In this document: piece after piece, positions 1 to 64,000 of the stretch
How the letters are laid out: each line of letters begins with the position of its first letter
How positions within the stretch are numbered: position 1 is the first letter of the stretch
NCBI GenBank assembly: GCA_002733765.1
Contig: NVWU01000014.1
Coordinates: forward strand, 66,608 to 130,607
Direction of reading: 5' to 3'
Origin: Colwellia sp.
GTDB lineage: Bacteria > Pseudomonadota > Gammaproteobacteria > Enterobacterales > Alteromonadaceae
DNA length: 64,000 bases
The notes under the pieces: generated by a model
The model's input: the letters and a program-made list of their open reading frames with translations, nothing else
Databases searched by the model: none
What the model was told of the DNA's origin: nothing
Position numbers and translations under genes: made by a program

Positions 1-31
1 AAGGCACAAAAATGATTATTTTTTTACCTGT

Positions 32-105
32 GTAGGTTATAATTTATTCTGACAAAAGGACCCCTACAGTTGTTATCGGTTCTGTAGGTTAGACTTCAGT
101 CTGAC
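32..105 (+). repeat. Short intergenic direct repeat with inner palindromes
   Basis: GTAGGTTATAATTTATTCTGAC (32-53) and GTAGGTTAGACTTCAGTCTGAC (84-105); inner palindrome AGACTtcAGTCT; CTACAG...CTGTAG flanks the spacer. Confidence 0.5.
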
Positions 106-220
106 TGTCTAAAGTTACGGATTGTGTGTTAATAGTTACGAAGATAATCTGATAAGTGTAGGGCTTCGAAATTTGTTACCTTCTTTGCTCGTAACTTATA
201 CTAATTAGGAATAGGCTCTA

Positions 221-1570
221 ATGGAAAAAGTATTAATTGTTGATGATGATAAAGGAATTCAAAAACAGCTGAAATGGAGTTTGTCTGATTACAGCCCAAT
301 TCTTGCTGGAGATCGGGAGGCCGCTATCGCGGCTGTTAGACGTCATGAGCCTAAAGTGGTTACTTTAGATTTAGGCTTGCCGCCAGATGCGGCTAATGCG
401 AGTGAGGGTTTAAAAGCACTAGAAGAAATTCTTGCTATAGCACCACACACAAAAATCATCGTTATCACCGGGAATGAGGATAGAACTAATGCTTTAAAGG
501 CTATTTCTGCCGGCGCTTATGATTTCTATCAAAAGCCTATTGATGCAGAAGTGATTAATGTCATTATTTCACGTGCGTTGACTTTAGCAAACATTGAAAG
601 TGAAAATCGCACAATGCGTGCAGTTACTGATAGTAATATTGGCATTATTGGTAATAGCGAAGCAGTTGAACGTTTATGTACTATGGTAAAGCGCATTGCA
701 CCTACAAATATTACCGCATTATTGTTAGGTGAGAGTGGTACGGGTAAAGAAGTAACCGCCAAAGCTATTCACCTTGCGAGCGAGCGGGCGAACAAGCCTT
801 TTATCGCTATTAATTGTGCCTCTATACCGGAAGCTCTATTAGAGAGTGAGCTATTTGGCTTTGAAAAAGGCGCATTTACTGGTGCTCATAAAACGACTAA
901 AGGAAAAATAGAATGTGCTGAAGGAGGGACCTTATTTCTTGATGAAATAGGTGATATGCCTTTTAATTTACAAGCTAAACTATTACGTTTTTTACAAGAA
1001 AAAATAATTGAACGACTAGGAGGAAGGCAGGAAATCCCGGTAAATGTTCGAGTGATTTGTGCAACCAATCAAAATTTAGAAGAAATGGTTGCTAATAAAG
1101 AATTTAGAGAAGATTTATTTTACCGAGTGAGCGAGATAACACTAAATATTCCCCCATTACGTGACCGAGACGAAGATGTTTTAATTCTTGCGCAATATTT
1201 TCTGCAACTTTATGCTACTGAGTATAAAAGTAATGCAAAATCATTCTCTGATGATGCGATTAGTGCTATTAAGGCCCATAAGTGGCCAGGTAATATTCGT
1301 GAATTACAAAACAAAGTAAAATCGTCTGTAGTGATGTGTACTGGGGTACAAGTGACAGCTTTTGACTTAGGGTTCTTTGATCATAATGATAGCAATTATG
1401 AATTATCATTAAACTTACGTACGGTAAGAGAAAAGGCCGAATCGATTGCGATTCAAAAGGCCTATGCGCTTTCTGAAGGTAATATGTCTAAGGCATCAGA
1501 ATTATTAGGCGTAACAAGGCCAACATTGTACTCACTAATTGAAAAATACGAATTAAATATTAATAGTTAA
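221..1570 (+). CDS. prsR: PEP-CTERM-system sigma-54-dependent response regulator (PrsR-like)
   Basis: N-terminal receiver domain (VLIVDDD, VTLDLGLPP, ...YQKPID), AAA+ sigma-54 interaction motifs GESGTGKE, GAFTGA, and a C-terminal Fis-type HTH (NMSKASELLGVTRPTLYSLI). Adjacent to a PEP-CTERM gene and TPR/PrsT-like genes. Confidence 0.92.
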   Translation: MEKVLIVDDDKGIQKQLKWSLSDYSPILAGDREAAIAAVRRHEPKVVTLDLGLPPDAANASEGLKALEEILAIAPHTKIIVITGNEDRTNALKAISAGAYDFYQKPIDAEVINVIISRALTLANIESENRTMRAVTDSNIGIIGNSEAVERLCTMVKRIAPTNITALLLGESGTGKEVTAKAIHLASERANKPFIAINCASIPEALLESELFGFEKGAFTGAHKTTKGKIECAEGGTLFLDEIGDMPFNLQAKLLRFLQEKIIERLGGRQEIPVNVRVICATNQNLEEMVANKEFREDLFYRVSEITLNIPPLRDRDEDVLILAQYFLQLYATEYKSNAKSFSDDAISAIKAHKWPGNIRELQNKVKSSVVMCTGVQVTAFDLGFFDHNDSNYELSLNLRTVREKAESIAIQKAYALSEGNMSKASELLGVTRPTLYSLIEKYELNINS

Positions 1571-1650
1571 CTAGATACCTATTTAAATATAGCTATCTAG
1601 TCGGATTTTCAGTGTGAAAATTAATAGTCCATTAGACTTCTCTGAAGATA

Positions 1651-1668
1651 GTGTCAGTTTTTTTTACA
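1651..1668 (+). promoter_or_regulatory. Putative PrsR enhancer/operator motif, copy A (GTGTCAGTTTTTTTTACA)
   Basis: Shares TGTC-N3-N3-TTTTACA with sites upstream of the two other PEP-CTERM genes (6564-6582 and 53374-53393). Centre about 97 bp upstream of the predicted sigma-54 TSS. Confidence 0.6.
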
Positions 1669-1731
1669 TAGATAAAATCATAACATTGCAGGTCAGTATA
1701 ACCACCTGTATTATAAGTAAAAAATATATGC

Positions 1732-1745
1732 GGCATGTTTTTTGC
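1732..1745 (+). promoter_or_regulatory. Putative sigma-54 (-24/-12) promoter of the PEP-CTERM gene at 1806
   Basis: cGGCATGTTTTTTGCC: GG-N10-GC with exact spacing. Confidence 0.65.
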
Positions 1746-1805
1746 CTATGTGTTCTGTTAATTAGATTAAATTTAGAAATAATATTACATCCTTGGAGTA
1801 TAACG

Positions 1806-2594
1806 ATGTTTAAATGTAACTTGATGAAAAATTTTTTGGTGGCTGCTGCTCTCGTTGTAGCTCTACCTGCTGCGGCACAAATTGATACATGGGGTTTAAG
1901 CAACGGTGTTAAAAGTAGCAATACTACGTTGTTTAATTCTATGACTATTGATGGCTTATTAAATAACAATAGCCTAACGATTACTGGCTGGTCTGATACC
2001 GGTAACGGCGGCACCATTGCATCAGGTCAGTTAAAATATGATAATAGCTGGGGTTTGCAGTTGGTAAATGACTATGAGGGTGTTAACGATAACCCAGGTC
2101 ACTCTATTGATAGTTTTGATACTTATTTTGATATGGTACTGTTATCGTTTAACGAAAAAGTTGATTTAACTCGTTTTAATATAGGCTGGGCACAAGAAGC
2201 TAGTAATTTATCTAGAGCGGATATTTCTGTGGTAGCCTTTACTGGTACTGGTACTGCTAGTTTTGCAGGTAATACTTGGGGTGGCATTGCTAACTCTGGT
2301 GATTGGTCAACTATTGGCGAATATCGTGATGTTGCAGACTACTCTTACCAGGATGTTACTACCGATGTAAAATCTAAATATTGGCTTGTTGGTGCTTATA
2401 ATCCTATTTTTCAGAACCCAGGTGAAACTACGGGGAAATATGCAAGTGAGAATAATGACGGCTTTAAACTAGCATCGGTGAATGGTATAACTTCCGCTGC
2501 GGTTCCACAGCAAAGTGTGCCAGAGCCAAGCAGTTTAGCAATATTAGGTTTGGGATTGTTAGGCTTTTTATCAATGAGAAAAAAGCATAGTTAA
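1806..2594 (+). CDS. PEP-CTERM sorting domain-containing secreted protein
   Basis: The ORF track starts at 1614, but ATG 1806 fits better: signal peptide MFKCNLMKNFLVAAALVVALPAAAQ, and a sigma-54-like promoter at 1732-1745 lies inside the longer ORF. C-terminus VPEPSSLAILGLGLLGFLSMRKKHS is a classic PEP-CTERM tripartite signal. Confidence 0.9.
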   Translation: MFKCNLMKNFLVAAALVVALPAAAQIDTWGLSNGVKSSNTTLFNSMTIDGLLNNNSLTITGWSDTGNGGTIASGQLKYDNSWGLQLVNDYEGVNDNPGHSIDSFDTYFDMVLLSFNEKVDLTRFNIGWAQEASNLSRADISVVAFTGTGTASFAGNTWGGIANSGDWSTIGEYRDVADYSYQDVTTDVKSKYWLVGAYNPIFQNPGETTGKYASENNDGFKLASVNGITSAAVPQQSVPEPSSLAILGLGLLGFLSMRKKHS

Positions 2595-2632
2595 ATATCA
2601 ATAATAAAATGAATTATTAGACTTTATTCTTT

Positions 2633-2662
2633 AAAAAAGCGAAACTTAGGTTTCGCTTTTTT
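2633..2662 (+). terminator. Rho-independent terminator
   Basis: A-tract, stem GCGAAAC (2639-2645)/GTTTCGC (2650-2656), T-tract, just after the PEP-CTERM CDS. Confidence 0.75.
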
Positions 2663-2687
2663 ATTGTCTGATTATGTAGGAATTTAC

Positions 2688-5501
2688 ATGAAGTTAATGC
2701 CAGTAGTTTTAGTTGTACTGCTTTTTGTTTCGGCTTTCGCAGTTTGTAAAGCTAAGGCCAATACGGTAGAAAATAGTTATGAAAATGCTGCGACGGCTTT
2801 TGCAGAGAATAAAGTAAATGATGCCTTTATTTTTGTTAAAAAAGCCTTACAAGAAAACCCAGAACACCTTCCATCTAAATTGTTAATTAGTAAGGTTTTT
2901 TTTGATGCGGGTAACTTGCTTGCTGTTGAAGAAGAGCTCTATGAAGCGTTAGAGTTAGGGGCAGATATTAACTTGGTTTTACCCGTGCTGGGTAGCACCT
3001 TAATTATTCAAAAGAAAAGTCAAGAATTACTTGAATTAGCAAAGTATCAAATGCAGTTTAATCGTCAAAGCCAATTTGAATGGGCGTTATTGATGGGGCA
3101 AGTTGAACTGTTAAATAACAATAAATATAAAGCTCAAATTGAGTTTGAAAAAGCACTAACTATATTACCAGCAAACTCTCGTAGTTTAAATTCACTGGCT
3201 CTGCTTTATATGGAATTTGGTTGGCAACAAAAAGCGAAAGATTTAATTGAACAATCATTAAACATAAATCCAAATAATGAAAAAACGTTAGTACTTAAAG
3301 GTGAGCTGCTATTAGCTGAGAATAAATCAGATTTGGCGTTAGCTTTATTTGAACAAGCGTTTGTTATTGATCCTAAAGATCCTAAAATCTTAAGAAACCT
3401 TGCCTTTTTAAATTTACGATTAAATAACTATTCACAAGTAAAAAAATATACTGAGCTAATTTTAGCACAATCTCCACTGGACCCCGCAGCAACACTAATT
3501 AGTGCTTGGCGTATGATGTTGGATGATAATGACAAAGAGCTTGCCAAGCAATCGTTGGCAGAGCTAAGTTCAGCATTATCTTTGTTGGATGAACACAATT
3601 TATCAAAAGATAAATTAACTAGTTTTATCCAAGGAGCATCAGAATATTTACAGGGCAATAATGAAAAAGCGCGTCAGTATTTATTTAGCCATTTAAATAC
3701 ATTTCCGGGAGATAAAAGCGCACTGAGAATGTTGCTTGAAATCCACGGCAATGATGATATGACCAGTAAATTAATTACTCTACTTGAAAGCAATACGAAA
3801 AATATTGTGGGAGATCTATATTTAGGTACTAAATTAGTACAGCTATATTTATCAGAACATAAAATATTAAGAGCTGAGTCATTACTTAATCAAATAACAG
3901 AAAACTTTCCTCAACACTCTTTTGTTATTTATTTAAAAGCGACTATTGCGCGTATGAGGAATAATCCTAACCAAGCGTTAGCTATATTAAATAAGCATAC
4001 ATTTTCAGAGATACCACCTTTATATTTTTTATTATTAAAAGGGGAGCTGCAGCTAGAATTAAATAATTTGAAGTCGGCGGGGGAAACAGCCACATTAGTT
4101 TTAGCTAATCAAAGTAAGAATATTGATGCTTATAATTTTATAGCCGCGGTCAACATTAAGAGTAACCAGCTTGTTAAGGCCATGTTGAATATTGAAAAAG
4201 TATTAGAACTAGATCATAAAAATATTACTGCTATGTTTAATAAAGCGATAGTGTTAAAGGCGAGAAATAAAAATTCTGAATTTAAATCTATTATTAATCA
4301 GATATTGTTAGATAATCCAGAACACACTACCTCACTTTTATTACTGGCGCGACATGAGCTATCACTTGGTAATACCAAGCAAGTTATTGCTCATACCAAT
4401 ACCGTATTATTGTATGATCTCAAAAATAAATACGCAGTTGAATTACAATTTGCGGCGTATACACAAGATAAAAATACCCGCTCGGCACTGATAGTGGCGA
4501 AAGAATTAATCAAAATTGACCGATTAAACCCAATCTATATTGTGGCTAGTATTCAACTACAAATAGAACTTGAGCAGTACCAACAAGTAGAACGTAATAT
4601 TAATATACTTTATGGGTTATGGAGTAATGAAAGTGATAAATTGTTGTATTTGTCTGAATTACAAACTAAAGCTAAGTTATATAAAAATGCGGTTAAAACG
4701 CTAAACAGAGCCAAGGAATTAACCCCTGAGTCTTTATCAATAGAATTGGCTTTAGCAAATAATTATTTACGTCTTAACGATGATGGAAAAGTTATCAAAG
4801 CATTCAGTCATATAGAGCGCCAATTTGGCCAGTCAGCGGAGTTATATTTGTTAAAGGGAGATATGGCGGTTTCTCATGATAATAGCAGCGAAGCATTCCA
4901 ATATTATGAGCAATCAATGGAGTTAAAGCCGTCTAATCCGCAGGCCATTATTAAACTTTATCAATTAAGTAAACAAGGGGTGGAAAATCATAAATTTACC
5001 GAAATTTTAGAAATTTTACTACTCGATGCAAGTACACCTGATTGGGTGCGTAAAATATTGGCAGACAGTTATTTGGTGCAAAATGAATTAGCTAAAGCTC
5101 AGCATCATTATGAAGTACTACTTACTAGAGATGATTTGGTTAGTGAGCCTTCTATCTTAAACAATTTGGCAAATATCTACGCACAGGATAATTTAGATAA
5201 AGCATTATTAACAGCCAAAAAAGGGCTTGAATTGGGTAGTAAAAATCCTTTACTTTTAGACACTATTGGTTGGTTGTTGACCAAACAAAAGCAATATGAT
5301 GAAGCGTTGTCTTTTCTACGTGACGCCTTTACTATGAATGCTAGTAGCCCAACTATAAGGTATCACTTAGGTTTTACCTTAAATGAGCTAGGACGTAGTA
5401 AAGAAGCAATTAAAGAGTTAAATGCTTCTTTAGCCAATGGAGATGATTTTTCTGAATATGAAGAGGCTAAATTATTACTTGAGCTACTTAAAAGCAATTA
5501 A
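2688..5501 (+). CDS. Large TPR-repeat protein, PrsT-like (PEP-CTERM system)
   Basis: ORF 2664-5501; ATG 2688 preceded by a TAGGAA-like RBS is the likelier start (MKLMPVVLVVLLFVSAFAVCKAKA signal sequence). Repeated TPR-like helices across ~900 aa (e.g. ALTILPANSRSLNSLALLYMEFGWQQKAKDLIEQSLNINPNN). Confidence 0.8.
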   Translation: MKLMPVVLVVLLFVSAFAVCKAKANTVENSYENAATAFAENKVNDAFIFVKKALQENPEHLPSKLLISKVFFDAGNLLAVEEELYEALELGADINLVLPVLGSTLIIQKKSQELLELAKYQMQFNRQSQFEWALLMGQVELLNNNKYKAQIEFEKALTILPANSRSLNSLALLYMEFGWQQKAKDLIEQSLNINPNNEKTLVLKGELLLAENKSDLALALFEQAFVIDPKDPKILRNLAFLNLRLNNYSQVKKYTELILAQSPLDPAATLISAWRMMLDDNDKELAKQSLAELSSALSLLDEHNLSKDKLTSFIQGASEYLQGNNEKARQYLFSHLNTFPGDKSALRMLLEIHGNDDMTSKLITLLESNTKNIVGDLYLGTKLVQLYLSEHKILRAESLLNQITENFPQHSFVIYLKATIARMRNNPNQALAILNKHTFSEIPPLYFLLLKGELQLELNNLKSAGETATLVLANQSKNIDAYNFIAAVNIKSNQLVKAMLNIEKVLELDHKNITAMFNKAIVLKARNKNSEFKSIINQILLDNPEHTTSLLLLARHELSLGNTKQVIAHTNTVLLYDLKNKYAVELQFAAYTQDKNTRSALIVAKELIKIDRLNPIYIVASIQLQIELEQYQQVERNINILYGLWSNESDKLLYLSELQTKAKLYKNAVKTLNRAKELTPESLSIELALANNYLRLNDDGKVIKAFSHIERQFGQSAELYLLKGDMAVSHDNSSEAFQYYEQSMELKPSNPQAIIKLYQLSKQGVENHKFTEILEILLLDASTPDWVRKILADSYLVQNELAKAQHHYEVLLTRDDLVSEPSILNNLANIYAQDNLDKALLTAKKGLELGSKNPLLLDTIGWLLTKQKQYDEALSFLRDAFTMNASSPTIRYHLGFTLNELGRSKEAIKELNASLANGDDFSEYEEAKLLLELLKSN

Positions 5502-5580
5502 CTGGTAGACAGGGCTAAACATTAACCATAGTGTTATTAATATTAATAATTAGTCCTTTTTATTTTAGACAATAAAGATA

Positions 5581-5637
5581 AAGCCATATAGGACTAAGGT
5601 GATGTTTTTCACTCTATAATGATATGGCTTTTGTTTT
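5581..5637 (+). terminator. Hairpin terminator downstream of the TPR gene
   Basis: AAGCCATAT (5581-5589) / ATATGGCTT (5622-5630) followed by TTGTTTT. Confidence 0.55.
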
Positions 5638-5651
5638 AAATTTATCATACA

Positions 5652-5684
5652 AAAAATACCAGTCATAAACTGACTGGTATTTAG
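5652..5684. terminator. Bidirectional-type hairpin between convergent genes
   Basis: AAATACCAGTCA (5654-5665), loop taaac, TGACTGGTATTT (5671-5682). Perfect 12-bp stem. Confidence 0.7.
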
Positions 5685-5711
5685 AAAATGCTTAATATTA
5701 ATGAAGATAAA

Positions 5712-6422
5712 TTATAAAGTGAATTTTTTGCGTCGAGCGGTAATACCAAGTAAGGCTAAAGCAAATAATGCAATAGACGTTGGCTCAGGAACATTTGTTG
5801 TTGGGCCGCAGTTGTTATCACACTTGTTACCGTAAAAGGATATGTGAGACAGCTCTTTATTCAATGGGGTAGTCCAGGCACCTGTCGTTACACTAACCGC
5901 TAAGCTTAGACAATTAATAGAGAACTCACCAGAAGATGCACAAGTAGCTCTATTGTCTGAGTTATCAGCAATCATCCAATGTAAAATAAAATCATTAGAA
6001 GCCTTTGTTACCCAATAAGAAACGCCGGGATATTCTGTGCCTGTGTAGTGCCATTGTCCTGTTTCATTATCACCAGGATGCATTTCATTTGTTTGATTAT
6101 TCACATCAAAGTTCCAATCAGAAGCTTGTGATGGTGCAACAAATGCATTCTCAATGTTACCATTATCATCTAGTCCAAATTTCCCCATTATTTCTGCAAA
6201 AATAGGGGTGTTTGGAGATGGAACATGTGTTATTTCACAGTTATCAAAGCCCTGACCAAAATATCCACTACAATCGTTATTATCTTCTGTAATTAATATA
6301 GAGACCTGAATTAGATCTCCTACAGTGGTTAGTGAGGCATTAGCAGCATAGCTCGTGAAAAGAGAAAGTCCGAATAATAAAGCTGTTGAAAAAATATTTT
6401 TTGAAAGCATAATTATTACCAT
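5712..6422 (-). CDS. PEP-CTERM sorting domain-containing secreted protein
   Basis: Signal peptide MLSKNIFSTALLFGLSLFTSYAANA and C-terminus NVPEPTSIALFALALLGITARRKKFTL. Several cysteines (NDC..DNC, CDNNC). Confidence 0.9.
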   Translation of the reverse strand: MVIIMLSKNIFSTALLFGLSLFTSYAANASLTTVGDLIQVSILITEDNNDCSGYFGQGFDNCEITHVPSPNTPIFAEIMGKFGLDDNGNIENAFVAPSQASDWNFDVNNQTNEMHPGDNETGQWHYTGTEYPGVSYWVTKASNDFILHWMIADNSDNRATCASSGEFSINCLSLAVSVTTGAWTTPLNKELSHISFYGNKCDNNCGPTTNVPEPTSIALFALALLGITARRKKFTL

Positions 6423-6479
6423 GAAGAATAGAAAATTAAATTATACAGTTAGCATAATTATTTAATTTACTTTTAAAAT

Positions 6480-6493
6480 GCATAAAATATACC
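6480..6493 (-). promoter_or_regulatory. Putative sigma-54 promoter of the PEP-CTERM gene 5712-6422
   Basis: Minus strand cGGTATATTTTATGCA: GG-N10-GC, spacing exact; -24 element weaker than consensus. Confidence 0.5.
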
Positions 6494-6563
6494 GAATATA
6501 TAATTAACTGTAATATATAGGGTTATTTTTTTTATAAATTTTTTGTTTCTATAATTACCAAAA

Positions 6564-6582
6564 AGTGTAAAATTTTTAGACA
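6564..6582 (-). promoter_or_regulatory. Putative PrsR enhancer/operator motif, copy C (TGTCTAAAAATTTTACACT)
   Basis: Identical to copy B (53374-53393) over TGTC-N3-AAATTTTACACT. Centre about 104 bp upstream of the predicted TSS. Confidence 0.65.
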
Positions 6583-6662
6583 GTGTGAAATGGGTATTAA
6601 TGCTGTGTTGTATTTATTCCAATAAATTTGCCATAATTATTATCTAATGTTCACCTGCAATT

Positions 6663-9449
6663 TTGGATAGATATTTGAAAGCTTACCCGTATATGTTTTT
6701 ATTATTTATTTCTTTTTCGTTAGCGGCTTCACAAGAAGACAAGCTTTATGAAACCGCTCGTAGTGCTTTAAACGATAATAAATATAATGAGGCATTGATA
6801 CACGTAAAAAATATATTAAAAACATCACCAAAGCACTTAGCTTCACATATTTTAATGGCTGAAATATTACTGGCCAATGGTAGCGCTAGTGCGGCAGAAG
6901 TCGCATTGACTAAAGCCACTACTTTTGGTGCAAATAAGCAACAGTTACAATTATTGTTTGCAAAATCCTACATAATACAAGGACAGTATAATAAAACTTT
7001 AAACTACCTGCCTGAGCAAACTAATGATGATAAATTAGCCGCGAAAATTTATGTACTTCGTGGTGATGCTCATTTAGGGCTGCGACAATTAAAGCTTTCA
7101 CAAAATGCTTACAACATAGCGTTAACTTTTGATACTAGAAACATCGATGCCAAGTTAGGGTTAGCGCAAATTTCAGTTAACTATTTTCAATATCATCAAG
7201 CAGATAAGCTCGTTGATGAAGTGTTAGTTGGTTATATCCCACCAATAAAAGCTTGGAATTTGAAAGCGAGTATTCAGCAAAGTTTAGGTAATAACGAACT
7301 TGCACTTAAGGCAGTAAACCAAGCATTGTTAATTGATAAAAATAATATTCAATCATTAATTTTTGCAAGTACTATTAACATAGAATTACAACAATTTGCG
7401 TTAGCAGAACAATACGCAGATATGGTATTGAAGCAGACACCTAATGAACCTAAAGCCGAATTTCTCAAAGCGATGGTACAGGTTAGAAAAAATAAAAGTT
7501 CCGATCTTGAAAATTCGATAGAAAAAGTCGCACAAGTATTAGAACACCTGAGTGAAGATGTACTTCGTTCAAATCCTTCTTATTATTATTTAGCCAGTAT
7601 TATTTTATTTCACCAACAAAAGTATGAAGCAGCAAGGCAATATATAGCTTCCTATCTATTTGTAGATGAAAATAATATTAACGCTTTAACATTAGCGGCT
7701 ACTATTGAATTGATAGAAAAAAAACCAATGCAAGCGAAAGTCTTGTTAAGTAGGGCTAATTTTTTAGAGCCTAATAGCCCTAAAATATTATCAATGTTAG
7801 GCATGACCTACTTAGCGTTAAAACAGTATAAAAAAGCTCACTTCCACCTTGCGAAAGTTAAAAAACTGAAGCCTAATTTAGGAATTGCAGACACTCAACT
7901 TGCACAAAGTTATTTAGCGACAGGTCAGCCAGAAAAAGCGATTGAACATTTATTAACAGCCTCTGCAGCGGAGTACGACCCAACCATGGTAGGTTTATTG
8001 TTGGTTGAGTCATATATTAAGTCGGGAGAAATAGATAAGGGCATTAATGTTGCGAAAAACTTAGCTGAAAACATGCCCAGCAATGCTAATATTCAGCATC
8101 ATCTTGGTTATATTTACCAAATTTCAGGCGACATAAAGCAGGCAAAGAAGCAATTCGAACAAGCATTGGTAATTGAGCCAAATCATGTAAAGTCAGTAGT
8201 TAGTTTAGCAAACCTTGATTATAAAAAGGGTAATGTAGATGCTGCGATTAATCGTTTAAAAACAGCATTAATAATTTCAGTAAATGATACGTCTTTAATT
8301 ACAAACTTAGCTAAATTATATAACCGTTCTAATAATTCAGCTGCTAGCGTTATCTTACTAGAAGAGCAATTTAAGCTTGATAATAAAAATGAGGAATTGT
8401 TAAAAAGCTTAATTGTTAGTTATGTGGGTAATAAGCAGTTGATATCTGCCATAGAGACGTTGAATACTTATTTGTTGAATCAAAGGAAAACAGTTGACCT
8501 TTATCTTATACTGGCCAGTTTACAGACGATAAATTCAGATGTACTCTCTGCTGTGCATGCTTATAAATCAGCGATGAAGCAAGGTGGTGATAAAGGGGAA
8601 ATATTCTTGTTGATAGCTCAGGCTTATCAACGTTTTTCTAAAGTATCAGAAGCCATTGCAGCTTATAAAAAAGCGATGGCTTGGGATGAAAATAACGAGA
8701 AGGTAATAATAAGGTTAGCAGCGCTTTATAATGCTGAAAATAATACGGCTAGCGCAATCAAATTAATTAAAGCGTTTGAAGCTAATCACCAGTTATCCGG
8801 ACAATTAGTCGAAGTGTTAGCGAATTCATATTTGCGTGTAAAACAATATGATTTAGCTGAAAAATACTATAACAAACGTATTAAAATCACGAGTAATAGC
8901 AGTAGTATTGTGGGTTTGAACTTAGTATACAGAGCGACAAAGCGAACTAATGAAGCTATGACGGTATTAACCAAATCATTAAATAAAAACCCAAATAGTT
9001 TATTATTAAATACGGCATTAGCCGAGCTTTATATTGATCAATCTCAATGGCTCAAAGCCGATGGGATATATCAAACCTTAGTTACTTTGCACCCTAAGCA
9101 CCCGGCAATATTAAATAATGCCAGTTATGTAGCTTTGAGTTTAGCTGATTACCAACGGGCTGAGATGCTGATTAAAAAGTCATTGGCTATTGTTGATAAC
9201 CAACCTGACTCGTTAGATACACTAGGGTGGATTTATTATCACACGAAAGAGTTTAACGAAGCCTTACCTCTGTTTAGAAAAGCATTAGCCATCAATAATT
9301 CAAATCCGGCGGTAAAGTATCATTTAGCGTTGACGCTGAAGGCTCTTAAGAGAGATAAAGAGGCTATAAAACTGATGGTTGATGTAGTTAATTCAGATTA
9401 TATCCAAAAAGTGGATGCTGATGCATTATTGAAGCAGTGGTTAAAATAA
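6663..9449 (+). CDS. Large TPR-repeat protein, PrsT-like (PEP-CTERM system)
   Basis: 928 aa of TPR-like repeats after a hydrophobic N-terminus (YMFLLFISFSLAAS). ORF opens with TTG; true start uncertain. Confidence 0.78.
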   Translation: MDRYLKAYPYMFLLFISFSLAASQEDKLYETARSALNDNKYNEALIHVKNILKTSPKHLASHILMAEILLANGSASAAEVALTKATTFGANKQQLQLLFAKSYIIQGQYNKTLNYLPEQTNDDKLAAKIYVLRGDAHLGLRQLKLSQNAYNIALTFDTRNIDAKLGLAQISVNYFQYHQADKLVDEVLVGYIPPIKAWNLKASIQQSLGNNELALKAVNQALLIDKNNIQSLIFASTINIELQQFALAEQYADMVLKQTPNEPKAEFLKAMVQVRKNKSSDLENSIEKVAQVLEHLSEDVLRSNPSYYYLASIILFHQQKYEAARQYIASYLFVDENNINALTLAATIELIEKKPMQAKVLLSRANFLEPNSPKILSMLGMTYLALKQYKKAHFHLAKVKKLKPNLGIADTQLAQSYLATGQPEKAIEHLLTASAAEYDPTMVGLLLVESYIKSGEIDKGINVAKNLAENMPSNANIQHHLGYIYQISGDIKQAKKQFEQALVIEPNHVKSVVSLANLDYKKGNVDAAINRLKTALIISVNDTSLITNLAKLYNRSNNSAASVILLEEQFKLDNKNEELLKSLIVSYVGNKQLISAIETLNTYLLNQRKTVDLYLILASLQTINSDVLSAVHAYKSAMKQGGDKGEIFLLIAQAYQRFSKVSEAIAAYKKAMAWDENNEKVIIRLAALYNAENNTASAIKLIKAFEANHQLSGQLVEVLANSYLRVKQYDLAEKYYNKRIKITSNSSSIVGLNLVYRATKRTNEAMTVLTKSLNKNPNSLLLNTALAELYIDQSQWLKADGIYQTLVTLHPKHPAILNNASYVALSLADYQRAEMLIKKSLAIVDNQPDSLDTLGWIYYHTKEFNEALPLFRKALAINNSNPAVKYHLALTLKALKRDKEAIKLMVDVVNSDYIQKVDADALLKQWLK

Positions 9450-9460
9450 ATTTTTATTGG

Positions 9461-9540
9461 GTTACGAGTAAGAAAAGTGACGAGTTTCTAAGGGCCTTTA
9501 TGCTTGGTCATTTGTTTTCATCGCTACTTACTCGCTACTG
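9461..9540 (+). repeat. Intergenic repeat, copy 1 of 2
   Basis: GTTACGAGTAAGAAAAGTGACGAGTTTCTAAGGGCC...ACTCGCTAC resembles 14624-14700 (ATTACGAGCAAGAATCGACGAGTTTCGAAGCGCCC...AACTCGTTACG). Confidence 0.45.
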
Positions 9541-9546
9541 TTGTCG

Positions 9547-10587
9547 CTATTCTTTTACTTGTTCTTTTGCATATTGACGGTTTTTCTGTTTAAGTAATTT
9601 ATCCACATAACGAGCCATTTTGATTTTTTGTTTAATATTACTCTCTAGTATTTCTTCTATTTCTCTTAATACATTCTTTATATTTTCGACATTTTCATTA
9701 GAGTTGACCACTACTTGTTGTGATTGTGTTGTACTCGCTTGATTATTCGGTAACACTTGTGAACTCAATGAGCCTGTGAGCTCGCCAGACATTTCCAACG
9801 CTACTTCATTAATATCATCAATATCAAAACAAGTTAATTCCTCTAAAAAGCCAAAAAGTAATAAGCGATCGACAAAAATATTAATCTTACGAGGTACACC
9901 TAAGGTCTTTTCATGGATAGCTTCAAATGCAGCATCTGAAAACAAGGACTCTTTTTCGTAGCCAGCTTGCTGTAAGCGGTGATTTATATAGTTTTTTACC
10001 TCTTCTACGTTTAGTGCTTTAAGATGAGCAGAAGCGATAATGCGTTGTCTAAATTGCTCCATATTAGGTGCTTGAATAATATCTTTAAGCTCTTCTTGCC
10101 CAAGTAAAAAACTTTGTATTAGTGGCTTGTCATCGAGCTGAAAATTAGAGAGCATACGTAACTCCTCTACTGTTTCAGCAGGTAAGTTTTGTGCTTCATC
10201 AACTAATAATAAAGCTCTTTTTCCTTGCTTATGCAATTGAATTAAAAAGGTTTCAATGGAGCGGAGTACTTCTGCTTTACTGTTTCCTGTGAGGGGAATA
10301 TTAAATTCAGCGGCAACTAATTCCAATAGTTCGTCTGGAGATAATTTAGTAGTAACCAATTGTGCTGCAACTATTTTCTCGTCACCAATGGTCGCTAATA
10401 AATTTCGTGCTATGGTGGTTTTTCCTGTACCGATAGGGCCAGTAATCACAATAAAACCCTCACCTTGATCTAAGCCATATTGTAAATAAGATAAGGCACG
10501 TTGATGATGACTCGTGGCAAAGAAAAACCGTGGATCTGGGCTTAATTGAAAAGGACGTTCAGTAAAGCCGTAGTAACTTTCATACAT
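9547..10587 (-). CDS. XrtA/PEP-CTERM system-associated ExeA-like ATPase
   Basis: MYESYYGFTERPFQLSPDPRFFF...; Walker A GPIGTGKT; Walker B ALLLVDEAQNL. Position next to the TIGR03016-type OMP and tyrosine kinase is typical of XrtA EPS loci. Confidence 0.9.
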   Translation of the reverse strand: MYESYYGFTERPFQLSPDPRFFFATSHHQRALSYLQYGLDQGEGFIVITGPIGTGKTTIARNLLATIGDEKIVAAQLVTTKLSPDELLELVAAEFNIPLTGNSKAEVLRSIETFLIQLHKQGKRALLLVDEAQNLPAETVEELRMLSNFQLDDKPLIQSFLLGQEELKDIIQAPNMEQFRQRIIASAHLKALNVEEVKNYINHRLQQAGYEKESLFSDAAFEAIHEKTLGVPRKINIFVDRLLLFGFLEELTCFDIDDINEVALEMSGELTGSLSSQVLPNNQASTTQSQQVVVNSNENVENIKNVLREIEEILESNIKQKIKMARYVDKLLKQKNRQYAKEQVKE

Positions 10588-10588
10588 G

Positions 10589-12079
10589 TTAAAATTCTTT
10601 TGTTATATTAATTATTGCGCGTACTTCATTGTAACTAAAGCGGTCAATGTTAGAATCACGGTTGACGTGTTGTACAGTAAAGTTGCAAGACAAAGCAGAG
10701 GCTAAATTTTTTGTGAAATTTGCTGAAATAGTGCGGTAATAGTCTTCTTGGCGACTACCTTCAGGATTATCTTTATCATAAATGGAATAATTAAACCTTG
10801 CTGATAACGAGAAGCTACTTTTGGGACTACTTGTACGTGTCACGTTTATGTTAGCGTCAAAAGTGTCATCGACTATATTACTTTCTAAACTCGTTCTTTC
10901 ATTTGTGGAAACACTCACACCAAATGATGTTCTTGATAATTGTAATTGAGAAGACCAAGCGAAACGTTTATTTAATGAAAATTCATTACTTTCTACTAGC
11001 TCAAGATCATCAGGAGTTACTTCTTGATAAGAGTTTCGATCAAACACTTCTAAACTTTCATCATAAGTAATTGAATTAGTGAGCCGTTTGGTTTTATGTT
11101 TGAAATCTATATTATAAGAATCCCCAAAAAAACGTTGGCTATAACCAAGTATTAAAGACGTTCTGGCAGAAGGCTCCCATTGTATTGACGCATCTAAATA
11201 GTCATCACTGACTGTTTCATCAGCAACAAAATTATAGGAAAGATCAATAATAATATGGGGGGTAGCTAGCCACCTTAATCCAGGCCCCCAAGATGAAGTG
11301 GTATTTAGAGCCTGGCCGACTCCTGTACCTTGAATATCCTCATCATAGTAGCGAACAAAAGGATTTAAATTCCAAGAAGTAATGGCACCGAAAAGTGCTT
11401 CAACTGTGTAGCTCTCACCGTCGTTGTTAGTAGACAGTTGCTTTCTTTTGTTATAATCAGCATTTAATTGCCAATAAACATGGCGAGCTGTATTGCCATT
11501 TTCGCTACTAAGTTGAGCCGTAAAGGCATTGTTGTCGCCAATGTTGTCTTCTGCTCTAGTAATAGAATAATTAACAGATGATGTTACTGAATAACTGCTA
11601 TTACCGAAATTATACTGTAAAGCAGTTGAGTAATTTTTTTGCTCAATAGTACCGCCTGAAACTATATCAGCGAATTCATTATTGGCATTATTTTGACTAA
11701 TATTAGCTACGTTAGCACTGGCGGTGACCAAAGGACCGTTACGCCAAAAAAAGTGTTGTCCATTAGCATTTAAGGTTCGAAAATCATTGTTAAGTTCACT
11801 ATCATGACTATACAAAGCGTAAATTCGAGTACCTGACCACTGCAAAGTTGTTAAACTAGAGCTATATTCAGCATCTAATCCTGCAATGGCTTGCGTTACA
11901 AAGCTTGATGTTGTACTTACAGGGGTTAACTCTACATTATCAGTAAAGGTTTCATCTAAATTTAAACTGGGTTTTAAATCCCAATCGCCAGCAACAGCGA
12001 GCGATGATGCCAGTGTTATAGACATCAATATACCTAGTTTAGTATATCGGTTGTTATTGATTATTTTTATTATACCCAT
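10589..12079 (-). CDS. XrtA/PEP-CTERM system-associated outer-membrane beta-barrel protein (TIGR03016-like)
   Basis: Signal-like N-terminus (MSITLASSLAVAGDWDLKPSLNLDETFTDNVEL), alternating beta-strand pattern, C-terminal VRAIINITKEF. ORF extends to 12100; later starts at 12079 or 12022 are more likely because the next gene ends at 12054. Confidence 0.82.
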   Translation of the reverse strand: MGIIKIINNNRYTKLGILMSITLASSLAVAGDWDLKPSLNLDETFTDNVELTPVSTTSSFVTQAIAGLDAEYSSSLTTLQWSGTRIYALYSHDSELNNDFRTLNANGQHFFWRNGPLVTASANVANISQNNANNEFADIVSGGTIEQKNYSTALQYNFGNSSYSVTSSVNYSITRAEDNIGDNNAFTAQLSSENGNTARHVYWQLNADYNKRKQLSTNNDGESYTVEALFGAITSWNLNPFVRYYDEDIQGTGVGQALNTTSSWGPGLRWLATPHIIIDLSYNFVADETVSDDYLDASIQWEPSARTSLILGYSQRFFGDSYNIDFKHKTKRLTNSITYDESLEVFDRNSYQEVTPDDLELVESNEFSLNKRFAWSSQLQLSRTSFGVSVSTNERTSLESNIVDDTFDANINVTRTSSPKSSFSLSARFNYSIYDKDNPEGSRQEDYYRTISANFTKNLASALSCNFTVQHVNRDSNIDRFSYNEVRAIINITKEF

Positions 12080-12986
12080 AGCCGTAATAGCCATATCCAT
12101 CCTTTTTCGACATCACCGTTTTATTCATAACAAAACCGATAGCAATGTCGTCATCAAGCTGTGAAACTGCTCTTTTTACATCATTTAATTTTGTTTTTGA
12201 TTCTTCAACTACCACCACTGCTTGCCCAACCAAACTAGACAGAACAGGGGTTTCTGTTACACCTAATATTGGCGGACAATCAAAAATAACAAGTCGGTCA
12301 GGGTAACGCTGCGCCAACTCTTCGGCTAAAACTGCCATTTTTGTACTTGCTAATAATTCATTGGTTAAATGGTGTGGTTTACCCGCAGGAATTAATTTCA
12401 GATTGGGGATGTTTGTATTATAAATCACATCAGACAAAGAATGTACTTCATCAAGTAAGTATTCAAGTAACCCTTGTTTACTTTCAAATTCCAACTCTCG
12501 GTGTAGGCTTGGTCTTAAAACATCGGCATCAATAAGTAATACTGTTTTATCTTGTTCTAGGGCAATACTCAAGGCAAGGTTTATTGAAATAAAAGTTTTA
12601 CCTTCGTTTGCATTAGAGCTACTAACCATAATTAAGTTACTATGCTTTAATGTTTTAGCGGCGGGGCCAAAAGCATTGTTTAGCAGTTTACGTTTAATAT
12701 GGCGAAACTCTTCTTGTATATGATGAGCGCTATTAGCGTTATATATAAACCCTTTTTTGGTTAAGTGTTCGCCATTTAAAACAATAGTTTTTTTAGCTAT
12801 TTCAGTCGTTTTTTCTTCCTTAGAAACTGGAGTATTAGTGCTCTGAGTTGATGAGGGAAACTCAGACACTTTTGAATCATCAAATTGTTGTGAGCTTCTT
12901 TTTACGTTCGCTTCAAGCTCAATATTACCTTTTTTATTTTGCCCAGCTTGCTTTTGTTTGGCTAATGCCTTTTCTATAGTACTCAC
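12054..12986 (-). CDS. XrtA-associated tyrosine-protein autokinase (BY-kinase)
   Basis: SSNANEGKTFISINLALSIA Walker A, VLLIDADVLRPSLH Walker A', LVIFDCPP Walker B, and a C-terminal Tyr-rich tail GYGYYGYGYNKNNQ. Confidence 0.92.
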   Translation of the reverse strand: MSTIEKALAKQKQAGQNKKGNIELEANVKRSSQQFDDSKVSEFPSSTQSTNTPVSKEEKTTEIAKKTIVLNGEHLTKKGFIYNANSAHHIQEEFRHIKRKLLNNAFGPAAKTLKHSNLIMVSSSNANEGKTFISINLALSIALEQDKTVLLIDADVLRPSLHRELEFESKQGLLEYLLDEVHSLSDVIYNTNIPNLKLIPAGKPHHLTNELLASTKMAVLAEELAQRYPDRLVIFDCPPILGVTETPVLSSLVGQAVVVVEESKTKLNDVKRAVSQLDDDIAIGFVMNKTVMSKKDGYGYYGYGYNKNNQ

Positions 12987-12989
12987 GGC

Positions 12990-14579
12990 TTAAAATATCC
13001 TTTTTAGTGGTGCTTGAATGGCATCAGGAAATAAAAAATAACTCATAAACATAATAAAAATAACAAGTAATGATAGGTTTGAGATGACAAAAATAATTGT
13101 TTTCTTTCTATGCCATTTTTGCAATCCTAAATTTTGATTTGCTGACACAACCCCAAATACAGGTACACCAGTGGCTTTAGATAATTGAGAAGTAGAAGTC
13201 GCTACAGGTGATAATTGACTTAGTAGTAACGACAAGCCTATACCCGCACCAAGACCAACAAAAGTGACTAATATAAAGAATAATATTCGTTTAGGCCCTG
13301 ATGGTTTTGTAGCTGCCCTAGGAGGATCAATGACTTTAAATTGAATTTTATTGGTAGTTTGATCAGCTTGTTGTGCTAGTTGAGCGGTTTCTTGTCTATT
13401 TAACAATTGTTCGTACTTATTTTTAGTAATTTCATAACCGCGATTCAGTGCAACCAACTCTGCTTCAATTTCAGGAAGTACATGAATTTTATTTTCAAGT
13501 TCTTTAACTCTAGTTCGGTAATCGTTAGCTCTAACTTTTATTGAAGCAACCATATTTTCAAATTGATTAACTTGAATTTGTAATTGTTGAATAACAGGGT
13601 TTTGACTTGTTATCAATGTACTGCCATCTTTACTGCTAGTTATGTTTAAGTAATCATTTATTTCTTTAGTACGTTGTTTCTCTAAGTGAACTAAGCGCCT
13701 TTTCGCTTCAGCAACATCTGGATGTTTATCTGTATATCTTAGCTGTAAAGAGTCCAATGAAAGCTCTAATTCAGCGATACGATCATCATAGCTAGTTTTA
13801 ATTGAATTAGAGGTTTGAATTTTATTTTGTGAATTAGTTGACTGGGTTGGTACCGTTTTTAATTGCGCTTTAGCTGATTTAAGCTGAGTTTCACTTTCTA
13901 ACAAACTAAGTTCAATAACTTGCAATTGCTCTTTAGTAATATTGAGTTTGTTATAATAGCCGCCATACTGATCTGGCAGCATATTACTGTATTTTTGTTT
14001 AAAATCTGTTAAACGAGATTCTGAATTAGCAAGTCTATTTTCATATTCAGCTATTTGGCTTTTTAAGAATTTTTGTGCAGAGTCGGCATCTGTTCTATTT
14101 TCGCCAAGAGTATTCTCAATAAAAACAGTTAATGCAGACTGTACTACATTTTTAGCCATTTCAGGGTTTGTGTCTTCAAATGAAATGGTAAATATATTAT
14201 CTCTTCTACCTTGTTTTTTTATTTTAATATTATCTCTTAATCTTGATATAACACCTTCATACTGTTGAGGGTTTTCAGCTTGAATATCCATATCAGTCAT
14301 TCGTGATATACGCTCTAAATTTGGCCTACTCAATAAAGTTTTAACCATTAAATTGATCTGTATATCAGGATTAGTTTGAACAGTTAAACCTTTTAATAAA
14401 GGGGCTAAAATTGATTGGGTATCAGCATAAATACGTGCTTTAGATTGATAAATGTCTGGCATCATCGCGACTACACCCCAACCAATAGGGCATATTAACC
14501 AAGTTGATATAATGATATATCGACGTTTAATCCAAATTCCTTTTAAATAATCTATCAGATCATCAAATATTTCTTGCAT
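12990..14579 (-). CDS. XrtA system polysaccharide chain-length determinant (Wzz/PCP family)
   Basis: N- and C-terminal TM segments, long coiled coil, Wzz/GNVR-like region (LNRGYEITKNKYEQLLNRQETAQLA, IDPPRAATKPSGPKR). Confidence 0.9.
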   Translation of the reverse strand: MQEIFDDLIDYLKGIWIKRRYIIISTWLICPIGWGVVAMMPDIYQSKARIYADTQSILAPLLKGLTVQTNPDIQINLMVKTLLSRPNLERISRMTDMDIQAENPQQYEGVISRLRDNIKIKKQGRRDNIFTISFEDTNPEMAKNVVQSALTVFIENTLGENRTDADSAQKFLKSQIAEYENRLANSESRLTDFKQKYSNMLPDQYGGYYNKLNITKEQLQVIELSLLESETQLKSAKAQLKTVPTQSTNSQNKIQTSNSIKTSYDDRIAELELSLDSLQLRYTDKHPDVAEAKRRLVHLEKQRTKEINDYLNITSSKDGSTLITSQNPVIQQLQIQVNQFENMVASIKVRANDYRTRVKELENKIHVLPEIEAELVALNRGYEITKNKYEQLLNRQETAQLAQQADQTTNKIQFKVIDPPRAATKPSGPKRILFFILVTFVGLGAGIGLSLLLSQLSPVATSTSQLSKATGVPVFGVVSANQNLGLQKWHRKKTIIFVISNLSLLVIFIMFMSYFLFPDAIQAPLKRIF

Positions 14580-14623
14580 TCTAATTTTTAACCTTTTGTT
14601 CGTCAGACTTAAATCAAACTTTT

Positions 14624-14700
14624 AATTACGAGCAAGAATCGACGAGTTTCGAAGCGCCCACATTATCGTAATCTTGCTTCGCAACTAATAACTCGTTACG
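14624..14700 (+). repeat. Intergenic repeat, copy 2 of 2
   Basis: See 9461-9540. Confidence 0.45.
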
Positions 14701-14709
14701 GCCTTTATA

Positions 14710-15351
14710 TTAAAACCAAGCTTCTGGAATAATAATGATATCGCCTGGAAGCATATCAATGTTGGCACTAATTTCACCATCTTTTATTAATTCATCAATC
14801 ATAATATTATATTGTTTTTGTTGGCCATCTTCTATTCTAACTAAAACAGCATCATTTCCGTCAGCAAACTCCGTTAAGCCACCTACCTGAATCATTACAT
14901 CTAACAACGTCATGTGCTGTGTATAATTAATCGCTCGAGGTTGTGCAGCTTCGCCAATAACACGAATTTGTTCGCTGAAGGGGCCAACAAAGTTATTTAC
15001 AGTTACTGTAACAATGGGCTCTCTTAAATAAGTTGCTAATATTTCTTCGATTGAACGGGCTAGCTCTGTTGGTGTTTTACCTGCTACTTTTATGTCTTCA
15101 ACAAGTGAGGTAGTAATCATGCCATCGGGGCGAACAACAAATGAGCCTGAAACTTCAGGATTACGCCAAACAAATATATTAAGCACATCCCCAGAGCCTA
15201 TTAGGTATTTGTAAGAGTTAATATCTGCCGTATTAGAGGGGTGAAGTGTCGCCGTTGGTAAATTATTATTAGTAGTAGAGCATGCAGAAATAAGTTGCGC
15301 TAAAAGTAAAACAAATACTATTTTTAGCGAATTGGTAAATTTTTTATCCAT
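14710..15351 (-). CDS. Polysaccharide export lipoprotein (XrtA-type)
   Basis: Lipobox LISACS; YLIGSGDVLNIFVWRNPEVSGSFVVRPDGMITTSLVEDIKVAGKTP is the Poly_export domain; SLBB-like C-terminus. Confidence 0.92.
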   Translation of the reverse strand: MDKKFTNSLKIVFVLLLAQLISACSTTNNNLPTATLHPSNTADINSYKYLIGSGDVLNIFVWRNPEVSGSFVVRPDGMITTSLVEDIKVAGKTPTELARSIEEILATYLREPIVTVTVNNFVGPFSEQIRVIGEAAQPRAINYTQHMTLLDVMIQVGGLTEFADGNDAVLVRIEDGQQKQYNIMIDELIKDGEISANIDMLPGDIIIIPEAWF

Positions 15352-15562
15352 GGTTCATACCTTTAATATTAAAAATGATTTTTTAATTCAATTACCGACT
15401 AATTGTATTGTATTTTTTTCTGAGATGCACACATTTTAACAATCTCAAATAAAACGTTAACTTTGTGAATATTTTTGCTAGAATCATTTCTTTGTTTTAT
15501 GTGTTTATAAGTAATAAGACAAGCCATCATTAATTACAATTATCAAGGAAGTTAACTTCAAT

Positions 15563-16966
15563 ATGTCTAGCCCGAAATTTAGAGATTTACCACTGGCTAG
15601 TAAAACTCTGATTATTATTGAGTTTATATTACTCGCTGTTGCGTTGCCATCGACCCTTTATTTAAATGATTTAATTTCATTTGTCCGTGTTATTCCAATT
15701 ACTGATAATTACCTATTGGTATATGCACTCGTTTTTGCCCTGTTGAATCAATTGAGTTCTTTAGCATTAGGTTTGTATAACTCCAAACTAAGGGTGAATT
15801 TTCGCGGTGTGATTCGTCGGTTATTAATGTGTGTTGCGGTAACCTTTTTTATGTTAACCATGATAAACCCTTTTTATGGCGAACATATCTTACCGATTGA
15901 AATATTAGCATTGGCTTCTTTAGTTAGTTTTATTGTTATTAGTTTATTTCGCTATTTCACTTTTCAAGTAGACTTTTTTGGGTTTAATAAGCGAGTGGTT
16001 CTAGTACTTGGCGCAGGCGAGCGAGCTTCTATCATTGAAACAAGAATGCGCAGAAATGTTGACAGGCAAAATTTTTCTGTGCATGGATACATTATTATGG
16101 ACGGTGACTTAGAAGAAGGTATTAAGGAAGAAACGCGTATATCTCTTGAAGGTTCACTCGTTAATTATGCGCTAGAACATGGTATTGATGAAATTGTAGT
16201 TGCTAGTGATGAGCGACGTAATAATTTGCCCGTAGATGAATTGTTTGCTTGTAAAATTCGCGGAGTCGAAATTACCGAAATTTTAGATTTTATCGAACGT
16301 GAAACGGGACAAATAGCGGTTAATCTTATTTACCCTAGTTGGGTGATTTATTCTAATGGTTTTGCCTCGGTAAATTATTTACGAAACTCTTTAGATTGGA
16401 TTTTTAATGCGGTTATGGCAATAGTACTTTTTATTATTACTTGGCCAGTGATGTTGATCACTATTATGCTGATGAAACTTGATGAAGGCTTACGTGCCCC
16501 TATCTTTTATTTTCAAGAGCGGGTAGGTGTTGATGGCGAACCGTTCAAAATTATTAAGTTTAGAAGTATGCGCCTTGATGCTGAAAAATTTGGTGCACAA
16601 ATGGCGAGTGAAGACGATCCCAGAATTACTAGAATAGGTAATTATCTACGTAAATATCGTATTGATGAGTTACCACAAATGTACAATGTGATTCGTGGTG
16701 ATATGGGTTTTGTTGGCCCTAGGCCGGAACGCCCTGAGTTTGTTCAAAGCTTAATTAAAAATATTCCTTATTATAATGAACGTCATAATGTTAAACCGGG
16801 TTTAACTGGCTGGGCACAATTAAAGTACCCTTACGGCGCTACAGAGGCAGATTCATTAGAAAAATTGAAATATGATCTTTATTATATTAAACATCGTAGT
16901 TTTTTGCTTGATTTGCTTATTCTTGTACGCACGGTAGAAATAGTATTATTTGGTAAAGGAAGGTAA
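15563..16966 (+). CDS. XrtA/PEP-CTERM-system undecaprenyl-phosphate sugar (priming) glycosyltransferase (TIGR03013-like)
   Basis: N-terminal TM helices, CoA-binding-like domain, C-terminal bacterial sugar transferase motifs (FQERVGVDGEPFKIIKFRSMRLDAE, VGPRPERPEFV, KPGLTGWAQLKYPYG). Confidence 0.92.
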   Translation: MSSPKFRDLPLASKTLIIIEFILLAVALPSTLYLNDLISFVRVIPITDNYLLVYALVFALLNQLSSLALGLYNSKLRVNFRGVIRRLLMCVAVTFFMLTMINPFYGEHILPIEILALASLVSFIVISLFRYFTFQVDFFGFNKRVVLVLGAGERASIIETRMRRNVDRQNFSVHGYIIMDGDLEEGIKEETRISLEGSLVNYALEHGIDEIVVASDERRNNLPVDELFACKIRGVEITEILDFIERETGQIAVNLIYPSWVIYSNGFASVNYLRNSLDWIFNAVMAIVLFIITWPVMLITIMLMKLDEGLRAPIFYFQERVGVDGEPFKIIKFRSMRLDAEKFGAQMASEDDPRITRIGNYLRKYRIDELPQMYNVIRGDMGFVGPRPERPEFVQSLIKNIPYYNERHNVKPGLTGWAQLKYPYGATEADSLEKLKYDLYYIKHRSFLLDLLILVRTVEIVLFGKGR

Positions 16967-17029
16967 TCCCCGGCATTTCGGTAGTTACTTAAGCTGGCTA
17001 CCATGGATGGTACTTATTAGAGAAGGCAG

Positions 17030-17385
17030 GTCGCATATTCCCCTTTGCGACCGAGATTTTTATCTAATTGATAAGTAATATAAGCACCCATACCATCATT
17101 TAGCCCTCTGCCTGCAAATATCATTGTACGGATGAATTATAATCAACAGATTGTGCTTTAGTGTTAAATAAGATGGATCTACGCTGATACAATGCCCACC
17201 AACTAAATCAGGATGAAAGGGGAAAAACTCCATTTTGTTCCCGCTACTTCTAATGTCGCGTCGTTACCACCTTGTAACTCTTTTACTCTAGCCTGATTAA
17301 TATCAAAGCCTATCACTTCAAATTTTTATCAAACTCTACCGCTAAAGGTAAACCGACATAACCTAAACCATGATGGTGATTTTTT
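17030..17385 (-). pseudogene. Decayed UDP-N-acetyl-hexosamine dehydrogenase remnant (WbpO/TviB-like)
   Basis: Minus-strand fragments in shifting frames: [16 protein letters not shown] / [24 protein letters not shown] / [27 protein letters not shown] / FAGRGLNDGMGAYITYQLDKNLGRKG. Large internal deletion between N- and C-terminal parts plus frameshifts. Confidence 0.75.
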
Positions 17386-17403
17386 ATTATTTTTATCAAT
17401 ACG

Positions 17404-18387
17404 TTATTTTGATTTTGCACTTAAAATCATTTCTTTAAATATTCTTTCATTAAAAGGCCGATCTATTGGAAATCGTCCCATTTCAAAACGATTCTCATTA
17501 AGGTTCTTGTTTATCAGGGTATTAAATGAAAATGCTAACTTATAACCGCTAGATGAAATAGCCCCACACATACTCTTATTATAAGTTGTAGAATTACCAA
17601 CGGGATAAGATAAACTATTAATTGTATTAGATAAATTTAGCTCGATTAAACGTTTAGATTCTTTAAGCTCAAAATTAAGCTCAGCCTCAGATAAACAAGA
17701 GAAAACTTTATGGGTATGCGAATGGGAACCAATCGTCATATTGTTTTTTACCATTTCTGCAATTTGTTGCCATGTCATAAATATATCTTTTATTTCATTT
17801 CGACAAATTTTTTTCGATGTCAATGCCCTTAATTCATCTAATTGACTTTCAATTAAAGAAGGATTTTTTTTGATTTGCTGTAAAGCATTACGAATGTTTT
17901 GGCGAGATGGTTTTTTATCAATAGTTAAAGCATGATGCCATGGGGTAAGTTTTATGGTTTTATTTGCCAGCTGTCTAATATGCCAGGCAATTTCATCCCA
18001 CCATGGAATAAGATTAGAGTTTATTAAGTTGGTTGTAATAAAAAAAGTAGCAGGTAACTTTAATGACTTTAATAGTGGGAAAGCAACATGATAATTATCA
18101 CTATAGCCATCATCAAAGGTAATTAGTGCTAATGCTTCTTTAATGGGAATGTTTTTTTCAGCAATATCATTAACTTCATCAAGAGAAACAACTCTAAAAT
18201 TATTTTTTATAAAAAAAAGGTACTTTTCAAAGTTTTCAGCGTCACAAGAAAATACACAAGGATCATAGCTTGTTTCTTGCCATGCACCAATGCGGTGAAA
18301 GTTAAAACAATAAAGTCCATTATTTAAAAAAGGCCATAAGACTGTTGATAAATTAAGCCGTTTAATAAGCTGATGTTTTACGTTCAT
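17404..18387 (-). CDS. Polysaccharide deacetylase family protein (NodB homology)
   Basis: ALITFDDGYSDNYHVAFPLLKSLKLPATFFI, TIGSHSHTHKVFS. Confidence 0.88.
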   Translation of the reverse strand: MNVKHQLIKRLNLSTVLWPFLNNGLYCFNFHRIGAWQETSYDPCVFSCDAENFEKYLFFIKNNFRVVSLDEVNDIAEKNIPIKEALALITFDDGYSDNYHVAFPLLKSLKLPATFFITTNLINSNLIPWWDEIAWHIRQLANKTIKLTPWHHALTIDKKPSRQNIRNALQQIKKNPSLIESQLDELRALTSKKICRNEIKDIFMTWQQIAEMVKNNMTIGSHSHTHKVFSCLSEAELNFELKESKRLIELNLSNTINSLSYPVGNSTTYNKSMCGAISSSGYKLAFSFNTLINKNLNENRFEMGRFPIDRPFNERIFKEMILSAKSK

Positions 18388-19568
18388 AAAGGTTCGACTT
18401 TAAACTGTGGACGAGGGAGAAAGTAATCACGATAGCTATTAGGATCTCCTTTTTTTCCCTCTTCAGCGGCTTTTATGATGTTATACATTTCTCTTGAATT
18501 AACATAATGTAAGATATAGTTTTCATTGTCATTGTATTTACTTTCTAAATACGAAAACATTTCGTCACACGGTTTACCTAATAAAACATCCATATCTTTC
18601 TCTTGTGTACCATGAGTATGTACTTTAATAAAACGCCATTCAGGTCTGCCTTCAACATGCACATTTGCATCTACCCATAAATCAACACGATCTTTGGTGG
18701 GCTCCATACCCTTGCGCACATCAGAGTTTTCAATCTGTGGAAATATGCCTTTTTTAAGTTTTTTCCAATTAAGCATTAATGGCCCATTAACCATTAAAAT
18801 GTCGCCCCAAGGTTTACCTCCTACTTTACAAGCCTTGCCGGTATTATGTGAATTGGGTTTGTCTGGGTCGTCTTTTGCGTAATAGATGCTGTTGATCGTA
18901 TCTGGCTGTGTTGGATGGGGTGCAGAAGGAAAAGTGAAGTCGGCATAACAACCTGTTTCCCGTAAAATGATTAACTCATCATTAACACCACAATTATTGC
19001 CAGTAGGATCACTGTTATCTAATGCCCAGTTACCATGGATAAAACCATAGCTTAGTTGACCTGTCTTAGGATTGTGACTAAGTGCCCCATGTTTTTCGTG
19101 CAATGTTTGGCAAAATCTAGTGATAAGTAATCGTAAATTTTCAGAATTATCATTATGATGATGCAAGTGTAATTCTATTTCACCAAAACCATCTTGGCAC
19201 ATTTTTGCTATTTTGTTCAAATGTTCAAAACGGTACTCTTCTTCAGGATAATAAAAGGTATGTTGCGGATGAAAGCCATCAGCATCTTGATGCCTTCCTG
19301 CCATTTTAGGGTATTCTGCTAACCATCGGTCGACTCGAGAGCGCTCAACATTAATATCATTAGGCTTACCCCATTGAGGTTCATAATGATCAACAAATGA
19401 AAAAACAATATGCGTAGGGCCTTTAATTTTTGTAGGTTTTTTTAAACGCTGCTTAATGTATTGAGGCAACCAACCTGACATATGCTTTTTTTTAAGAATG
19501 AATATAAAAGCAAAACAAAGCAATAAAAATAAGCTAAAGAAAATAATCATCTTGTTGTTCTTTCCCAT
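18384..19568 (-). CDS. Membrane-anchored deacetylase-like protein of unknown function
   Basis: N-terminal TM (MIIFFSLFLLLCFAFIFIL), HIVFSFVDHYEPQWG, ELHLHHHNDN, GFIHGNWALDNSD. His-rich motifs suggest a metal-dependent carbohydrate esterase fold. Overlaps neighbours by a few bp (operon). Confidence 0.55.
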   Translation of the reverse strand: MGKNNKMIIFFSLFLLLCFAFIFILKKKHMSGWLPQYIKQRLKKPTKIKGPTHIVFSFVDHYEPQWGKPNDINVERSRVDRWLAEYPKMAGRHQDADGFHPQHTFYYPEEEYRFEHLNKIAKMCQDGFGEIELHLHHHNDNSENLRLLITRFCQTLHEKHGALSHNPKTGQLSYGFIHGNWALDNSDPTGNNCGVNDELIILRETGCYADFTFPSAPHPTQPDTINSIYYAKDDPDKPNSHNTGKACKVGGKPWGDILMVNGPLMLNWKKLKKGIFPQIENSDVRKGMEPTKDRVDLWVDANVHVEGRPEWRFIKVHTHGTQEKDMDVLLGKPCDEMFSYLESKYNDNENYILHYVNSREMYNIIKAAEEGKKGDPNSYRDYFLPRPQFKVEPL

Positions 19569-20719
19569 GTGCCTTGGACGTTGGAGCTAAAATAACGAAT
19601 AAACCCTCGCATTAAAGCGATATTCATAGAAACAAAAAATGTAATTATTCCGGTAATTGAATTAACCTTTTGCTGTTTTTTTTGTTTATTAATACCGTAA
19701 AAAGCAATAGAGTAAAAAAGGACTTGCCCAATAAATAATAATTGATATAAAGGGTTATTAATGAGTAATAAATTACTCATTAATATAATAAGCATTAAAT
19801 GAGGGACAAACCATCGACATACCTTATGGCTAAAATAAGCGATAAATCGCCAACCTAACAAAGGATTAAGTGCCCAAGTCATGGTGAATAGTGCTTGGTA
19901 ATTACCTAAGCCAATTCGTATTCGTCTCCCTTCCTCTGCTTGCAAATTTGGCGCTATTTCTTCAATGGCAATTGCCTCAGGATCATAAATTAGGCGAGAT
20001 CCTTGTTTGGCAATATTCATTGCAATCTGGAAGTCATCTACAATAGTGTTGGCTGGTAAAGGAATAAAAAGTTCTTTTCGTATAGCGTAAACGGCTCCAT
20101 TTGCACCTTGTAATGCATTTAATCGAGCTTCATGAAACTTTAAAACTTGTTCGTAGTTCCAATAAATATTGTCTTTATTATCACCTGAATCAACATCTAT
20201 CAGATGAAGTTCTCCACAGACAGCGCCAATATCGTCGTGATTAAAGTGCCTGACTAGGCACTCAATTGTATTTTTGTTAAAATGTGTATTTGCATCAGAA
20301 AAAACAATGTAATCGCTGTCTACTTGTTCGACAAGATCATTGATGACACTCATCTTGCCACGATTCTCTTCAAATATATGAACCTTTAAATTCACTTCGT
20401 CAAACGACGTTAAAATTTTTGCTGTTTTATCTTTGCTGCCGTCAGAACCTATATGTATGGTCAACTTATCTTGTGGGTAATCGAGAGAAAGTAAATTCTC
20501 TATCCTTGCTTTGATGCATGACTCCTCATTGTAAGCTGCTATTATTATAGATACAGGCGGGAAGTTATCCCTATCTACAACTCTACGTTGGCTCTTTTTC
20601 CAAAGATAGTGTGTATCGCTAACCGCTTGTTTTACCGCGCTAAAAATTATTAAAATAAGTGGGTAAACAAAGTAACTGTAAACGATAACAGCCAAACTGA
20701 ACCAAAAAACATTTACCAT
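19547..20719 (-). CDS. Glycosyltransferase family 2, membrane-associated
   Basis: VSIIIAAYNEESCIKARIENLLSLDYPQDKLTIHIGSDGSKDKT, DYIVFSDANTHF, C-terminal TM helices. Confidence 0.9.
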   Translation of the reverse strand: MVNVFWFSLAVIVYSYFVYPLILIIFSAVKQAVSDTHYLWKKSQRRVVDRDNFPPVSIIIAAYNEESCIKARIENLLSLDYPQDKLTIHIGSDGSKDKTAKILTSFDEVNLKVHIFEENRGKMSVINDLVEQVDSDYIVFSDANTHFNKNTIECLVRHFNHDDIGAVCGELHLIDVDSGDNKDNIYWNYEQVLKFHEARLNALQGANGAVYAIRKELFIPLPANTIVDDFQIAMNIAKQGSRLIYDPEAIAIEEIAPNLQAEEGRRIRIGLGNYQALFTMTWALNPLLGWRFIAYFSHKVCRWFVPHLMLIILMSNLLLINNPLYQLLFIGQVLFYSIAFYGINKQKKQQKVNSITGIITFFVSMNIALMRGFIRYFSSNVQGTWERTTR

Positions 20720-21246
20720 TATAAATTTGTGCCTTTATTATTTTTAAAATATACTTTTGCCGGAATACCTAGCATGGTTGAACCGCATTTAGCGTCTTTT
20801 GTTAAAACAGCGTTCGCACCAACCTTCACATTATCTTCAATTTTTAATTGGCCAATAATTTTAGCACCAGAACCGATAAAAATATTATTTTCTAAGTAAG
20901 GAGATCTACCTTTCTCATCACCAATGACAACACCACTTTCTAAAGTGATATTGTGTCCACCAATCACTTTTGAATTAATAACAATGCCAACAGGATGCAT
21001 AATAACAAAGCCAGATGAGAAATTTGCACCACTGCCAATAACACAGCCATTGATAAATTTATTTAGCCATTGAAAAAAATAGGCTGCTAGGCCTAACCGA
21101 TGTGTTGCACACCATCGCATACAACGATAAATAATATTTGCACTGCTGCCATCAGCCATCAAAATTCTTAACATGCTTACGTTAGCACCATCTTCTGCAA
21201 AAATCTGTTGCTTGCGCTTTAAATCAGCTATTATTTTGTGCATCAA
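20719..21246 (-). CDS. Serine O-acetyltransferase-like left-handed beta-helix transferase
   Basis: Hexapeptide repeats (IGSGANFSSGFVIMHPVGIVINSKVIGGHNITLESGVVIGDEKG...NIFIGSGAKIIGQLKIEDNVKVGANAVL). Confidence 0.82.
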   Translation of the reverse strand: MMHKIIADLKRKQQIFAEDGANVSMLRILMADGSSANIIYRCMRWCATHRLGLAAYFFQWLNKFINGCVIGSGANFSSGFVIMHPVGIVINSKVIGGHNITLESGVVIGDEKGRSPYLENNIFIGSGAKIIGQLKIEDNVKVGANAVLTKDAKCGSTMLGIPAKVYFKNNKGTNL

Positions 21247-22439
21247 CTTTTCTCACTAGAAGTAACTAATGATAATAATTGTTCTGCATTATGTTTCCAT
21301 TGTCGCTCGTTTTCAATATAGACACGCGCATTCAGACCAACTTTTTTATGCGCTTCTTTATCCTTAACAATTTCAAAAACCTTGTCTATACAGGCTTGTT
21401 TATTACTCGCTGGAAATAACCAACTTGTCTCGTTATCTTGAACAACTTCTGCAATAGGGCTAAAGTCAGGAGCAATCATGCCTTTGCCCATGGCCATAAA
21501 TTCAAATAATTTCATTGGTGAGCCATAATCATTTGAATCAGGTAATATACCCAAATCCATTGCGGACAAAAACGATGAAACTTCGTGATGCGGTACTTTA
21601 CCAGGCAAAATAACTTGTGATTCAACACCTGCTTCAATAACGCGTTTTTTAATGCCCTCAAAAGCCACACCGTCACCTACTAGCAATAATACTAATTCAG
21701 GAGTTTCCTTTAATTCTTGACAAGCTAAATCAACAAACCAATCAATGCCATGCCAATGAACAAATGCACCAACATAGCCAAGTACTATTTTGTCTTCAAT
21801 ACCGAGTTTACGTCGTAATGTTAAGCCAGAAGTATCATCAATGATAAACTTATCTAAATCGGCACCATTAGGTGACACTACAGAATTTGCAATTTTACCG
21901 TATACTTGCTCAGCCACTTCTTTAAAGCGTGTTGAAATAAAGACTAGGCCAGTGGCATTTTTAAAAACCCAGCCTTCAATTTTTTCAGCAAGCTTTTTAA
22001 AGGTTAATGAACGAACCCTTTGGACTTGGCAAGAGTCGTTAATTTCTAACACTATAGGTAGGTTATTACGCTTTGCCCACCAAACACTGGCAAACATAAA
22101 TAAAGAATAACGCTCGTAAATAAGGGTAATGTTTTTTTCTTTAACAGTTTTCCGTAAACGTATTAGCGCAATTAAGTTGAAAGCAAGCTCAAAAAGTTCA
22201 AAAACAAATTCTGGTACATGTTTAGTGAGGTCAGAAAGTATGGAAAAACTACTTTTTTTAGCTGGTGCTTGATTCACTTTATTATCTGTAGCTTTTACTT
22301 CCTCAGCTTCAGGCTCTGCTCCGGGTAATGATAAGATATCAACATGATTATTTAACTGCCTTAATCCTTTTACCACACCTCTAATATGAACGCCTTCGGC
22401 ACCACGACCGCGAGTTCTATGGTGAAATAGAATATTCAC
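21243..22439 (-). CDS. Glycosyltransferase family 4
   Basis: N-terminal RGRGAEGVHIRGVVKGL; GT-B C-terminal KLGIEDKIVLGYVGAFVHWHGIDW, GSPMKLFEFMAMGKGMIAPDFSPIAEVV. Confidence 0.88.
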   Translation of the reverse strand: MNILFHHRTRGRGAEGVHIRGVVKGLRQLNNHVDILSLPGAEPEAEEVKATDNKVNQAPAKKSSFSILSDLTKHVPEFVFELFELAFNLIALIRLRKTVKEKNITLIYERYSLFMFASVWWAKRNNLPIVLEINDSCQVQRVRSLTFKKLAEKIEGWVFKNATGLVFISTRFKEVAEQVYGKIANSVVSPNGADLDKFIIDDTSGLTLRRKLGIEDKIVLGYVGAFVHWHGIDWFVDLACQELKETPELVLLLVGDGVAFEGIKKRVIEAGVESQVILPGKVPHHEVSSFLSAMDLGILPDSNDYGSPMKLFEFMAMGKGMIAPDFSPIAEVVQDNETSWLFPASNKQACIDKVFEIVKDKEAHKKVGLNARVYIENERQWKHNAEQLLSLVTSSEKS

Positions 22440-22441
22440 TT

Positions 22442-23077
22442 TTATTTATTCTCCAATGCGTTAATGCTAAATCCTTGAGATTGCCAATAGGGTATTAATG
22501 TTTCTAAAACTTCAATACAGCGGGAGTCATCATCATGAAACAAAAGAATATCTCCTGATTTAACCGGCTCATCAATCAAACGCTTAACTATTTTAGCTGG
22601 CGGCTCTTTGCGAAAATCCATAGAGTCGCGACTCCAATGCACAGCAGTGATTTTTAGACGAAACAAATGCATCAATAATTTTAAATCCCATCTACCCTGA
22701 GGTGCACGAAATATTTTACAGTTTTCATTCGTTAATTCTTTAATAAGGGTATTTGTGGAAGTTATTTCGTTAATCTTCTCAGGCAAAGATATTTTATGGA
22801 ATGCAGGATGAGTGTATGTATGATTGGCGAGCTTGTGACCTCGGTGGTGAATTTCTTTGATAATTTCAGGATTGCTCTTAGCACATTGTCCTATAATAAA
22901 AAACGTTGCTTTCACTTGATATTTATCTAACAAATCAAGTAGATTTTCCGTAATACCTTGAACAGGGCCATCGTCAAAAGTTAAATAAAGTGATTTTGAC
23001 TCTTTTTTCCCATCGATCAAAAATAAACTATTAGGTAATAGTTTAGATCGAATGAAATATCTAATTTTATTTCGCAT
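22442..23077 (-). CDS. Polysaccharide deacetylase (NodB-type)
   Basis: LYLTFDDGPVQGITENLLDLLDKYQVKATFFIIG, GHKLANHTYTHPAF, FRAPQGRWD. Confidence 0.9.
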   Translation of the reverse strand: MRNKIRYFIRSKLLPNSLFLIDGKKESKSLYLTFDDGPVQGITENLLDLLDKYQVKATFFIIGQCAKSNPEIIKEIHHRGHKLANHTYTHPAFHKISLPEKINEITSTNTLIKELTNENCKIFRAPQGRWDLKLLMHLFRLKITAVHWSRDSMDFRKEPPAKIVKRLIDEPVKSGDILLFHDDDSRCIEVLETLIPYWQSQGFSINALENK

Positions 23078-23165
23078 TTAACCTAGAACCCGTCTAAAAA
23101 TCAAACTTTATAAAAAACATTGTAACAGTAATTAAACCGTTGCCGATATAACTTTATCTCTCAAA

Positions 23166-24293
23166 TTAGTTATTAACTGACAGCAACTCAATGAGTTGAC
23201 GTTTATTGTTTTCCCACGTAAATTTTTTACTATGGGCTTTTATTTTATCTTTGTTCCAATTCTGGTCTAATAGGTAAGTTAAACCGTTGGCTACGGCCAT
23301 TTCACAGCGTGGTTGAATTAATCTTCCACAGATTTTTTCGTCAACTACTTCAGGAATTCCGCCAACTTTTGTTGCTAATATAGGTGTGCCACAAGCCATA
23401 GCCTCTAAAACAACATTAGGAACCCCTTCGTTATAACTAGGTAACACTAATGCTTTAGCGTGAGTAATAAGCGCGGGTAACTTATGATGTTCAACAGAGC
23501 CTAGTAATTGAACTTTGTCAGCAATATTGAGAGCCTTTGACAATTCCAACAGGCATTTTTTCTCTACGCCAGAGCCTGCATAAACAAGATTTAATTCCGG
23601 ATAATTATCATGGATGTTTGCAAAGCCCTTGATAAGCTCAATGACACCTTTGTCACGCTTTAAGTTTCCAACATATAAAAGATAGTCACCATTCAAGGGG
23701 GCTTTTGTTTGAATACCGAACTTTTGGTGATCGACACCATTATATATCACTGATATTTTATCTGTTTCAATACCCATTGCTACCATTTCATCTGCGAGAG
23801 CTTTTGAAACAGATAAAATACCCGATGCCCTTTTAGCTGCCTTTACTATTTGTTGAGCGCGTGCGGGAATTTTTCCGTGCAGATTAATGTCACTACCGTG
23901 TACTTTAAAAAAGAAACGGCAACTAAATAACTTACTTAGCCAACTAGCGGTAACTGCTTCAGGAAAAGCCCAACTAGCCAATATTATTTGGGGTTTTTTA
24001 GTAAACAGCCACCAACCGGAATGCATTAACAGTGACAAAAACATAAATACACTATAAAAACGACGCCCAATTTTAGGTAGATAAAAGTAAGGGACATATC
24101 TTAAGTTTTTAGTTTGCTTTATTTCCTTTCTATGAGAAAACCATTCAGGAAAGGCAATTGGAACTAAAATACTTTGGTCAAACTCATCATCAAGTTGAGC
24201 GAATTGCTGACGGTTAAAGGTTGCTCTGTTTGGTTCCCAAGGTAAAGGGTAAAGATTGGTGATTATCGTTATGTTCTTTTTATTAGACTTCAC
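23166..24293 (-). CDS. Glycosyltransferase family 4
   Basis: FFKVHGSDINLHGK, LLYVGNLKRDKGVIELI, VLPSYNEGVPNVVLEAMACGTPILATKVGGIPEVV. Confidence 0.92.
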   Translation of the reverse strand: MKSNKKNITIITNLYPLPWEPNRATFNRQQFAQLDDEFDQSILVPIAFPEWFSHRKEIKQTKNLRYVPYFYLPKIGRRFYSVFMFLSLLMHSGWWLFTKKPQIILASWAFPEAVTASWLSKLFSCRFFFKVHGSDINLHGKIPARAQQIVKAAKRASGILSVSKALADEMVAMGIETDKISVIYNGVDHQKFGIQTKAPLNGDYLLYVGNLKRDKGVIELIKGFANIHDNYPELNLVYAGSGVEKKCLLELSKALNIADKVQLLGSVEHHKLPALITHAKALVLPSYNEGVPNVVLEAMACGTPILATKVGGIPEVVDEKICGRLIQPRCEMAVANGLTYLLDQNWNKDKIKAHSKKFTWENNKRQLIELLSVNN

Positions 24294-25629
24294 AAATTGT
24301 TACTCTATGTTTACCCGCTGCAGTTAATGGTATTTCATTTACCATTTTAAAGTTTAACGTTAGGCTTTTGTTACTATATTTATTTATTTCGTTGATAATT
24401 GTTGTTTTATCATCTTCACAAAATTTATCATTGGCGATAATAATAATATCAAGAGAATTGATCATTGATTGTTTGATTTGAAACTTAGTAATACCTTTGA
24501 ATTCTTTGAATAAATGCGGAAATAACTCCCCTGGAATACTACCGCCTTCCGGTGTTTTAATTATATCGAGTTTTCTGCCATCAATACTTTTCATTATCGG
24601 AAGTGGGTTTCCACAGGGACAAGGTGTTTCTACTAAGGTAGCACGATCGCCATTTACATAACGAATTAGAGGAAATCCATAGTTATAAAGATCAGTGATA
24701 ACCAAATCACCACTGCGTTCAATAATAGACTCTCCTGTTTCAGACAGTGTTTCGACAATCAGATGATCGATATTAATATGTAAGTTTTTATGCTTTCTAC
24801 ATTCAGCCGACATCAACATAAATTCACGGCAACCAAAGGTGTCATAAACCGAGCAGTTAAATGCTTTTTCGATAACTTCTCGTTGGAATTGATGTAAAGG
24901 CTCTGCACCCGTTAAGATTGTTTGAGGTTGATAAACTTCAATTTTATGCTCTATGATATAAAGTGCTAACTCATACAATGGATTTACGTATGATACAAAA
25001 GCGACGGGTTTATAATTATTAATTTCCTGAATATAATCAGGTTTGTTTTTGTCATTCATTTCGAATGAGTTCAGCATTTTTCGATTGTAGAAACCATGAT
25101 ATAACGCATTTTTTATCGTTTTAAAGTGTGAAGGTTGTCCTAAATCAGCCCCCCATAGGTATAACGTTTTTTGACCAAGCCCAGCGCCTAACCAACCGTA
25201 GCCTCGCCACATAACCGCTTCTCGTCTGGTATTACTTTCCAGATCTAACTCAAAATGGAAAGGCTGACCTGTTGAGCCACCAGTAGATTTCTTAATGTTT
25301 TTTGTATGCTTAGTTGATATGAAACTCTGATAATGATCACGAATGTCATCTTTATTAATAACAGGAAGTTTTTCAAAATCAGCTAGTGTTTGGATTTGAT
25401 TAATATCAGTAATGCCTGCCTCAGTCCAAGCTTTTTTGTAATAGCTGGTATTATTGTATGCATGGTGAAGTAATGACTTTAATTGCTGTAGTTGATAACT
25501 TTGAAGTTGCTCTTTAGACCAAGTTAATCGTGACTCATAAGCATTTAAAAAGGGTAATAAATTTTTGCCCTTTATTTTTTCATAAATAGGCATGATTAAA
25601 TAACGAAGTAAAGAAGGATAAAGAGACAT
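24283..25629 (-). CDS. CapK/PaaK-like adenylate-forming enzyme (phenylacetate-CoA ligase family)
   Basis: KSTGGSTGQPFHFELD, DTFGCREFMLMSAECRKHKNLHI, LVITDLYNYGFPLIRYVNGDRATL, GGSIPGELFPHLF. Confidence 0.88.
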   Translation of the reverse strand: MSLYPSLLRYLIMPIYEKIKGKNLLPFLNAYESRLTWSKEQLQSYQLQQLKSLLHHAYNNTSYYKKAWTEAGITDINQIQTLADFEKLPVINKDDIRDHYQSFISTKHTKNIKKSTGGSTGQPFHFELDLESNTRREAVMWRGYGWLGAGLGQKTLYLWGADLGQPSHFKTIKNALYHGFYNRKMLNSFEMNDKNKPDYIQEINNYKPVAFVSYVNPLYELALYIIEHKIEVYQPQTILTGAEPLHQFQREVIEKAFNCSVYDTFGCREFMLMSAECRKHKNLHINIDHLIVETLSETGESIIERSGDLVITDLYNYGFPLIRYVNGDRATLVETPCPCGNPLPIMKSIDGRKLDIIKTPEGGSIPGELFPHLFKEFKGITKFQIKQSMINSLDIIIIANDKFCEDDKTTIINEINKYSNKSLTLNFKMVNEIPLTAAGKHRVTICEV

Positions 25630-26525
25630 TACATTATTCCATTGTCGAATTTTTGAGTTTGATGAGTAAGGGCTGTATGGATCTTGTTAGCCCATATATT
25701 TGAAATCATTTGTTTTCCAAGCTTATTAAAATGACAACCATCATATCGATAGCTTTCATTAAAACTATCAGTGTCGGGACCTTGAAAGACTGAAGGGTAA
25801 TCATTAATTAATTTTAATTGCATTTGTCGAATATTGTTATTGGGTAAATATGCATAGCAACGAGAACTCAAAGAAATTAAAAAGGGCTTATTTCCATGAA
25901 TGGATTGAATATTATTATAAAGACTTTTTAAATGTAATGCATAATTCCGAGATGGCATATTATCAATAGAATCACGCTCACCTTGACCAAAAACTATAAG
26001 GTGAGGTGCTAAATGCAACTTAGTTAATTGGTGATAGGTATCATTTAATGTTTTGTAAAATATTCCTTCAGGTGCCCAATCTTTAATACTGGAATTATTT
26101 CGTGCACCATTAACTAAAATAATCTCCTTATAATCACTTTTCTCTAATAGTTTTATTGCAGCATCTATCCATAAACTACCAAGTTTGCCTGTTGCCCCTA
26201 ATAAAGGATCTCTTGCTTGGTATAACTTGCCTTTATAAAAATTAAATATAGGTAATGATGTTTGACTCTTTTGAGATACAGTATTCGCAACATTAGATTG
26301 ACCATAAATTAATATAACTAATGGTTTTTTTAGATCTGTAATGTCATATTCTATCCGATCTGAATTATCACTATATTCAATAGTGCGAACACCGAGATCA
26401 ATTAAAAAATGATGCACTCCGTAATAACGTTGCCATAATACCCCACAGAGAAAAGAGAGGCATATGATAATTGTTATGACTATGGCGTACTTGCTTTGTA
26501 TCTGTTTTTTATCCATATTTGACAA
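25629..26525 (-). CDS. SGNH-type esterase-like protein (possible sialate O-acetylesterase-like)
   Basis: TM anchor; VILIYGQSNVANT block, LIVFGQGERDS, C-terminal YDGCHFNKLGKQMI (catalytic Asp-X-X-His-like). Overlaps the upstream gene by ~46 bp. Confidence 0.65.
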   Translation of the reverse strand: MSNMDKKQIQSKYAIVITIIICLSFLCGVLWQRYYGVHHFLIDLGVRTIEYSDNSDRIEYDITDLKKPLVILIYGQSNVANTVSQKSQTSLPIFNFYKGKLYQARDPLLGATGKLGSLWIDAAIKLLEKSDYKEIILVNGARNNSSIKDWAPEGIFYKTLNDTYHQLTKLHLAPHLIVFGQGERDSIDNMPSRNYALHLKSLYNNIQSIHGNKPFLISLSSRCYAYLPNNNIRQMQLKLINDYPSVFQGPDTDSFNESYRYDGCHFNKLGKQMISNIWANKIHTALTHQTQKFDNGIM

Positions 26526-27457
26526 GGTCGCTCAATTGTTTTCATAATTATGTGCGCTAATAATAAGGATGCGACTAATGCTGAAAAGATTGCAATATTA
26601 GGGGAAAAACCTTTAGCTTCAATTTCTCTAATAATTATATAACCAATGTTTTGATGTAACAAATATAAAGAATAAGAAATTGAGCCTAGCCAAGTTAAAG
26701 GCTTTATTGCTATGAATGATAATTTTCCATAAACAAATAAAGTAAAAACGACAAAAAATAAAGTGACTAAAATGGAAGAGATAAGTTCTCCCTGCATCCA
26801 ATGAGCAATCAGACATAATAGTAAGGAGAGAGCGTATTGTTTGTTAATTTCTTCTTTTTTGATCAGATAAAAAATAATTCCAGCGCTAAATAAATGATTA
26901 TACTGCAGTAAAAGAAAAAGTTGTATTTTCCATGGTATCCAATCAACGGTGCTATTGAGTATGTTAATCAGTAAACCAATAATGATTAGCCAATGAATTT
27001 TTTTAAAGTTTCCCCATTTAAAGAAAGTAAATATAATGCAATAAAAAATTAATTCATATAATAGAGTCCAATAAACACCGTCTACATCTGGGATTTCAAA
27101 AACACCTTGAATCATCGTGAAATTTGTTAGAGTGGTAAAAAGGTTTCTTTCCTCTCCATGAAGACCAAAAGTCCATACTATTGCAGTTGTCATTATGATG
27201 GCAGACCAATAGGGAGGATAGAGTCTAGAGGCACGCGAAACTACAAAATCCATGGGCTTTGTTATTCTATCTAAGGTTAAAAAGATAACAAATCCAGAAA
27301 TCATAAAAAATAATTGAACACCAAAGCTGCCATAAGGTAATTGCCAATTAAGCCCAACAGTATGACCAAATAACTTATCGTATTGAGTTGTATAGTGATA
27401 AAAAACAACTGCTAATGCAGCTAATCCTCTTAAAGCATCGAGCTCCTTTATTCTCAT
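26480..27457 (-). CDS. Acyltransferase 3 family (OafA/NodX-like O-acetyltransferase)
   Basis: MRIKELDALRGLAALAVVFYHY, YGSFGVQLFFMISGFVIFLT, ~10 TM segments. Confidence 0.92.
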   Translation of the reverse strand: MRIKELDALRGLAALAVVFYHYTTQYDKLFGHTVGLNWQLPYGSFGVQLFFMISGFVIFLTLDRITKPMDFVVSRASRLYPPYWSAIIMTTAIVWTFGLHGEERNLFTTLTNFTMIQGVFEIPDVDGVYWTLLYELIFYCIIFTFFKWGNFKKIHWLIIIGLLINILNSTVDWIPWKIQLFLLLQYNHLFSAGIIFYLIKKEEINKQYALSLLLCLIAHWMQGELISSILVTLFFVVFTLFVYGKLSFIAIKPLTWLGSISYSLYLLHQNIGYIIIREIEAKGFSPNIAIFSALVASLLLAHIIMKTIERPCQIWIKNRYKASTP

Positions 27458-27530
27458 TTTAAACTATTTCCTGAAATATTATGCATACAAGTTCATTGGT
27501 TTTTGATTAGTTGGTTATGTTTATATGGCG

Positions 27531-28859
27531 CTATAAGCCAACTTTTAATGCCATATAAACGGCAATTATGATAACCCAGCAATAGGTCATCGACTTAATA
27601 ACAGTATCTTTTATAAACAGTTTTTTCAGTTCAGGGCGTAATTTAATCAATCTAATATGACTCGCGGTTAACATACCGAGAAAGATAAAAAGTAGTAGGG
27701 TAAACTGACGGCTTAAAAAGAAAGCTGTGATCATAAAGCCGAGCATTGAGAAGAATAATGCTTGATTTATTTTAACTTCTGCAGCGTATTCTATTTTAGT
27801 TTCTTCTGTTATATCATCACCTAAGTATTTTGAAAATTCTTTTATTACTCGGTAAGAAGCTAACATTGTTAAAGTTATTACGCCTGCCCACAATGAATAA
27901 CCGGGGATGCCCATTTCTCCAGCGACATGAATGTAAGAGTTATGAGCGACGAGTTCATGATGGTCCATAAAATTACCTTTCCCGACACCAAAGACAGGAT
28001 TGCTAATTAGCATTAATATTCCCGAGTACCAAGCTTCTAATCGTCCATTAGCTGAGGATTCTGACGAAGACATACCGCCGAATTTCGTCAATAAAGTTGC
28101 AACAATAGGGGCCATAATAAGGGTGAACATGATTAATCGTGCACCCGCCTTTTTAATAAAAAAATAAAGAAAAATAACTCCAAGTGTTCCTAATAAAGTA
28201 CCTCTAGAGCCTGTCATTAATACGCCATAACAGAATAAACCAAAAAATAATGGCATTAAAAGCTTATAGAGCGCTCCCTTCTCACTATAAAAGTAACCTA
28301 AGAAAGCTAGATTCATTACTAAGAACATACCTAAATCATTAGGATCACCAAAAAAACCTAAATAGGTAATACGCATTTCTGCCCTACCCATTGTTAAGGA
28401 GCCGCCTAAGCCATAACCAAATGTTCCATCATATGATTGTTGTTGAATATGGCCGTTATAGACCATAACTAATGCTGCGGCAATAGAGACATACATAAGT
28501 ATTTTTTGTCTAGAGATTGACGTGATTAAATTACTGTATAAGAAGAATGGAATAATTGAAGCAACAAAGAATTTTTGTGCTTCAGTAATACCGCCCATGC
28601 CCCAACCATTTAAAAAAGCTGATATCATGATGAGGGGTGCAAAACCGAGTAACATATAATGCTGTGGCATGAATATCATTGGTCTTAAAGAGGTTAAGGT
28701 AAATAAAAATGCCAGTATTGCAAATATTTTGATTACTATATATTGTGAAGTTTCAATACTAAATTCATGCGGGCGAATTAATACAGCAATGGTATAAAGT
28801 ACTAGAAAGAAGAATGCTAAAGCTGCATTTTTTTCTTGAGTAGGTAAGGATCGAGCCAT
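27531..28859 (-). CDS. O-antigen ligase/Wzy-like polymerase
   Basis: Polytopic membrane protein; GSRGTLLGTLGVIFLYFF and GVGKGNFMDHHELVAHNSYIHVAGEMGIPGYSLW. Confidence 0.88.
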   Translation of the reverse strand: MARSLPTQEKNAALAFFFLVLYTIAVLIRPHEFSIETSQYIVIKIFAILAFLFTLTSLRPMIFMPQHYMLLGFAPLIMISAFLNGWGMGGITEAQKFFVASIIPFFLYSNLITSISRQKILMYVSIAAALVMVYNGHIQQQSYDGTFGYGLGGSLTMGRAEMRITYLGFFGDPNDLGMFLVMNLAFLGYFYSEKGALYKLLMPLFFGLFCYGVLMTGSRGTLLGTLGVIFLYFFIKKAGARLIMFTLIMAPIVATLLTKFGGMSSSESSANGRLEAWYSGILMLISNPVFGVGKGNFMDHHELVAHNSYIHVAGEMGIPGYSLWAGVITLTMLASYRVIKEFSKYLGDDITEETKIEYAAEVKINQALFFSMLGFMITAFFLSRQFTLLLFIFLGMLTASHIRLIKLRPELKKLFIKDTVIKSMTYCWVIIIAVYMALKVGL

Positions 28860-28912
28860 AATTTGGTAAAAATCCGTGTTTATAGTTGTTTAACGTAATC
28901 AAAATATTACTA

Positions 28913-28940
28913 AAGCAAATAATTATATCATTATTTGCTT
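28913..28940 (-). terminator. Hairpin downstream of 28947-33056
   Basis: AAGCAAATAAT (28913-28923) / ATTATTTGCTT (28930-28940); perfect 11-bp stem followed by a short T-run on the minus strand. Confidence 0.5.
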
Positions 28941-28946
28941 AATATT

Positions 28947-31900
28947 TTAATCGGGTATTCTACATTGTTCATTATTGCTCGTTATAGGCCAGCCTTTACC
29001 GGGGGTCCAGTTTTTTAATAAACAACCATCCCTAAATATCACAACCTCCATATCTACAGGCAAATTTGAATAGTGATAAACAGGACCATCATGCGGGAAC
29101 TCTACTGTTAAATCGACCAATGTTGTATCACCTAGACCAGCATGTGCAATAAATCGAGCGTCAGTTAAATTATAATTACCAAGGTAACGGGTAGCTAAAA
29201 TTTGTTTTGAAGCAGAGTCTTTAATAACAAATTTAGTGTGATAACCATCAGTATTTTTATTTAATCCCCTTGCTCTTAGCTTTAACCAATGGTTTTTATT
29301 GGTATTATTTTTATATAAGCGTAAACCTTTAACATTACTTACACCATTGCTTAAAATTGCTACATCTAAAAAGCCATCGTTATTCCAATCGGCAATATTT
29401 CCCCAAGGTCGAAAAACTTTCACACCCGCACCGCCATTTTTAATTAAGTTCTTGATTAAGGTAAACGTTCCATCTCCGTTATTTTTAAACAAGCGTGGCG
29501 AATTGCCATAGCTTTGAGACATAGTCATAAAGTCTATATAGCCGTCATTATCAAAATCACCGGGATAAATTCCTGCATAAGTTGTCCAGTATGTGGTATT
29601 TTTTAAAGAGCCATCAGTCCATGAGCCACCCCCTGCTTTTTCGGTTACATTGGTAAAGGTACCATCACCATTATTTCTTTGTAGTGACAGGTAGAATTCT
29701 TTATCTTTATCGGCGGGTCCCCATTTCCCGCTACCAAATAAAATATCGAAGTCACCATCATTATCATAATCTAGAGAAACCTGCATTTGATTTGTTACTC
29801 CTCGTCTACTTCGAGAAAAGTCTTTTTTAAGACCTGGAAAAGTAAAATTAAAGGTATCAAAATCACTAGTTATAGGATTATAACGCCAATAACCAAGGCT
29901 TTGGCCTGCGACAATATCAGGCCAAGAGTCACCATCAACGTCTACAATTAAATAAGCTTGAGAATTATAACCAGGTTCATCTTTATTTTTTAATTTGGAA
30001 ATTAAGGTTTTATTTGTTATAGGATTGTAAACTCTTCGCCTTTGGGTTCCCACAGATTCAGACACGATAAACTCGATGTTCCCATCCCCATTAAGATCTA
30101 AAGCAGAGCATTTGTTTTTCCCGCCTCTACATCCTATTATTTCACCGTTATAGAGAGGTGGCGTTCCCGTATTTGTATTATTCGAAAGAGGGTATATAAC
30201 AGAATTGCCGCCATCACCGTCAACACCAAAGAAGTCTGGTAGGCCATTTTTTTTACCTGTAATGTTGGTGAAAATATACCTAGATGTGATACGCCCTTTA
30301 CCCTTTTGTGAATATCTACCTTTAGAGTTTGGGTAATATGAAAATGATTCATTACATTGCCCGTTAATTACATTATGAAGCCACATTTGGCTACTACCAG
30401 CATTGTCATTATGTGTGCCAACAAATAAATCTAAACAACCATCATTGTTGACATCAGGCATACCTATCCAAAAAGGCTTATGAGCAATTGGCCCATAATC
30501 TATTGCTTTTTTTGTTATGTCTGAAAAAGAGATCTTGTTTGAGACAGGTGTTATCTTTTTAGGTGATTTATAGGCTAACTTTTCAGGGGTAGTAGGTACT
30601 ATTTTTTTTGGTAAAGAGTTTGATGAAGGACTTGAAACCAAATTAGGATTACTTGTTTGTTTTATCCATTGCCAAGTTCTGATTGAATTTGATCTGTGCT
30701 GCCAATTAAATAAACGATGTACGTTGGAAAAAACGCGACCGCATTGAACATGTGCCCAACCTTCAATTAGTTTATCAATGCGTGAAGCTAGTTTTAACTG
30801 GTTTTTGGCGTCACGTTCAAAATAATAAGCTGTTGCTAAAATGAGTACTGTTTCAATGTTATGAGTGTCTGAGTAGTATGGCCAAAAGTCATTACTAGTA
30901 ATTGTTTTATCATTAGCCCATTTACTAGCAAAATAAACTAAATCAGTTTCTTTTGCTGTTTTGTTGCAACTTTTTGTGTGGGTTTGTTTAGTTTTACTAA
31001 AAGCACTTTTTAGCTGGTATTGTTCATTGCCAATATAACGAGAGGTAAAGCCATATTCTTCTATCGCATTACCTAATCTTCGTAACATTTCGGGGATTTT
31101 TTTATCTTTGGTTATCCAATAACTTTGCCATAAAAAGTCACTAATATTTTCACTCATCCATGGAGAAAAGGCGCGATCATTTGACTTGTTTCGTGGTGCA
31201 CTTTTTTCGTTATGGTTACCCTCATGAACATTGTAACTATGTTCAAATCCGCCCGATTTAGGTATCCAGTTATTTGCTAAATCCCATGTTTTTTCTGTTT
31301 GCTGCATATCGACGAGTGAGGCTATTCGTTGTTTTAAATGATCCAAAATTTTTATACTGCCAGTCATTTCAAAAGCAGAAATTTCAGCTAACCCGGCCAT
31401 GCCAACCCCCCGCTCTGTAAAACCTTCGTTTTCTTTATCAAAGGAATCTCTACTCGCATATTGGTTCCAGCCCAAGTCACTTTGTAACGCCATATCAATG
31501 ATTAATGAATTATCCCACTGACTATTGTCTCCGACTAAAGCCCAAGCAAGCTTTGCTTGTTGTGGTGCTATATATTTTCCGTCGGCACAAGCAACGCCTT
31601 TCCATAGCCAGCAACCTCTTCCACCTGCCTTTGCTGGCTTAGAGTCATCGTTACGCACTTTAGAAAAATAAAACTGTTTACTGAGGAAAGCCTCTTTTAA
31701 AAATTCCACTCTGCCTGTTGTCATATAAACTTTAAAATAGGCAGAAGAGCGATCAAATAACCAATTTGCACCGCTAGATTTACTAAAGTTTAAATTTTTT
31801 GACCACCGGTTAAATTGTTCTACCTGATACTTTTCAAAACTATCATCAATATCTGGCGCAGGTAGAAAAGGAGGTATTAATCCAGTTTTAGAAAGGTAGT

Positions 31901-33056
31901 GTGTATTGTGTAAGGCAAAAATTCTTGGATATTGCATATAAGCTTTATTTTCACCAGCAGTAGCCCAACCCTTCTTATGCGCAATTTCTGTTAAGTCATT
32001 TTGTATATTTCGACCTGAATTGGTTATTGAAAGAGTAATATCGCCATTGCGCATATCAATATTTTGCAATTGTATGGTAACTGAACGAATCGAATTGTCT
32101 TGCCAATGCCACTTTAATCCTGGTTTTGCAAAAATAGCTTGTTCTATGCCATTTATTGCTACATTTAATTCATTGGTACTTTTAACTACGCCTTGTGCTA
32201 AGGGTAAGGCAAAGGTGACGAGCTCATTGCTATTGGGGGTTACCTGACTGTCTGGGGTTAACCTAACACTTGTATTTAAAGTGTTAGTCGCTAAGTTATA
32301 GTGTTTTTGGGTGTTTTTTGACGTTAGGGGTAATTTTTTTTCAGCGGTAGGTTCATACCCATTTGGAAAAACAGTAACTGTCAGCTTATTTTGTGAGCTA
32401 GCATCGTCATTGTCTGTCACCTTTAATGAGAACGTTAGGGTTTCAATAGTCGCTACATCGGGGGCAATAAAGGTTGTTTCTTTACTGCCCGGAGATAAAA
32501 TAGTTACACTCGAACCAGAGAGTTGTTGCCACAAGTATTGCCGTATTTCACCATCAGAATCGTAGCTGTTAAGGCCGCTAAGTACTATTTTAGCTTTACT
32601 AACAGCATTAAAATTTTCTTGCGTATGTGCAAAAGGATAAATGTTGCCAGAAGAGGGGGAAATGCTCACATTTATAAAACTGCTTGCGGTACTACCTTGG
32701 TTATCTATTACCGTTAAGCTAAATTGAAGTGTAGTATTTTTTGAGAGGTTAGGCGCTACAAAGCTAATATCACTTTCGTTCAAGGTGTTTATTACAATTG
32801 GCTTACCTGAAGTTTGTTGCCATATATATCCTGCTATCACGCCATCAGGGTCTTTACTTTGACTACCTGATAATACAACCAGTTTACCGCTGTCTACTCT
32901 TATGTCATCGCCAGTCACGACTATTGGCTGTTGATTTTCTATTGGTTTAGCAATGGGGAATGGTGTCTTTTCATTCTTTTCACAAGCGATAAGGCTGAAA
33001 AGCATTAGCGTAAAAAAGAATCCCCGGTAGACGAGTTTCAGAAAGAAAAAAAGCAT
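28947..33056 (-). CDS. Giant multidomain lipoprotein: tandem PKD-like domains, central probable alpha/alpha-toroid domain, FG-GAP/VCBS repeats and C-terminal ASPIC/UnbV-like domain
   Basis: Lipobox LMLFSLIACEKN. Two PKD-like repeats (VDSGKLVVLSGSQSKDPDGVIAGYIWQQTSG...). FG-GAP calcium-binding repeats (DVNNDGCLDLFVG, DLNGDGNIEFIV, DYDNDGDFDILFG, DFDNDGYIDFMT). C-terminal VDLTVEFPHDGPVYHYSNLP. The central region aligns by eye with 46064-47623. Confidence 0.78.
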   Translation of the reverse strand: MLFFFLKLVYRGFFFTLMLFSLIACEKNEKTPFPIAKPIENQQPIVVTGDDIRVDSGKLVVLSGSQSKDPDGVIAGYIWQQTSGKPIVINTLNESDISFVAPNLSKNTTLQFSLTVIDNQGSTASSFINVSISPSSGNIYPFAHTQENFNAVSKAKIVLSGLNSYDSDGEIRQYLWQQLSGSSVTILSPGSKETTFIAPDVATIETLTFSLKVTDNDDASSQNKLTVTVFPNGYEPTAEKKLPLTSKNTQKHYNLATNTLNTSVRLTPDSQVTPNSNELVTFALPLAQGVVKSTNELNVAINGIEQAIFAKPGLKWHWQDNSIRSVTIQLQNIDMRNGDITLSITNSGRNIQNDLTEIAHKKGWATAGENKAYMQYPRIFALHNTHYLSKTGLIPPFLPAPDIDDSFEKYQVEQFNRWSKNLNFSKSSGANWLFDRSSAYFKVYMTTGRVEFLKEAFLSKQFYFSKVRNDDSKPAKAGGRGCWLWKGVACADGKYIAPQQAKLAWALVGDNSQWDNSLIIDMALQSDLGWNQYASRDSFDKENEGFTERGVGMAGLAEISAFEMTGSIKILDHLKQRIASLVDMQQTEKTWDLANNWIPKSGGFEHSYNVHEGNHNEKSAPRNKSNDRAFSPWMSENISDFLWQSYWITKDKKIPEMLRRLGNAIEEYGFTSRYIGNEQYQLKSAFSKTKQTHTKSCNKTAKETDLVYFASKWANDKTITSNDFWPYYSDTHNIETVLILATAYYFERDAKNQLKLASRIDKLIEGWAHVQCGRVFSNVHRLFNWQHRSNSIRTWQWIKQTSNPNLVSSPSSNSLPKKIVPTTPEKLAYKSPKKITPVSNKISFSDITKKAIDYGPIAHKPFWIGMPDVNNDGCLDLFVGTHNDNAGSSQMWLHNVINGQCNESFSYYPNSKGRYSQKGKGRITSRYIFTNITGKKNGLPDFFGVDGDGGNSVIYPLSNNTNTGTPPLYNGEIIGCRGGKNKCSALDLNGDGNIEFIVSESVGTQRRRVYNPITNKTLISKLKNKDEPGYNSQAYLIVDVDGDSWPDIVAGQSLGYWRYNPITSDFDTFNFTFPGLKKDFSRSRRGVTNQMQVSLDYDNDGDFDILFGSGKWGPADKDKEFYLSLQRNNGDGTFTNVTEKAGGGSWTDGSLKNTTYWTTYAGIYPGDFDNDGYIDFMTMSQSYGNSPRLFKNNGDGTFTLIKNLIKNGGAGVKVFRPWGNIADWNNDGFLDVAILSNGVSNVKGLRLYKNNTNKNHWLKLRARGLNKNTDGYHTKFVIKDSASKQILATRYLGNYNLTDARFIAHAGLGDTTLVDLTVEFPHDGPVYHYSNLPVDMEVVIFRDGCLLKNWTPGKGWPITSNNEQCRIPD

Positions 33057-33158
33057 GAAATGACTAACCCTTATATATCTGTTTGTGAGTACTATTAATA
33101 ATCACTGCTCTCTATGCTTACCCTAGCTATATTTTTAGGGAAATGACAAATCAATAAT

Positions 33159-34682
33159 TTACACTGTCTTTATAAATATTTTCTTAATATTTAGAGGAAT
33201 ACGTTCAATGACATAATGTAATAGAATGCTTTTAATGCTCTTATCAAGTAACAATATCCAACAAATAAGCACAATAAAAGGAAAGGCTAAAGTGGCGGAT
33301 AGTAGAAACTCTAACCAAGTATCAATAGCTAAATAATCCAACAAAGAACTGCCGGCAACACCTAAAACGAGAGTAATTAATACAGACTTTGATAAGCACC
33401 AATAAAGCCCTCGCATATTATAATTATTGTACTTCTTAAACAGTATAATTTTGGCAAACACATTAAAAATAGCGCTGTTGACTACACCGCCAGCAGCCAA
33501 ACCGATAAGACCAAATTTTAAACCTAAAACTATAGATAAAGTAATACCGACTATAACGGCTGCAATAGTGATAACCGAAATGTATTTATGATTAGCTTGC
33601 GCTAATAAAACGGTATTAGCGGAGTTGCTAAAAGTGGCAAATAAAGATGAAATAATGCCTAAATACAATAAATTAACCGCGTATTCAAAGTCATTTCCCA
33701 CCCACAAGATGATAAAGACTTTGCCAAAAATGAATAAGGATAAAAACAACACAGTAGAAGAAAATAAGTTAATATTGGTTGTTTGATTAAAAAGCTTCTC
33801 CATATTTTCTTTACGGGCCGCTTTTTTATTAAATAAAGGAGAAAAAACCCCGGTAATAGAGCTAACGAATGCCGAGGTATGCATAATTAAGTTACTGGCG
33901 ATACTTGCTAACGCTAAAGAGGGCAAATCAAACAATTGCGTAATAATTAAAGGGCGTGATTTTGTGCCGATAGTATTGGCAATACCGTTAATAACTAAGT
34001 GTTTAGAGTAAGAAAATAAATCAATAAGCTCTTTTTTACTGGCGAGCTTAATGCTAAACCTAAGATCAGGAAATAATCGTTTAGCATAATAAATTTTCAG
34101 AATGTTTGTTAATACATCACTAGCGAGTGTAGCAGCTACCGCACCCCAAATATTCCAATCTGATAAGAGTAAAAAAACCATGATGGCTTTTACAACAGCG
34201 TTTAATGACGATATATTTGCATCAATATCAAAACGTAACATACCGGAAAAAAAGCCATGAAAAGGGTTCATCATAAACCCCCAGAGAACCTTCACCGACA
34301 ATATTAATAAAATATTCACTAACGTGATTTGGTCTAAACCCTCAACACCAAAAATAGCCGGCACTGTAGTTAAGCCAATTAAGGTTAAAACAGAAAAGCC
34401 ACCTAAAACGGTAAACAGTACAATACCCGTTGAAAAAATCACATTAACGCGTTTTTTATCGTTCAGTTCTAAAGCTTGTACTATTTGGCGCTGTATCGCT
34501 TGCGGAAAGCCTAAATCGACAACATTGAACCAACCCAGTATGGATAAAATTAACAGCCATAAACCATAATGCGTACTACCTAATTCATTGATAAAAAAGG
34601 GCGTAAGTAAAAAAGAGGTTATTACGACAATACCACGTTCAAGAAACCGAAATAGAGAGCTGGTGAGTAGTTGTTTTTTCAT
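33159..34682 (-). CDS. Wzx-like oligosaccharide flippase
   Basis: FRFLERGIVVITSFLLTPFFINELGSTHYGLWLLI; ~12-14 TM segments. Confidence 0.88.
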   Translation of the reverse strand: MKKQLLTSSLFRFLERGIVVITSFLLTPFFINELGSTHYGLWLLILSILGWFNVVDLGFPQAIQRQIVQALELNDKKRVNVIFSTGIVLFTVLGGFSVLTLIGLTTVPAIFGVEGLDQITLVNILLILSVKVLWGFMMNPFHGFFSGMLRFDIDANISSLNAVVKAIMVFLLLSDWNIWGAVAATLASDVLTNILKIYYAKRLFPDLRFSIKLASKKELIDLFSYSKHLVINGIANTIGTKSRPLIITQLFDLPSLALASIASNLIMHTSAFVSSITGVFSPLFNKKAARKENMEKLFNQTTNINLFSSTVLFLSLFIFGKVFIILWVGNDFEYAVNLLYLGIISSLFATFSNSANTVLLAQANHKYISVITIAAVIVGITLSIVLGLKFGLIGLAAGGVVNSAIFNVFAKIILFKKYNNYNMRGLYWCLSKSVLITLVLGVAGSSLLDYLAIDTWLEFLLSATLAFPFIVLICWILLLDKSIKSILLHYVIERIPLNIKKIFIKTV

Positions 34683-34785
34683 TAAATGGGTTATTTAGCT
34701 TTGGTTGAGAAATTATAAGAAAAAAGAAAGTTAATGTGCTAGCTGACTTTAATTGTTTTTATAGTAATGATTATTGTATATATTC

Positions 34786-34896
34786 AGTTACCTCTGTGAG
34801 GTACGTCATTCCCGTAGTTACTAAATCGGGAATCTTGGTTAATTAACACTAGACCCCGATTTAAACACTTCGAGGGTGACGATAGCGGAATAGGTA
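34786..34896 (+). repeat. MITE-like intergenic repeat, copy 1 (degenerate)
   Basis: GTCATTCCCGTAGTTACTAAATCGGGAAT...AGACCCCGATTTAAACACTTCGAGGGTGACGATAG matches copies at 40375-40495 and 43730-43865. Confidence 0.7.
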
Positions 34897-34913
34897 CTGA
34901 TTATTTATAACAT

Positions 34914-36002
34914 TTATTTGCCTATAAATCGTGAAAAAAGGAGACTAAGCTTATTAAAAACCTTACTCAAAAATAGTTTTACTGGGTTTTTAACAACCGT
35001 TATTGATAGCATAGCTCGAGCATCTGCATTAAATTTTGCTTTATAACTATTATTTACCCCCCCCATCATAAAATCGTAATGGTTTTTAGGGCAATTTGTT
35101 ATCGACCAATAATGCAAAAACAAACCCGGTGACAGTTTTGCAAAATTTTCTTCATCCCAACCACTTTGGTAAAAATGATAAGTGTTATCACTAACTAAAT
35201 AGTAATGAATAGCAATAGGTTGTTCTTCTATAAAAACAGCGCTCATGGCTATTGTGCTGTTATCTTGTTCGCGTAGCGTTTTATGAAAATTATTAAATTC
35301 AAGTGCAGCAAACGCACCTGTTTTACCTTTGTTTTGCCAACGACGTTGATGATAGCTTTTCAATAGCTCCCAGCTGTCGTCGTATTCTTCAGCAGTAAGC
35401 CAGCGTACAGTTGCATCAAGTTTAGTCAATTGGTTTTTACATCGGTTAATACGTGAACGGGTATTTTTACTTAACTGTGCTAGTTGCCAATGAGTATTAT
35501 CAACCTTATATTGCGCATAAAGTTGCTGGGTTAAGGTGCCTTTAACTTGCGGTAATATTTTCGCGATATACGAACTTTCAAAAACGGCTTTGATATTCAA
35601 TTGGTCAAAATTAAGTTTATTTATTTCGTTGATAATTAATGGGTAAACTGTTTCTTCATACCCAGAATTTATATATATATCTAAATATTCAAGCGCCACC
35701 TCTTTATGCTCTGGTTCTCCTTGGCCAATAAAATGAAGTGTTTTTAGGTAAGGAAAAGATCTATCTTTTTTTATGTAAAAAGGCGCTAAACACACTAATT
35801 TATCGTCATGATAAAAAGCAAAACAATAAAGTAGCCAATTATTTTGCCAATAACAGCTATACCAAGTGTTGATCCAAATAGAAGAGCCTAACAGCGATAG
35901 TTGTTTATTCGTTTTTTCAAACAAAGACAGCAAAGGTTTAAACTGGTCATATGAGGTAATCAGGGATAAATGTACATCACTGTGGCTAGTAATTGATTTC
36001 AT
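34914..36002 (-). CDS. GNAT/FemAB-like (CelD/BcsL-type) acyltransferase
   Basis: C-terminal IAIHYYLVSDNTYHFYQSGWDEENFAKLSPGLFLHYWSI, FMMGGVNNSYKAKF; N-terminal SIWINTWYSCYWQNNWLLYCFAFYHDDKLVCLAPFY. Confidence 0.82.
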   Translation of the reverse strand: MKSITSHSDVHLSLITSYDQFKPLLSLFEKTNKQLSLLGSSIWINTWYSCYWQNNWLLYCFAFYHDDKLVCLAPFYIKKDRSFPYLKTLHFIGQGEPEHKEVALEYLDIYINSGYEETVYPLIINEINKLNFDQLNIKAVFESSYIAKILPQVKGTLTQQLYAQYKVDNTHWQLAQLSKNTRSRINRCKNQLTKLDATVRWLTAEEYDDSWELLKSYHQRRWQNKGKTGAFAALEFNNFHKTLREQDNSTIAMSAVFIEEQPIAIHYYLVSDNTYHFYQSGWDEENFAKLSPGLFLHYWSITNCPKNHYDFMMGGVNNSYKAKFNADARAMLSITVVKNPVKLFLSKVFNKLSLLFSRFIGK

Positions 36003-36212
36003 TTAAAGTATATTTTTTAATTTTGAATGTCATTTGGAAAGGTTGTTGTGTTTTATGGTGTTTAATTTATCAGTTAGTAGGCTAAATGTCATTATTTCCA
36101 GTACGCTTTTTACGTTCATGAACTTGACGCATCGGAAGTTAAGCTAAACTGTTAATGTTTATTAAATTTATAAATAATAAAGTTAAGGTTTATGATGTAA
36201 TATATTCGGCTA

Positions 36213-36826
36213 TTAATAGTCTAGAAGTTTATAGTCTTGTTCATATACCTTTTTTAGAAGGTCTATAGATTTTGAGTTTAGTCCTATTTTACTCATTTTA
36301 ACATCAATGAGTGTGTTGGGTTCTACATTGGCACTTTTGATGTTTGGACCAAATTTAAAGTCAATATTTATGGAATGCATATTCCTTAAAATTTCAATAT
36401 CATTGTTCATGTTTTCATATTTACCAATAAAGTCCATTAATGTCCTATTATTGTGAATTAAAAAATTGGATTGGGGAGTAAAATGGATTAAGTTATATTT
36501 TGGAGAATTAATGAAAAATGATAATTTTTTGCAAAAATCTTTTATATCTGAACACGACTCAATAACTTCTTTCTGCCGAAAGTCTTCAGAGTGCTCTAGA
36601 GGGAAAATGTTTTCTCTAATAGCCTGTGTGTTGAGCGTGGGCGGAAAAAATGAGGGATGGGCGTTGAATTTTCATCTAGGCCATGCGTTACACTTTCACT
36701 AGCGACTTTGGGCATTTTATAATAAAGCGTTTTCTTTGTGAAAATTTCTTGGATAAGAATTAACGTTAATTTCCACCTTCGTCGTTTAAAATATCCAAAA
36801 TGATTTACAGCGAAACTTGGTAACAT
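36213..36826 (-). pseudogene. Decayed sulfotransferase remnant
   Basis: Minus strand: N-terminal KKTLYYKMPKVASESV (resembling the PAPS-binding region), then a frameshift/deletion into an open frame reading AIRENIFPLEHSEDFRQKEVIESCSDIKDFCKKL...NLIHFTPQSNFLIHNNRTLMDFIGKYENMNNDIEILRNMHSI...YEQDYKLLDY, typical of a carbohydrate sulfotransferase C-terminus. Confidence 0.72.
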
Positions 36827-37021
36827 GCTAAGAGTCTAATAATGAGTTTAATATTCTTAAAATTGTCACTTATATATGTGTAAATGTAAATGAATAAAAA
36901 TTTAATTAGTGATTAGCCCGTAATTATAAATAAATTAGTTAAAATTAATTATACGTAACAAGCTGACGGTCAATGTCTTATGAATCATAGTGTACAATTT
37001 ATGCTTCTCAGGATATAAAAT

Positions 37022-38192
37022 ATGCGGTATAAAACTTCTTTTAGAGGCGTCAATAAAAAAAATAAAATTGTTTGGGCGCTTATCGGGGATGAAAAAGTGA
37101 CTAGCTCCCGTATACACGGGATAAATATTCATAATAAATTGGTTGAAAATGGGTATTTGTCATTAATTTGTCATTAATTTGGTATGAGCTGTCTACCAGT
37201 ATTCCCATTTATAAGAACCAATTTCATGTTTTAAAATCATTATTTATTGAGGGTGACATACTTGTAATCCAAAAAATAAAAAAAGATGAAGGCCTTATCC
37301 ATTTTTTTAATGAGTGCAGGGGTTAAGGTTTATTTTATTGATTGTGATTTACCTGTGTCTATAGATATTGGTAATCAAGTCGATAAGGTAATTGTGCCCT
37401 CAACTTTTTTAAAGAAAATATATGAATCCACAATTGACACAGATATTACTTGTATCAATGATGCACCAGAAATTTATATTGAGCCTATAGTGAACAATAT
37501 AATAAAAACAGCGTTTAAATGCGTTTGGTTTGGAACAAAAGATGGGGAGAAGTTCAACATTTAAAAGCGATAATAGATAATGATCCCAAATAAAAAAAAT
37601 GGTCCTTAACAACAATTTCTAATCACTTAGATGCCGATTATAAATGGGATAAAAACTCTTATCATTTTATCTCAACCTTTGATGCTGTACTTATTCCTAT
37701 TTTTGATAGCGAAGATGTAAGCTATGTTAAATCTTCAAATAGAGTATTACAGAGTATGGCATTAGGGGTTCCAGTTGTTGCGAGCTTTATTCCTTCATAT
37801 GAGGAAGTAATCCAAACCGAATTAATGGCTTTATCTGTAATTGTGACTTTGACTGGGTTGATGCGTTATTGTCTTTAGAAACGCCAGCGATTAAAAATCA
37901 CATTGTATTAAATGCATACCAAGTAGCTCAAAATCACAACGTTAGTAGTATTATTAAAGAGTGGGAGCGCACATTAGGTTTAAACTCTTGCTTTAAGGGC
38001 GAAGATAAAAACTTTCATAAAGTTAGCAAGAAATTAAGGTTTTTAGCCTATAGAAATCTTTTAAAAAAAGACGTTTTTTACCAGAACGATTATATGTCAG
38101 CAGCTTCATTAGGCGAAAAGGTGGAAGCATTGAGTGTGGTTGCTATGCTAATGTTTAAAAAGGCACTGAGAAAATTGCTACCCGCTAAATGA
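37022..38192 (+). pseudogene. Frameshifted glycosyltransferase (GT-B-like) pseudogene
   Basis: Successive frames: MRYKTSFRGVNKKNKIVWALIGDEKVTSSRIHGINIHNKLVENGYLSLI / ALSIFLMSAGVKVYFIDCDLPV / FDAVLIPIFDSEDVSYVKSSNRVLQSMALGVPVVASFIPSYEEVI / LETPAIKNHIVLNAYQVAQNHNVSSIIKEWERTL. The first break is an exact 11-bp tandem duplication. Confidence 0.78.
37156..37177 (+). repeat. 11-bp tandem duplication TTTGTCATTAA x2 inside the glycosyltransferase pseudogene
   Basis: TTTGTCATTAATTTGTCATTAA read directly; removing one unit restores the frame (…NGYLSLIWYELSTSIPIYKNQFHVLKSLFIEGDILVIQKIKKD). Confidence 0.9.
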
Positions 38193-38237
38193 AGCTGATT
38201 ATTTTCAAGAATTTTAAAGGAACTATGTGGTATTAAT

Positions 38238-39380
38238 ATGAAGAAAGCATTGTTTATTCTTAGTAATTTCACTAAAGGTGGGATTCAAACTCAAGCTGTA
38301 GCAATTGCGAGGCACTTACAACAAGAGCATCAGTTTATAATTGAATTTTGGTGTGTTGGTAAAATAGAGGCCAGTTTTATTGAGTTATTGGAAAAAGAGT
38401 CTTTCTTGTACCAGAAAGATGAAACGCTAAATAAGCTTTTTGTTAATAGCTATTATAAAAAAGGTAAATTCCAAAAACTAAAGCTACTCTTTAGAGCTTG
38501 GCAAGCGCTTTATAAATCTAAAAGTAGTGTGGTTTTTCCTTTTGCACAGCCATTACCTGTAAATTTATTATTTAAATTTAGTTTTATTAAACTTTCATTT
38601 TGGTTCGAACGAGGTGGATATATAAATCCAGAACCAAATAAACATACAATATTAGACAAAATTATAAGCTTTAATTCACCTACTTATATTGCCAACTCTA
38701 TACATGGAGCGAAAGCACTGGCAATTATGAGAGGGGTAAAGTTTGATGATGTTAAGGTTATTCGAAATGAATTAGTGCCTATGGTGAAGCCTAAAAGTGA
38801 GGGGTTTGATTTATCAGAATATAACATTACGCCGGGTAGCGTTATATTCGTTATGGTGGCAAATTTTTTTAATGAGAAAGATCATGAAACGTTAATTCGT
38901 GCATGGAAACTCATTTCTCCAGAACTTAGTGCTAAACTGCTTTTTGCGGGTTTGGGAGGCCCATCCTATTGTATAGATAATAATGAAAAAATGAAAAAAT
39001 TAACTGAACAGTTAAATTTAGGTGATGATATATTGTTTTTGGGGCAAAATTGTAATATTGCTTCATTATTAGAAGTTGCGGATGTAGGTGTTTTATCTAG
39101 TCTGAGTGAAGGCTGTCCTAATGCCGTTTTGGAATATATGTCGGCAAAGCTTCCTCTTTTAGTTACTGAAATACCAGGTATAGTGGAAATAATACCAAAG
39201 AATAATTTCACTTTCCAAGCGAAGGATGTAAATTCTTGTTATATAGGAATAAAAAAACTATTAGCCTCTAAAGATGAGTTAGAAAGTATTGGTGTAGCTA
39301 ATTATGAGCATTTATTAGAACACTTTTGTTCTGGCTTGATGTATGACAAGTATTCAAAACTAGTTTCAGTCATAAAGTAA
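38238..39380 (+). CDS. Glycosyltransferase family 4
   Basis: LSNFTKGGIQTQAVAIARHL, VMVANFFNEKDHETLIRAW, GVLSSLSEGCPNAVLEYMSAKLPLLVTEIPGIVEII. Confidence 0.9.
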   Translation: MKKALFILSNFTKGGIQTQAVAIARHLQQEHQFIIEFWCVGKIEASFIELLEKESFLYQKDETLNKLFVNSYYKKGKFQKLKLLFRAWQALYKSKSSVVFPFAQPLPVNLLFKFSFIKLSFWFERGGYINPEPNKHTILDKIISFNSPTYIANSIHGAKALAIMRGVKFDDVKVIRNELVPMVKPKSEGFDLSEYNITPGSVIFVMVANFFNEKDHETLIRAWKLISPELSAKLLFAGLGGPSYCIDNNEKMKKLTEQLNLGDDILFLGQNCNIASLLEVADVGVLSSLSEGCPNAVLEYMSAKLPLLVTEIPGIVEIIPKNNFTFQAKDVNSCYIGIKKLLASKDELESIGVANYEHLLEHFCSGLMYDKYSKLVSVIK

Positions 39381-39397
39381 AATTTAGGAATATATTT

Positions 39398-40306
39398 ATG
39401 GACTTATCAATTGTTTTTTCTACTTTTAAAAGTGAAAACATTTTAGAAAAATCGCTTAAAGCGTATTGCAACATAGAAACTAATTACGCTTGGGAATTAA
39501 TTATTGTTGATAATGCTTGCAGGGAAGAAACTCGTAAGGTTGTTGCAAAGTATAAGCAAAAATTACCTATAGTGTTTCTTGAGCAACCTAAGCAAGGTAA
39601 AAACAATGCGTTGAACAAGGCGATACCTATTATACAGGGGGAGTTAGTTCTGTTCACAGACAACGACATTATTCCTGAAAGTAATATTGTTGATGTGTAT
39701 GTTGGGGCAGGTAAAACTTACCCTGATATTGATGTTTTTGGTGGGAGAATTTTACCAGATATAAAGCTTCCATCATGGATTGATACATCATTAGGGAGAA
39801 TTCGTTCAGCGTTTGGTATTTTTGATAAAGGTGATAGCGATGTTATGTTGCCGCCCATGGAAGTTTGGGGTGGTAATATGATGTTACGCACGCTTCTCTT
39901 TAAAGATGGTATGAGTTTCAATACAAAAGTTGGACCTAGTGGTAGTAACTACGTGATGGGAAGTGAAACAGAGTTATTGAAAAGGTTAGAAGCAAATGGC
40001 CACCAAGGTATGTATATTGCCAATAGTATAGTTCAGCATCAAATTAGAAGTGAACAATTAACAATTAATTGGTTAAAGCATCGTACTTATCGATTAGGGC
40101 GCGGCGTAGCGAATGGCGAGAAAGACGATTCAGCGCAATTATTTGGTATACCAAGGTATCTTATTAAAAGTATTATTTTTGATAGTCTTCGAGTGTTGGG
40201 TACTATTGTATTGTTAAAGTCGAAGAAAGAAAAAAATAAGTCCTTTATGGATCTTTATTTCAATTTAGGCAGATTCGCACAGTTTAGAAACATGAGTAAA
40301 ACTTGA
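39398..40306 (+). CDS. Glycosyltransferase family 2
   Basis: DLSIVFSTFKSENILEKSLKAYC, ELVLFTDNDIIPESN, EVWGGNMMLRTLLF. Confidence 0.9.
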   Translation: MDLSIVFSTFKSENILEKSLKAYCNIETNYAWELIIVDNACREETRKVVAKYKQKLPIVFLEQPKQGKNNALNKAIPIIQGELVLFTDNDIIPESNIVDVYVGAGKTYPDIDVFGGRILPDIKLPSWIDTSLGRIRSAFGIFDKGDSDVMLPPMEVWGGNMMLRTLLFKDGMSFNTKVGPSGSNYVMGSETELLKRLEANGHQGMYIANSIVQHQIRSEQLTINWLKHRTYRLGRGVANGEKDDSAQLFGIPRYLIKSIIFDSLRVLGTIVLLKSKKEKNKSFMDLYFNLGRFAQFRNMSKT

Positions 40307-40374
40307 TATCTCATTTTACTGTAACTTTTATGTGTTCATGAAAGTTACTTTTAATATTAAAATCTATTTTTGAA

Positions 40375-40495
40375 GTAACCATGCCCAATATTCACGTCAT
40401 CCCCGTAGTCACTAAATCGGGGATGGAATCTCAGTGTTTAAAAGCCTAGACTCCCTATTTAAAGACCTCGGGAGTGACGATAGGTGAATAGATAC
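40375..40495 (+). repeat. MITE-like intergenic repeat, copy 2
   Basis: GTAACCATGCCCAATATTCACGTCATCCCCGTAGTCACTAAATCGGGGATGGAATCTCAG...AAAGACCTCGGGAGTGACGATAGGTGAATAGATAC; strong match to the reverse complement of 43730-43865. Confidence 0.85.
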
Positions 40496-40521
40496 CTTTT
40501 GTATTAAATATAGCCGTTACA

Positions 40522-41355
40522 TTAGGTGAGTTTTGGATATATTAGGGTCATGATTTTTCCTAAGCCAAACAATAATTTTCTTTCCACACCGGAACATTTA
40601 CCGCCAGACGTCATAAAGGTTTTATATATATATTTAGACGAGAGCCCTTTATGTTGCCTAAATGTGTGCCAATGTTTTTTTAAAAGTTGGCAATGCCCAA
40701 TTAATATGGTTCGACCGTTTGATGAAATGTTGCCATGGCCCATTCGCCTAACCTTAGTAAGTGCTTGATTGATAAAACCTATTCTAAACCCTTGTTGAAC
40801 TAGGCGTATGCTTAATTCATGATCTTCAGAGCAGCGTATTTTTTGATCAAAATAGTTAACCGCTTCTAACGACGCTTTAGTAATAAGCAATGAGGGTGGG
40901 GTAACTTGCATTGACTCTAGTAGATCAACAATTGTTAAGTCAAACGGTTTATCAACAAATGTTGATAGATCACCTGTTTTGTCAAATGTAGTGACCCCGG
41001 TATGGCAGGCTGAAAAGTGCGGGTGTTCCGCTAAAAAGGCTAACTGTAATTCAAGTTTATTGGGTAACCACATATCATCAGCGTCTAAAAAAGCAATCAA
41101 AGTACTGGTTGCCGCTTTAGCGCCAGTATTTCTAGCCGTAGATACGCCTTTATTTTCTTCAAAGTCTATTACTGTTATATCATCATATTGAGATAAAAAT
41201 TCCAGTGCTTTAGCGCCACAACCGTCATTTACAACAATAACCTCTTTAGGTTGAATTGTTTGCTGTTTTATTGATTGGTATGTTTCGTCAAAAAACTCTT
41301 CAGCATGATAAAAAGGAATTACGACACTAATCGATGGGGTCATTAAATATTCCAT
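40522..41355 (-). CDS. Glycosyltransferase family 2
   Basis: ISVVIPFYHAEEFFDETYQSIKQQTIQPKEVIVVNDG, AFLDADDMWLPNKLELQ. Confidence 0.92.
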   Translation of the reverse strand: MEYLMTPSISVVIPFYHAEEFFDETYQSIKQQTIQPKEVIVVNDGCGAKALEFLSQYDDITVIDFEENKGVSTARNTGAKAATSTLIAFLDADDMWLPNKLELQLAFLAEHPHFSACHTGVTTFDKTGDLSTFVDKPFDLTIVDLLESMQVTPPSLLITKASLEAVNYFDQKIRCSEDHELSIRLVQQGFRIGFINQALTKVRRMGHGNISSNGRTILIGHCQLLKKHWHTFRQHKGLSSKYIYKTFMTSGGKCSGVERKLLFGLGKIMTLIYPKLT

Positions 41356-41529
41356 TGTTGGATTTTAGTTAATTAGCTATTAAATGTACTTTTAATCTAA
41401 TTACCATTCAAGCTTTTAGACCTATTTCTTTTCATTATAAGGAAGATGTAGTAATTTAGGCATAATAAAAGGTAATGTTTATTGTTACGGGCGAGTTGCT
41501 TTTGTAAGTTGCTTTTATAAGGGAATAAA

Positions 41530-42681
41530 ATGCAAAAAAATGAAAAACCACTGAATATTTTACAACTAACATTGTCATTTGAGAATGGCGGTCGAAAAGA
41601 AGCGATTAGAAACCTTGCTGCGGGTATGCAAGAAGCGGGTCATAAAGTTTTTTTAGGTTGTGTTTCTCATTTAGGCGCAGAGCAAAAAGATTTAACCGTA
41701 TTTGAAGGTTCGGTCGTATTTAACCGACAAAAATTATTCGACCTTAAAGCGGCAAAACAATTGGCTCAATATTGTGCTGCTCATCAAATAGATTTAATAC
41801 ATACCCATGATGCGGGCAGCTTATTTTTTTCATCACTAGCCAAATACTCTTTCAATAAAACGCCTCCCCAAATTATGACTTTTCATCGTTCTTTAAATTT
41901 TGAAACAGCAAGTTTTAAGAATAAATTACGTAATGTGTTTTCATTATTAGTGACAGAAGGTGTAATTACTGTTTCAAATGCACGAGGTCGTGATTTTATT
42001 GCAAGCAATTTAATTAAACCTAAAAGGTTGAAGTTAATTAATCTTTCTGCAGATATAAACCGATTTACATTTGACCTTGATGCGAGAGAGCGCATTAGAG
42101 ACAGTTTTTCTATTAAATCTACAGATATAGTTTGTGGTGCAATGGGACATTTTGGACTAGAAAAAGGTATTGATGTGGTGATTAAAGGTTTTTCTGACCT
42201 TCAGCAGCGTCTTGGTGAAGAAGCGAGATCAGTACATTTAATGATTTTAGGCAAGGGCAACGAAAAAGATACACAGAGGTTGCAGCAGCTTATCAGTGGT
42301 TTAAAAATAGAGCGTGTTATTTTTGCTGGTTTTCATCCTGATCCTGAATCATATTTTTCGGCATTCGATATTTTTTTACACTCCCCAAGAGAAGAAAATG
42401 GCGCAACGGTATTATTTGAAGCAATGGCAACAGGCCTACCTATAGTGGGTTCTTTAATCGGTGGTGTTCCTGAGGCTATAGTAGAAAATGAAACAGGTTT
42501 ATTAGTGGATAGCGATACGCCTAAGCAATTAGCTGACGCAGCCCAGAAAATAATTGTTAATAATGAGCTTAGAGGTTTTATGGGATTGGAAGGCTTTAAA
42601 AGATGCTACCAAAATTTTACGCGAGAACATTATTTTAACAGGCATGTCGATTTTTATAGAGAAATTTTAAAACACAATTAA
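41530..42681 (+). CDS. Glycosyltransferase family 4
   Basis: LTLSFENGGRKEAIRNLAAGM, LHSPREENGATVLFEAMATGLPIVGSLIGGVPEAI. Confidence 0.92.
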   Translation: MQKNEKPLNILQLTLSFENGGRKEAIRNLAAGMQEAGHKVFLGCVSHLGAEQKDLTVFEGSVVFNRQKLFDLKAAKQLAQYCAAHQIDLIHTHDAGSLFFSSLAKYSFNKTPPQIMTFHRSLNFETASFKNKLRNVFSLLVTEGVITVSNARGRDFIASNLIKPKRLKLINLSADINRFTFDLDARERIRDSFSIKSTDIVCGAMGHFGLEKGIDVVIKGFSDLQQRLGEEARSVHLMILGKGNEKDTQRLQQLISGLKIERVIFAGFHPDPESYFSAFDIFLHSPREENGATVLFEAMATGLPIVGSLIGGVPEAIVENETGLLVDSDTPKQLADAAQKIIVNNELRGFMGLEGFKRCYQNFTREHYFNRHVDFYREILKHN

Positions 42682-42704
42682 AAATAGATTAAAAAGGAAA
42701 AGTA

Positions 42705-43697
42705 ATGACTACTATCACAATCGTTATAACACCTAGAGAACGATACTACGGTGTTATTGAGTGCATTGACGCCGTTTGTAATAATACCGATGAGCCATTC
42801 GATTTAATAATTACCGACATTGGTTACCCTAAAGCACTTATTAAGCAAGTTGAGCAACGGATTAAGAGTATACCTAATGCTAAAATAATTGATTATGGCG
42901 GCATGGTTACGCCCATGAAAGTGTTTGAGCATTTAGTGCCTATTATTAAAACTGATATGTTGGTTTGGGTTGAAACTGACACCACTGTTTTACCCGGTTG
43001 GATGCCCCCTTTGATTCAAAGTATTAACGATGGTGCCTCTTTTGTATCGCCATTAACGCTAGAAAAAGAAGGTGTTGATCAGGGCGCTAAAATTCGAAAT
43101 CATCTATATACTTGTAAAATATTGGTTGTTGAGTATGAAGGTGTAGACTACTTAATTGAAGCTAAAGAATATAGAAGAGATCTACCCGAAAACATACCTG
43201 ATGAAATTAGGCCAACAGAAACGTTTGAATGGCATACAGTGGCTTTTAAAACTCAAGACCTACAGGAAATTGACTTTCCAGACATGGTGATGAGACAACA
43301 AATAGACATCCCTATGCAATTAAGGGCTCAAGGTAAAACGATGGTTGCTAACCCTCATTCAAAAGTTATATTTGATAATTTATGCACTCGATTAACACTT
43401 AGAGACATGAAATATTTCTTTTTTGTTTGGTCGCACAAGCTTAATGAAAAGTCGCACCGTGAGTTTGAAAAAAGGTGGGGCTATAATTTTTATTCAGAGC
43501 AGTCGATTTATAACTGGGTTTTTCGTCGTAAGGCCTTTTTGATTTGCAGGTTCTTTTTTATTCCTATCCCTTTAGCAAATAAGATTACGGGTTTATGCAA
43601 AAGAATATTTTGTAAGGATTGGGACCCTCTCAAGGATCCTATCGGCGATGCAAGGCAGTTATCTCAAGAAATTGGAAGCCCAGAGCCTAATCGTTAA
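42705..43697 (+). CDS. Glycosyltransferase-like protein (GT-A/GT2-like), poorly characterised
   Basis: ITIVITPRERYYGVIECIDAVCNNTDEPFDLIITDIG, DMLVWVETDTTVLPGWMPPLIQSI (DXD-like region); in a run of glycosyltransferases. Confidence 0.6.
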   Translation: MTTITIVITPRERYYGVIECIDAVCNNTDEPFDLIITDIGYPKALIKQVEQRIKSIPNAKIIDYGGMVTPMKVFEHLVPIIKTDMLVWVETDTTVLPGWMPPLIQSINDGASFVSPLTLEKEGVDQGAKIRNHLYTCKILVVEYEGVDYLIEAKEYRRDLPENIPDEIRPTETFEWHTVAFKTQDLQEIDFPDMVMRQQIDIPMQLRAQGKTMVANPHSKVIFDNLCTRLTLRDMKYFFFVWSHKLNEKSHREFEKRWGYNFYSEQSIYNWVFRRKAFLICRFFFIPIPLANKITGLCKRIFCKDWDPLKDPIGDARQLSQEIGSPEPNR

Positions 43698-43729
43698 AGC
43701 AGTTGAAGGCAACAATGTCTTTATAAATT

Positions 43730-43865
43730 GTAACTATTCACCTATTGTCACTCCCGAGGCCTTTAAATCGGGAGTCTAGGCGTGATTCCACCCCAGATTT
43801 AGTGACTACGGGGATGACGATACACAACTGGAATTACGTGAATACTAAGCATGGTGAATAGTTAC
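43730..43865 (-). repeat. MITE-like intergenic repeat, copy 3 (full length, 13-bp perfect terminal inverted repeats)
   Basis: GTAACTATTCACC (43730-43742) and GGTGAATAGTTAC (43853-43865) are exact reverse complements; internal sequence matches copies 1 and 2 in reverse orientation. Confidence 0.88.
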
Positions 43866-43990
43866 TATAAATTTAGTGATGTTGTTGGTTTGTCTTTCCG
43901 GTACAACCGTATAAAATTCACATTACTTATTAACGATATACTTATATAAAACGAATGTGATATCACATGCATTTCTTGTAGAAATTAATT

Positions 43991-45061
43991 ATGAAACAGA
44001 AAAATTACCCAATTAAAGTGGCACATATTATTGGTAGTCTTAATATTGGTGGTGCTGAACGGTTCATTATAGATTTATCCGTGGCTCAAAAAGAGCTGAA
44101 TATAAAACCCGCTATTATTTCATTAGGGAACCCTGATGATACACTTGTTTCTGTTTGTAAAGCGAAGAATATAGCGGTTGCCTCTTATTCAAGTCGTTCC
44201 TATATAAAATTGTGCCGGGTTTTTATTGTCTTGTTAAAATTCGACGTTATTCATGTTCACTCTCCGCACGCTTTAAAGTACTTGCGTTTATTTCTACCTT
44301 TATTAAAGAAAAAAGTTATTTATACTCGCCATGGTGCTTCGCCATACTCAACCGATTATTGGTTGAAATTTCATAAAAAAATCAAGAAATTAGTCTCTGC
44401 TATAACGTTTGTTTCACAAGAAGGCAAATATAATTTTCATCAAGCTCATGGTTGGAAAAATGTCACTAGCGTTGTTGTTGATAACGGTGTTCTGATAGAA
44501 CCTGTAAAAAAAGTACCTGATAATAATGGGATATTAAGAATTGGATCTGTTGGCAGGGTTATTCCTTTAAAAAATCAGACCGGATTACTCAAAGCGGTTC
44601 AACGATTACCCGCTACCTTACAACGTGGTGTAGAGGTACACTTTTTTGGTGATGGGCGAAGTTTGGCCGATCTAAAAACATTCTATAAAGTACAAACGCC
44701 TGATTTAGCGGTGACTTTTCACGGTATGGTGAGTGATCGAGAGCTTATTTATTCATCTTTAGATTTACTCGTTGTCACGTCAGAAACTGAAGGGCTATCT
44801 ATGGTGATAATTGAAGCGATGGCCAATAGCATTCCTGTTATCGCAACCAATGTGGGAGGAAATCCAAGGTTAGTGAAACATAAAAAAACAGGGTGGTTGT
44901 TTGAATATGACGATGATGAAACGTTAGCCGAGCAAATAATGAACCTTATTGATAATAGAGAGCTCGTTGACGAAATTGGCGCTAACGCTCTTTCTTATAT
45001 TAGAGACAATTTTTCAATTAAAGCCTCAGCAAAAAAATATCAAAATCTGTATGAAAGATAA
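43991..45061 (+). CDS. Glycosyltransferase family 4
   Basis: HIIGSLNIGGAERFIIDLS, VGRVIPLKNQTGLLKAV, VVTSETEGLSMVIIEAMANSIPVIATNVGGNPRLV. Confidence 0.93.
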   Translation: MKQKNYPIKVAHIIGSLNIGGAERFIIDLSVAQKELNIKPAIISLGNPDDTLVSVCKAKNIAVASYSSRSYIKLCRVFIVLLKFDVIHVHSPHALKYLRLFLPLLKKKVIYTRHGASPYSTDYWLKFHKKIKKLVSAITFVSQEGKYNFHQAHGWKNVTSVVVDNGVLIEPVKKVPDNNGILRIGSVGRVIPLKNQTGLLKAVQRLPATLQRGVEVHFFGDGRSLADLKTFYKVQTPDLAVTFHGMVSDRELIYSSLDLLVVTSETEGLSMVIIEAMANSIPVIATNVGGNPRLVKHKKTGWLFEYDDDETLAEQIMNLIDNRELVDEIGANALSYIRDNFSIKASAKKYQNLYER

Positions 45062-46055
45062 AATAAAAAAATGGATAATAACAAATACCCGACGCTTTAT
45101 TTCGCCATACCTTATTTTTTGTAGTCTTGTCTGTTTTATTGTTACTTTGCTTCCTTGGTGGCCTTCATTTGATAGCTTAATTATACTTAAGTACATACTA
45201 TTGTTTGGTCCGCGTTGGTGGTTATTGATTGTTGTACTTTTTATTTTACTAGGCTGGTATGTTCTGTCGAAACAGCAAAAGATAATGTTTTTTATTCTTA
45301 TTTTACTTTCCTTCAACTATCTTGATTTTCAATTACCACAATTTTGGCATGGTAATAGTTCAGGTAAAGAGATTAAAATTATTAGTGCTAATATCGGTGG
45401 TGGTGGATCGAAAGAAGTTATACAGCTATTAGTTGCCATTGAACAACCTGATATATTGCTTTTACAAGAAGCCCGAAAAATTAATTTACCTAAATTGTTC
45501 GGAGAGCAATACTTTAGTGAATGTGTATCAGGATTGTGTATTGTGAGTAAATATCCTTTTGAAAATACTGATTCATTAAGCAGAAAAATTTTTGGGGGCT
45601 GGGGCCAGTTTGCACGTTTCTATAAAATAGATATTTTAGGTAAAGAGGTATTGTTAGCTAATATCCATTTAGAAACGCCTCGGTCGGCTTTGATGAGCAT
45701 TTTATACTTATCGCCTGATCAAGCTTTAGCTGAAAGAGTAGAAAGTAACCGTGAGTTAGAGGCTAATTTACTTAATTTATGGGCCGAGAATAAGCCTTAT
45801 ACAATAATAGCGGGTGATTTTAATATGCCTGCGGATGAAAATCTTTATCAACAGAATTTCTCTATGCTTAATAATGCCTTAGAAGTTAAAGGTTTTGCTT
45901 TTAATCGAACTAAATATACCTCTTGGCATGGCGTAAAAATTGACCATATATTATATTCGGATGGAATATCTTTATCGTCAGTAGAGGTTGTTGAACTGGT
46001 AAAAGGTGATCATCGGCCTGTTATGGCTACTTTGGTAATTAAAGCGGTTGAATAG
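45051..46055 (+). CDS. Membrane-anchored endonuclease/exonuclease/phosphatase (EEP) family protein
   Basis: TM-rich N-terminus, then KIISANIGGGGSKEVIQLLVAIEQPDILLLQE, TIIAGDFNMPADE, DHILYSDG, GDHRPVMATL. ATG at 45051 overlaps the upstream stop; ORF track start 44949 looks too early. Confidence 0.85.
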   Translation: MKDKIKKWIITNTRRFISPYLIFCSLVCFIVTLLPWWPSFDSLIILKYILLFGPRWWLLIVVLFILLGWYVLSKQQKIMFFILILLSFNYLDFQLPQFWHGNSSGKEIKIISANIGGGGSKEVIQLLVAIEQPDILLLQEARKINLPKLFGEQYFSECVSGLCIVSKYPFENTDSLSRKIFGGWGQFARFYKIDILGKEVLLANIHLETPRSALMSILYLSPDQALAERVESNRELEANLLNLWAENKPYTIIAGDFNMPADENLYQQNFSMLNNALEVKGFAFNRTKYTSWHGVKIDHILYSDGISLSSVEVVELVKGDHRPVMATLVIKAVE

Positions 46056-46063
46056 GTGATTAA

Positions 46064-47623
46064 ATGGTGCATATTCACAATAATGGCTGGGAAATGATAA
46101 CGTTGCGATGCTATTTTATTTTGATAGCTTATTTACTCTTTTGTGCGAATGTTTTTGCTAATGTGCAGCAACAGAAAATTAGTTTTGATTTTCTATTAAC
46201 GAGTAGCTCTGCGAGCTTACTTCTCCCTATCCCGAATAAACTTATTTCTACAAATATTGTTTTTGAGTTATGGCAAAATAATAAGAAGTTAAATGCAACC
46301 TATTCTATTTTTAACAAGTGGCCAACTCTAAATGGTAAAGAATATATCCGTTTATTAATGATTGATGCTGATAATCTGAATCGTTTGTCAGGGCAATTAA
46401 CCCTAACTTGGCATGACTCATCAAATGGTAATGTACGAAAGTATATTATCATTAAGAAAGAAAATCATTTAAACATAAGCCTAGTTTATCCTTCGAAAAA
46501 TTGGTTAGCACAAAGCTTATTGCTTCATCCTAAGCAAAATAGTAGTGATAATAATTGGTATGTAGAGCCTCAAAAAAAATATGCTAACTATGTAACTAAT
46601 GTTGCTTACCTTACTAAAAAAGGTTATCCCCCTCACAAGCCCTCTCAATGGTTATATGATCGTCCACAGGCTATTTATCAATTATATATTATGACCGATG
46701 ATAAAAAATGGTTAAACAAAGCGAATACTTTAACTGATTTTTATCAAAATAATATTGATGACGGTGGCAAGTTCAAGCTAAAAAAGAGTTTTGATATTAA
46801 GTATTCAATGCCAAAGGGCTTACTATATCGTTACTTGCTCAGTGGTGATGAACGAGCCATAAACACCTTAACTAAAATATACCAACGTTCTTTAGATTGG
46901 GATGAAGACTATAGCTTACGACGAGGCTTTTGGACGGAACGTAATCAAGCCGCTGCATTAAATGTTGCCATCTCTTATTGGGAGATAACGGGTGATAAGA
47001 ATGCACTAGAGCGGATAAATAGTATTATCGATGCTACGGTAAAAATGACATTTAGTCCTCAAGGTAATTGGTCATTAATAGGTTGCCCGCAGCATAGTTT
47101 TAAATCTCATGAAGGGTGGGGGGATGATTCACCCGCGTGTTCTCCTTGGATGATGGCATTGTTGGGGGATGCTTTATGGCGATTTTATCGTTTAACAGGT
47201 GACATAAGATCTGCTTCTCTAATTGATGCATTTGGTGATTTTATTTTTAATCATGGCATTTTTTATGGAAATAAACGTGTTAAAAACATCATTATTCCTA
47301 AATATTTAGTGTCGATGGAAAACGCAAAACAAGAAGAATTAGACCAATGGTCAAACCCTCAACATGTTTGTGATGTAGCAGGGCTAGTAGGTAAGTCAGT
47401 TTATATAAAAAATAAATCTGGCAATAATAGCTTTTTAGTTCAGTCTTTATTCAGTGCTTTTGTGGAACAATGTCAACAGAGTTATGTTAGATTAAAAAAA
47501 GAGAAAAATAAAAAACAAAATAAACCCTATTGGTCACTAAAACCGCCAAGGCGCTTTGCTTGGATGTATTCTACTACTAGTGATTTACCTTGGTTGAAAA
47601 GTCTATTGCTCAATACTTATTAG
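46064..47623 (+). CDS. Secreted protein with probable alpha/alpha-toroid domain, unknown function; paralogous to the central part of 28947-33056
   Basis: Signal peptide (CYFILIAYLLFCANVFA). Shared pattern WLYDRPQAIYQLYIMTDDKKWLNKA / WLFDRSSAYFKVYMTTGRVEFLKEA; GFWTERNQAAALNVAISYWEITGD / GFTERGVGMAGLAEISAFEMTGS; HEG...SPWM in both. Confidence 0.6.
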   Translation: MVHIHNNGWEMITLRCYFILIAYLLFCANVFANVQQQKISFDFLLTSSSASLLLPIPNKLISTNIVFELWQNNKKLNATYSIFNKWPTLNGKEYIRLLMIDADNLNRLSGQLTLTWHDSSNGNVRKYIIIKKENHLNISLVYPSKNWLAQSLLLHPKQNSSDNNWYVEPQKKYANYVTNVAYLTKKGYPPHKPSQWLYDRPQAIYQLYIMTDDKKWLNKANTLTDFYQNNIDDGGKFKLKKSFDIKYSMPKGLLYRYLLSGDERAINTLTKIYQRSLDWDEDYSLRRGFWTERNQAAALNVAISYWEITGDKNALERINSIIDATVKMTFSPQGNWSLIGCPQHSFKSHEGWGDDSPACSPWMMALLGDALWRFYRLTGDIRSASLIDAFGDFIFNHGIFYGNKRVKNIIIPKYLVSMENAKQEELDQWSNPQHVCDVAGLVGKSVYIKNKSGNNSFLVQSLFSAFVEQCQQSYVRLKKEKNKKQNKPYWSLKPPRRFAWMYSTTSDLPWLKSLLLNTY

Positions 47624-47639
47624 GTATCGGAAGTCTGTT

Positions 47640-47831
47640 ATGTTAAATAAGGGCACTCTGAAGGAAGAGGATATGTATAAAATGAAGCTGTTATTGGTCA
47701 GTATTATAATTTTTATTATGGCAGGATATTCTGAGGCTGAAAATTCTTATCGCATTGATAAAGAAAGTAATCGTATTCAACCTTTATCTAAGGATGAAAA
47801 TGAAAACTTTGAAAATTTCCTTTTACTGTGA
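47640..47831 (+). CDS. Small signal-peptide-bearing ORF, possibly truncated
   Basis: MYKMKLLLVSIIIFIMAGYSEAENSYRIDKES...; 3' end abuts an IS3 fragment. Confidence 0.3.
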   Translation: MLNKGTLKEEDMYKMKLLLVSIIIFIMAGYSEAENSYRIDKESNRIQPLSKDENENFENFLLL

Positions 47832-48061
47832 TACCGCAATGGCGTAAAGAAGGCTTTGAGGTTGGCCGTGACAAAGTTATTCGCTTGATGGATAAACTTG
47901 GTTTACAAGTTAAACAGCGTATTGCTTATAAAGTGACAACGATGCGCAAACATAGCCATAGTGTCGCCGATAATATCGTTGACCAGAACTTTAACCCCAA
48001 ACAGGCTAATCAAATTTGGGCAGGCGATGTGACGTATCGTGTGCCCGGAGTTCAGCACTAG
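47828..48061 (+). mobile_element. IS3-family transposase (OrfB) fragment
   Basis: GFEVGRDKVIRLMDKLGLQVKQRIAYKVTTMRKHSHSVADNIVDQNFNPKQANQIWAGDVTYR: HTH_21 plus start of the DDE integrase core, truncated. Confidence 0.85.
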
Positions 48062-48088
48062 CAAGGAATGCTTTAATGAACCACGAGT

Positions 48089-48606
48089 CTATTTGAAATA
48101 CATAAATAAGGCAGCAGGAGCTAATTTGTTTATGACACTATCTGGTTGTGCAGGTTTCTCTTCAATAGAAATAGCAGTACCATTTTCATTAAACTCAACT
48201 ACGCCATAATATTTGGGATTGGAAACATGGTAACCAAAAACCGTTCCACCAGAGGTTTGAGCATTGGCTTTTTGCAATGACTTGGTTAAATCATGGCCAT
48301 AAAACATGTTATCCCCAAGAATTAATGCTGCGGGGCTACCTGCTAAAAAGTCCTCAGTGATAATGAATGCTTGAGCTAATCCATCGGGGCTAGGTTGAGG
48401 TTTATAAGATGTTTTTATGCCAAAGTTATCACCATTGCCAAGTAAATTTTCAAAACGGCCTATTTCTTCAGGTGTAGATATCACTAAAATATCATTTATA
48501 CCTGCTTGCATTAGTGTCGCCAAGGGATAGTAAACCATAGGTTTATCATAAATGGGCATAGGCGAGTACCGCTGCCACCTGCTAGGATAATTCCTTTTCT
48601 CATCAT
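48089..48606 (-). pseudogene. rmlA: Truncated/decayed glucose-1-phosphate thymidylyltransferase (RmlA/RfbA)
   Basis: Reading from 48606: [16 protein letters not shown], then a small deletion/frameshift into [67 protein letters not shown]...[17 protein letters not shown]-terminal ~half missing. Confidence 0.85.
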
Positions 48607-48633
48607 AAAGCCTTATGTTTGTATTTAATAAAT

Positions 48634-50004
48634 TTAGTTAAGTTGAAACTGCCAATGCAATTTTGTATTGCTGACCCCTTTAATCGCTTTTATCAATCGT
48701 TTCATTTTAAAGGGGGTTAATTGTGCTGTGGTTTTTTGGTCTATTTCATACTTAACTAATACAGTAGCAGCTTTTTTACCTTTAATAAGAGTATATACAG
48801 TCCAATTGTTTTCTATTAATTGTCCTGTAACATTCCAGCCTTCAGGAATTAATTTATTCCCATAAAAGCTCGGCTTACCATCTAAATTACTGCCGTCAAA
48901 ATGATAAATATAATATCGACTCTTGGCGTCATTATTTGTTAACTCTACTTTTTCAATGGATGTATAATAATGGACTTTAGGTTTTATGCTGTGATCATTT
49001 TCAATAGCTGCAATTTGTTTTGTAACGACATTATTAGTTACACTAGATGAAAGTGCTGTTTTTAGGATTGTTGATGGCAAAACTAAAAAAATTATCAGGC
49101 TGACAATAACTACCTTGTTTGGCGTCTCTGCCCAGTTTATTTTTGTTTTTGCTTTTAGATCAAATAAATCATTGTCCGCTAAGCTATTCCCCCAGCGAAA
49201 CAATAAAAACATGAATGGAATATAGAGATACCAACCAAAGGTATTATGATCTTCCATTAAACTACTTTCCATATTTGAGTACTCACCGATAAGAATTAAG
49301 GCGGTAATTCGTATCCAGTTTGTTAGTAAAGAGCCTAATATAGCGACAATAAAAAATATCACCGCACGTTTAACATTTTTAATATAAAGAAAAATAAATA
49401 ATGAACTAATCGCTAAAGAAACAATAAGGTACCTTAAGCCGCTACAACCTCCAGCTATTTCAAAAACACCCGCGGGTATAGTAACTAATTGACCTTCTAC
49501 ATAGGTTGGAACTTCAGTGAAATTCATGATGAAGGTAACGGCAGCCACGGAAATGTTTTGTAAAATTGGTGTTAGTATTCCCCAAAAAGGAAATATAAAA
49601 ATTAAAAAAGCAGTGGGAAATAACATTTGCCAGCTAAATCGATAAATCATCGGGATACTAGCAAGGCAAACTAATAAAAATGACAACCAATAACCAATAC
49701 TTATTTGTGCATTAGTGGTAATAAAAAGTAAATAGCAACAGGCAATTAACAATAAGGTAAAGGGGATGGATATTTTTTCTCTAAATTGAAGTTTGCCAAT
49801 CAGGGAAAGTTGATAATATAAATAAAGGCTAATAAAAGGGATTAAAAAGGCGTGCGAGTATGTACCATCATCAAAACCGTGACGCCATAAGGTGATTAAA
49901 ATAGGGATGTTGAGTACAGAAATCAGTAAAAAAATGGCGATTAACGCTATAAAAGGTTTATTTATATTACTTAGTGATGTTTTATTGTTGTTATTAATAT
50001 TCAT
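48634..50004 (-). CDS. xrtA: Exosortase A with fused EpsI-like C-terminal region
   Basis: Multi-TM protein with exosortase catalytic blocks: [16 protein letters not shown] (Cys), [18 protein letters not shown] (Arg), [22 protein letters not shown] (His). C-terminal soluble EpsI-like domain. ATG at 50004 chosen over 50052. Confidence 0.93.
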
Positions 50005-50160
50005 TACAGCGTTAATTTTTATCTGAAATCCATTTAATGGTAACTCTAGCAATACTGAACTAAAGTTACCATTTTTTTGTTAATGTGACGTATCATTATT
50101 GTTAGTTGATCTCTTGTAGATAACTTTCATCTTAAAAGACATTGAACCATATAGTTATTT

Positions 50161-50272
50161 AATTCATTACATCTTGTTGTGCTTCATAGTTTCTCCAATG
50201 AACAGCTAGGTTATCAAAAGAGCTTTTGGCAACGGCAGCATCCCAAGAACAACCTTTTTTACTCAGACTTCC
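50161..50272 (-). mobile_element. IS3-family transposase C-terminal fragment
   Basis: Minus strand GSLSKKGCSWDAAVAKSSFDNLAVHWRNYEAQQDVMN resembles the IS3 OrfB block S-S+KGnCWDNAvaESFF. Confidence 0.5.
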
Positions 50273-50594
50273 AATAAAGCCAATTAGTGATATTTGCTGG
50301 GATCGCAATGACATGAAAACTGGCACCAATACCAGTATTAGCTGAAAATAGATTCAATACAGGTAGCGACTGGTATAGTATTTGCTGCAAGTGTAAATAA
50401 ACACTACAATAAATTATTAGTGGCGTTAGAGCACCTAATAGATAAGCAAGTTAAGAAAATAGAGACGTTTAAAAGTAAGCCAATCATTGCGGAGTTTGAG
50501 TAGCGTATGATTAATTATCCAGAGAGTTCCTATTTAATAGACTCATATAACACTCGTTAATTTTAAATATAAATATAAATATAAAGGACAAGGA

Positions 50595-53372
50595 ATGAAA
50601 CAAAATATTATAAATATAGCTCTGGCATCTGTTTTAGCTATTGGTATAGGGGCTTGTTCGCCAAGTTTAACTTCAGTTCAACATATAGAGAAAGGGAAAT
50701 CATATTTAGCAGAGAATAAAAATAACGAAGCAATAATAGAGTTAAAAAATGCGATAAAGAAAGATGCTAAAAATCTAGATGCAAGATTGATACTAGGCAA
50801 AACTTACCTGTCTCAGGGGGATTATAAAAATGCTAAAAAGGAGTTAGAGCGCTCTATAAAATTAGGAGCGACTTCTGAATATACCACCCCAAACTTAGCA
50901 GAAATTTACTATAAACTTAATGACTTTGACAATGTATATAACTTAGTGGCTTCGGCTGAACTGTTACATGATGAACAGTATGTAACAGTATTAACCTATG
51001 CAGGTATGGCTGCAATCTATGAGAAAAAGTTTGATAAGGCCCAAGGTTACTTTGATAGAGCAATACAAATTAGTGAGGATTTTTTATATAGCAAAATTAG
51101 CCGAGGGTACATGGCTAGAACTGAAGAGGAAATAAGCAGTGCCATTGAATCCGTTGAAATCTTAATGGCAAGTAATCCTGAAATAGTGGATTTAATTTTA
51201 TTAAAAGGTTATTTATTACAATCTACTAAGCAATATCAAACTGCTGCGGAAACATTTACTGAGTATAGTGTCAAACGACCAAAAGAGTCTTCTATTTTAT
51301 TTTTTATCGCTCAAAACTATATAAGAGCTAATCAACTTGAACGTGCAGAGCCAATTGTGGATGCTATTTTGAAAATAGCTAACAGTCACCCTTTGGCAAA
51401 TCAGTTAAAAGCACAAATATTATTTGATAATAAAAATTATGCTTTAGCTAAGCAGCATGCTAATACCGCTCTTCAACAGCAACCAGATTTAGCGCTCTCT
51501 CATATTATTGCAGGCTTAAGCGCGTATTATGTAAAAGAGTATGAAAGTACTTATCAGCATTTATCTAAAGTATCAAAGCGACTACCTAAGCAATCTTTGG
51601 TTAATCGGATTTTTATTGAAGTTCAGTTATTGCTTGGTTACGAAGTTGAAGCATTAGATTCTATTCAACAATTAATGGATAGCAATAATATAGATTTTAA
51701 CTCACTGCTAACCCTGAGTAATGAACTTATTAAATCGGGAAACAATATAGCGGCTAAAGCGCTAATAGATAAAGCCGGAGTATTGGCTGACAAGGATCCA
51801 AGTAACTTATTAAGACAAGGCTTTTTAAGATTAAGGCTTGATGATGTTGAACTTGGTATTGCTGCTTTAGAAGAGTCTTTAGCATTAGATCCCAGTTCTG
51901 ACACAGCGGAGGGAGGCTTAGTTATTGGGTATTTGCAAAATAAGCAGTATGATTCAGTGCTAAAAATAGCCAAAAAATGGCAAGAAAATTCGGACAAAAA
52001 GGTATCGGGACTATTATTACAAGCAACTATTGAGGCTGAACAACAACTTTATGGTGAAGCAAAAGTAACATTGAAAGACGTTTTTACTATAGAGCCGAAT
52101 AATATTGCCGCTCATTTAAATATGGCTATTATTGAACATAAGTCTGGCAATTATTCAGTTGCATTTGAATCATATAAACAAGTATTAACGTTAAAGCCTA
52201 ATCACGAAAAAGCAATTTTTTTAATTACCAAATTAACTATCGATTCACCGAGTTTATTACCAGAAGTTAAGCGTTCTTTGCAAGAGCTTCTTGCATTAAA
52301 TAATAATATGAGCATTAAATTAGGACTAGCCAATGTATTTCGCACAGAAGGTAATCTTGGTAAAGCTTTAGAGTTATATGTTGAGTTAATGGCAACAGGG
52401 TCTCTTGATGGTATCGAAATTATGGTTGGCGATCTATACAGTTTAACTAATAAACTAGATAGGGCTATAGATACCTACAAAAATTATTATGAAAAAAACA
52501 AAACAAATTTGATGGCGGGAAAACGCTTGATCGTTGCGTATGAGCAAGCAAAAGAATACGCATTGGCTGCTAGCCTAATTGGAGCAATGAGAAATTATCA
52601 TCGTAACTTAGATGGGCTAGTTTTATTGAATGGTTATTTTAAATCTATGGCTAAACAGGATGTTTCTTCTACTGATTTAACTATTATAAAAGGTTCACGG
52701 CAATTAAATAATCACTGGTTAGCTAATCAAATGCATGGACATATTGCCTATAACGAAAAAAATTATGATCAAGCTGTTAACGAATTTGAGTCAGGGTATC
52801 AAAAAAATCCAACACAACTTACCTTAACGACTTTATTTAAAGCGCTTTCTTTAAATGGTCAAAATGATAAGGTGATTGAGCTGAGTCTTGATTATTTGAA
52901 AAAAAATGAAGACAGCCGTTTAGCAAAAATTTATTTAGCAAATGCCTACTTAAATACAGCACAAAATGATAAAGCGCTAGCTCTGTACAGAGAGTTAGTG
53001 GATAAGTTCACAGGTAACGCTATTTTACTCAATAACCTTGCTTATTTGGAAATGCAACAAGGCAATAGCTTAGCCGCAATAAAGTACGCAAGAAAAGCAT
53101 TAACACTCTCTCCAAATTCCATCACGGTTATAGATACCTATGCGCAAGCACTAGCATCGAATAAGGAATATAATCAGTCGTTAGATGCTTATGATACAGC
53201 ATTAGTATTAGCCGATGAGAGCGAGAGTTTAGATATTATATTTGCTAAAGCGAAGTTATTGCTCACTATGGGCAATAAAAAAGTAGCTCGGCAGTTACTT
53301 TTGAGTATGACGGCACCATCAAATAGTGCAATGCAAATAAAAATTGATAAGTTATTAAGTGAGACTCGCTAA
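50595..53372 (+). CDS. prsT: PEP-CTERM system TPR-repeat lipoprotein PrsT
   Basis: Lipobox AIGIGACSPS; KGKSYLAENKNNEAIIELKNAIKKDAKNLDARLILGKTYLSQGDYKNAKKELERSIKLGA is typical of PrsT; TPRs over 925 aa. Confidence 0.92.
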   Translation: MKQNIINIALASVLAIGIGACSPSLTSVQHIEKGKSYLAENKNNEAIIELKNAIKKDAKNLDARLILGKTYLSQGDYKNAKKELERSIKLGATSEYTTPNLAEIYYKLNDFDNVYNLVASAELLHDEQYVTVLTYAGMAAIYEKKFDKAQGYFDRAIQISEDFLYSKISRGYMARTEEEISSAIESVEILMASNPEIVDLILLKGYLLQSTKQYQTAAETFTEYSVKRPKESSILFFIAQNYIRANQLERAEPIVDAILKIANSHPLANQLKAQILFDNKNYALAKQHANTALQQQPDLALSHIIAGLSAYYVKEYESTYQHLSKVSKRLPKQSLVNRIFIEVQLLLGYEVEALDSIQQLMDSNNIDFNSLLTLSNELIKSGNNIAAKALIDKAGVLADKDPSNLLRQGFLRLRLDDVELGIAALEESLALDPSSDTAEGGLVIGYLQNKQYDSVLKIAKKWQENSDKKVSGLLLQATIEAEQQLYGEAKVTLKDVFTIEPNNIAAHLNMAIIEHKSGNYSVAFESYKQVLTLKPNHEKAIFLITKLTIDSPSLLPEVKRSLQELLALNNNMSIKLGLANVFRTEGNLGKALELYVELMATGSLDGIEIMVGDLYSLTNKLDRAIDTYKNYYEKNKTNLMAGKRLIVAYEQAKEYALAASLIGAMRNYHRNLDGLVLLNGYFKSMAKQDVSSTDLTIIKGSRQLNNHWLANQMHGHIAYNEKNYDQAVNEFESGYQKNPTQLTLTTLFKALSLNGQNDKVIELSLDYLKKNEDSRLAKIYLANAYLNTAQNDKALALYRELVDKFTGNAILLNNLAYLEMQQGNSLAAIKYARKALTLSPNSITVIDTYAQALASNKEYNQSLDAYDTALVLADESESLDIIFAKAKLLLTMGNKKVARQLLLSMTAPSNSAMQIKIDKLLSETR

Positions 53373-53373
53373 T

Positions 53374-53393
53374 GTGTCAGTAAATTTTACACT
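53374..53393 (+). promoter_or_regulatory. Putative PrsR enhancer/operator motif, copy B (GTGTCAGTAAATTTTACACT)
   Basis: Matches copies A and C over TGTC-N3-N3-TTTTACA; GTGT...ACAC imperfect palindrome. Centre about 106 bp upstream of the predicted sigma-54 TSS. Confidence 0.65.
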
Positions 53394-53465
53394 AGTTGGT
53401 TCTTAATTTTATAACACTCTGACATGCCTTTGTAAGATTTTGTTTTATTTATGTTTTATATACTT

Positions 53466-53479
53466 GGCAATATACTTGC
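53466..53479 (+). promoter_or_regulatory. Sigma-54 (-24/-12) promoter of the PEP-CTERM gene at 53528
   Basis: TTGGCAATATACTTGCA: near-consensus GG-N10-GC with TGGCA and TTGCA. Confidence 0.8.
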
Positions 53480-53527
53480 AGTGTTAGGTGTAGAATCAGA
53501 GAGAAATTAAATTAAGGATAACTATTT

Positions 53528-54310
53528 ATGTTAAATACAATGAAGAAAAAATTAGCGGCTGTAGCGATATTAACAGCAATAGCGTTACCAGCCTCAGCGT
53601 CTATAGTAACAGTTGATGATGGCTCAGATGCATACACATTTGATCAATTAGTAGTAACAACAGAGGGTGATTCTGTTATTACTCAAACATTTGTTGATGG
53701 TGTTAATGATACTTTTGTTGAAATCGGATTAACTGCTGTTGGTACTTTTAAAAATGGTGGCGCTACAGTTGGATTTCCAACTGAGTATGATTTGATTTTT
53801 GATATCAGTCTTATTGGTACTGCGGCAACTACTGAAACTTTCCTTGGAAGTGGTATATTTGATATTGATGTTACCTTTAGTAATGCAAGTGTAGCTACTC
53901 TTTACCATGATGACGTGCCTTTTGGTGGTCTAAATGGTGTTAGTACAGCTATAGCAAATTTATCAGGTGCTACAGGTGGATGTGACCTTCAGGTTACAGC
54001 TGCCAATCCTGCCGCAACTACAAATAACGGCACATGTAATGTTAGCTTCGATTTTGACGCTCTTTTAGCTGGATGGTTTACAACTAGCTGGGGTGAAGAT
54101 TTTACTACATTGGCTAATATGCCAACAATAGATTTTTCATTAGATATTGACATTACTGAATATAATGTTGATAGCCCAGCACCTGGCATCACAACTATTA
54201 AGGTTGCTCATGACGGTAGTGCTGTAATCAACGTTCCAGAGCCTACTACAATTGCTATTTTAGGTTTAGGCTTATTAGGTTTAGCTGGCTCACGTCGTCG
54301 TAAGTCTTAA
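53528..54310 (+). CDS. PEP-CTERM sorting domain-containing secreted protein
   Basis: Signal peptide MKKKLAAVAILTAIALPASAS; C-terminus NVPEPTTIAILGLGLLGLAGSRRRKS. Confidence 0.94.
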   Translation: MLNTMKKKLAAVAILTAIALPASASIVTVDDGSDAYTFDQLVVTTEGDSVITQTFVDGVNDTFVEIGLTAVGTFKNGGATVGFPTEYDLIFDISLIGTAATTETFLGSGIFDIDVTFSNASVATLYHDDVPFGGLNGVSTAIANLSGATGGCDLQVTAANPAATTNNGTCNVSFDFDALLAGWFTTSWGEDFTTLANMPTIDFSLDIDITEYNVDSPAPGITTIKVAHDGSAVINVPEPTTIAILGLGLLGLAGSRRRKS

Positions 54311-54346
54311 TTGATTATTGACATTGTTTAACGTTAAATAGTTTAT

Positions 54347-54377
54347 AAAAAACCGGTTATATTAACCGGTTTTTTTA
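54347..54377 (+). terminator. Rho-independent terminator
   Basis: AAAAAACCGGTTA-tat-TAACCGGTTTTTTT. Confidence 0.85.
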
Positions 54378-54709
54378 TACCTAAAATTTAAGTAATAAAT
54401 GAGATTGCAATTAAGCAACGCCTCAATTAGTTATATAAATATACAGGGCGTGGTAAGTTTAAAGTTAGCGGATTATCAAAGGTATTTAGTCAGTTTTAGA
54501 GCGTAATATTAAACAGTTCAATCAGCGTGACTTGTTGTATGCTGATAAGGGAGCATTACTCAGATGGCAATTAAGCTGGCGAAGCGATAATTCAGACGGA
54601 AATTGCCTTGCAAAACACCGACACTATTAATAAGCCTCAACATACTACCCTAATCTTAATTAATATTAGAATGTAAGGTTAATAATTGAGCGCTTACTAA
54701 TAAGCGCAC

Positions 54710-56665
54710 TTATTTAATAAGGAGCTTTTCTAAAGGGAGCCTTATTGAGCGAGACTTCGGTAATTCACTTCTGCCAACACGGCCTAAGAAAAAAGTATTT
54801 TCAGCGTTTTTAACTATTTTTTCAAACATTACTTTACCTTTTTTAGCATTTTTAATGACAGATTCATCTGCGGCAAAGTGAATGTTGTTGGTAAGGTATT
54901 TTGAAAATATAACAGGAGTTTGCTCAGGCTGAAAGCCAAGCCCTAACCTTGCTGAGGTTAGCCAGAATCGCTGTAAAACACGGCCCGCTGCTATATATTC
55001 TTCGGTAGTCGTGATAGGTTTTTCTGTTTGCAGTGCAAAATGAGCACAACTCTTTAAACTAGGGATGAAATCTAATTGAATACGAGGCATGACAGTGCCA
55101 GCAAGGTATTTATTAGCAAATTCTATTCTGCTCCAGCTATGAAACATCCATTGCATTACGCGGGCGGTAACCCAGTCTACACCCAAAGCTTGTTCAGGGA
55201 TCTTCGTTTCACTGAATTGAGATTTCCATTCAATAATTTCTTTATGGACAGAAAATGCTTCTTTCATGGTTAAGCGAGTTTTAGCGTTAGTAAAATTAAG
55301 CTTTGCAATAGCCAGTTTTTGATCGAATGATTCAAACCACTGTAGAGTAAACCCTGGATCTAAAGCCCCCTCTAATTCTGTTTTCTCTGTTAGCGTTAGT
55401 TTTCGTGTACCCATTGCTCTTCTTTGTACTGCTCTGGTTTTTATGTAAGGTAATAAAGAGCTTTCAGTAATATGATTATCTGCTTCTAAGGTAACGGATA
55501 ATTTCAAACACTCGTCATTAGAAGTATCACTTTCAACATGTGCTTTTAAATTAAATTTGCTAGCAGCAATGTCAATCGTCTCAAGCAATATTCCGTGTGC
55601 TAAATGACTTGAGTGACCGTCTAAATCGTAAACAACATCTCGCCTTGTGTCAGTAGCATGTATAACAAATGAGGTGTCATTAATGAGTTCAAATCGCCAA
55701 CATTGTGCGTTATCTCCACTGGGAGCCCATCTTGCATAGTCAAGTACTTGCTCTGCAATAGTTAGGTTTTTAGTGTCTGCTATTTTGGTATTATTCATGT
55801 TGGCATTATCAAGCAACATCTTTTTTCCCAGAGTGAAGGCTAAACGTTGAAGAGGGTTTTTATAACCCCCAGGACGCCAAGTCTTTTTAAATTGATTGGT
55901 GTATGCATCAAAATGTAATCCCCATGGTACATTAAGTATGTCACCTCTATTTAATAATATTTTAGCCACTTGTGAACCGGCAACACCTGAAGCTAATTGG
56001 CAGCCCATCATAGTAGATGGCCCTTTTTTATTGGCTAAATCAAGCTTTGAGGGATCAACTAAGTATGATTTTTGTAGGGCAGCGGGAGTTAAGCCAATAA
56101 AAAACTTTAAATATTGCTCATTCTCTGTGAAGCCTTCTAATCCAAAGTATTCTTCAAATGTCATTTTACCGGGTAAAAAATTTAAATAAGCTGTACCCAT
56201 GCCTATAGGAGCAGCAGTGGTTGCAGGAATACCTTTTTCGGCACAGTGTTTAAATACAACTCTTCGGGCTGTTAAAGCAAAAAAATCTAAAGAGTCAACA
56301 TAGCAGTCGACACCTTCTAAGAATTCTTCAGTATTATTAGCATCAATGCCATCGGGAAATACTTTAATGTCGACTTCTGGGTTTATCGCTTTGGCCATAT
56401 TAACCATGGTGTCTAACTTTTTTACATCGTAGGTATTAATATTGGCACCGGCTTGTCGATTGGTATTCTCACAAGCAAACTCATCAAAATCAGCCAGGTG
56501 GAATTTGGTAATACCTAACCTTATTAAGGTTAGTAAGTGCGAGCCGCCAACGCCTCCCATTCCGGCAATGGCTATTCGTTTAGTTTTTAAAATATGTTGC
56601 TCTGATTCACTAAACCAACCTATATTGCGAGAAAAAGCTAAATCATAATCAAATTGCTGAGTCAT
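54710..56665 (-). CDS. ThiF/E1-like adenylyltransferase fused to a nitroreductase-like domain
   Basis: N-terminal IAGMGGVGGSHLLTLIRLGITKFHLADFDEFACENTNRQ (ThiF/E1). C-terminal EQVLDYARWAPSGDNAQCWRFEL and VLQRFWLTSARLGLGFQPEQTPVIF (nitroreductase family). Confidence 0.87.
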   Translation of the reverse strand: MTQQFDYDLAFSRNIGWFSESEQHILKTKRIAIAGMGGVGGSHLLTLIRLGITKFHLADFDEFACENTNRQAGANINTYDVKKLDTMVNMAKAINPEVDIKVFPDGIDANNTEEFLEGVDCYVDSLDFFALTARRVVFKHCAEKGIPATTAAPIGMGTAYLNFLPGKMTFEEYFGLEGFTENEQYLKFFIGLTPAALQKSYLVDPSKLDLANKKGPSTMMGCQLASGVAGSQVAKILLNRGDILNVPWGLHFDAYTNQFKKTWRPGGYKNPLQRLAFTLGKKMLLDNANMNNTKIADTKNLTIAEQVLDYARWAPSGDNAQCWRFELINDTSFVIHATDTRRDVVYDLDGHSSHLAHGILLETIDIAASKFNLKAHVESDTSNDECLKLSVTLEADNHITESSLLPYIKTRAVQRRAMGTRKLTLTEKTELEGALDPGFTLQWFESFDQKLAIAKLNFTNAKTRLTMKEAFSVHKEIIEWKSQFSETKIPEQALGVDWVTARVMQWMFHSWSRIEFANKYLAGTVMPRIQLDFIPSLKSCAHFALQTEKPITTTEEYIAAGRVLQRFWLTSARLGLGFQPEQTPVIFSKYLTNNIHFAADESVIKNAKKGKVMFEKIVKNAENTFFLGRVGRSELPKSRSIRLPLEKLLIK

Positions 56666-56688
56666 AGTATTCCACTTATACTTATTTG

Positions 56689-57456
56689 TTAACTATCGGT
56701 AAGATCGGTGTGAGGAAGCAAGAAAAGTTGGCTTTTCAGGTCATTATGAATAACATTGTAGAAATTAATCATTTCTTCGGTTAGTTCTTTAAAAAAATGA
56801 GACCTTTCTAAATAAAACATAGCTCTTCTTCCGTGATAATCTGTTTCATCACCCACTTGTAAAAAAGGCAAACCAAACCGTTTTAAACAACGATTGAGTC
56901 GAGGTTCCATCATTACAAACATGCCTTGATGATTACAAATTTCGGCTAATGCTATTCCTGAAAGGTATAATCCCATTGCTATATTTGGGAAATTACGCCT
57001 TTCGTCTTCAGAGTACACAGTTTTAGGGTCTATTTTTTGTAGTACAAAAGGGATTTTTTTCTCATTATCACGTCTTCTAAATGATTCTAATACAGCTAAT
57101 CGGGATATTTCGCCATAGCCGCCACGAATTAAAGAGCTAGGAAAAATATCAGCTCGAGCACTACTAAGACAATTTTTTTCAAATGGCAAGGGCATGGTTG
57201 CATCATTAGCAGGGGGAATTACTAATCTAATACAGCCGGCATAAGTGTTTGTTCTTTTATGTACTAATAAACAATGAAATGCACAAAAATCATATTCATC
57301 TATTTCCATTTTATTTTTGTTTTCTGGTTCCCAACCAAGTTCTTCACTATATACACCATAGCGAATTTTGAATGCTTCTTGTCTTAATTCTTTCGTGTTT
57401 GCAAATTTAACAGCAAAGTACTGACTAAAGTTGTCAGCAATAGAAAAATCACTCAT
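56689..57456 (-). CDS. PEP-CTERM/exosortase system-associated acyltransferase (autoinducer-synthase/GNAT-like)
   Basis: FANTKELRQEAFKIRYGVYSEELGWEP, AFHCLLVHKRTNTYAGCIRLVIP, GEISRLAVLESFRRR: pattern of the exosortase-associated acyltransferase family (TIGR03694-like). Confidence 0.85.
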   Translation of the reverse strand: MSDFSIADNFSQYFAVKFANTKELRQEAFKIRYGVYSEELGWEPENKNKMEIDEYDFCAFHCLLVHKRTNTYAGCIRLVIPPANDATMPLPFEKNCLSSARADIFPSSLIRGGYGEISRLAVLESFRRRDNEKKIPFVLQKIDPKTVYSEDERRNFPNIAMGLYLSGIALAEICNHQGMFVMMEPRLNRCLKRFGLPFLQVGDETDYHGRRAMFYLERSHFFKELTEEMINFYNVIHNDLKSQLFLLPHTDLTDS

Positions 57457-57704
57457 TTTAATTCCATATTAATTTTGTTTTATAAATTAAAAATAATCAC
57501 ACTAAATATAGCAGGAAACTCTTTTTGTTCCTCGTTTTTTAAGATCTTATTTGAAAGATGTCTTTGGGATAATAGTAATATATTATCTTTATAATCAGGT
57601 AACATCAACGATGATATCGCTGATAAAGTAAAGAAAATTTTAAGTATTCAGTTTAGTTATATGAAAAAGAAAAAGAACAAGTTAGCTACAACTAATTGTC
57701 ATAT

Positions 57705-58709
57705 TTATTGATAGAAACCTTTGTACCACTGTACAAATTGTTCTACACCCTTTTCAATGCTCATTGATGGCTTATATTTAGTTACGGCAAATAGGTCGTC
57801 AACATCGGCATAGGTTTGATACACATCGCCCGGTTGCATTGGCATTAGATTTTTATTAGCAGTAAGGCCAAGAGAGTTTTCTAAAGATTGAATGAAATTG
57901 AGGAGTTTGACCGGATTACCATTGCCGATATTAAATATTTTATAGGGTGCAGAGCTGTTTGCTGCAGAAGCTGACTCAACTGACCAATCATTATTTTTTT
58001 GAGGAATAATATCTTGAATTCTAATAATTCCTTCTACGATGTCATCAATATAAGTAAAGTCTCTGCGCATATCGCCATTATTATAAACATCAATGCTCTC
58101 ACCATTTTGTATCGCTTTGGTAAATTTAAATAAAGCCATATCTGGACGACCCCAAGGGCCATAAACAGTAAAGAAGCGCAGACCTGTGGTCGGGATATTA
58201 TACAAATGGGAATAAGTATGTGACATTAATTCATTAGATTTTTTAGTGGCAGCATACAATGAAATCGGATGATCTACGCTATCAGACGTTGCAAAAGGTA
58301 CTTTGCTATTTAAGCCATACACCGAACTTGATGAGGCATAAACTAAATGTTGCACGTCATTGTTTCGACAACCTTCTAATATGGTTAAGTGACCAACAAG
58401 ATTTGAATCGGCATAGGCCATAGGGTTATCTATGGAATAACGAACCCCTGCTTGTGCAGCCAAATGTATTACGCGATCAAATTTTTCTTGTGAAAATAAT
58501 TGTGCAATACCTTCACGATCAGCTAAATCTAGCTTGATAAAGGTAAACAATGTGTATTTTTTTAGGCCCTCTAAACGTGCTAATTTAAGGTTAACGTCAT
58601 AATAGTCATTAAGGTTATCAATACCGATAACATCATGCCCTTGTTCGCATAAACGCTGTACTACATGAAAGCCAATAAAGCCGGCTGCGCCCGTAACTAA
58701 AAATTTCAT
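57705..58709 (-). CDS. NAD-dependent epimerase, UDP-glucuronate 4-epimerase-like
   Basis: MKFLVTGAAGFIGFHVVQRLCEQGHDVIGIDNLNDYYDVNLKLARL, YAASSSSVYG-type block, SLYAATKKSNELMSHTYSHLY (YxxxK). Confidence 0.92.
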   Translation of the reverse strand: MKFLVTGAAGFIGFHVVQRLCEQGHDVIGIDNLNDYYDVNLKLARLEGLKKYTLFTFIKLDLADREGIAQLFSQEKFDRVIHLAAQAGVRYSIDNPMAYADSNLVGHLTILEGCRNNDVQHLVYASSSSVYGLNSKVPFATSDSVDHPISLYAATKKSNELMSHTYSHLYNIPTTGLRFFTVYGPWGRPDMALFKFTKAIQNGESIDVYNNGDMRRDFTYIDDIVEGIIRIQDIIPQKNNDWSVESASAANSSAPYKIFNIGNGNPVKLLNFIQSLENSLGLTANKNLMPMQPGDVYQTYADVDDLFAVTKYKPSMSIEKGVEQFVQWYKGFYQ

Positions 58710-58811
58710 TTCTGCTTCCTAAGATTATTTATTAAGTTACTAGTTTTGAGCAACGAAAACACCGTGTTAAACGTGTGGTGGATTAGCTACTGTAACTTTT
58801 CTACTCGTGGC

Positions 58812-60155
58812 TTAAGTGGCTTTTCTAATACTCTCACCACGGCCAATACCGTAATAGGCGAAGCCACGTTCTTTAAGTAAGATTGGATCATATAAGTTAC
58901 GACCGTCAATTATTACTTTGTGAGTTAATGCTTTAGCTATTAAGTCAAAATCTGGTGCTCTAAACTGGCTCCACTCGGTACAAACTACCAAGGCATCTGC
59001 ACCATTTAAGGCTGACTCTTTAGTACCAACTAACGATAAACCGTCTCGTGAACCATATATGCGTTGGCATTCTTCCATTGCTTCAGGATCATAAGCCTGT
59101 ACTTTTGCACCGACTTGCCAAAGAGCTTCCATTAATACCATTGCTGATGCTTCGCGCATATCATCGGTTTGTGGTTTAAATGATAAACCCCAAACGGCAA
59201 TGGTTTTACCTTTTAAGTCATTATTAAAATAGGCGTTTAAGTTTTTAAATAATTTTTGCTTTTGTGCATAGTTTACTGATTCAACCGCTTCCAATAAGGC
59301 CGGTTTATAATCAATACCATGGGCTGTACGTACTAAGGCTTGCACGTCTTTAGGAAAACATGAGCCCCCATAACCACAGCCTGGGTAAATAAACTGATAA
59401 CCAATGCGAGAATCTGAGCCAATACCGTGGCGCACCGCTTCTATATCAGCACCTAATAATTCAGCGAGATTAGACATTTCGTTCATAAAACTAATTTTGG
59501 TTGCTAACATGCAGTTAGCTGCATATTTAGTTAATTCAGCAGAGCGCACATCCATGAAAATCATTCGATCATGGTTGCGGTTAAAAGGGGCATATAATTC
59601 ACGCATTGCTGTTTGTGCCAACTCACTTTCTGTACCCACTATAATACGATCGGGCTTCATACAATCACTAACGGCAGCCCCTTCTTTGAGAAACTCAGGA
59701 TTTGATACCACATTAAAATCAATAGTGAGTTTACGTGATGTCAGTACCTCAGCAATTTTTGCTGATACTTTATCGGCAGTACCCACGGGAACGGTTGATT
59801 TGTTAATAATGAACTTAGGGGAGTTCATATAAGTTGCAATAGTTTCAGCTACAGCAATAACGTATTTTAAATCAGCTGAGCCGTCTTCATCAGGAGGAGT
59901 ACCAACAGCAATAAATTGCATTTGACCATGTTCAATACCGGCTTTAGCATCCGTAGTGAAGTTTAGTTGACCACTTTTGTAAGTTGCCTCGACTAAAGGG
60001 GTTAAACCTGGCTCATAAATAGGGATTAAGCCCTTTTTAAGGTTATCAACTTTTGTTTGATCTATGTCTACACATAGCACATCATGACCAACAGAGGCTA
60101 ATACAGCCGCTTGCACTAAACCAACATAACCAATACCAAAAACGGTAACTTTCAT
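58812..60155 (-). CDS. ugd: UDP-glucose 6-dehydrogenase
   Basis: [65 protein letters not shown]. Confidence 0.95.
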
Positions 60156-60462
60156 TCTTTCCCTTAACTATTTTTAACTAAATAATATTATGGCTAAATA
60201 TACCCTTTTCTCACTTTTTTTCCAACTTAAAGGCAGAAATTATTTACCCGTGAATTGTCATAAATTAACATGTTAAGCAATAATTGTTTATACGTTCTAA
60301 TCTGCAAAAATTGCGTGGGCAACAGTTTTACTTTATTTTTTACGACCTGAATAATTATAAACTAATCGTATTTAATAAGGTTACTGTACTTGCAGGATTG
60401 TCGAAACATTTCCTATGGCTTATGATGGCAGCATCAGCTTGTTATTTTTTAATGGAACCTAA

Positions 60463-61905
60463 ATGAACGCTAATAATATTATCCCCGTTATCATGTGTGG
60501 TGGTAGTGGCACACGTCTTTGGCCGTTATCTCGCGCGCAATTTCCGAAACAATTTTTACCACTGGTTCATGACACTAGCATGTTGCAAGATACCTTAGCT
60601 CGCTTACCTAGTCAGCATCAAGCGCCAGTGTTTATTTGTAATGAAGATCATCGTTTTTTAGTGGCAGAGCAGGTTAAACAAGTTGACTGCGCTAAAGCGA
60701 CAATTTTACTTGAGCCTAAAGGGCGAAATACTGCGCCAGCTGTTGCATTAGCAGCATTAAATGCGTTAACCGATAATGACGATGCTTTGTTATTGGTCTT
60801 AGCGGCAGATCACGTCATTAAAGAGACGAAAAAATTTCACCAAGCGGTTAGTGTGGCAACTGTTGCGGCAGAACAAGGTAAATTGGTTACTTTTGGTATT
60901 GTACCAACCCATGCTGAAACGGGTTATGGCTATATACAAAAAGGCAGTAAACAAGAGGAGCAGCAAGAAAGCCAACAAGGTGATGATATATACCGAGTAG
61001 CAAAATTTGTTGAAAAACCTAACGCTGAAATAGCACAAGGCTATTTAGATTCAGGCGACTATTTATGGAATAGCGGTATGTTTCTCTTTAAAGCTAGCCG
61101 CTATTTAGAAGAATTAGAAAAATTTAGACCAGATATTTTATCTGCCTGTAGAGCGTCAATGGCAAAAGTAGAAAAAGATCTAGACTTCACTCGTCCTGAC
61201 AAAGAGTCATTTTTACAATGTGCTGATGAGTCTATTGATTATGCGGTAATGGAAAAAACAGCCGATGCAGTTGTGGTACCTTTAGATGCAGGTTGGAGCG
61301 ATGTTGGCTCTTACTCCGCACTTTGGGAAGTGTGCCAGCAAGATGCTCAGCATAATGTGATTAAGGGTGATGTTATTGCTCACGATACTAGTAATAGCTA
61401 TATCCACAGTCAAAATAAATTGATAACTACACTGGGTGTCGATAATTTGGTGATAATTGATACTCCAGATGCGGTGTTAATTGCGAATAAAGATAAAGTT
61501 CAAAATGTTAAAGAGATTGTTAATGAGCTTAAAGCCAAACAACGCACTGAAAGTATCATTCATCGTGAAGTGTATCGTCCGTGGGGTAAATACGACAGTG
61601 TTGATAACGGTGAACGCTTTCAAGTAAAGCGCATTACGGTTAATCCGGGCGCTAAACTTTCAGTGCAAATGCATCATCATAGAGCCGAACATTGGATTAT
61701 TGTTTCAGGCACAGCAAAAATCACCCTTGATGAGAAAACCTTCCTGTTAAGTGAAAATCAGTCTACTTATATTCCGATTGGCGTTGTTCATGCGTTAGAA
61801 AACCCAGGAAAGTTACCATTAGAGATGATTGAGGTACAATCGGGTAGCTATTTAGGTGAAGACGATATTGTCCGTTTTGAAGATCGCTATGGAAGAGCAA
61901 AATAA
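60463..61905 (+). CDS. manC: Mannose-1-phosphate guanylyltransferase/mannose-6-phosphate isomerase
   Basis: [34 protein letters not shown]-terminal cupin [46 protein letters not shown]. Confidence 0.96.
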
Positions 61906-63308
61906 TGACGGAATTAACTTGTTTCAAAGCTTACGATATTCGCGGCAAACTTGGCGATGAACTAAACACTGATATTGCCTATCGCATTGGTCGTGCTTTT
62001 GCGCAACACACAAAAGCTAAAAAAGTAGTGGTAGGCGGAGATATTCGCCTTACCAGTGAAGAACTGAAGTTAGCACTCGCTAACGGCTTAATGGATGGTG
62101 GTTGTAATGTTATTGATTTAGGTTTGTCCGGCACAGAGCATATTTACTTTGCTACTAGCCACCTAAATTGTGATGGTGGTATTGTTGTTACCGCTAGTCA
62201 TAACCCTATTGATTACAATGGCATGAAATTAGTACGAGAGAACTCTAAACCTATCAGTGGTGATACCGGTCTCTTCGATATTAAAGTCTTGGCAGAGCAA
62301 AACAACTTTAGTGATATTGAACATAAAGGTCAACTGAGCTGTTATGATATTACTAAGGCTTATACCGCGCATTTATTAACTTATATTAATACTGACAACT
62401 TTTCTCCATTAGGCTCTTCATTAGGCAAGGTATTAAAATTAGTGGTCAATGCCGGTAACGGCACTGCAGGCCCCGCACTTGATGCCATTGAAGCAGCTTT
62501 TAATCAATTAAACGTGCCCATTGAATTTATTAAAGTGCATCACCAGCCCGATGGTAATTTCCCTAATGGCATCCCCAATCCACTGTTAGTTGAAAATAGA
62601 GCAGCCACAAGTGATGCTGTTATTAAGCATAAAGCGGATATGGGTATTGCTTGGGATGGCGACTTTGATCGCTGTTTCTTCTTTGATGAACGAGGAGAGT
62701 TTATTGAAGGTTACTATATTGTCGGCTTGTTGGCGGAAAATTTTTTAGCTAAGTCGGTAAAGGCTAATACTCCACCACAAAAAATCATTCATGATCCGCG
62801 CTTAACGTGGAATACTATCGATATTGTTGAGCAAAGTGGTGGTCAAGCCATTCAAAGTAAAACTGGACATGCTTTTATCAAAGAGCGTATGCGTAGTGAA
62901 GACGCTATTTATGGCGGTGAAATGAGTGCTCATCATTATTTTCGCGATTTTTTCTACTGTGATAGCGGTATGATCCCATGGTTATTAATTGCTGAGTTGG
63001 TGTGTTTGCATCAACAGCCTTTATCTAGCTTAGTAAAAGCGCGTATTGAAGCGTATCCATCATCAGGTGAAATTAATTATAAACTTGCGGATCCTAAAAA
63101 AGCTATCGATAGAGTGTTTGAAAATTATCAAGCAGTTGCGCAAGTGATAGACAAAACTGATGGCATTAGTATGGAATTCGGCAATTGGCGCTTTAATTTA
63201 CGTAGTAGTAATACTGAGCCAGTAGTACGTTTAAATGTTGAATCTAAAGGTGATAAAGCATTAATGCAAGAGAAAACTCAAGAAGTATTAGCATTGTTAT
63301 TACAGTAA
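61905..63308 (+). CDS. manB: Phosphomannomutase
   Basis: [72 protein letters not shown]. Confidence 0.95.
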
Positions 63309-63376
63309 TGTAAGTTGTTAAGTGACGAGTAATAAAAGTATCAAGTAATGATTAAATCTCAATATAGGGAAATTAA

Positions 63377-64000
63377 ATGAATTTTTTAAAATCAATAGTT
63401 TGTGCCAGTGTTATTTTGGCGGTATCTGCTTGTGGCAATAATGAAACAGCGCAAACACATCTTGTACAAGCAGAAAAATTATTAACTGAGAAACAAAATT
63501 CATCGGCAATTATAGCATTAAAAAATGCGATTAAATTAGATGGGAAAAATGGTAAAGCGAGATTTTTACTTGGTCGTTTGTATCTAGCCTCAGGTGATAG
63601 TTTTAGTGCAGTGAAAGAATTAGAGCGGGCGTTGGAATTTAAGTATGATGCTAATAAAGCACTGCCTTTGCTTGCTCGTGCTTATATGTTAACCGAATCC
63701 GATGATGATATTTTTTCACTTGAACAAGAGGCTGAGTCATTAACTCAAGCAAGTAAAATACAGTTTTTAGCTTATAAAACCATTGCGGCTTTACGAGGGG
63801 ATAACGAAAAGCTTGCAAGTGAAACTGTTGCGATAGCGCTGTCGATATCAAACGTCGATCGCTATAGTTTGTTGGCAAATGCCTATTTAGAATTTGCTAA
63901 TAAAAATACTGCTCATGCAGCGGCTTTGGTAGTACGAATTTTAACAGCAACACCTGACAATGCTGATGCACTCATGCTGCAAGGACAAGTTGCTATAGTT
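63377..64000 (+). CDS. PrsT-like TPR lipoprotein, partial (runs off the window)
   Basis: Not in the ORF track because no stop is reached. Translation MNFLKSIVCASVILAVSACGNNETAQTHLVQAEKLLTEKQNSSAIIALKNAIKLDGKNGKARFLLGRLYLASGDSFSAVKELERALEFKYD..., closely similar to the PrsT N-terminus at 50595. Confidence 0.85.
   Translation, partial: MNFLKSIVCASVILAVSACGNNETAQTHLVQAEKLLTEKQNSSAIIALKNAIKLDGKNGKARFLLGRLYLASGDSFSAVKELERALEFKYDANKALPLLARAYMLTESDDDIFSLEQEAESLTQASKIQFLAYKTIAALRGDNEKLASETVAIALSISNVDRYSLLANAYLEFANKNTAHAAALVVRILTATPDNADALMLQGQVAIV

Follow-up and report, generated by a model that had tools for sequence, protein, structure and literature searches.

The exosortase substrate genes of Colwellia, Thalassotalea and Paraglaciecola probably belong to two regulons. 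One would depend on PrsR and sigma-54. The other would use a sigma-70-type promoter with the box TTGGACAGTTTAGCCATATTT, activated by a regulator with AraC-HTH and HDOD domains that is usually encoded beside one of its targets. The box was almost free of false positives in 84,980 genomes, and PrsR appears to feed an additional tier through an orphan OmpR-type protein. In the window, the 64-kb stretch of DNA analysed here (part of contig 20 in a genome of 4.05 Mb), three sites are very likely PrsR operators that lie on a fixed helix face upstream of sigma-54 (-24/-12) promoters and switch on the genes of exosortase substrates, proteins destined for the cell surface. The sequence and position of the sites, their genome-wide enrichment before substrates, their co-occurrence with PrsR and the helical phasing of their spacers were observed directly, and from them we infer PrsR binding, PrsR phosphorylation and sigma-54 dependence in this strain.

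In the proposed mechanism, the kinase PrsK would activate PrsR by phosphorylation, and phosphorylated PrsR would bind an imperfect palindrome of 17 bp located about 100 bp upstream. Bound PrsR would contact the sigma-54 RNA polymerase through DNA looping and the promoter would open, with exosortase substrates being produced when the PrsK signal is present. Two of the three genes that this scheme leaves uncovered would use a sigma-70-type promoter that includes a box of 21 bp, for which an AraC-HTH/HDOD protein is the likely activator.

The composite signature in the window

The window contains the standard PEP-CTERM/exosortase neighbourhood, comprising prsR, an exosortase gene, PrsT genes and many exopolysaccharide genes (Table 1). 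By sequence matches of loci L095 and L107 to the genomes G195 and G499, which are of its own genus, it shares this genus with Colwellia echini and Colwellia sp. 75C3. The initial annotation had taken prsR for the gene of a sigma-54 activator, and its product scored well above the cut-off of the PrsR family model. It had also placed a shared operator and a sigma-54 promoter before all three PEP-CTERM genes of the window, and indeed no window gene apart from the three downstream ones exceeded the PEP-CTERM cut-off. An open reading frame at 1614-2594 was called too far 5′, the PEP-CTERM gene starting at about 1806.

All six strings (three operators and three GG-N10-GC elements) were found at the coordinates and on the strands claimed for them. 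The pattern TGTC-N3-W3-TTTTACA, said to be common to the three sites, occurred exactly three times in the window, with a mean of 0.02 in shuffled sequence and no shuffle reaching three. Counted from the final A of ACA to the initial G of GG, the spacers were 63, 72 and 74 bp, so the 64-73 bp first given was approximately but not exactly right. With GC set at -12, the operator centres fell near -97, -105 and -108, in approximate agreement with the claimed -97 to -106. The proposed GTG...CAC half-palindrome was retained in its core (TGT...ACA) and dropped in its outer bases: among 39 family sites, G preceded TGTC in 17 and C followed ACA in 19. Since these outer positions are weakly conserved, the element is best given as a 17-bp imperfect palindrome, TGT-N11-ACA, with the operator consensus TGTCAG-N-WWWTTTTACA. 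The invariance of TGTC and TTTACA in the logo arises by construction, because the search pattern fixes both. In motif 2 of the family sites, T preceded GG in 33 of 39 and GC in 38 of 39.

The signature could have arisen by chance from AT-rich intergenic DNA and an easily matched GG-N10-GC. The latter is common by itself (211 on both strands of the window) and loosely matched motif 1 was no more frequent than its control; at two mismatches, motif 1 alone gave 642 matches genome-wide against 708 for the reversed control and was discarded as uninformative. However, the composite with GG-N10-GC 50-80 bp downstream occurred exactly three times in the window, against 0.00 expected from shuffling, and 11 times in the genome, against none, with strong enrichment at targets and phased spacing. 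The composite counts already refute chance, which retains practically no probability.

Table 1. Features of the window and of the second promoter class (coordinates refer to the window unless a contig is given)
Feature	Position	Strand	Basis or remark
prsR, NtrC-type sigma-54 activator, presumed operator binder	221..1570	+	TIGR02915 747.2 bits, cut-off 502.6, model positions 1-444 of 445
PrsR operator (motif 1) TGTCAGTTTTTTTTACA	1652..1668	+	string match and consensus
Sigma-54 -24/-12 element GGCATGTTTTTTGC	1732..1745	+	spacer 63
PEP-CTERM protein gene 1	1806..2594	+	TIGR02595 over cut-off at C20:69124; start set at signal-peptide ATG
Three PrsT-type TPR genes, divergent	2664-5501, 6663-9449, 50595-53372		all over TIGR02917 cut-off; each adjoins one of the three PEP-CTERM genes
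PEP-CTERM protein gene 2	5712..6422	-	TIGR02595 over cut-off at C20:72331
Sigma-54 element GGTATATTTTATGC	6480..6493	-	spacer 72
PrsR operator TGTCTAAAAATTTTACA	6566..6582	-	string match
Exosortase, XrtA/EpsH type, presumed processing enzyme	48634..50052	-	TIGR02602 198 bits, cut-off 105.55
PrsR operator TGTCAGTAAATTTTACA	53375..53391	+	string match
Sigma-54 element GGCAATATACTTGC	53466..53479	+	spacer 74
PEP-CTERM protein gene 3	53528..54310	+	TIGR02595 over cut-off at C20:120840
Second PEP-CTERM promoter box TTGGACAGTTTAGCCATATTT	G000:C13:34392-34416 and C32:171650-171674		outside window; also L069-L080, L084-L116
AraC-HTH and HDOD regulator	G000:C32:172469-173632	-	also L147-L162, L177-L190; usually convergent to box-bearing PEP-CTERM gene

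The composite site in the genome and its relatives

The genome was scanned by pattern for the strict composite TGTC-N7-TTTACA-N50-80-GG-N10-GC, with the reversed pattern as control. This gave 11 sites and none in the control; ten are distinct, the C3 and C13-end copies being identical. The enrichment at PEP-CTERM genes that the initial annotation had asked for was present, with ten of the 11 sites preceding PEP-CTERM genes or operons, nine of them directly before genes over the TIGR02595 cut-off. On contig C18, the site lies before a 937-aa PKD-domain gene that is followed after 44 bp by a PEP-CTERM gene, and the two look like an operon (L049:2021-5520). The PKD-domain protein has a dockerin-like calcium-loop tail and the body of its PEP-CTERM partner is, by eye, cohesin-like. 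A surface-anchoring pair is possible.

In total, 13 PEP-CTERM genes of the genome exceeded the TIGR02595 cut-off, or 12 if the identical C3/C13-end pair is counted as one gene. Counting distinct copies, the composite site had a recall of 9/12 and a precision of 9/10 for these genes. The signature does not predict every exosortase substrate gene, as had been suggested, since no site accompanies three of the 13, and one of the sites lies before a regulator gene. Two of the three site-less genes have another promoter type. For the third, an open frame of 1448 codons on C10, neither the PrsR composite nor the second box was found. It encodes a repeat-rich PEP-CTERM protein and is divergent from a hybrid kinase/receiver/AraC-type regulator (G000:C10:36570-40904; L067, L068).

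Other patterns were tried on the same genome. A narrow, guessed sigma-54 consensus (TGGCAC-N5-TTGC) gave no matches because the -24 box is looser here. Loosening TGTC to TGTM added two sites, of which the one on C26 lies in coding DNA near ribosomal genes and was taken as chance. The one on C5 is a near-perfect palindrome, TGTAAGGATCCTTTACA, with -24/-12 at the phased spacing of 73. It precedes a ShlB/FhaC-type transporter gene and a giant partner running off the contig (L064:2913-4619, L066:1-8955), a secretion gene pair that is a possible PrsR target. A tandem motif-1-like pair (C26:288879-288917) had no phased same-strand -24/-12 and precedes a short-chain dehydrogenase; it was rejected.

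The site before a regulator gene is on C19 (G000:C19:49141-49245, minus strand). The gene product (L047:6184-6993) is an orphan of 269 aa whose C-terminal domain is of the OmpR type and in which no receiver domain was detected. An orthologue from another genus of the family (L082, 49% identity) has its own composite (TGTCTGTTTTTTTTACA, spacer 75, GGTTCGTTTTTTGC), and in both genomes the divergent neighbour of the OmpR-type gene encodes an SDN-repeat protein with a signal peptide. A third orthologue sits at a contig end, where the upstream region could not be judged. Through this regulator PrsR may reach a second tier of control.

Of the 28 composite sites that could be evaluated in three relatives, 27 preceded a secreted protein with a C-terminal motif-helix-basic (sorting-type) tail. 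Several of these tails are non-PEP (STPNAIAL, SAPTTLAI, SNPSSIAL, NAPLTSGL), and when nine variant tails were scored, six fell short of the TIGR02595 cut-off (six of 27 proteins). Since these lie behind composite sites, the site seems to point to exosortase substrates overlooked by the tail model. Judged from their sequences, the low-scoring proteins are probable substrates, and promoter and tail together recover more substrates than the tail alone.

Among 395 genomes of the order, 99 had PrsR over the cut-off and 296 did not. The former contained 524 sites against 67 control matches (mean 5.29 and 0.68), and the latter 166 against 151 (mean 0.56 and 0.51). At least three sites were found in 71 of the 99 PrsR genomes and in nine of the 296 others (Fisher p about 1e-44, overstated, like any such genome count, because the species are related). 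The absence of a real excess where PrsR is missing is informative despite this relatedness. Ten PrsR-bearing genomes, all of genus g24, had no composite site (G007, G032, G053, G091, G107, G122, G136, G162, G196 and G236), and their PrsR operator may have diverged from the pattern.

TGTC...TTTACA could also be bound by another sigma-54 activator of the same genome, with PrsR a mere phylogenetic passenger. PrsR has many NtrC-type relatives, a first-look search did return dozens of PrsR-like activator candidates per genome, and other parts of the exosortase system co-occur with the composite site as PrsR does. However, site counts rose above background only where PrsR exceeded its family cut-off, other NtrC-type activators without PrsR brought no excess, and prsR lies directly upstream of one composite-site target gene. 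A different activator is quite unlikely. The reading of the sites as PrsR operators with sigma-54 promoters appears well supported by their enrichment before PEP-CTERM genes and by the way they track PrsR across the 395 genomes.

The spacers of 120 family sites formed three clusters, at about 51, 62-64 and 74 bp, and the window sites fall in the 63 and 72-74 classes. Since each step of 11-12 bp fits one DNA turn, the operator keeps roughly the same face towards the polymerase. Phasing was not accepted as support for direct looping, a reading that ignores that many family sites are orthologous.

A probable second promoter box and an AraC-HDOD regulator

Two of the site-less PEP-CTERM genes (C13:34542 and C32:171731) share TTGGACAGTTYAGCCATATTTATAAA followed by TTATACTAG. 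At up to three mismatches, the 25-mer occurs in the genome only at these two places. In 150 family genomes we found 12 copies in nine genomes, with none in the control, and all 12 precede PEP-CTERM genes. An exact scan for TGGACASTTYAGCCATATT in 84,980 species genomes returned 33 stretches, where about seven would be expected by chance on a rough estimate from base counts. Four of them (L098, L100, L103, L108) come from records that are unrelated or placed differently, and no PEP-CTERM gene was seen behind them. The remaining 29 are from Colwellia, Thalassotalea and Paraglaciecola. Genes with PEP or PAP tails follow 25 of these, three run into the end of the locus, and behind the last (L090) there seems to be a decayed gene remnant. 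Chance matches aside, the box is limited to Colwellia and its relatives across these species genomes.

Of 31 distinct promoters, 30 have a -10-like hexamer (TATACT, TATTAT or TATAAT) at an offset of 38-40 nt from the start of the box, and in 24 the offset is exactly 39 nt. With this offset, the -35 position falls at the 3′ end of the box, as in a class II activated sigma-70 promoter. The PrsR/sigma-54 composite was absent from all 31.

Clustering of neighbouring genes identified a convergent AraC-type gene beside the box-bearing gene in 16 loci. Its product exceeds the cut-offs of both AraC HTH models (PF12833, 42.7 bits; PF00165, 35.9 bits) and has an HDOD domain (PF08668), and within the protein conservation is highest in the HTH region. 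A close orthologue (E below 1e-90) was present in 16 of the 150 family genomes, including all nine with the box, and the box was absent from all 134 family genomes without the regulator (Fisher p about 1e-10, its significance overstated because of relatedness). A box within four mismatches of 21 was found at 16 of 16 orthologue loci and at none of 80 shuffled loci. All 14 further genomes reached through the species-wide box loci, several of which repeat family genomes, also have the orthologue. In three of these (L177, L181, L188) no box was found at the regulator locus itself, so linkage alone does not explain the pairing of box and regulator. We infer from this co-occurrence that the AraC-HDOD protein probably binds the second box.

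The box might instead be a conserved leader or RNA element that a single ancient family of PEP-CTERM genes has kept by descent, and not a regulator site. About half of the copies precede a single orthologous family (SLITNGSFE type) beside the AraC-HDOD gene, as this would predict. However, the box also stands at other loci of the same genomes before several families with unrelated mature sequences (distinguished by eye as SLITNGSFE, GLILEEDFDPI, LITFDTKSL, GLIGPSGWNGD, GVINLGSADG and ALIFEEDFSGG), and the near-constant hexamer offset is promoter geometry. We regard descent as an unlikely explanation and favour an activated promoter. The putative switch formed by the second box and the AraC-HDOD protein has apparently not been described before.

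Comparison with known systems

In NtrC/NifA-type systems, a palindromic activator site lies about 100 bp upstream of a -24/-12 promoter. The PrsR sites have the same layout, but their operator sequence differs and there is usually a single compact site per promoter. Class II sigma-70 promoters of the AraC/XylS type have an asymmetric site of about 20 bp that abuts or overlaps the -35, at a fixed distance from the -10, and a regulator with an AraC-type HTH. The second box shares this layout, although its likely regulator also has an HDOD domain at the C-terminus and appears to target exosortase substrates. No AraC-HDOD regulon of exosortase substrates was found in the literature searched.

In Aquincola tertiaricarbonis, transcription of pepA is RpoN1-dependent and starts from a mapped -24/-12 promoter (Xia et al. 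2023, PMC9850573). That gene resembles those of the window in being a PEP-CTERM gene with a -24/-12 promoter and a predicted upstream enhancer. It differs in belonging to another bacterium, and in that study the role of PrsR itself was not demonstrated.

The closest precedent is Haft et al. 2006 (PMC1569441), compared here through the portion of its text that was consulted. There, motif 1 has 17 nt with TTTACA at its 3′ end, the spacer is 62.8 +/- 10.6 nt (range 32-92), and motif 2 is the sigma-54 -24(GG)/-12(GC) element, with PrsR the proposed binder. The motif pair was found before 99 of 167 proteobacterial PEP-CTERM genes. All three window sites have the 17-nt motif with its TTTACA end and spacers within the published range; their GG-N10-GC fits -24/-12, and they precede PEP-CTERM genes in a genome with PrsR. 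On that text, the PrsR interpretation is not new, as both the motif pair and its assignment to PrsR were published, and the initial annotation rederived them from three copies. The mechanism given for the window sites is thus very probably right, but the kind of site was already known. Discrete helical phasing of the spacer, the conserved OmpR-type regulator as a target, and the use of the site as a guide to substrates that score under the sorting-signal cut-off are not mentioned in that portion. Its spacer, reported there as mean, SD and range only, is what a mixture of the 51, 63 and 74 classes would give. The new content of the present analysis is the phasing, the conserved OmpR-type target, the low-scoring substrates and, above all, the AraC-HDOD-linked promoter class. 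The close of Haft et al. (PMC1569441) states that further regulators and DNA motifs were still to be found, many PEP-CTERM genes having no PrsR site, and the second box with its AraC-HDOD partner is one concrete answer to that call.
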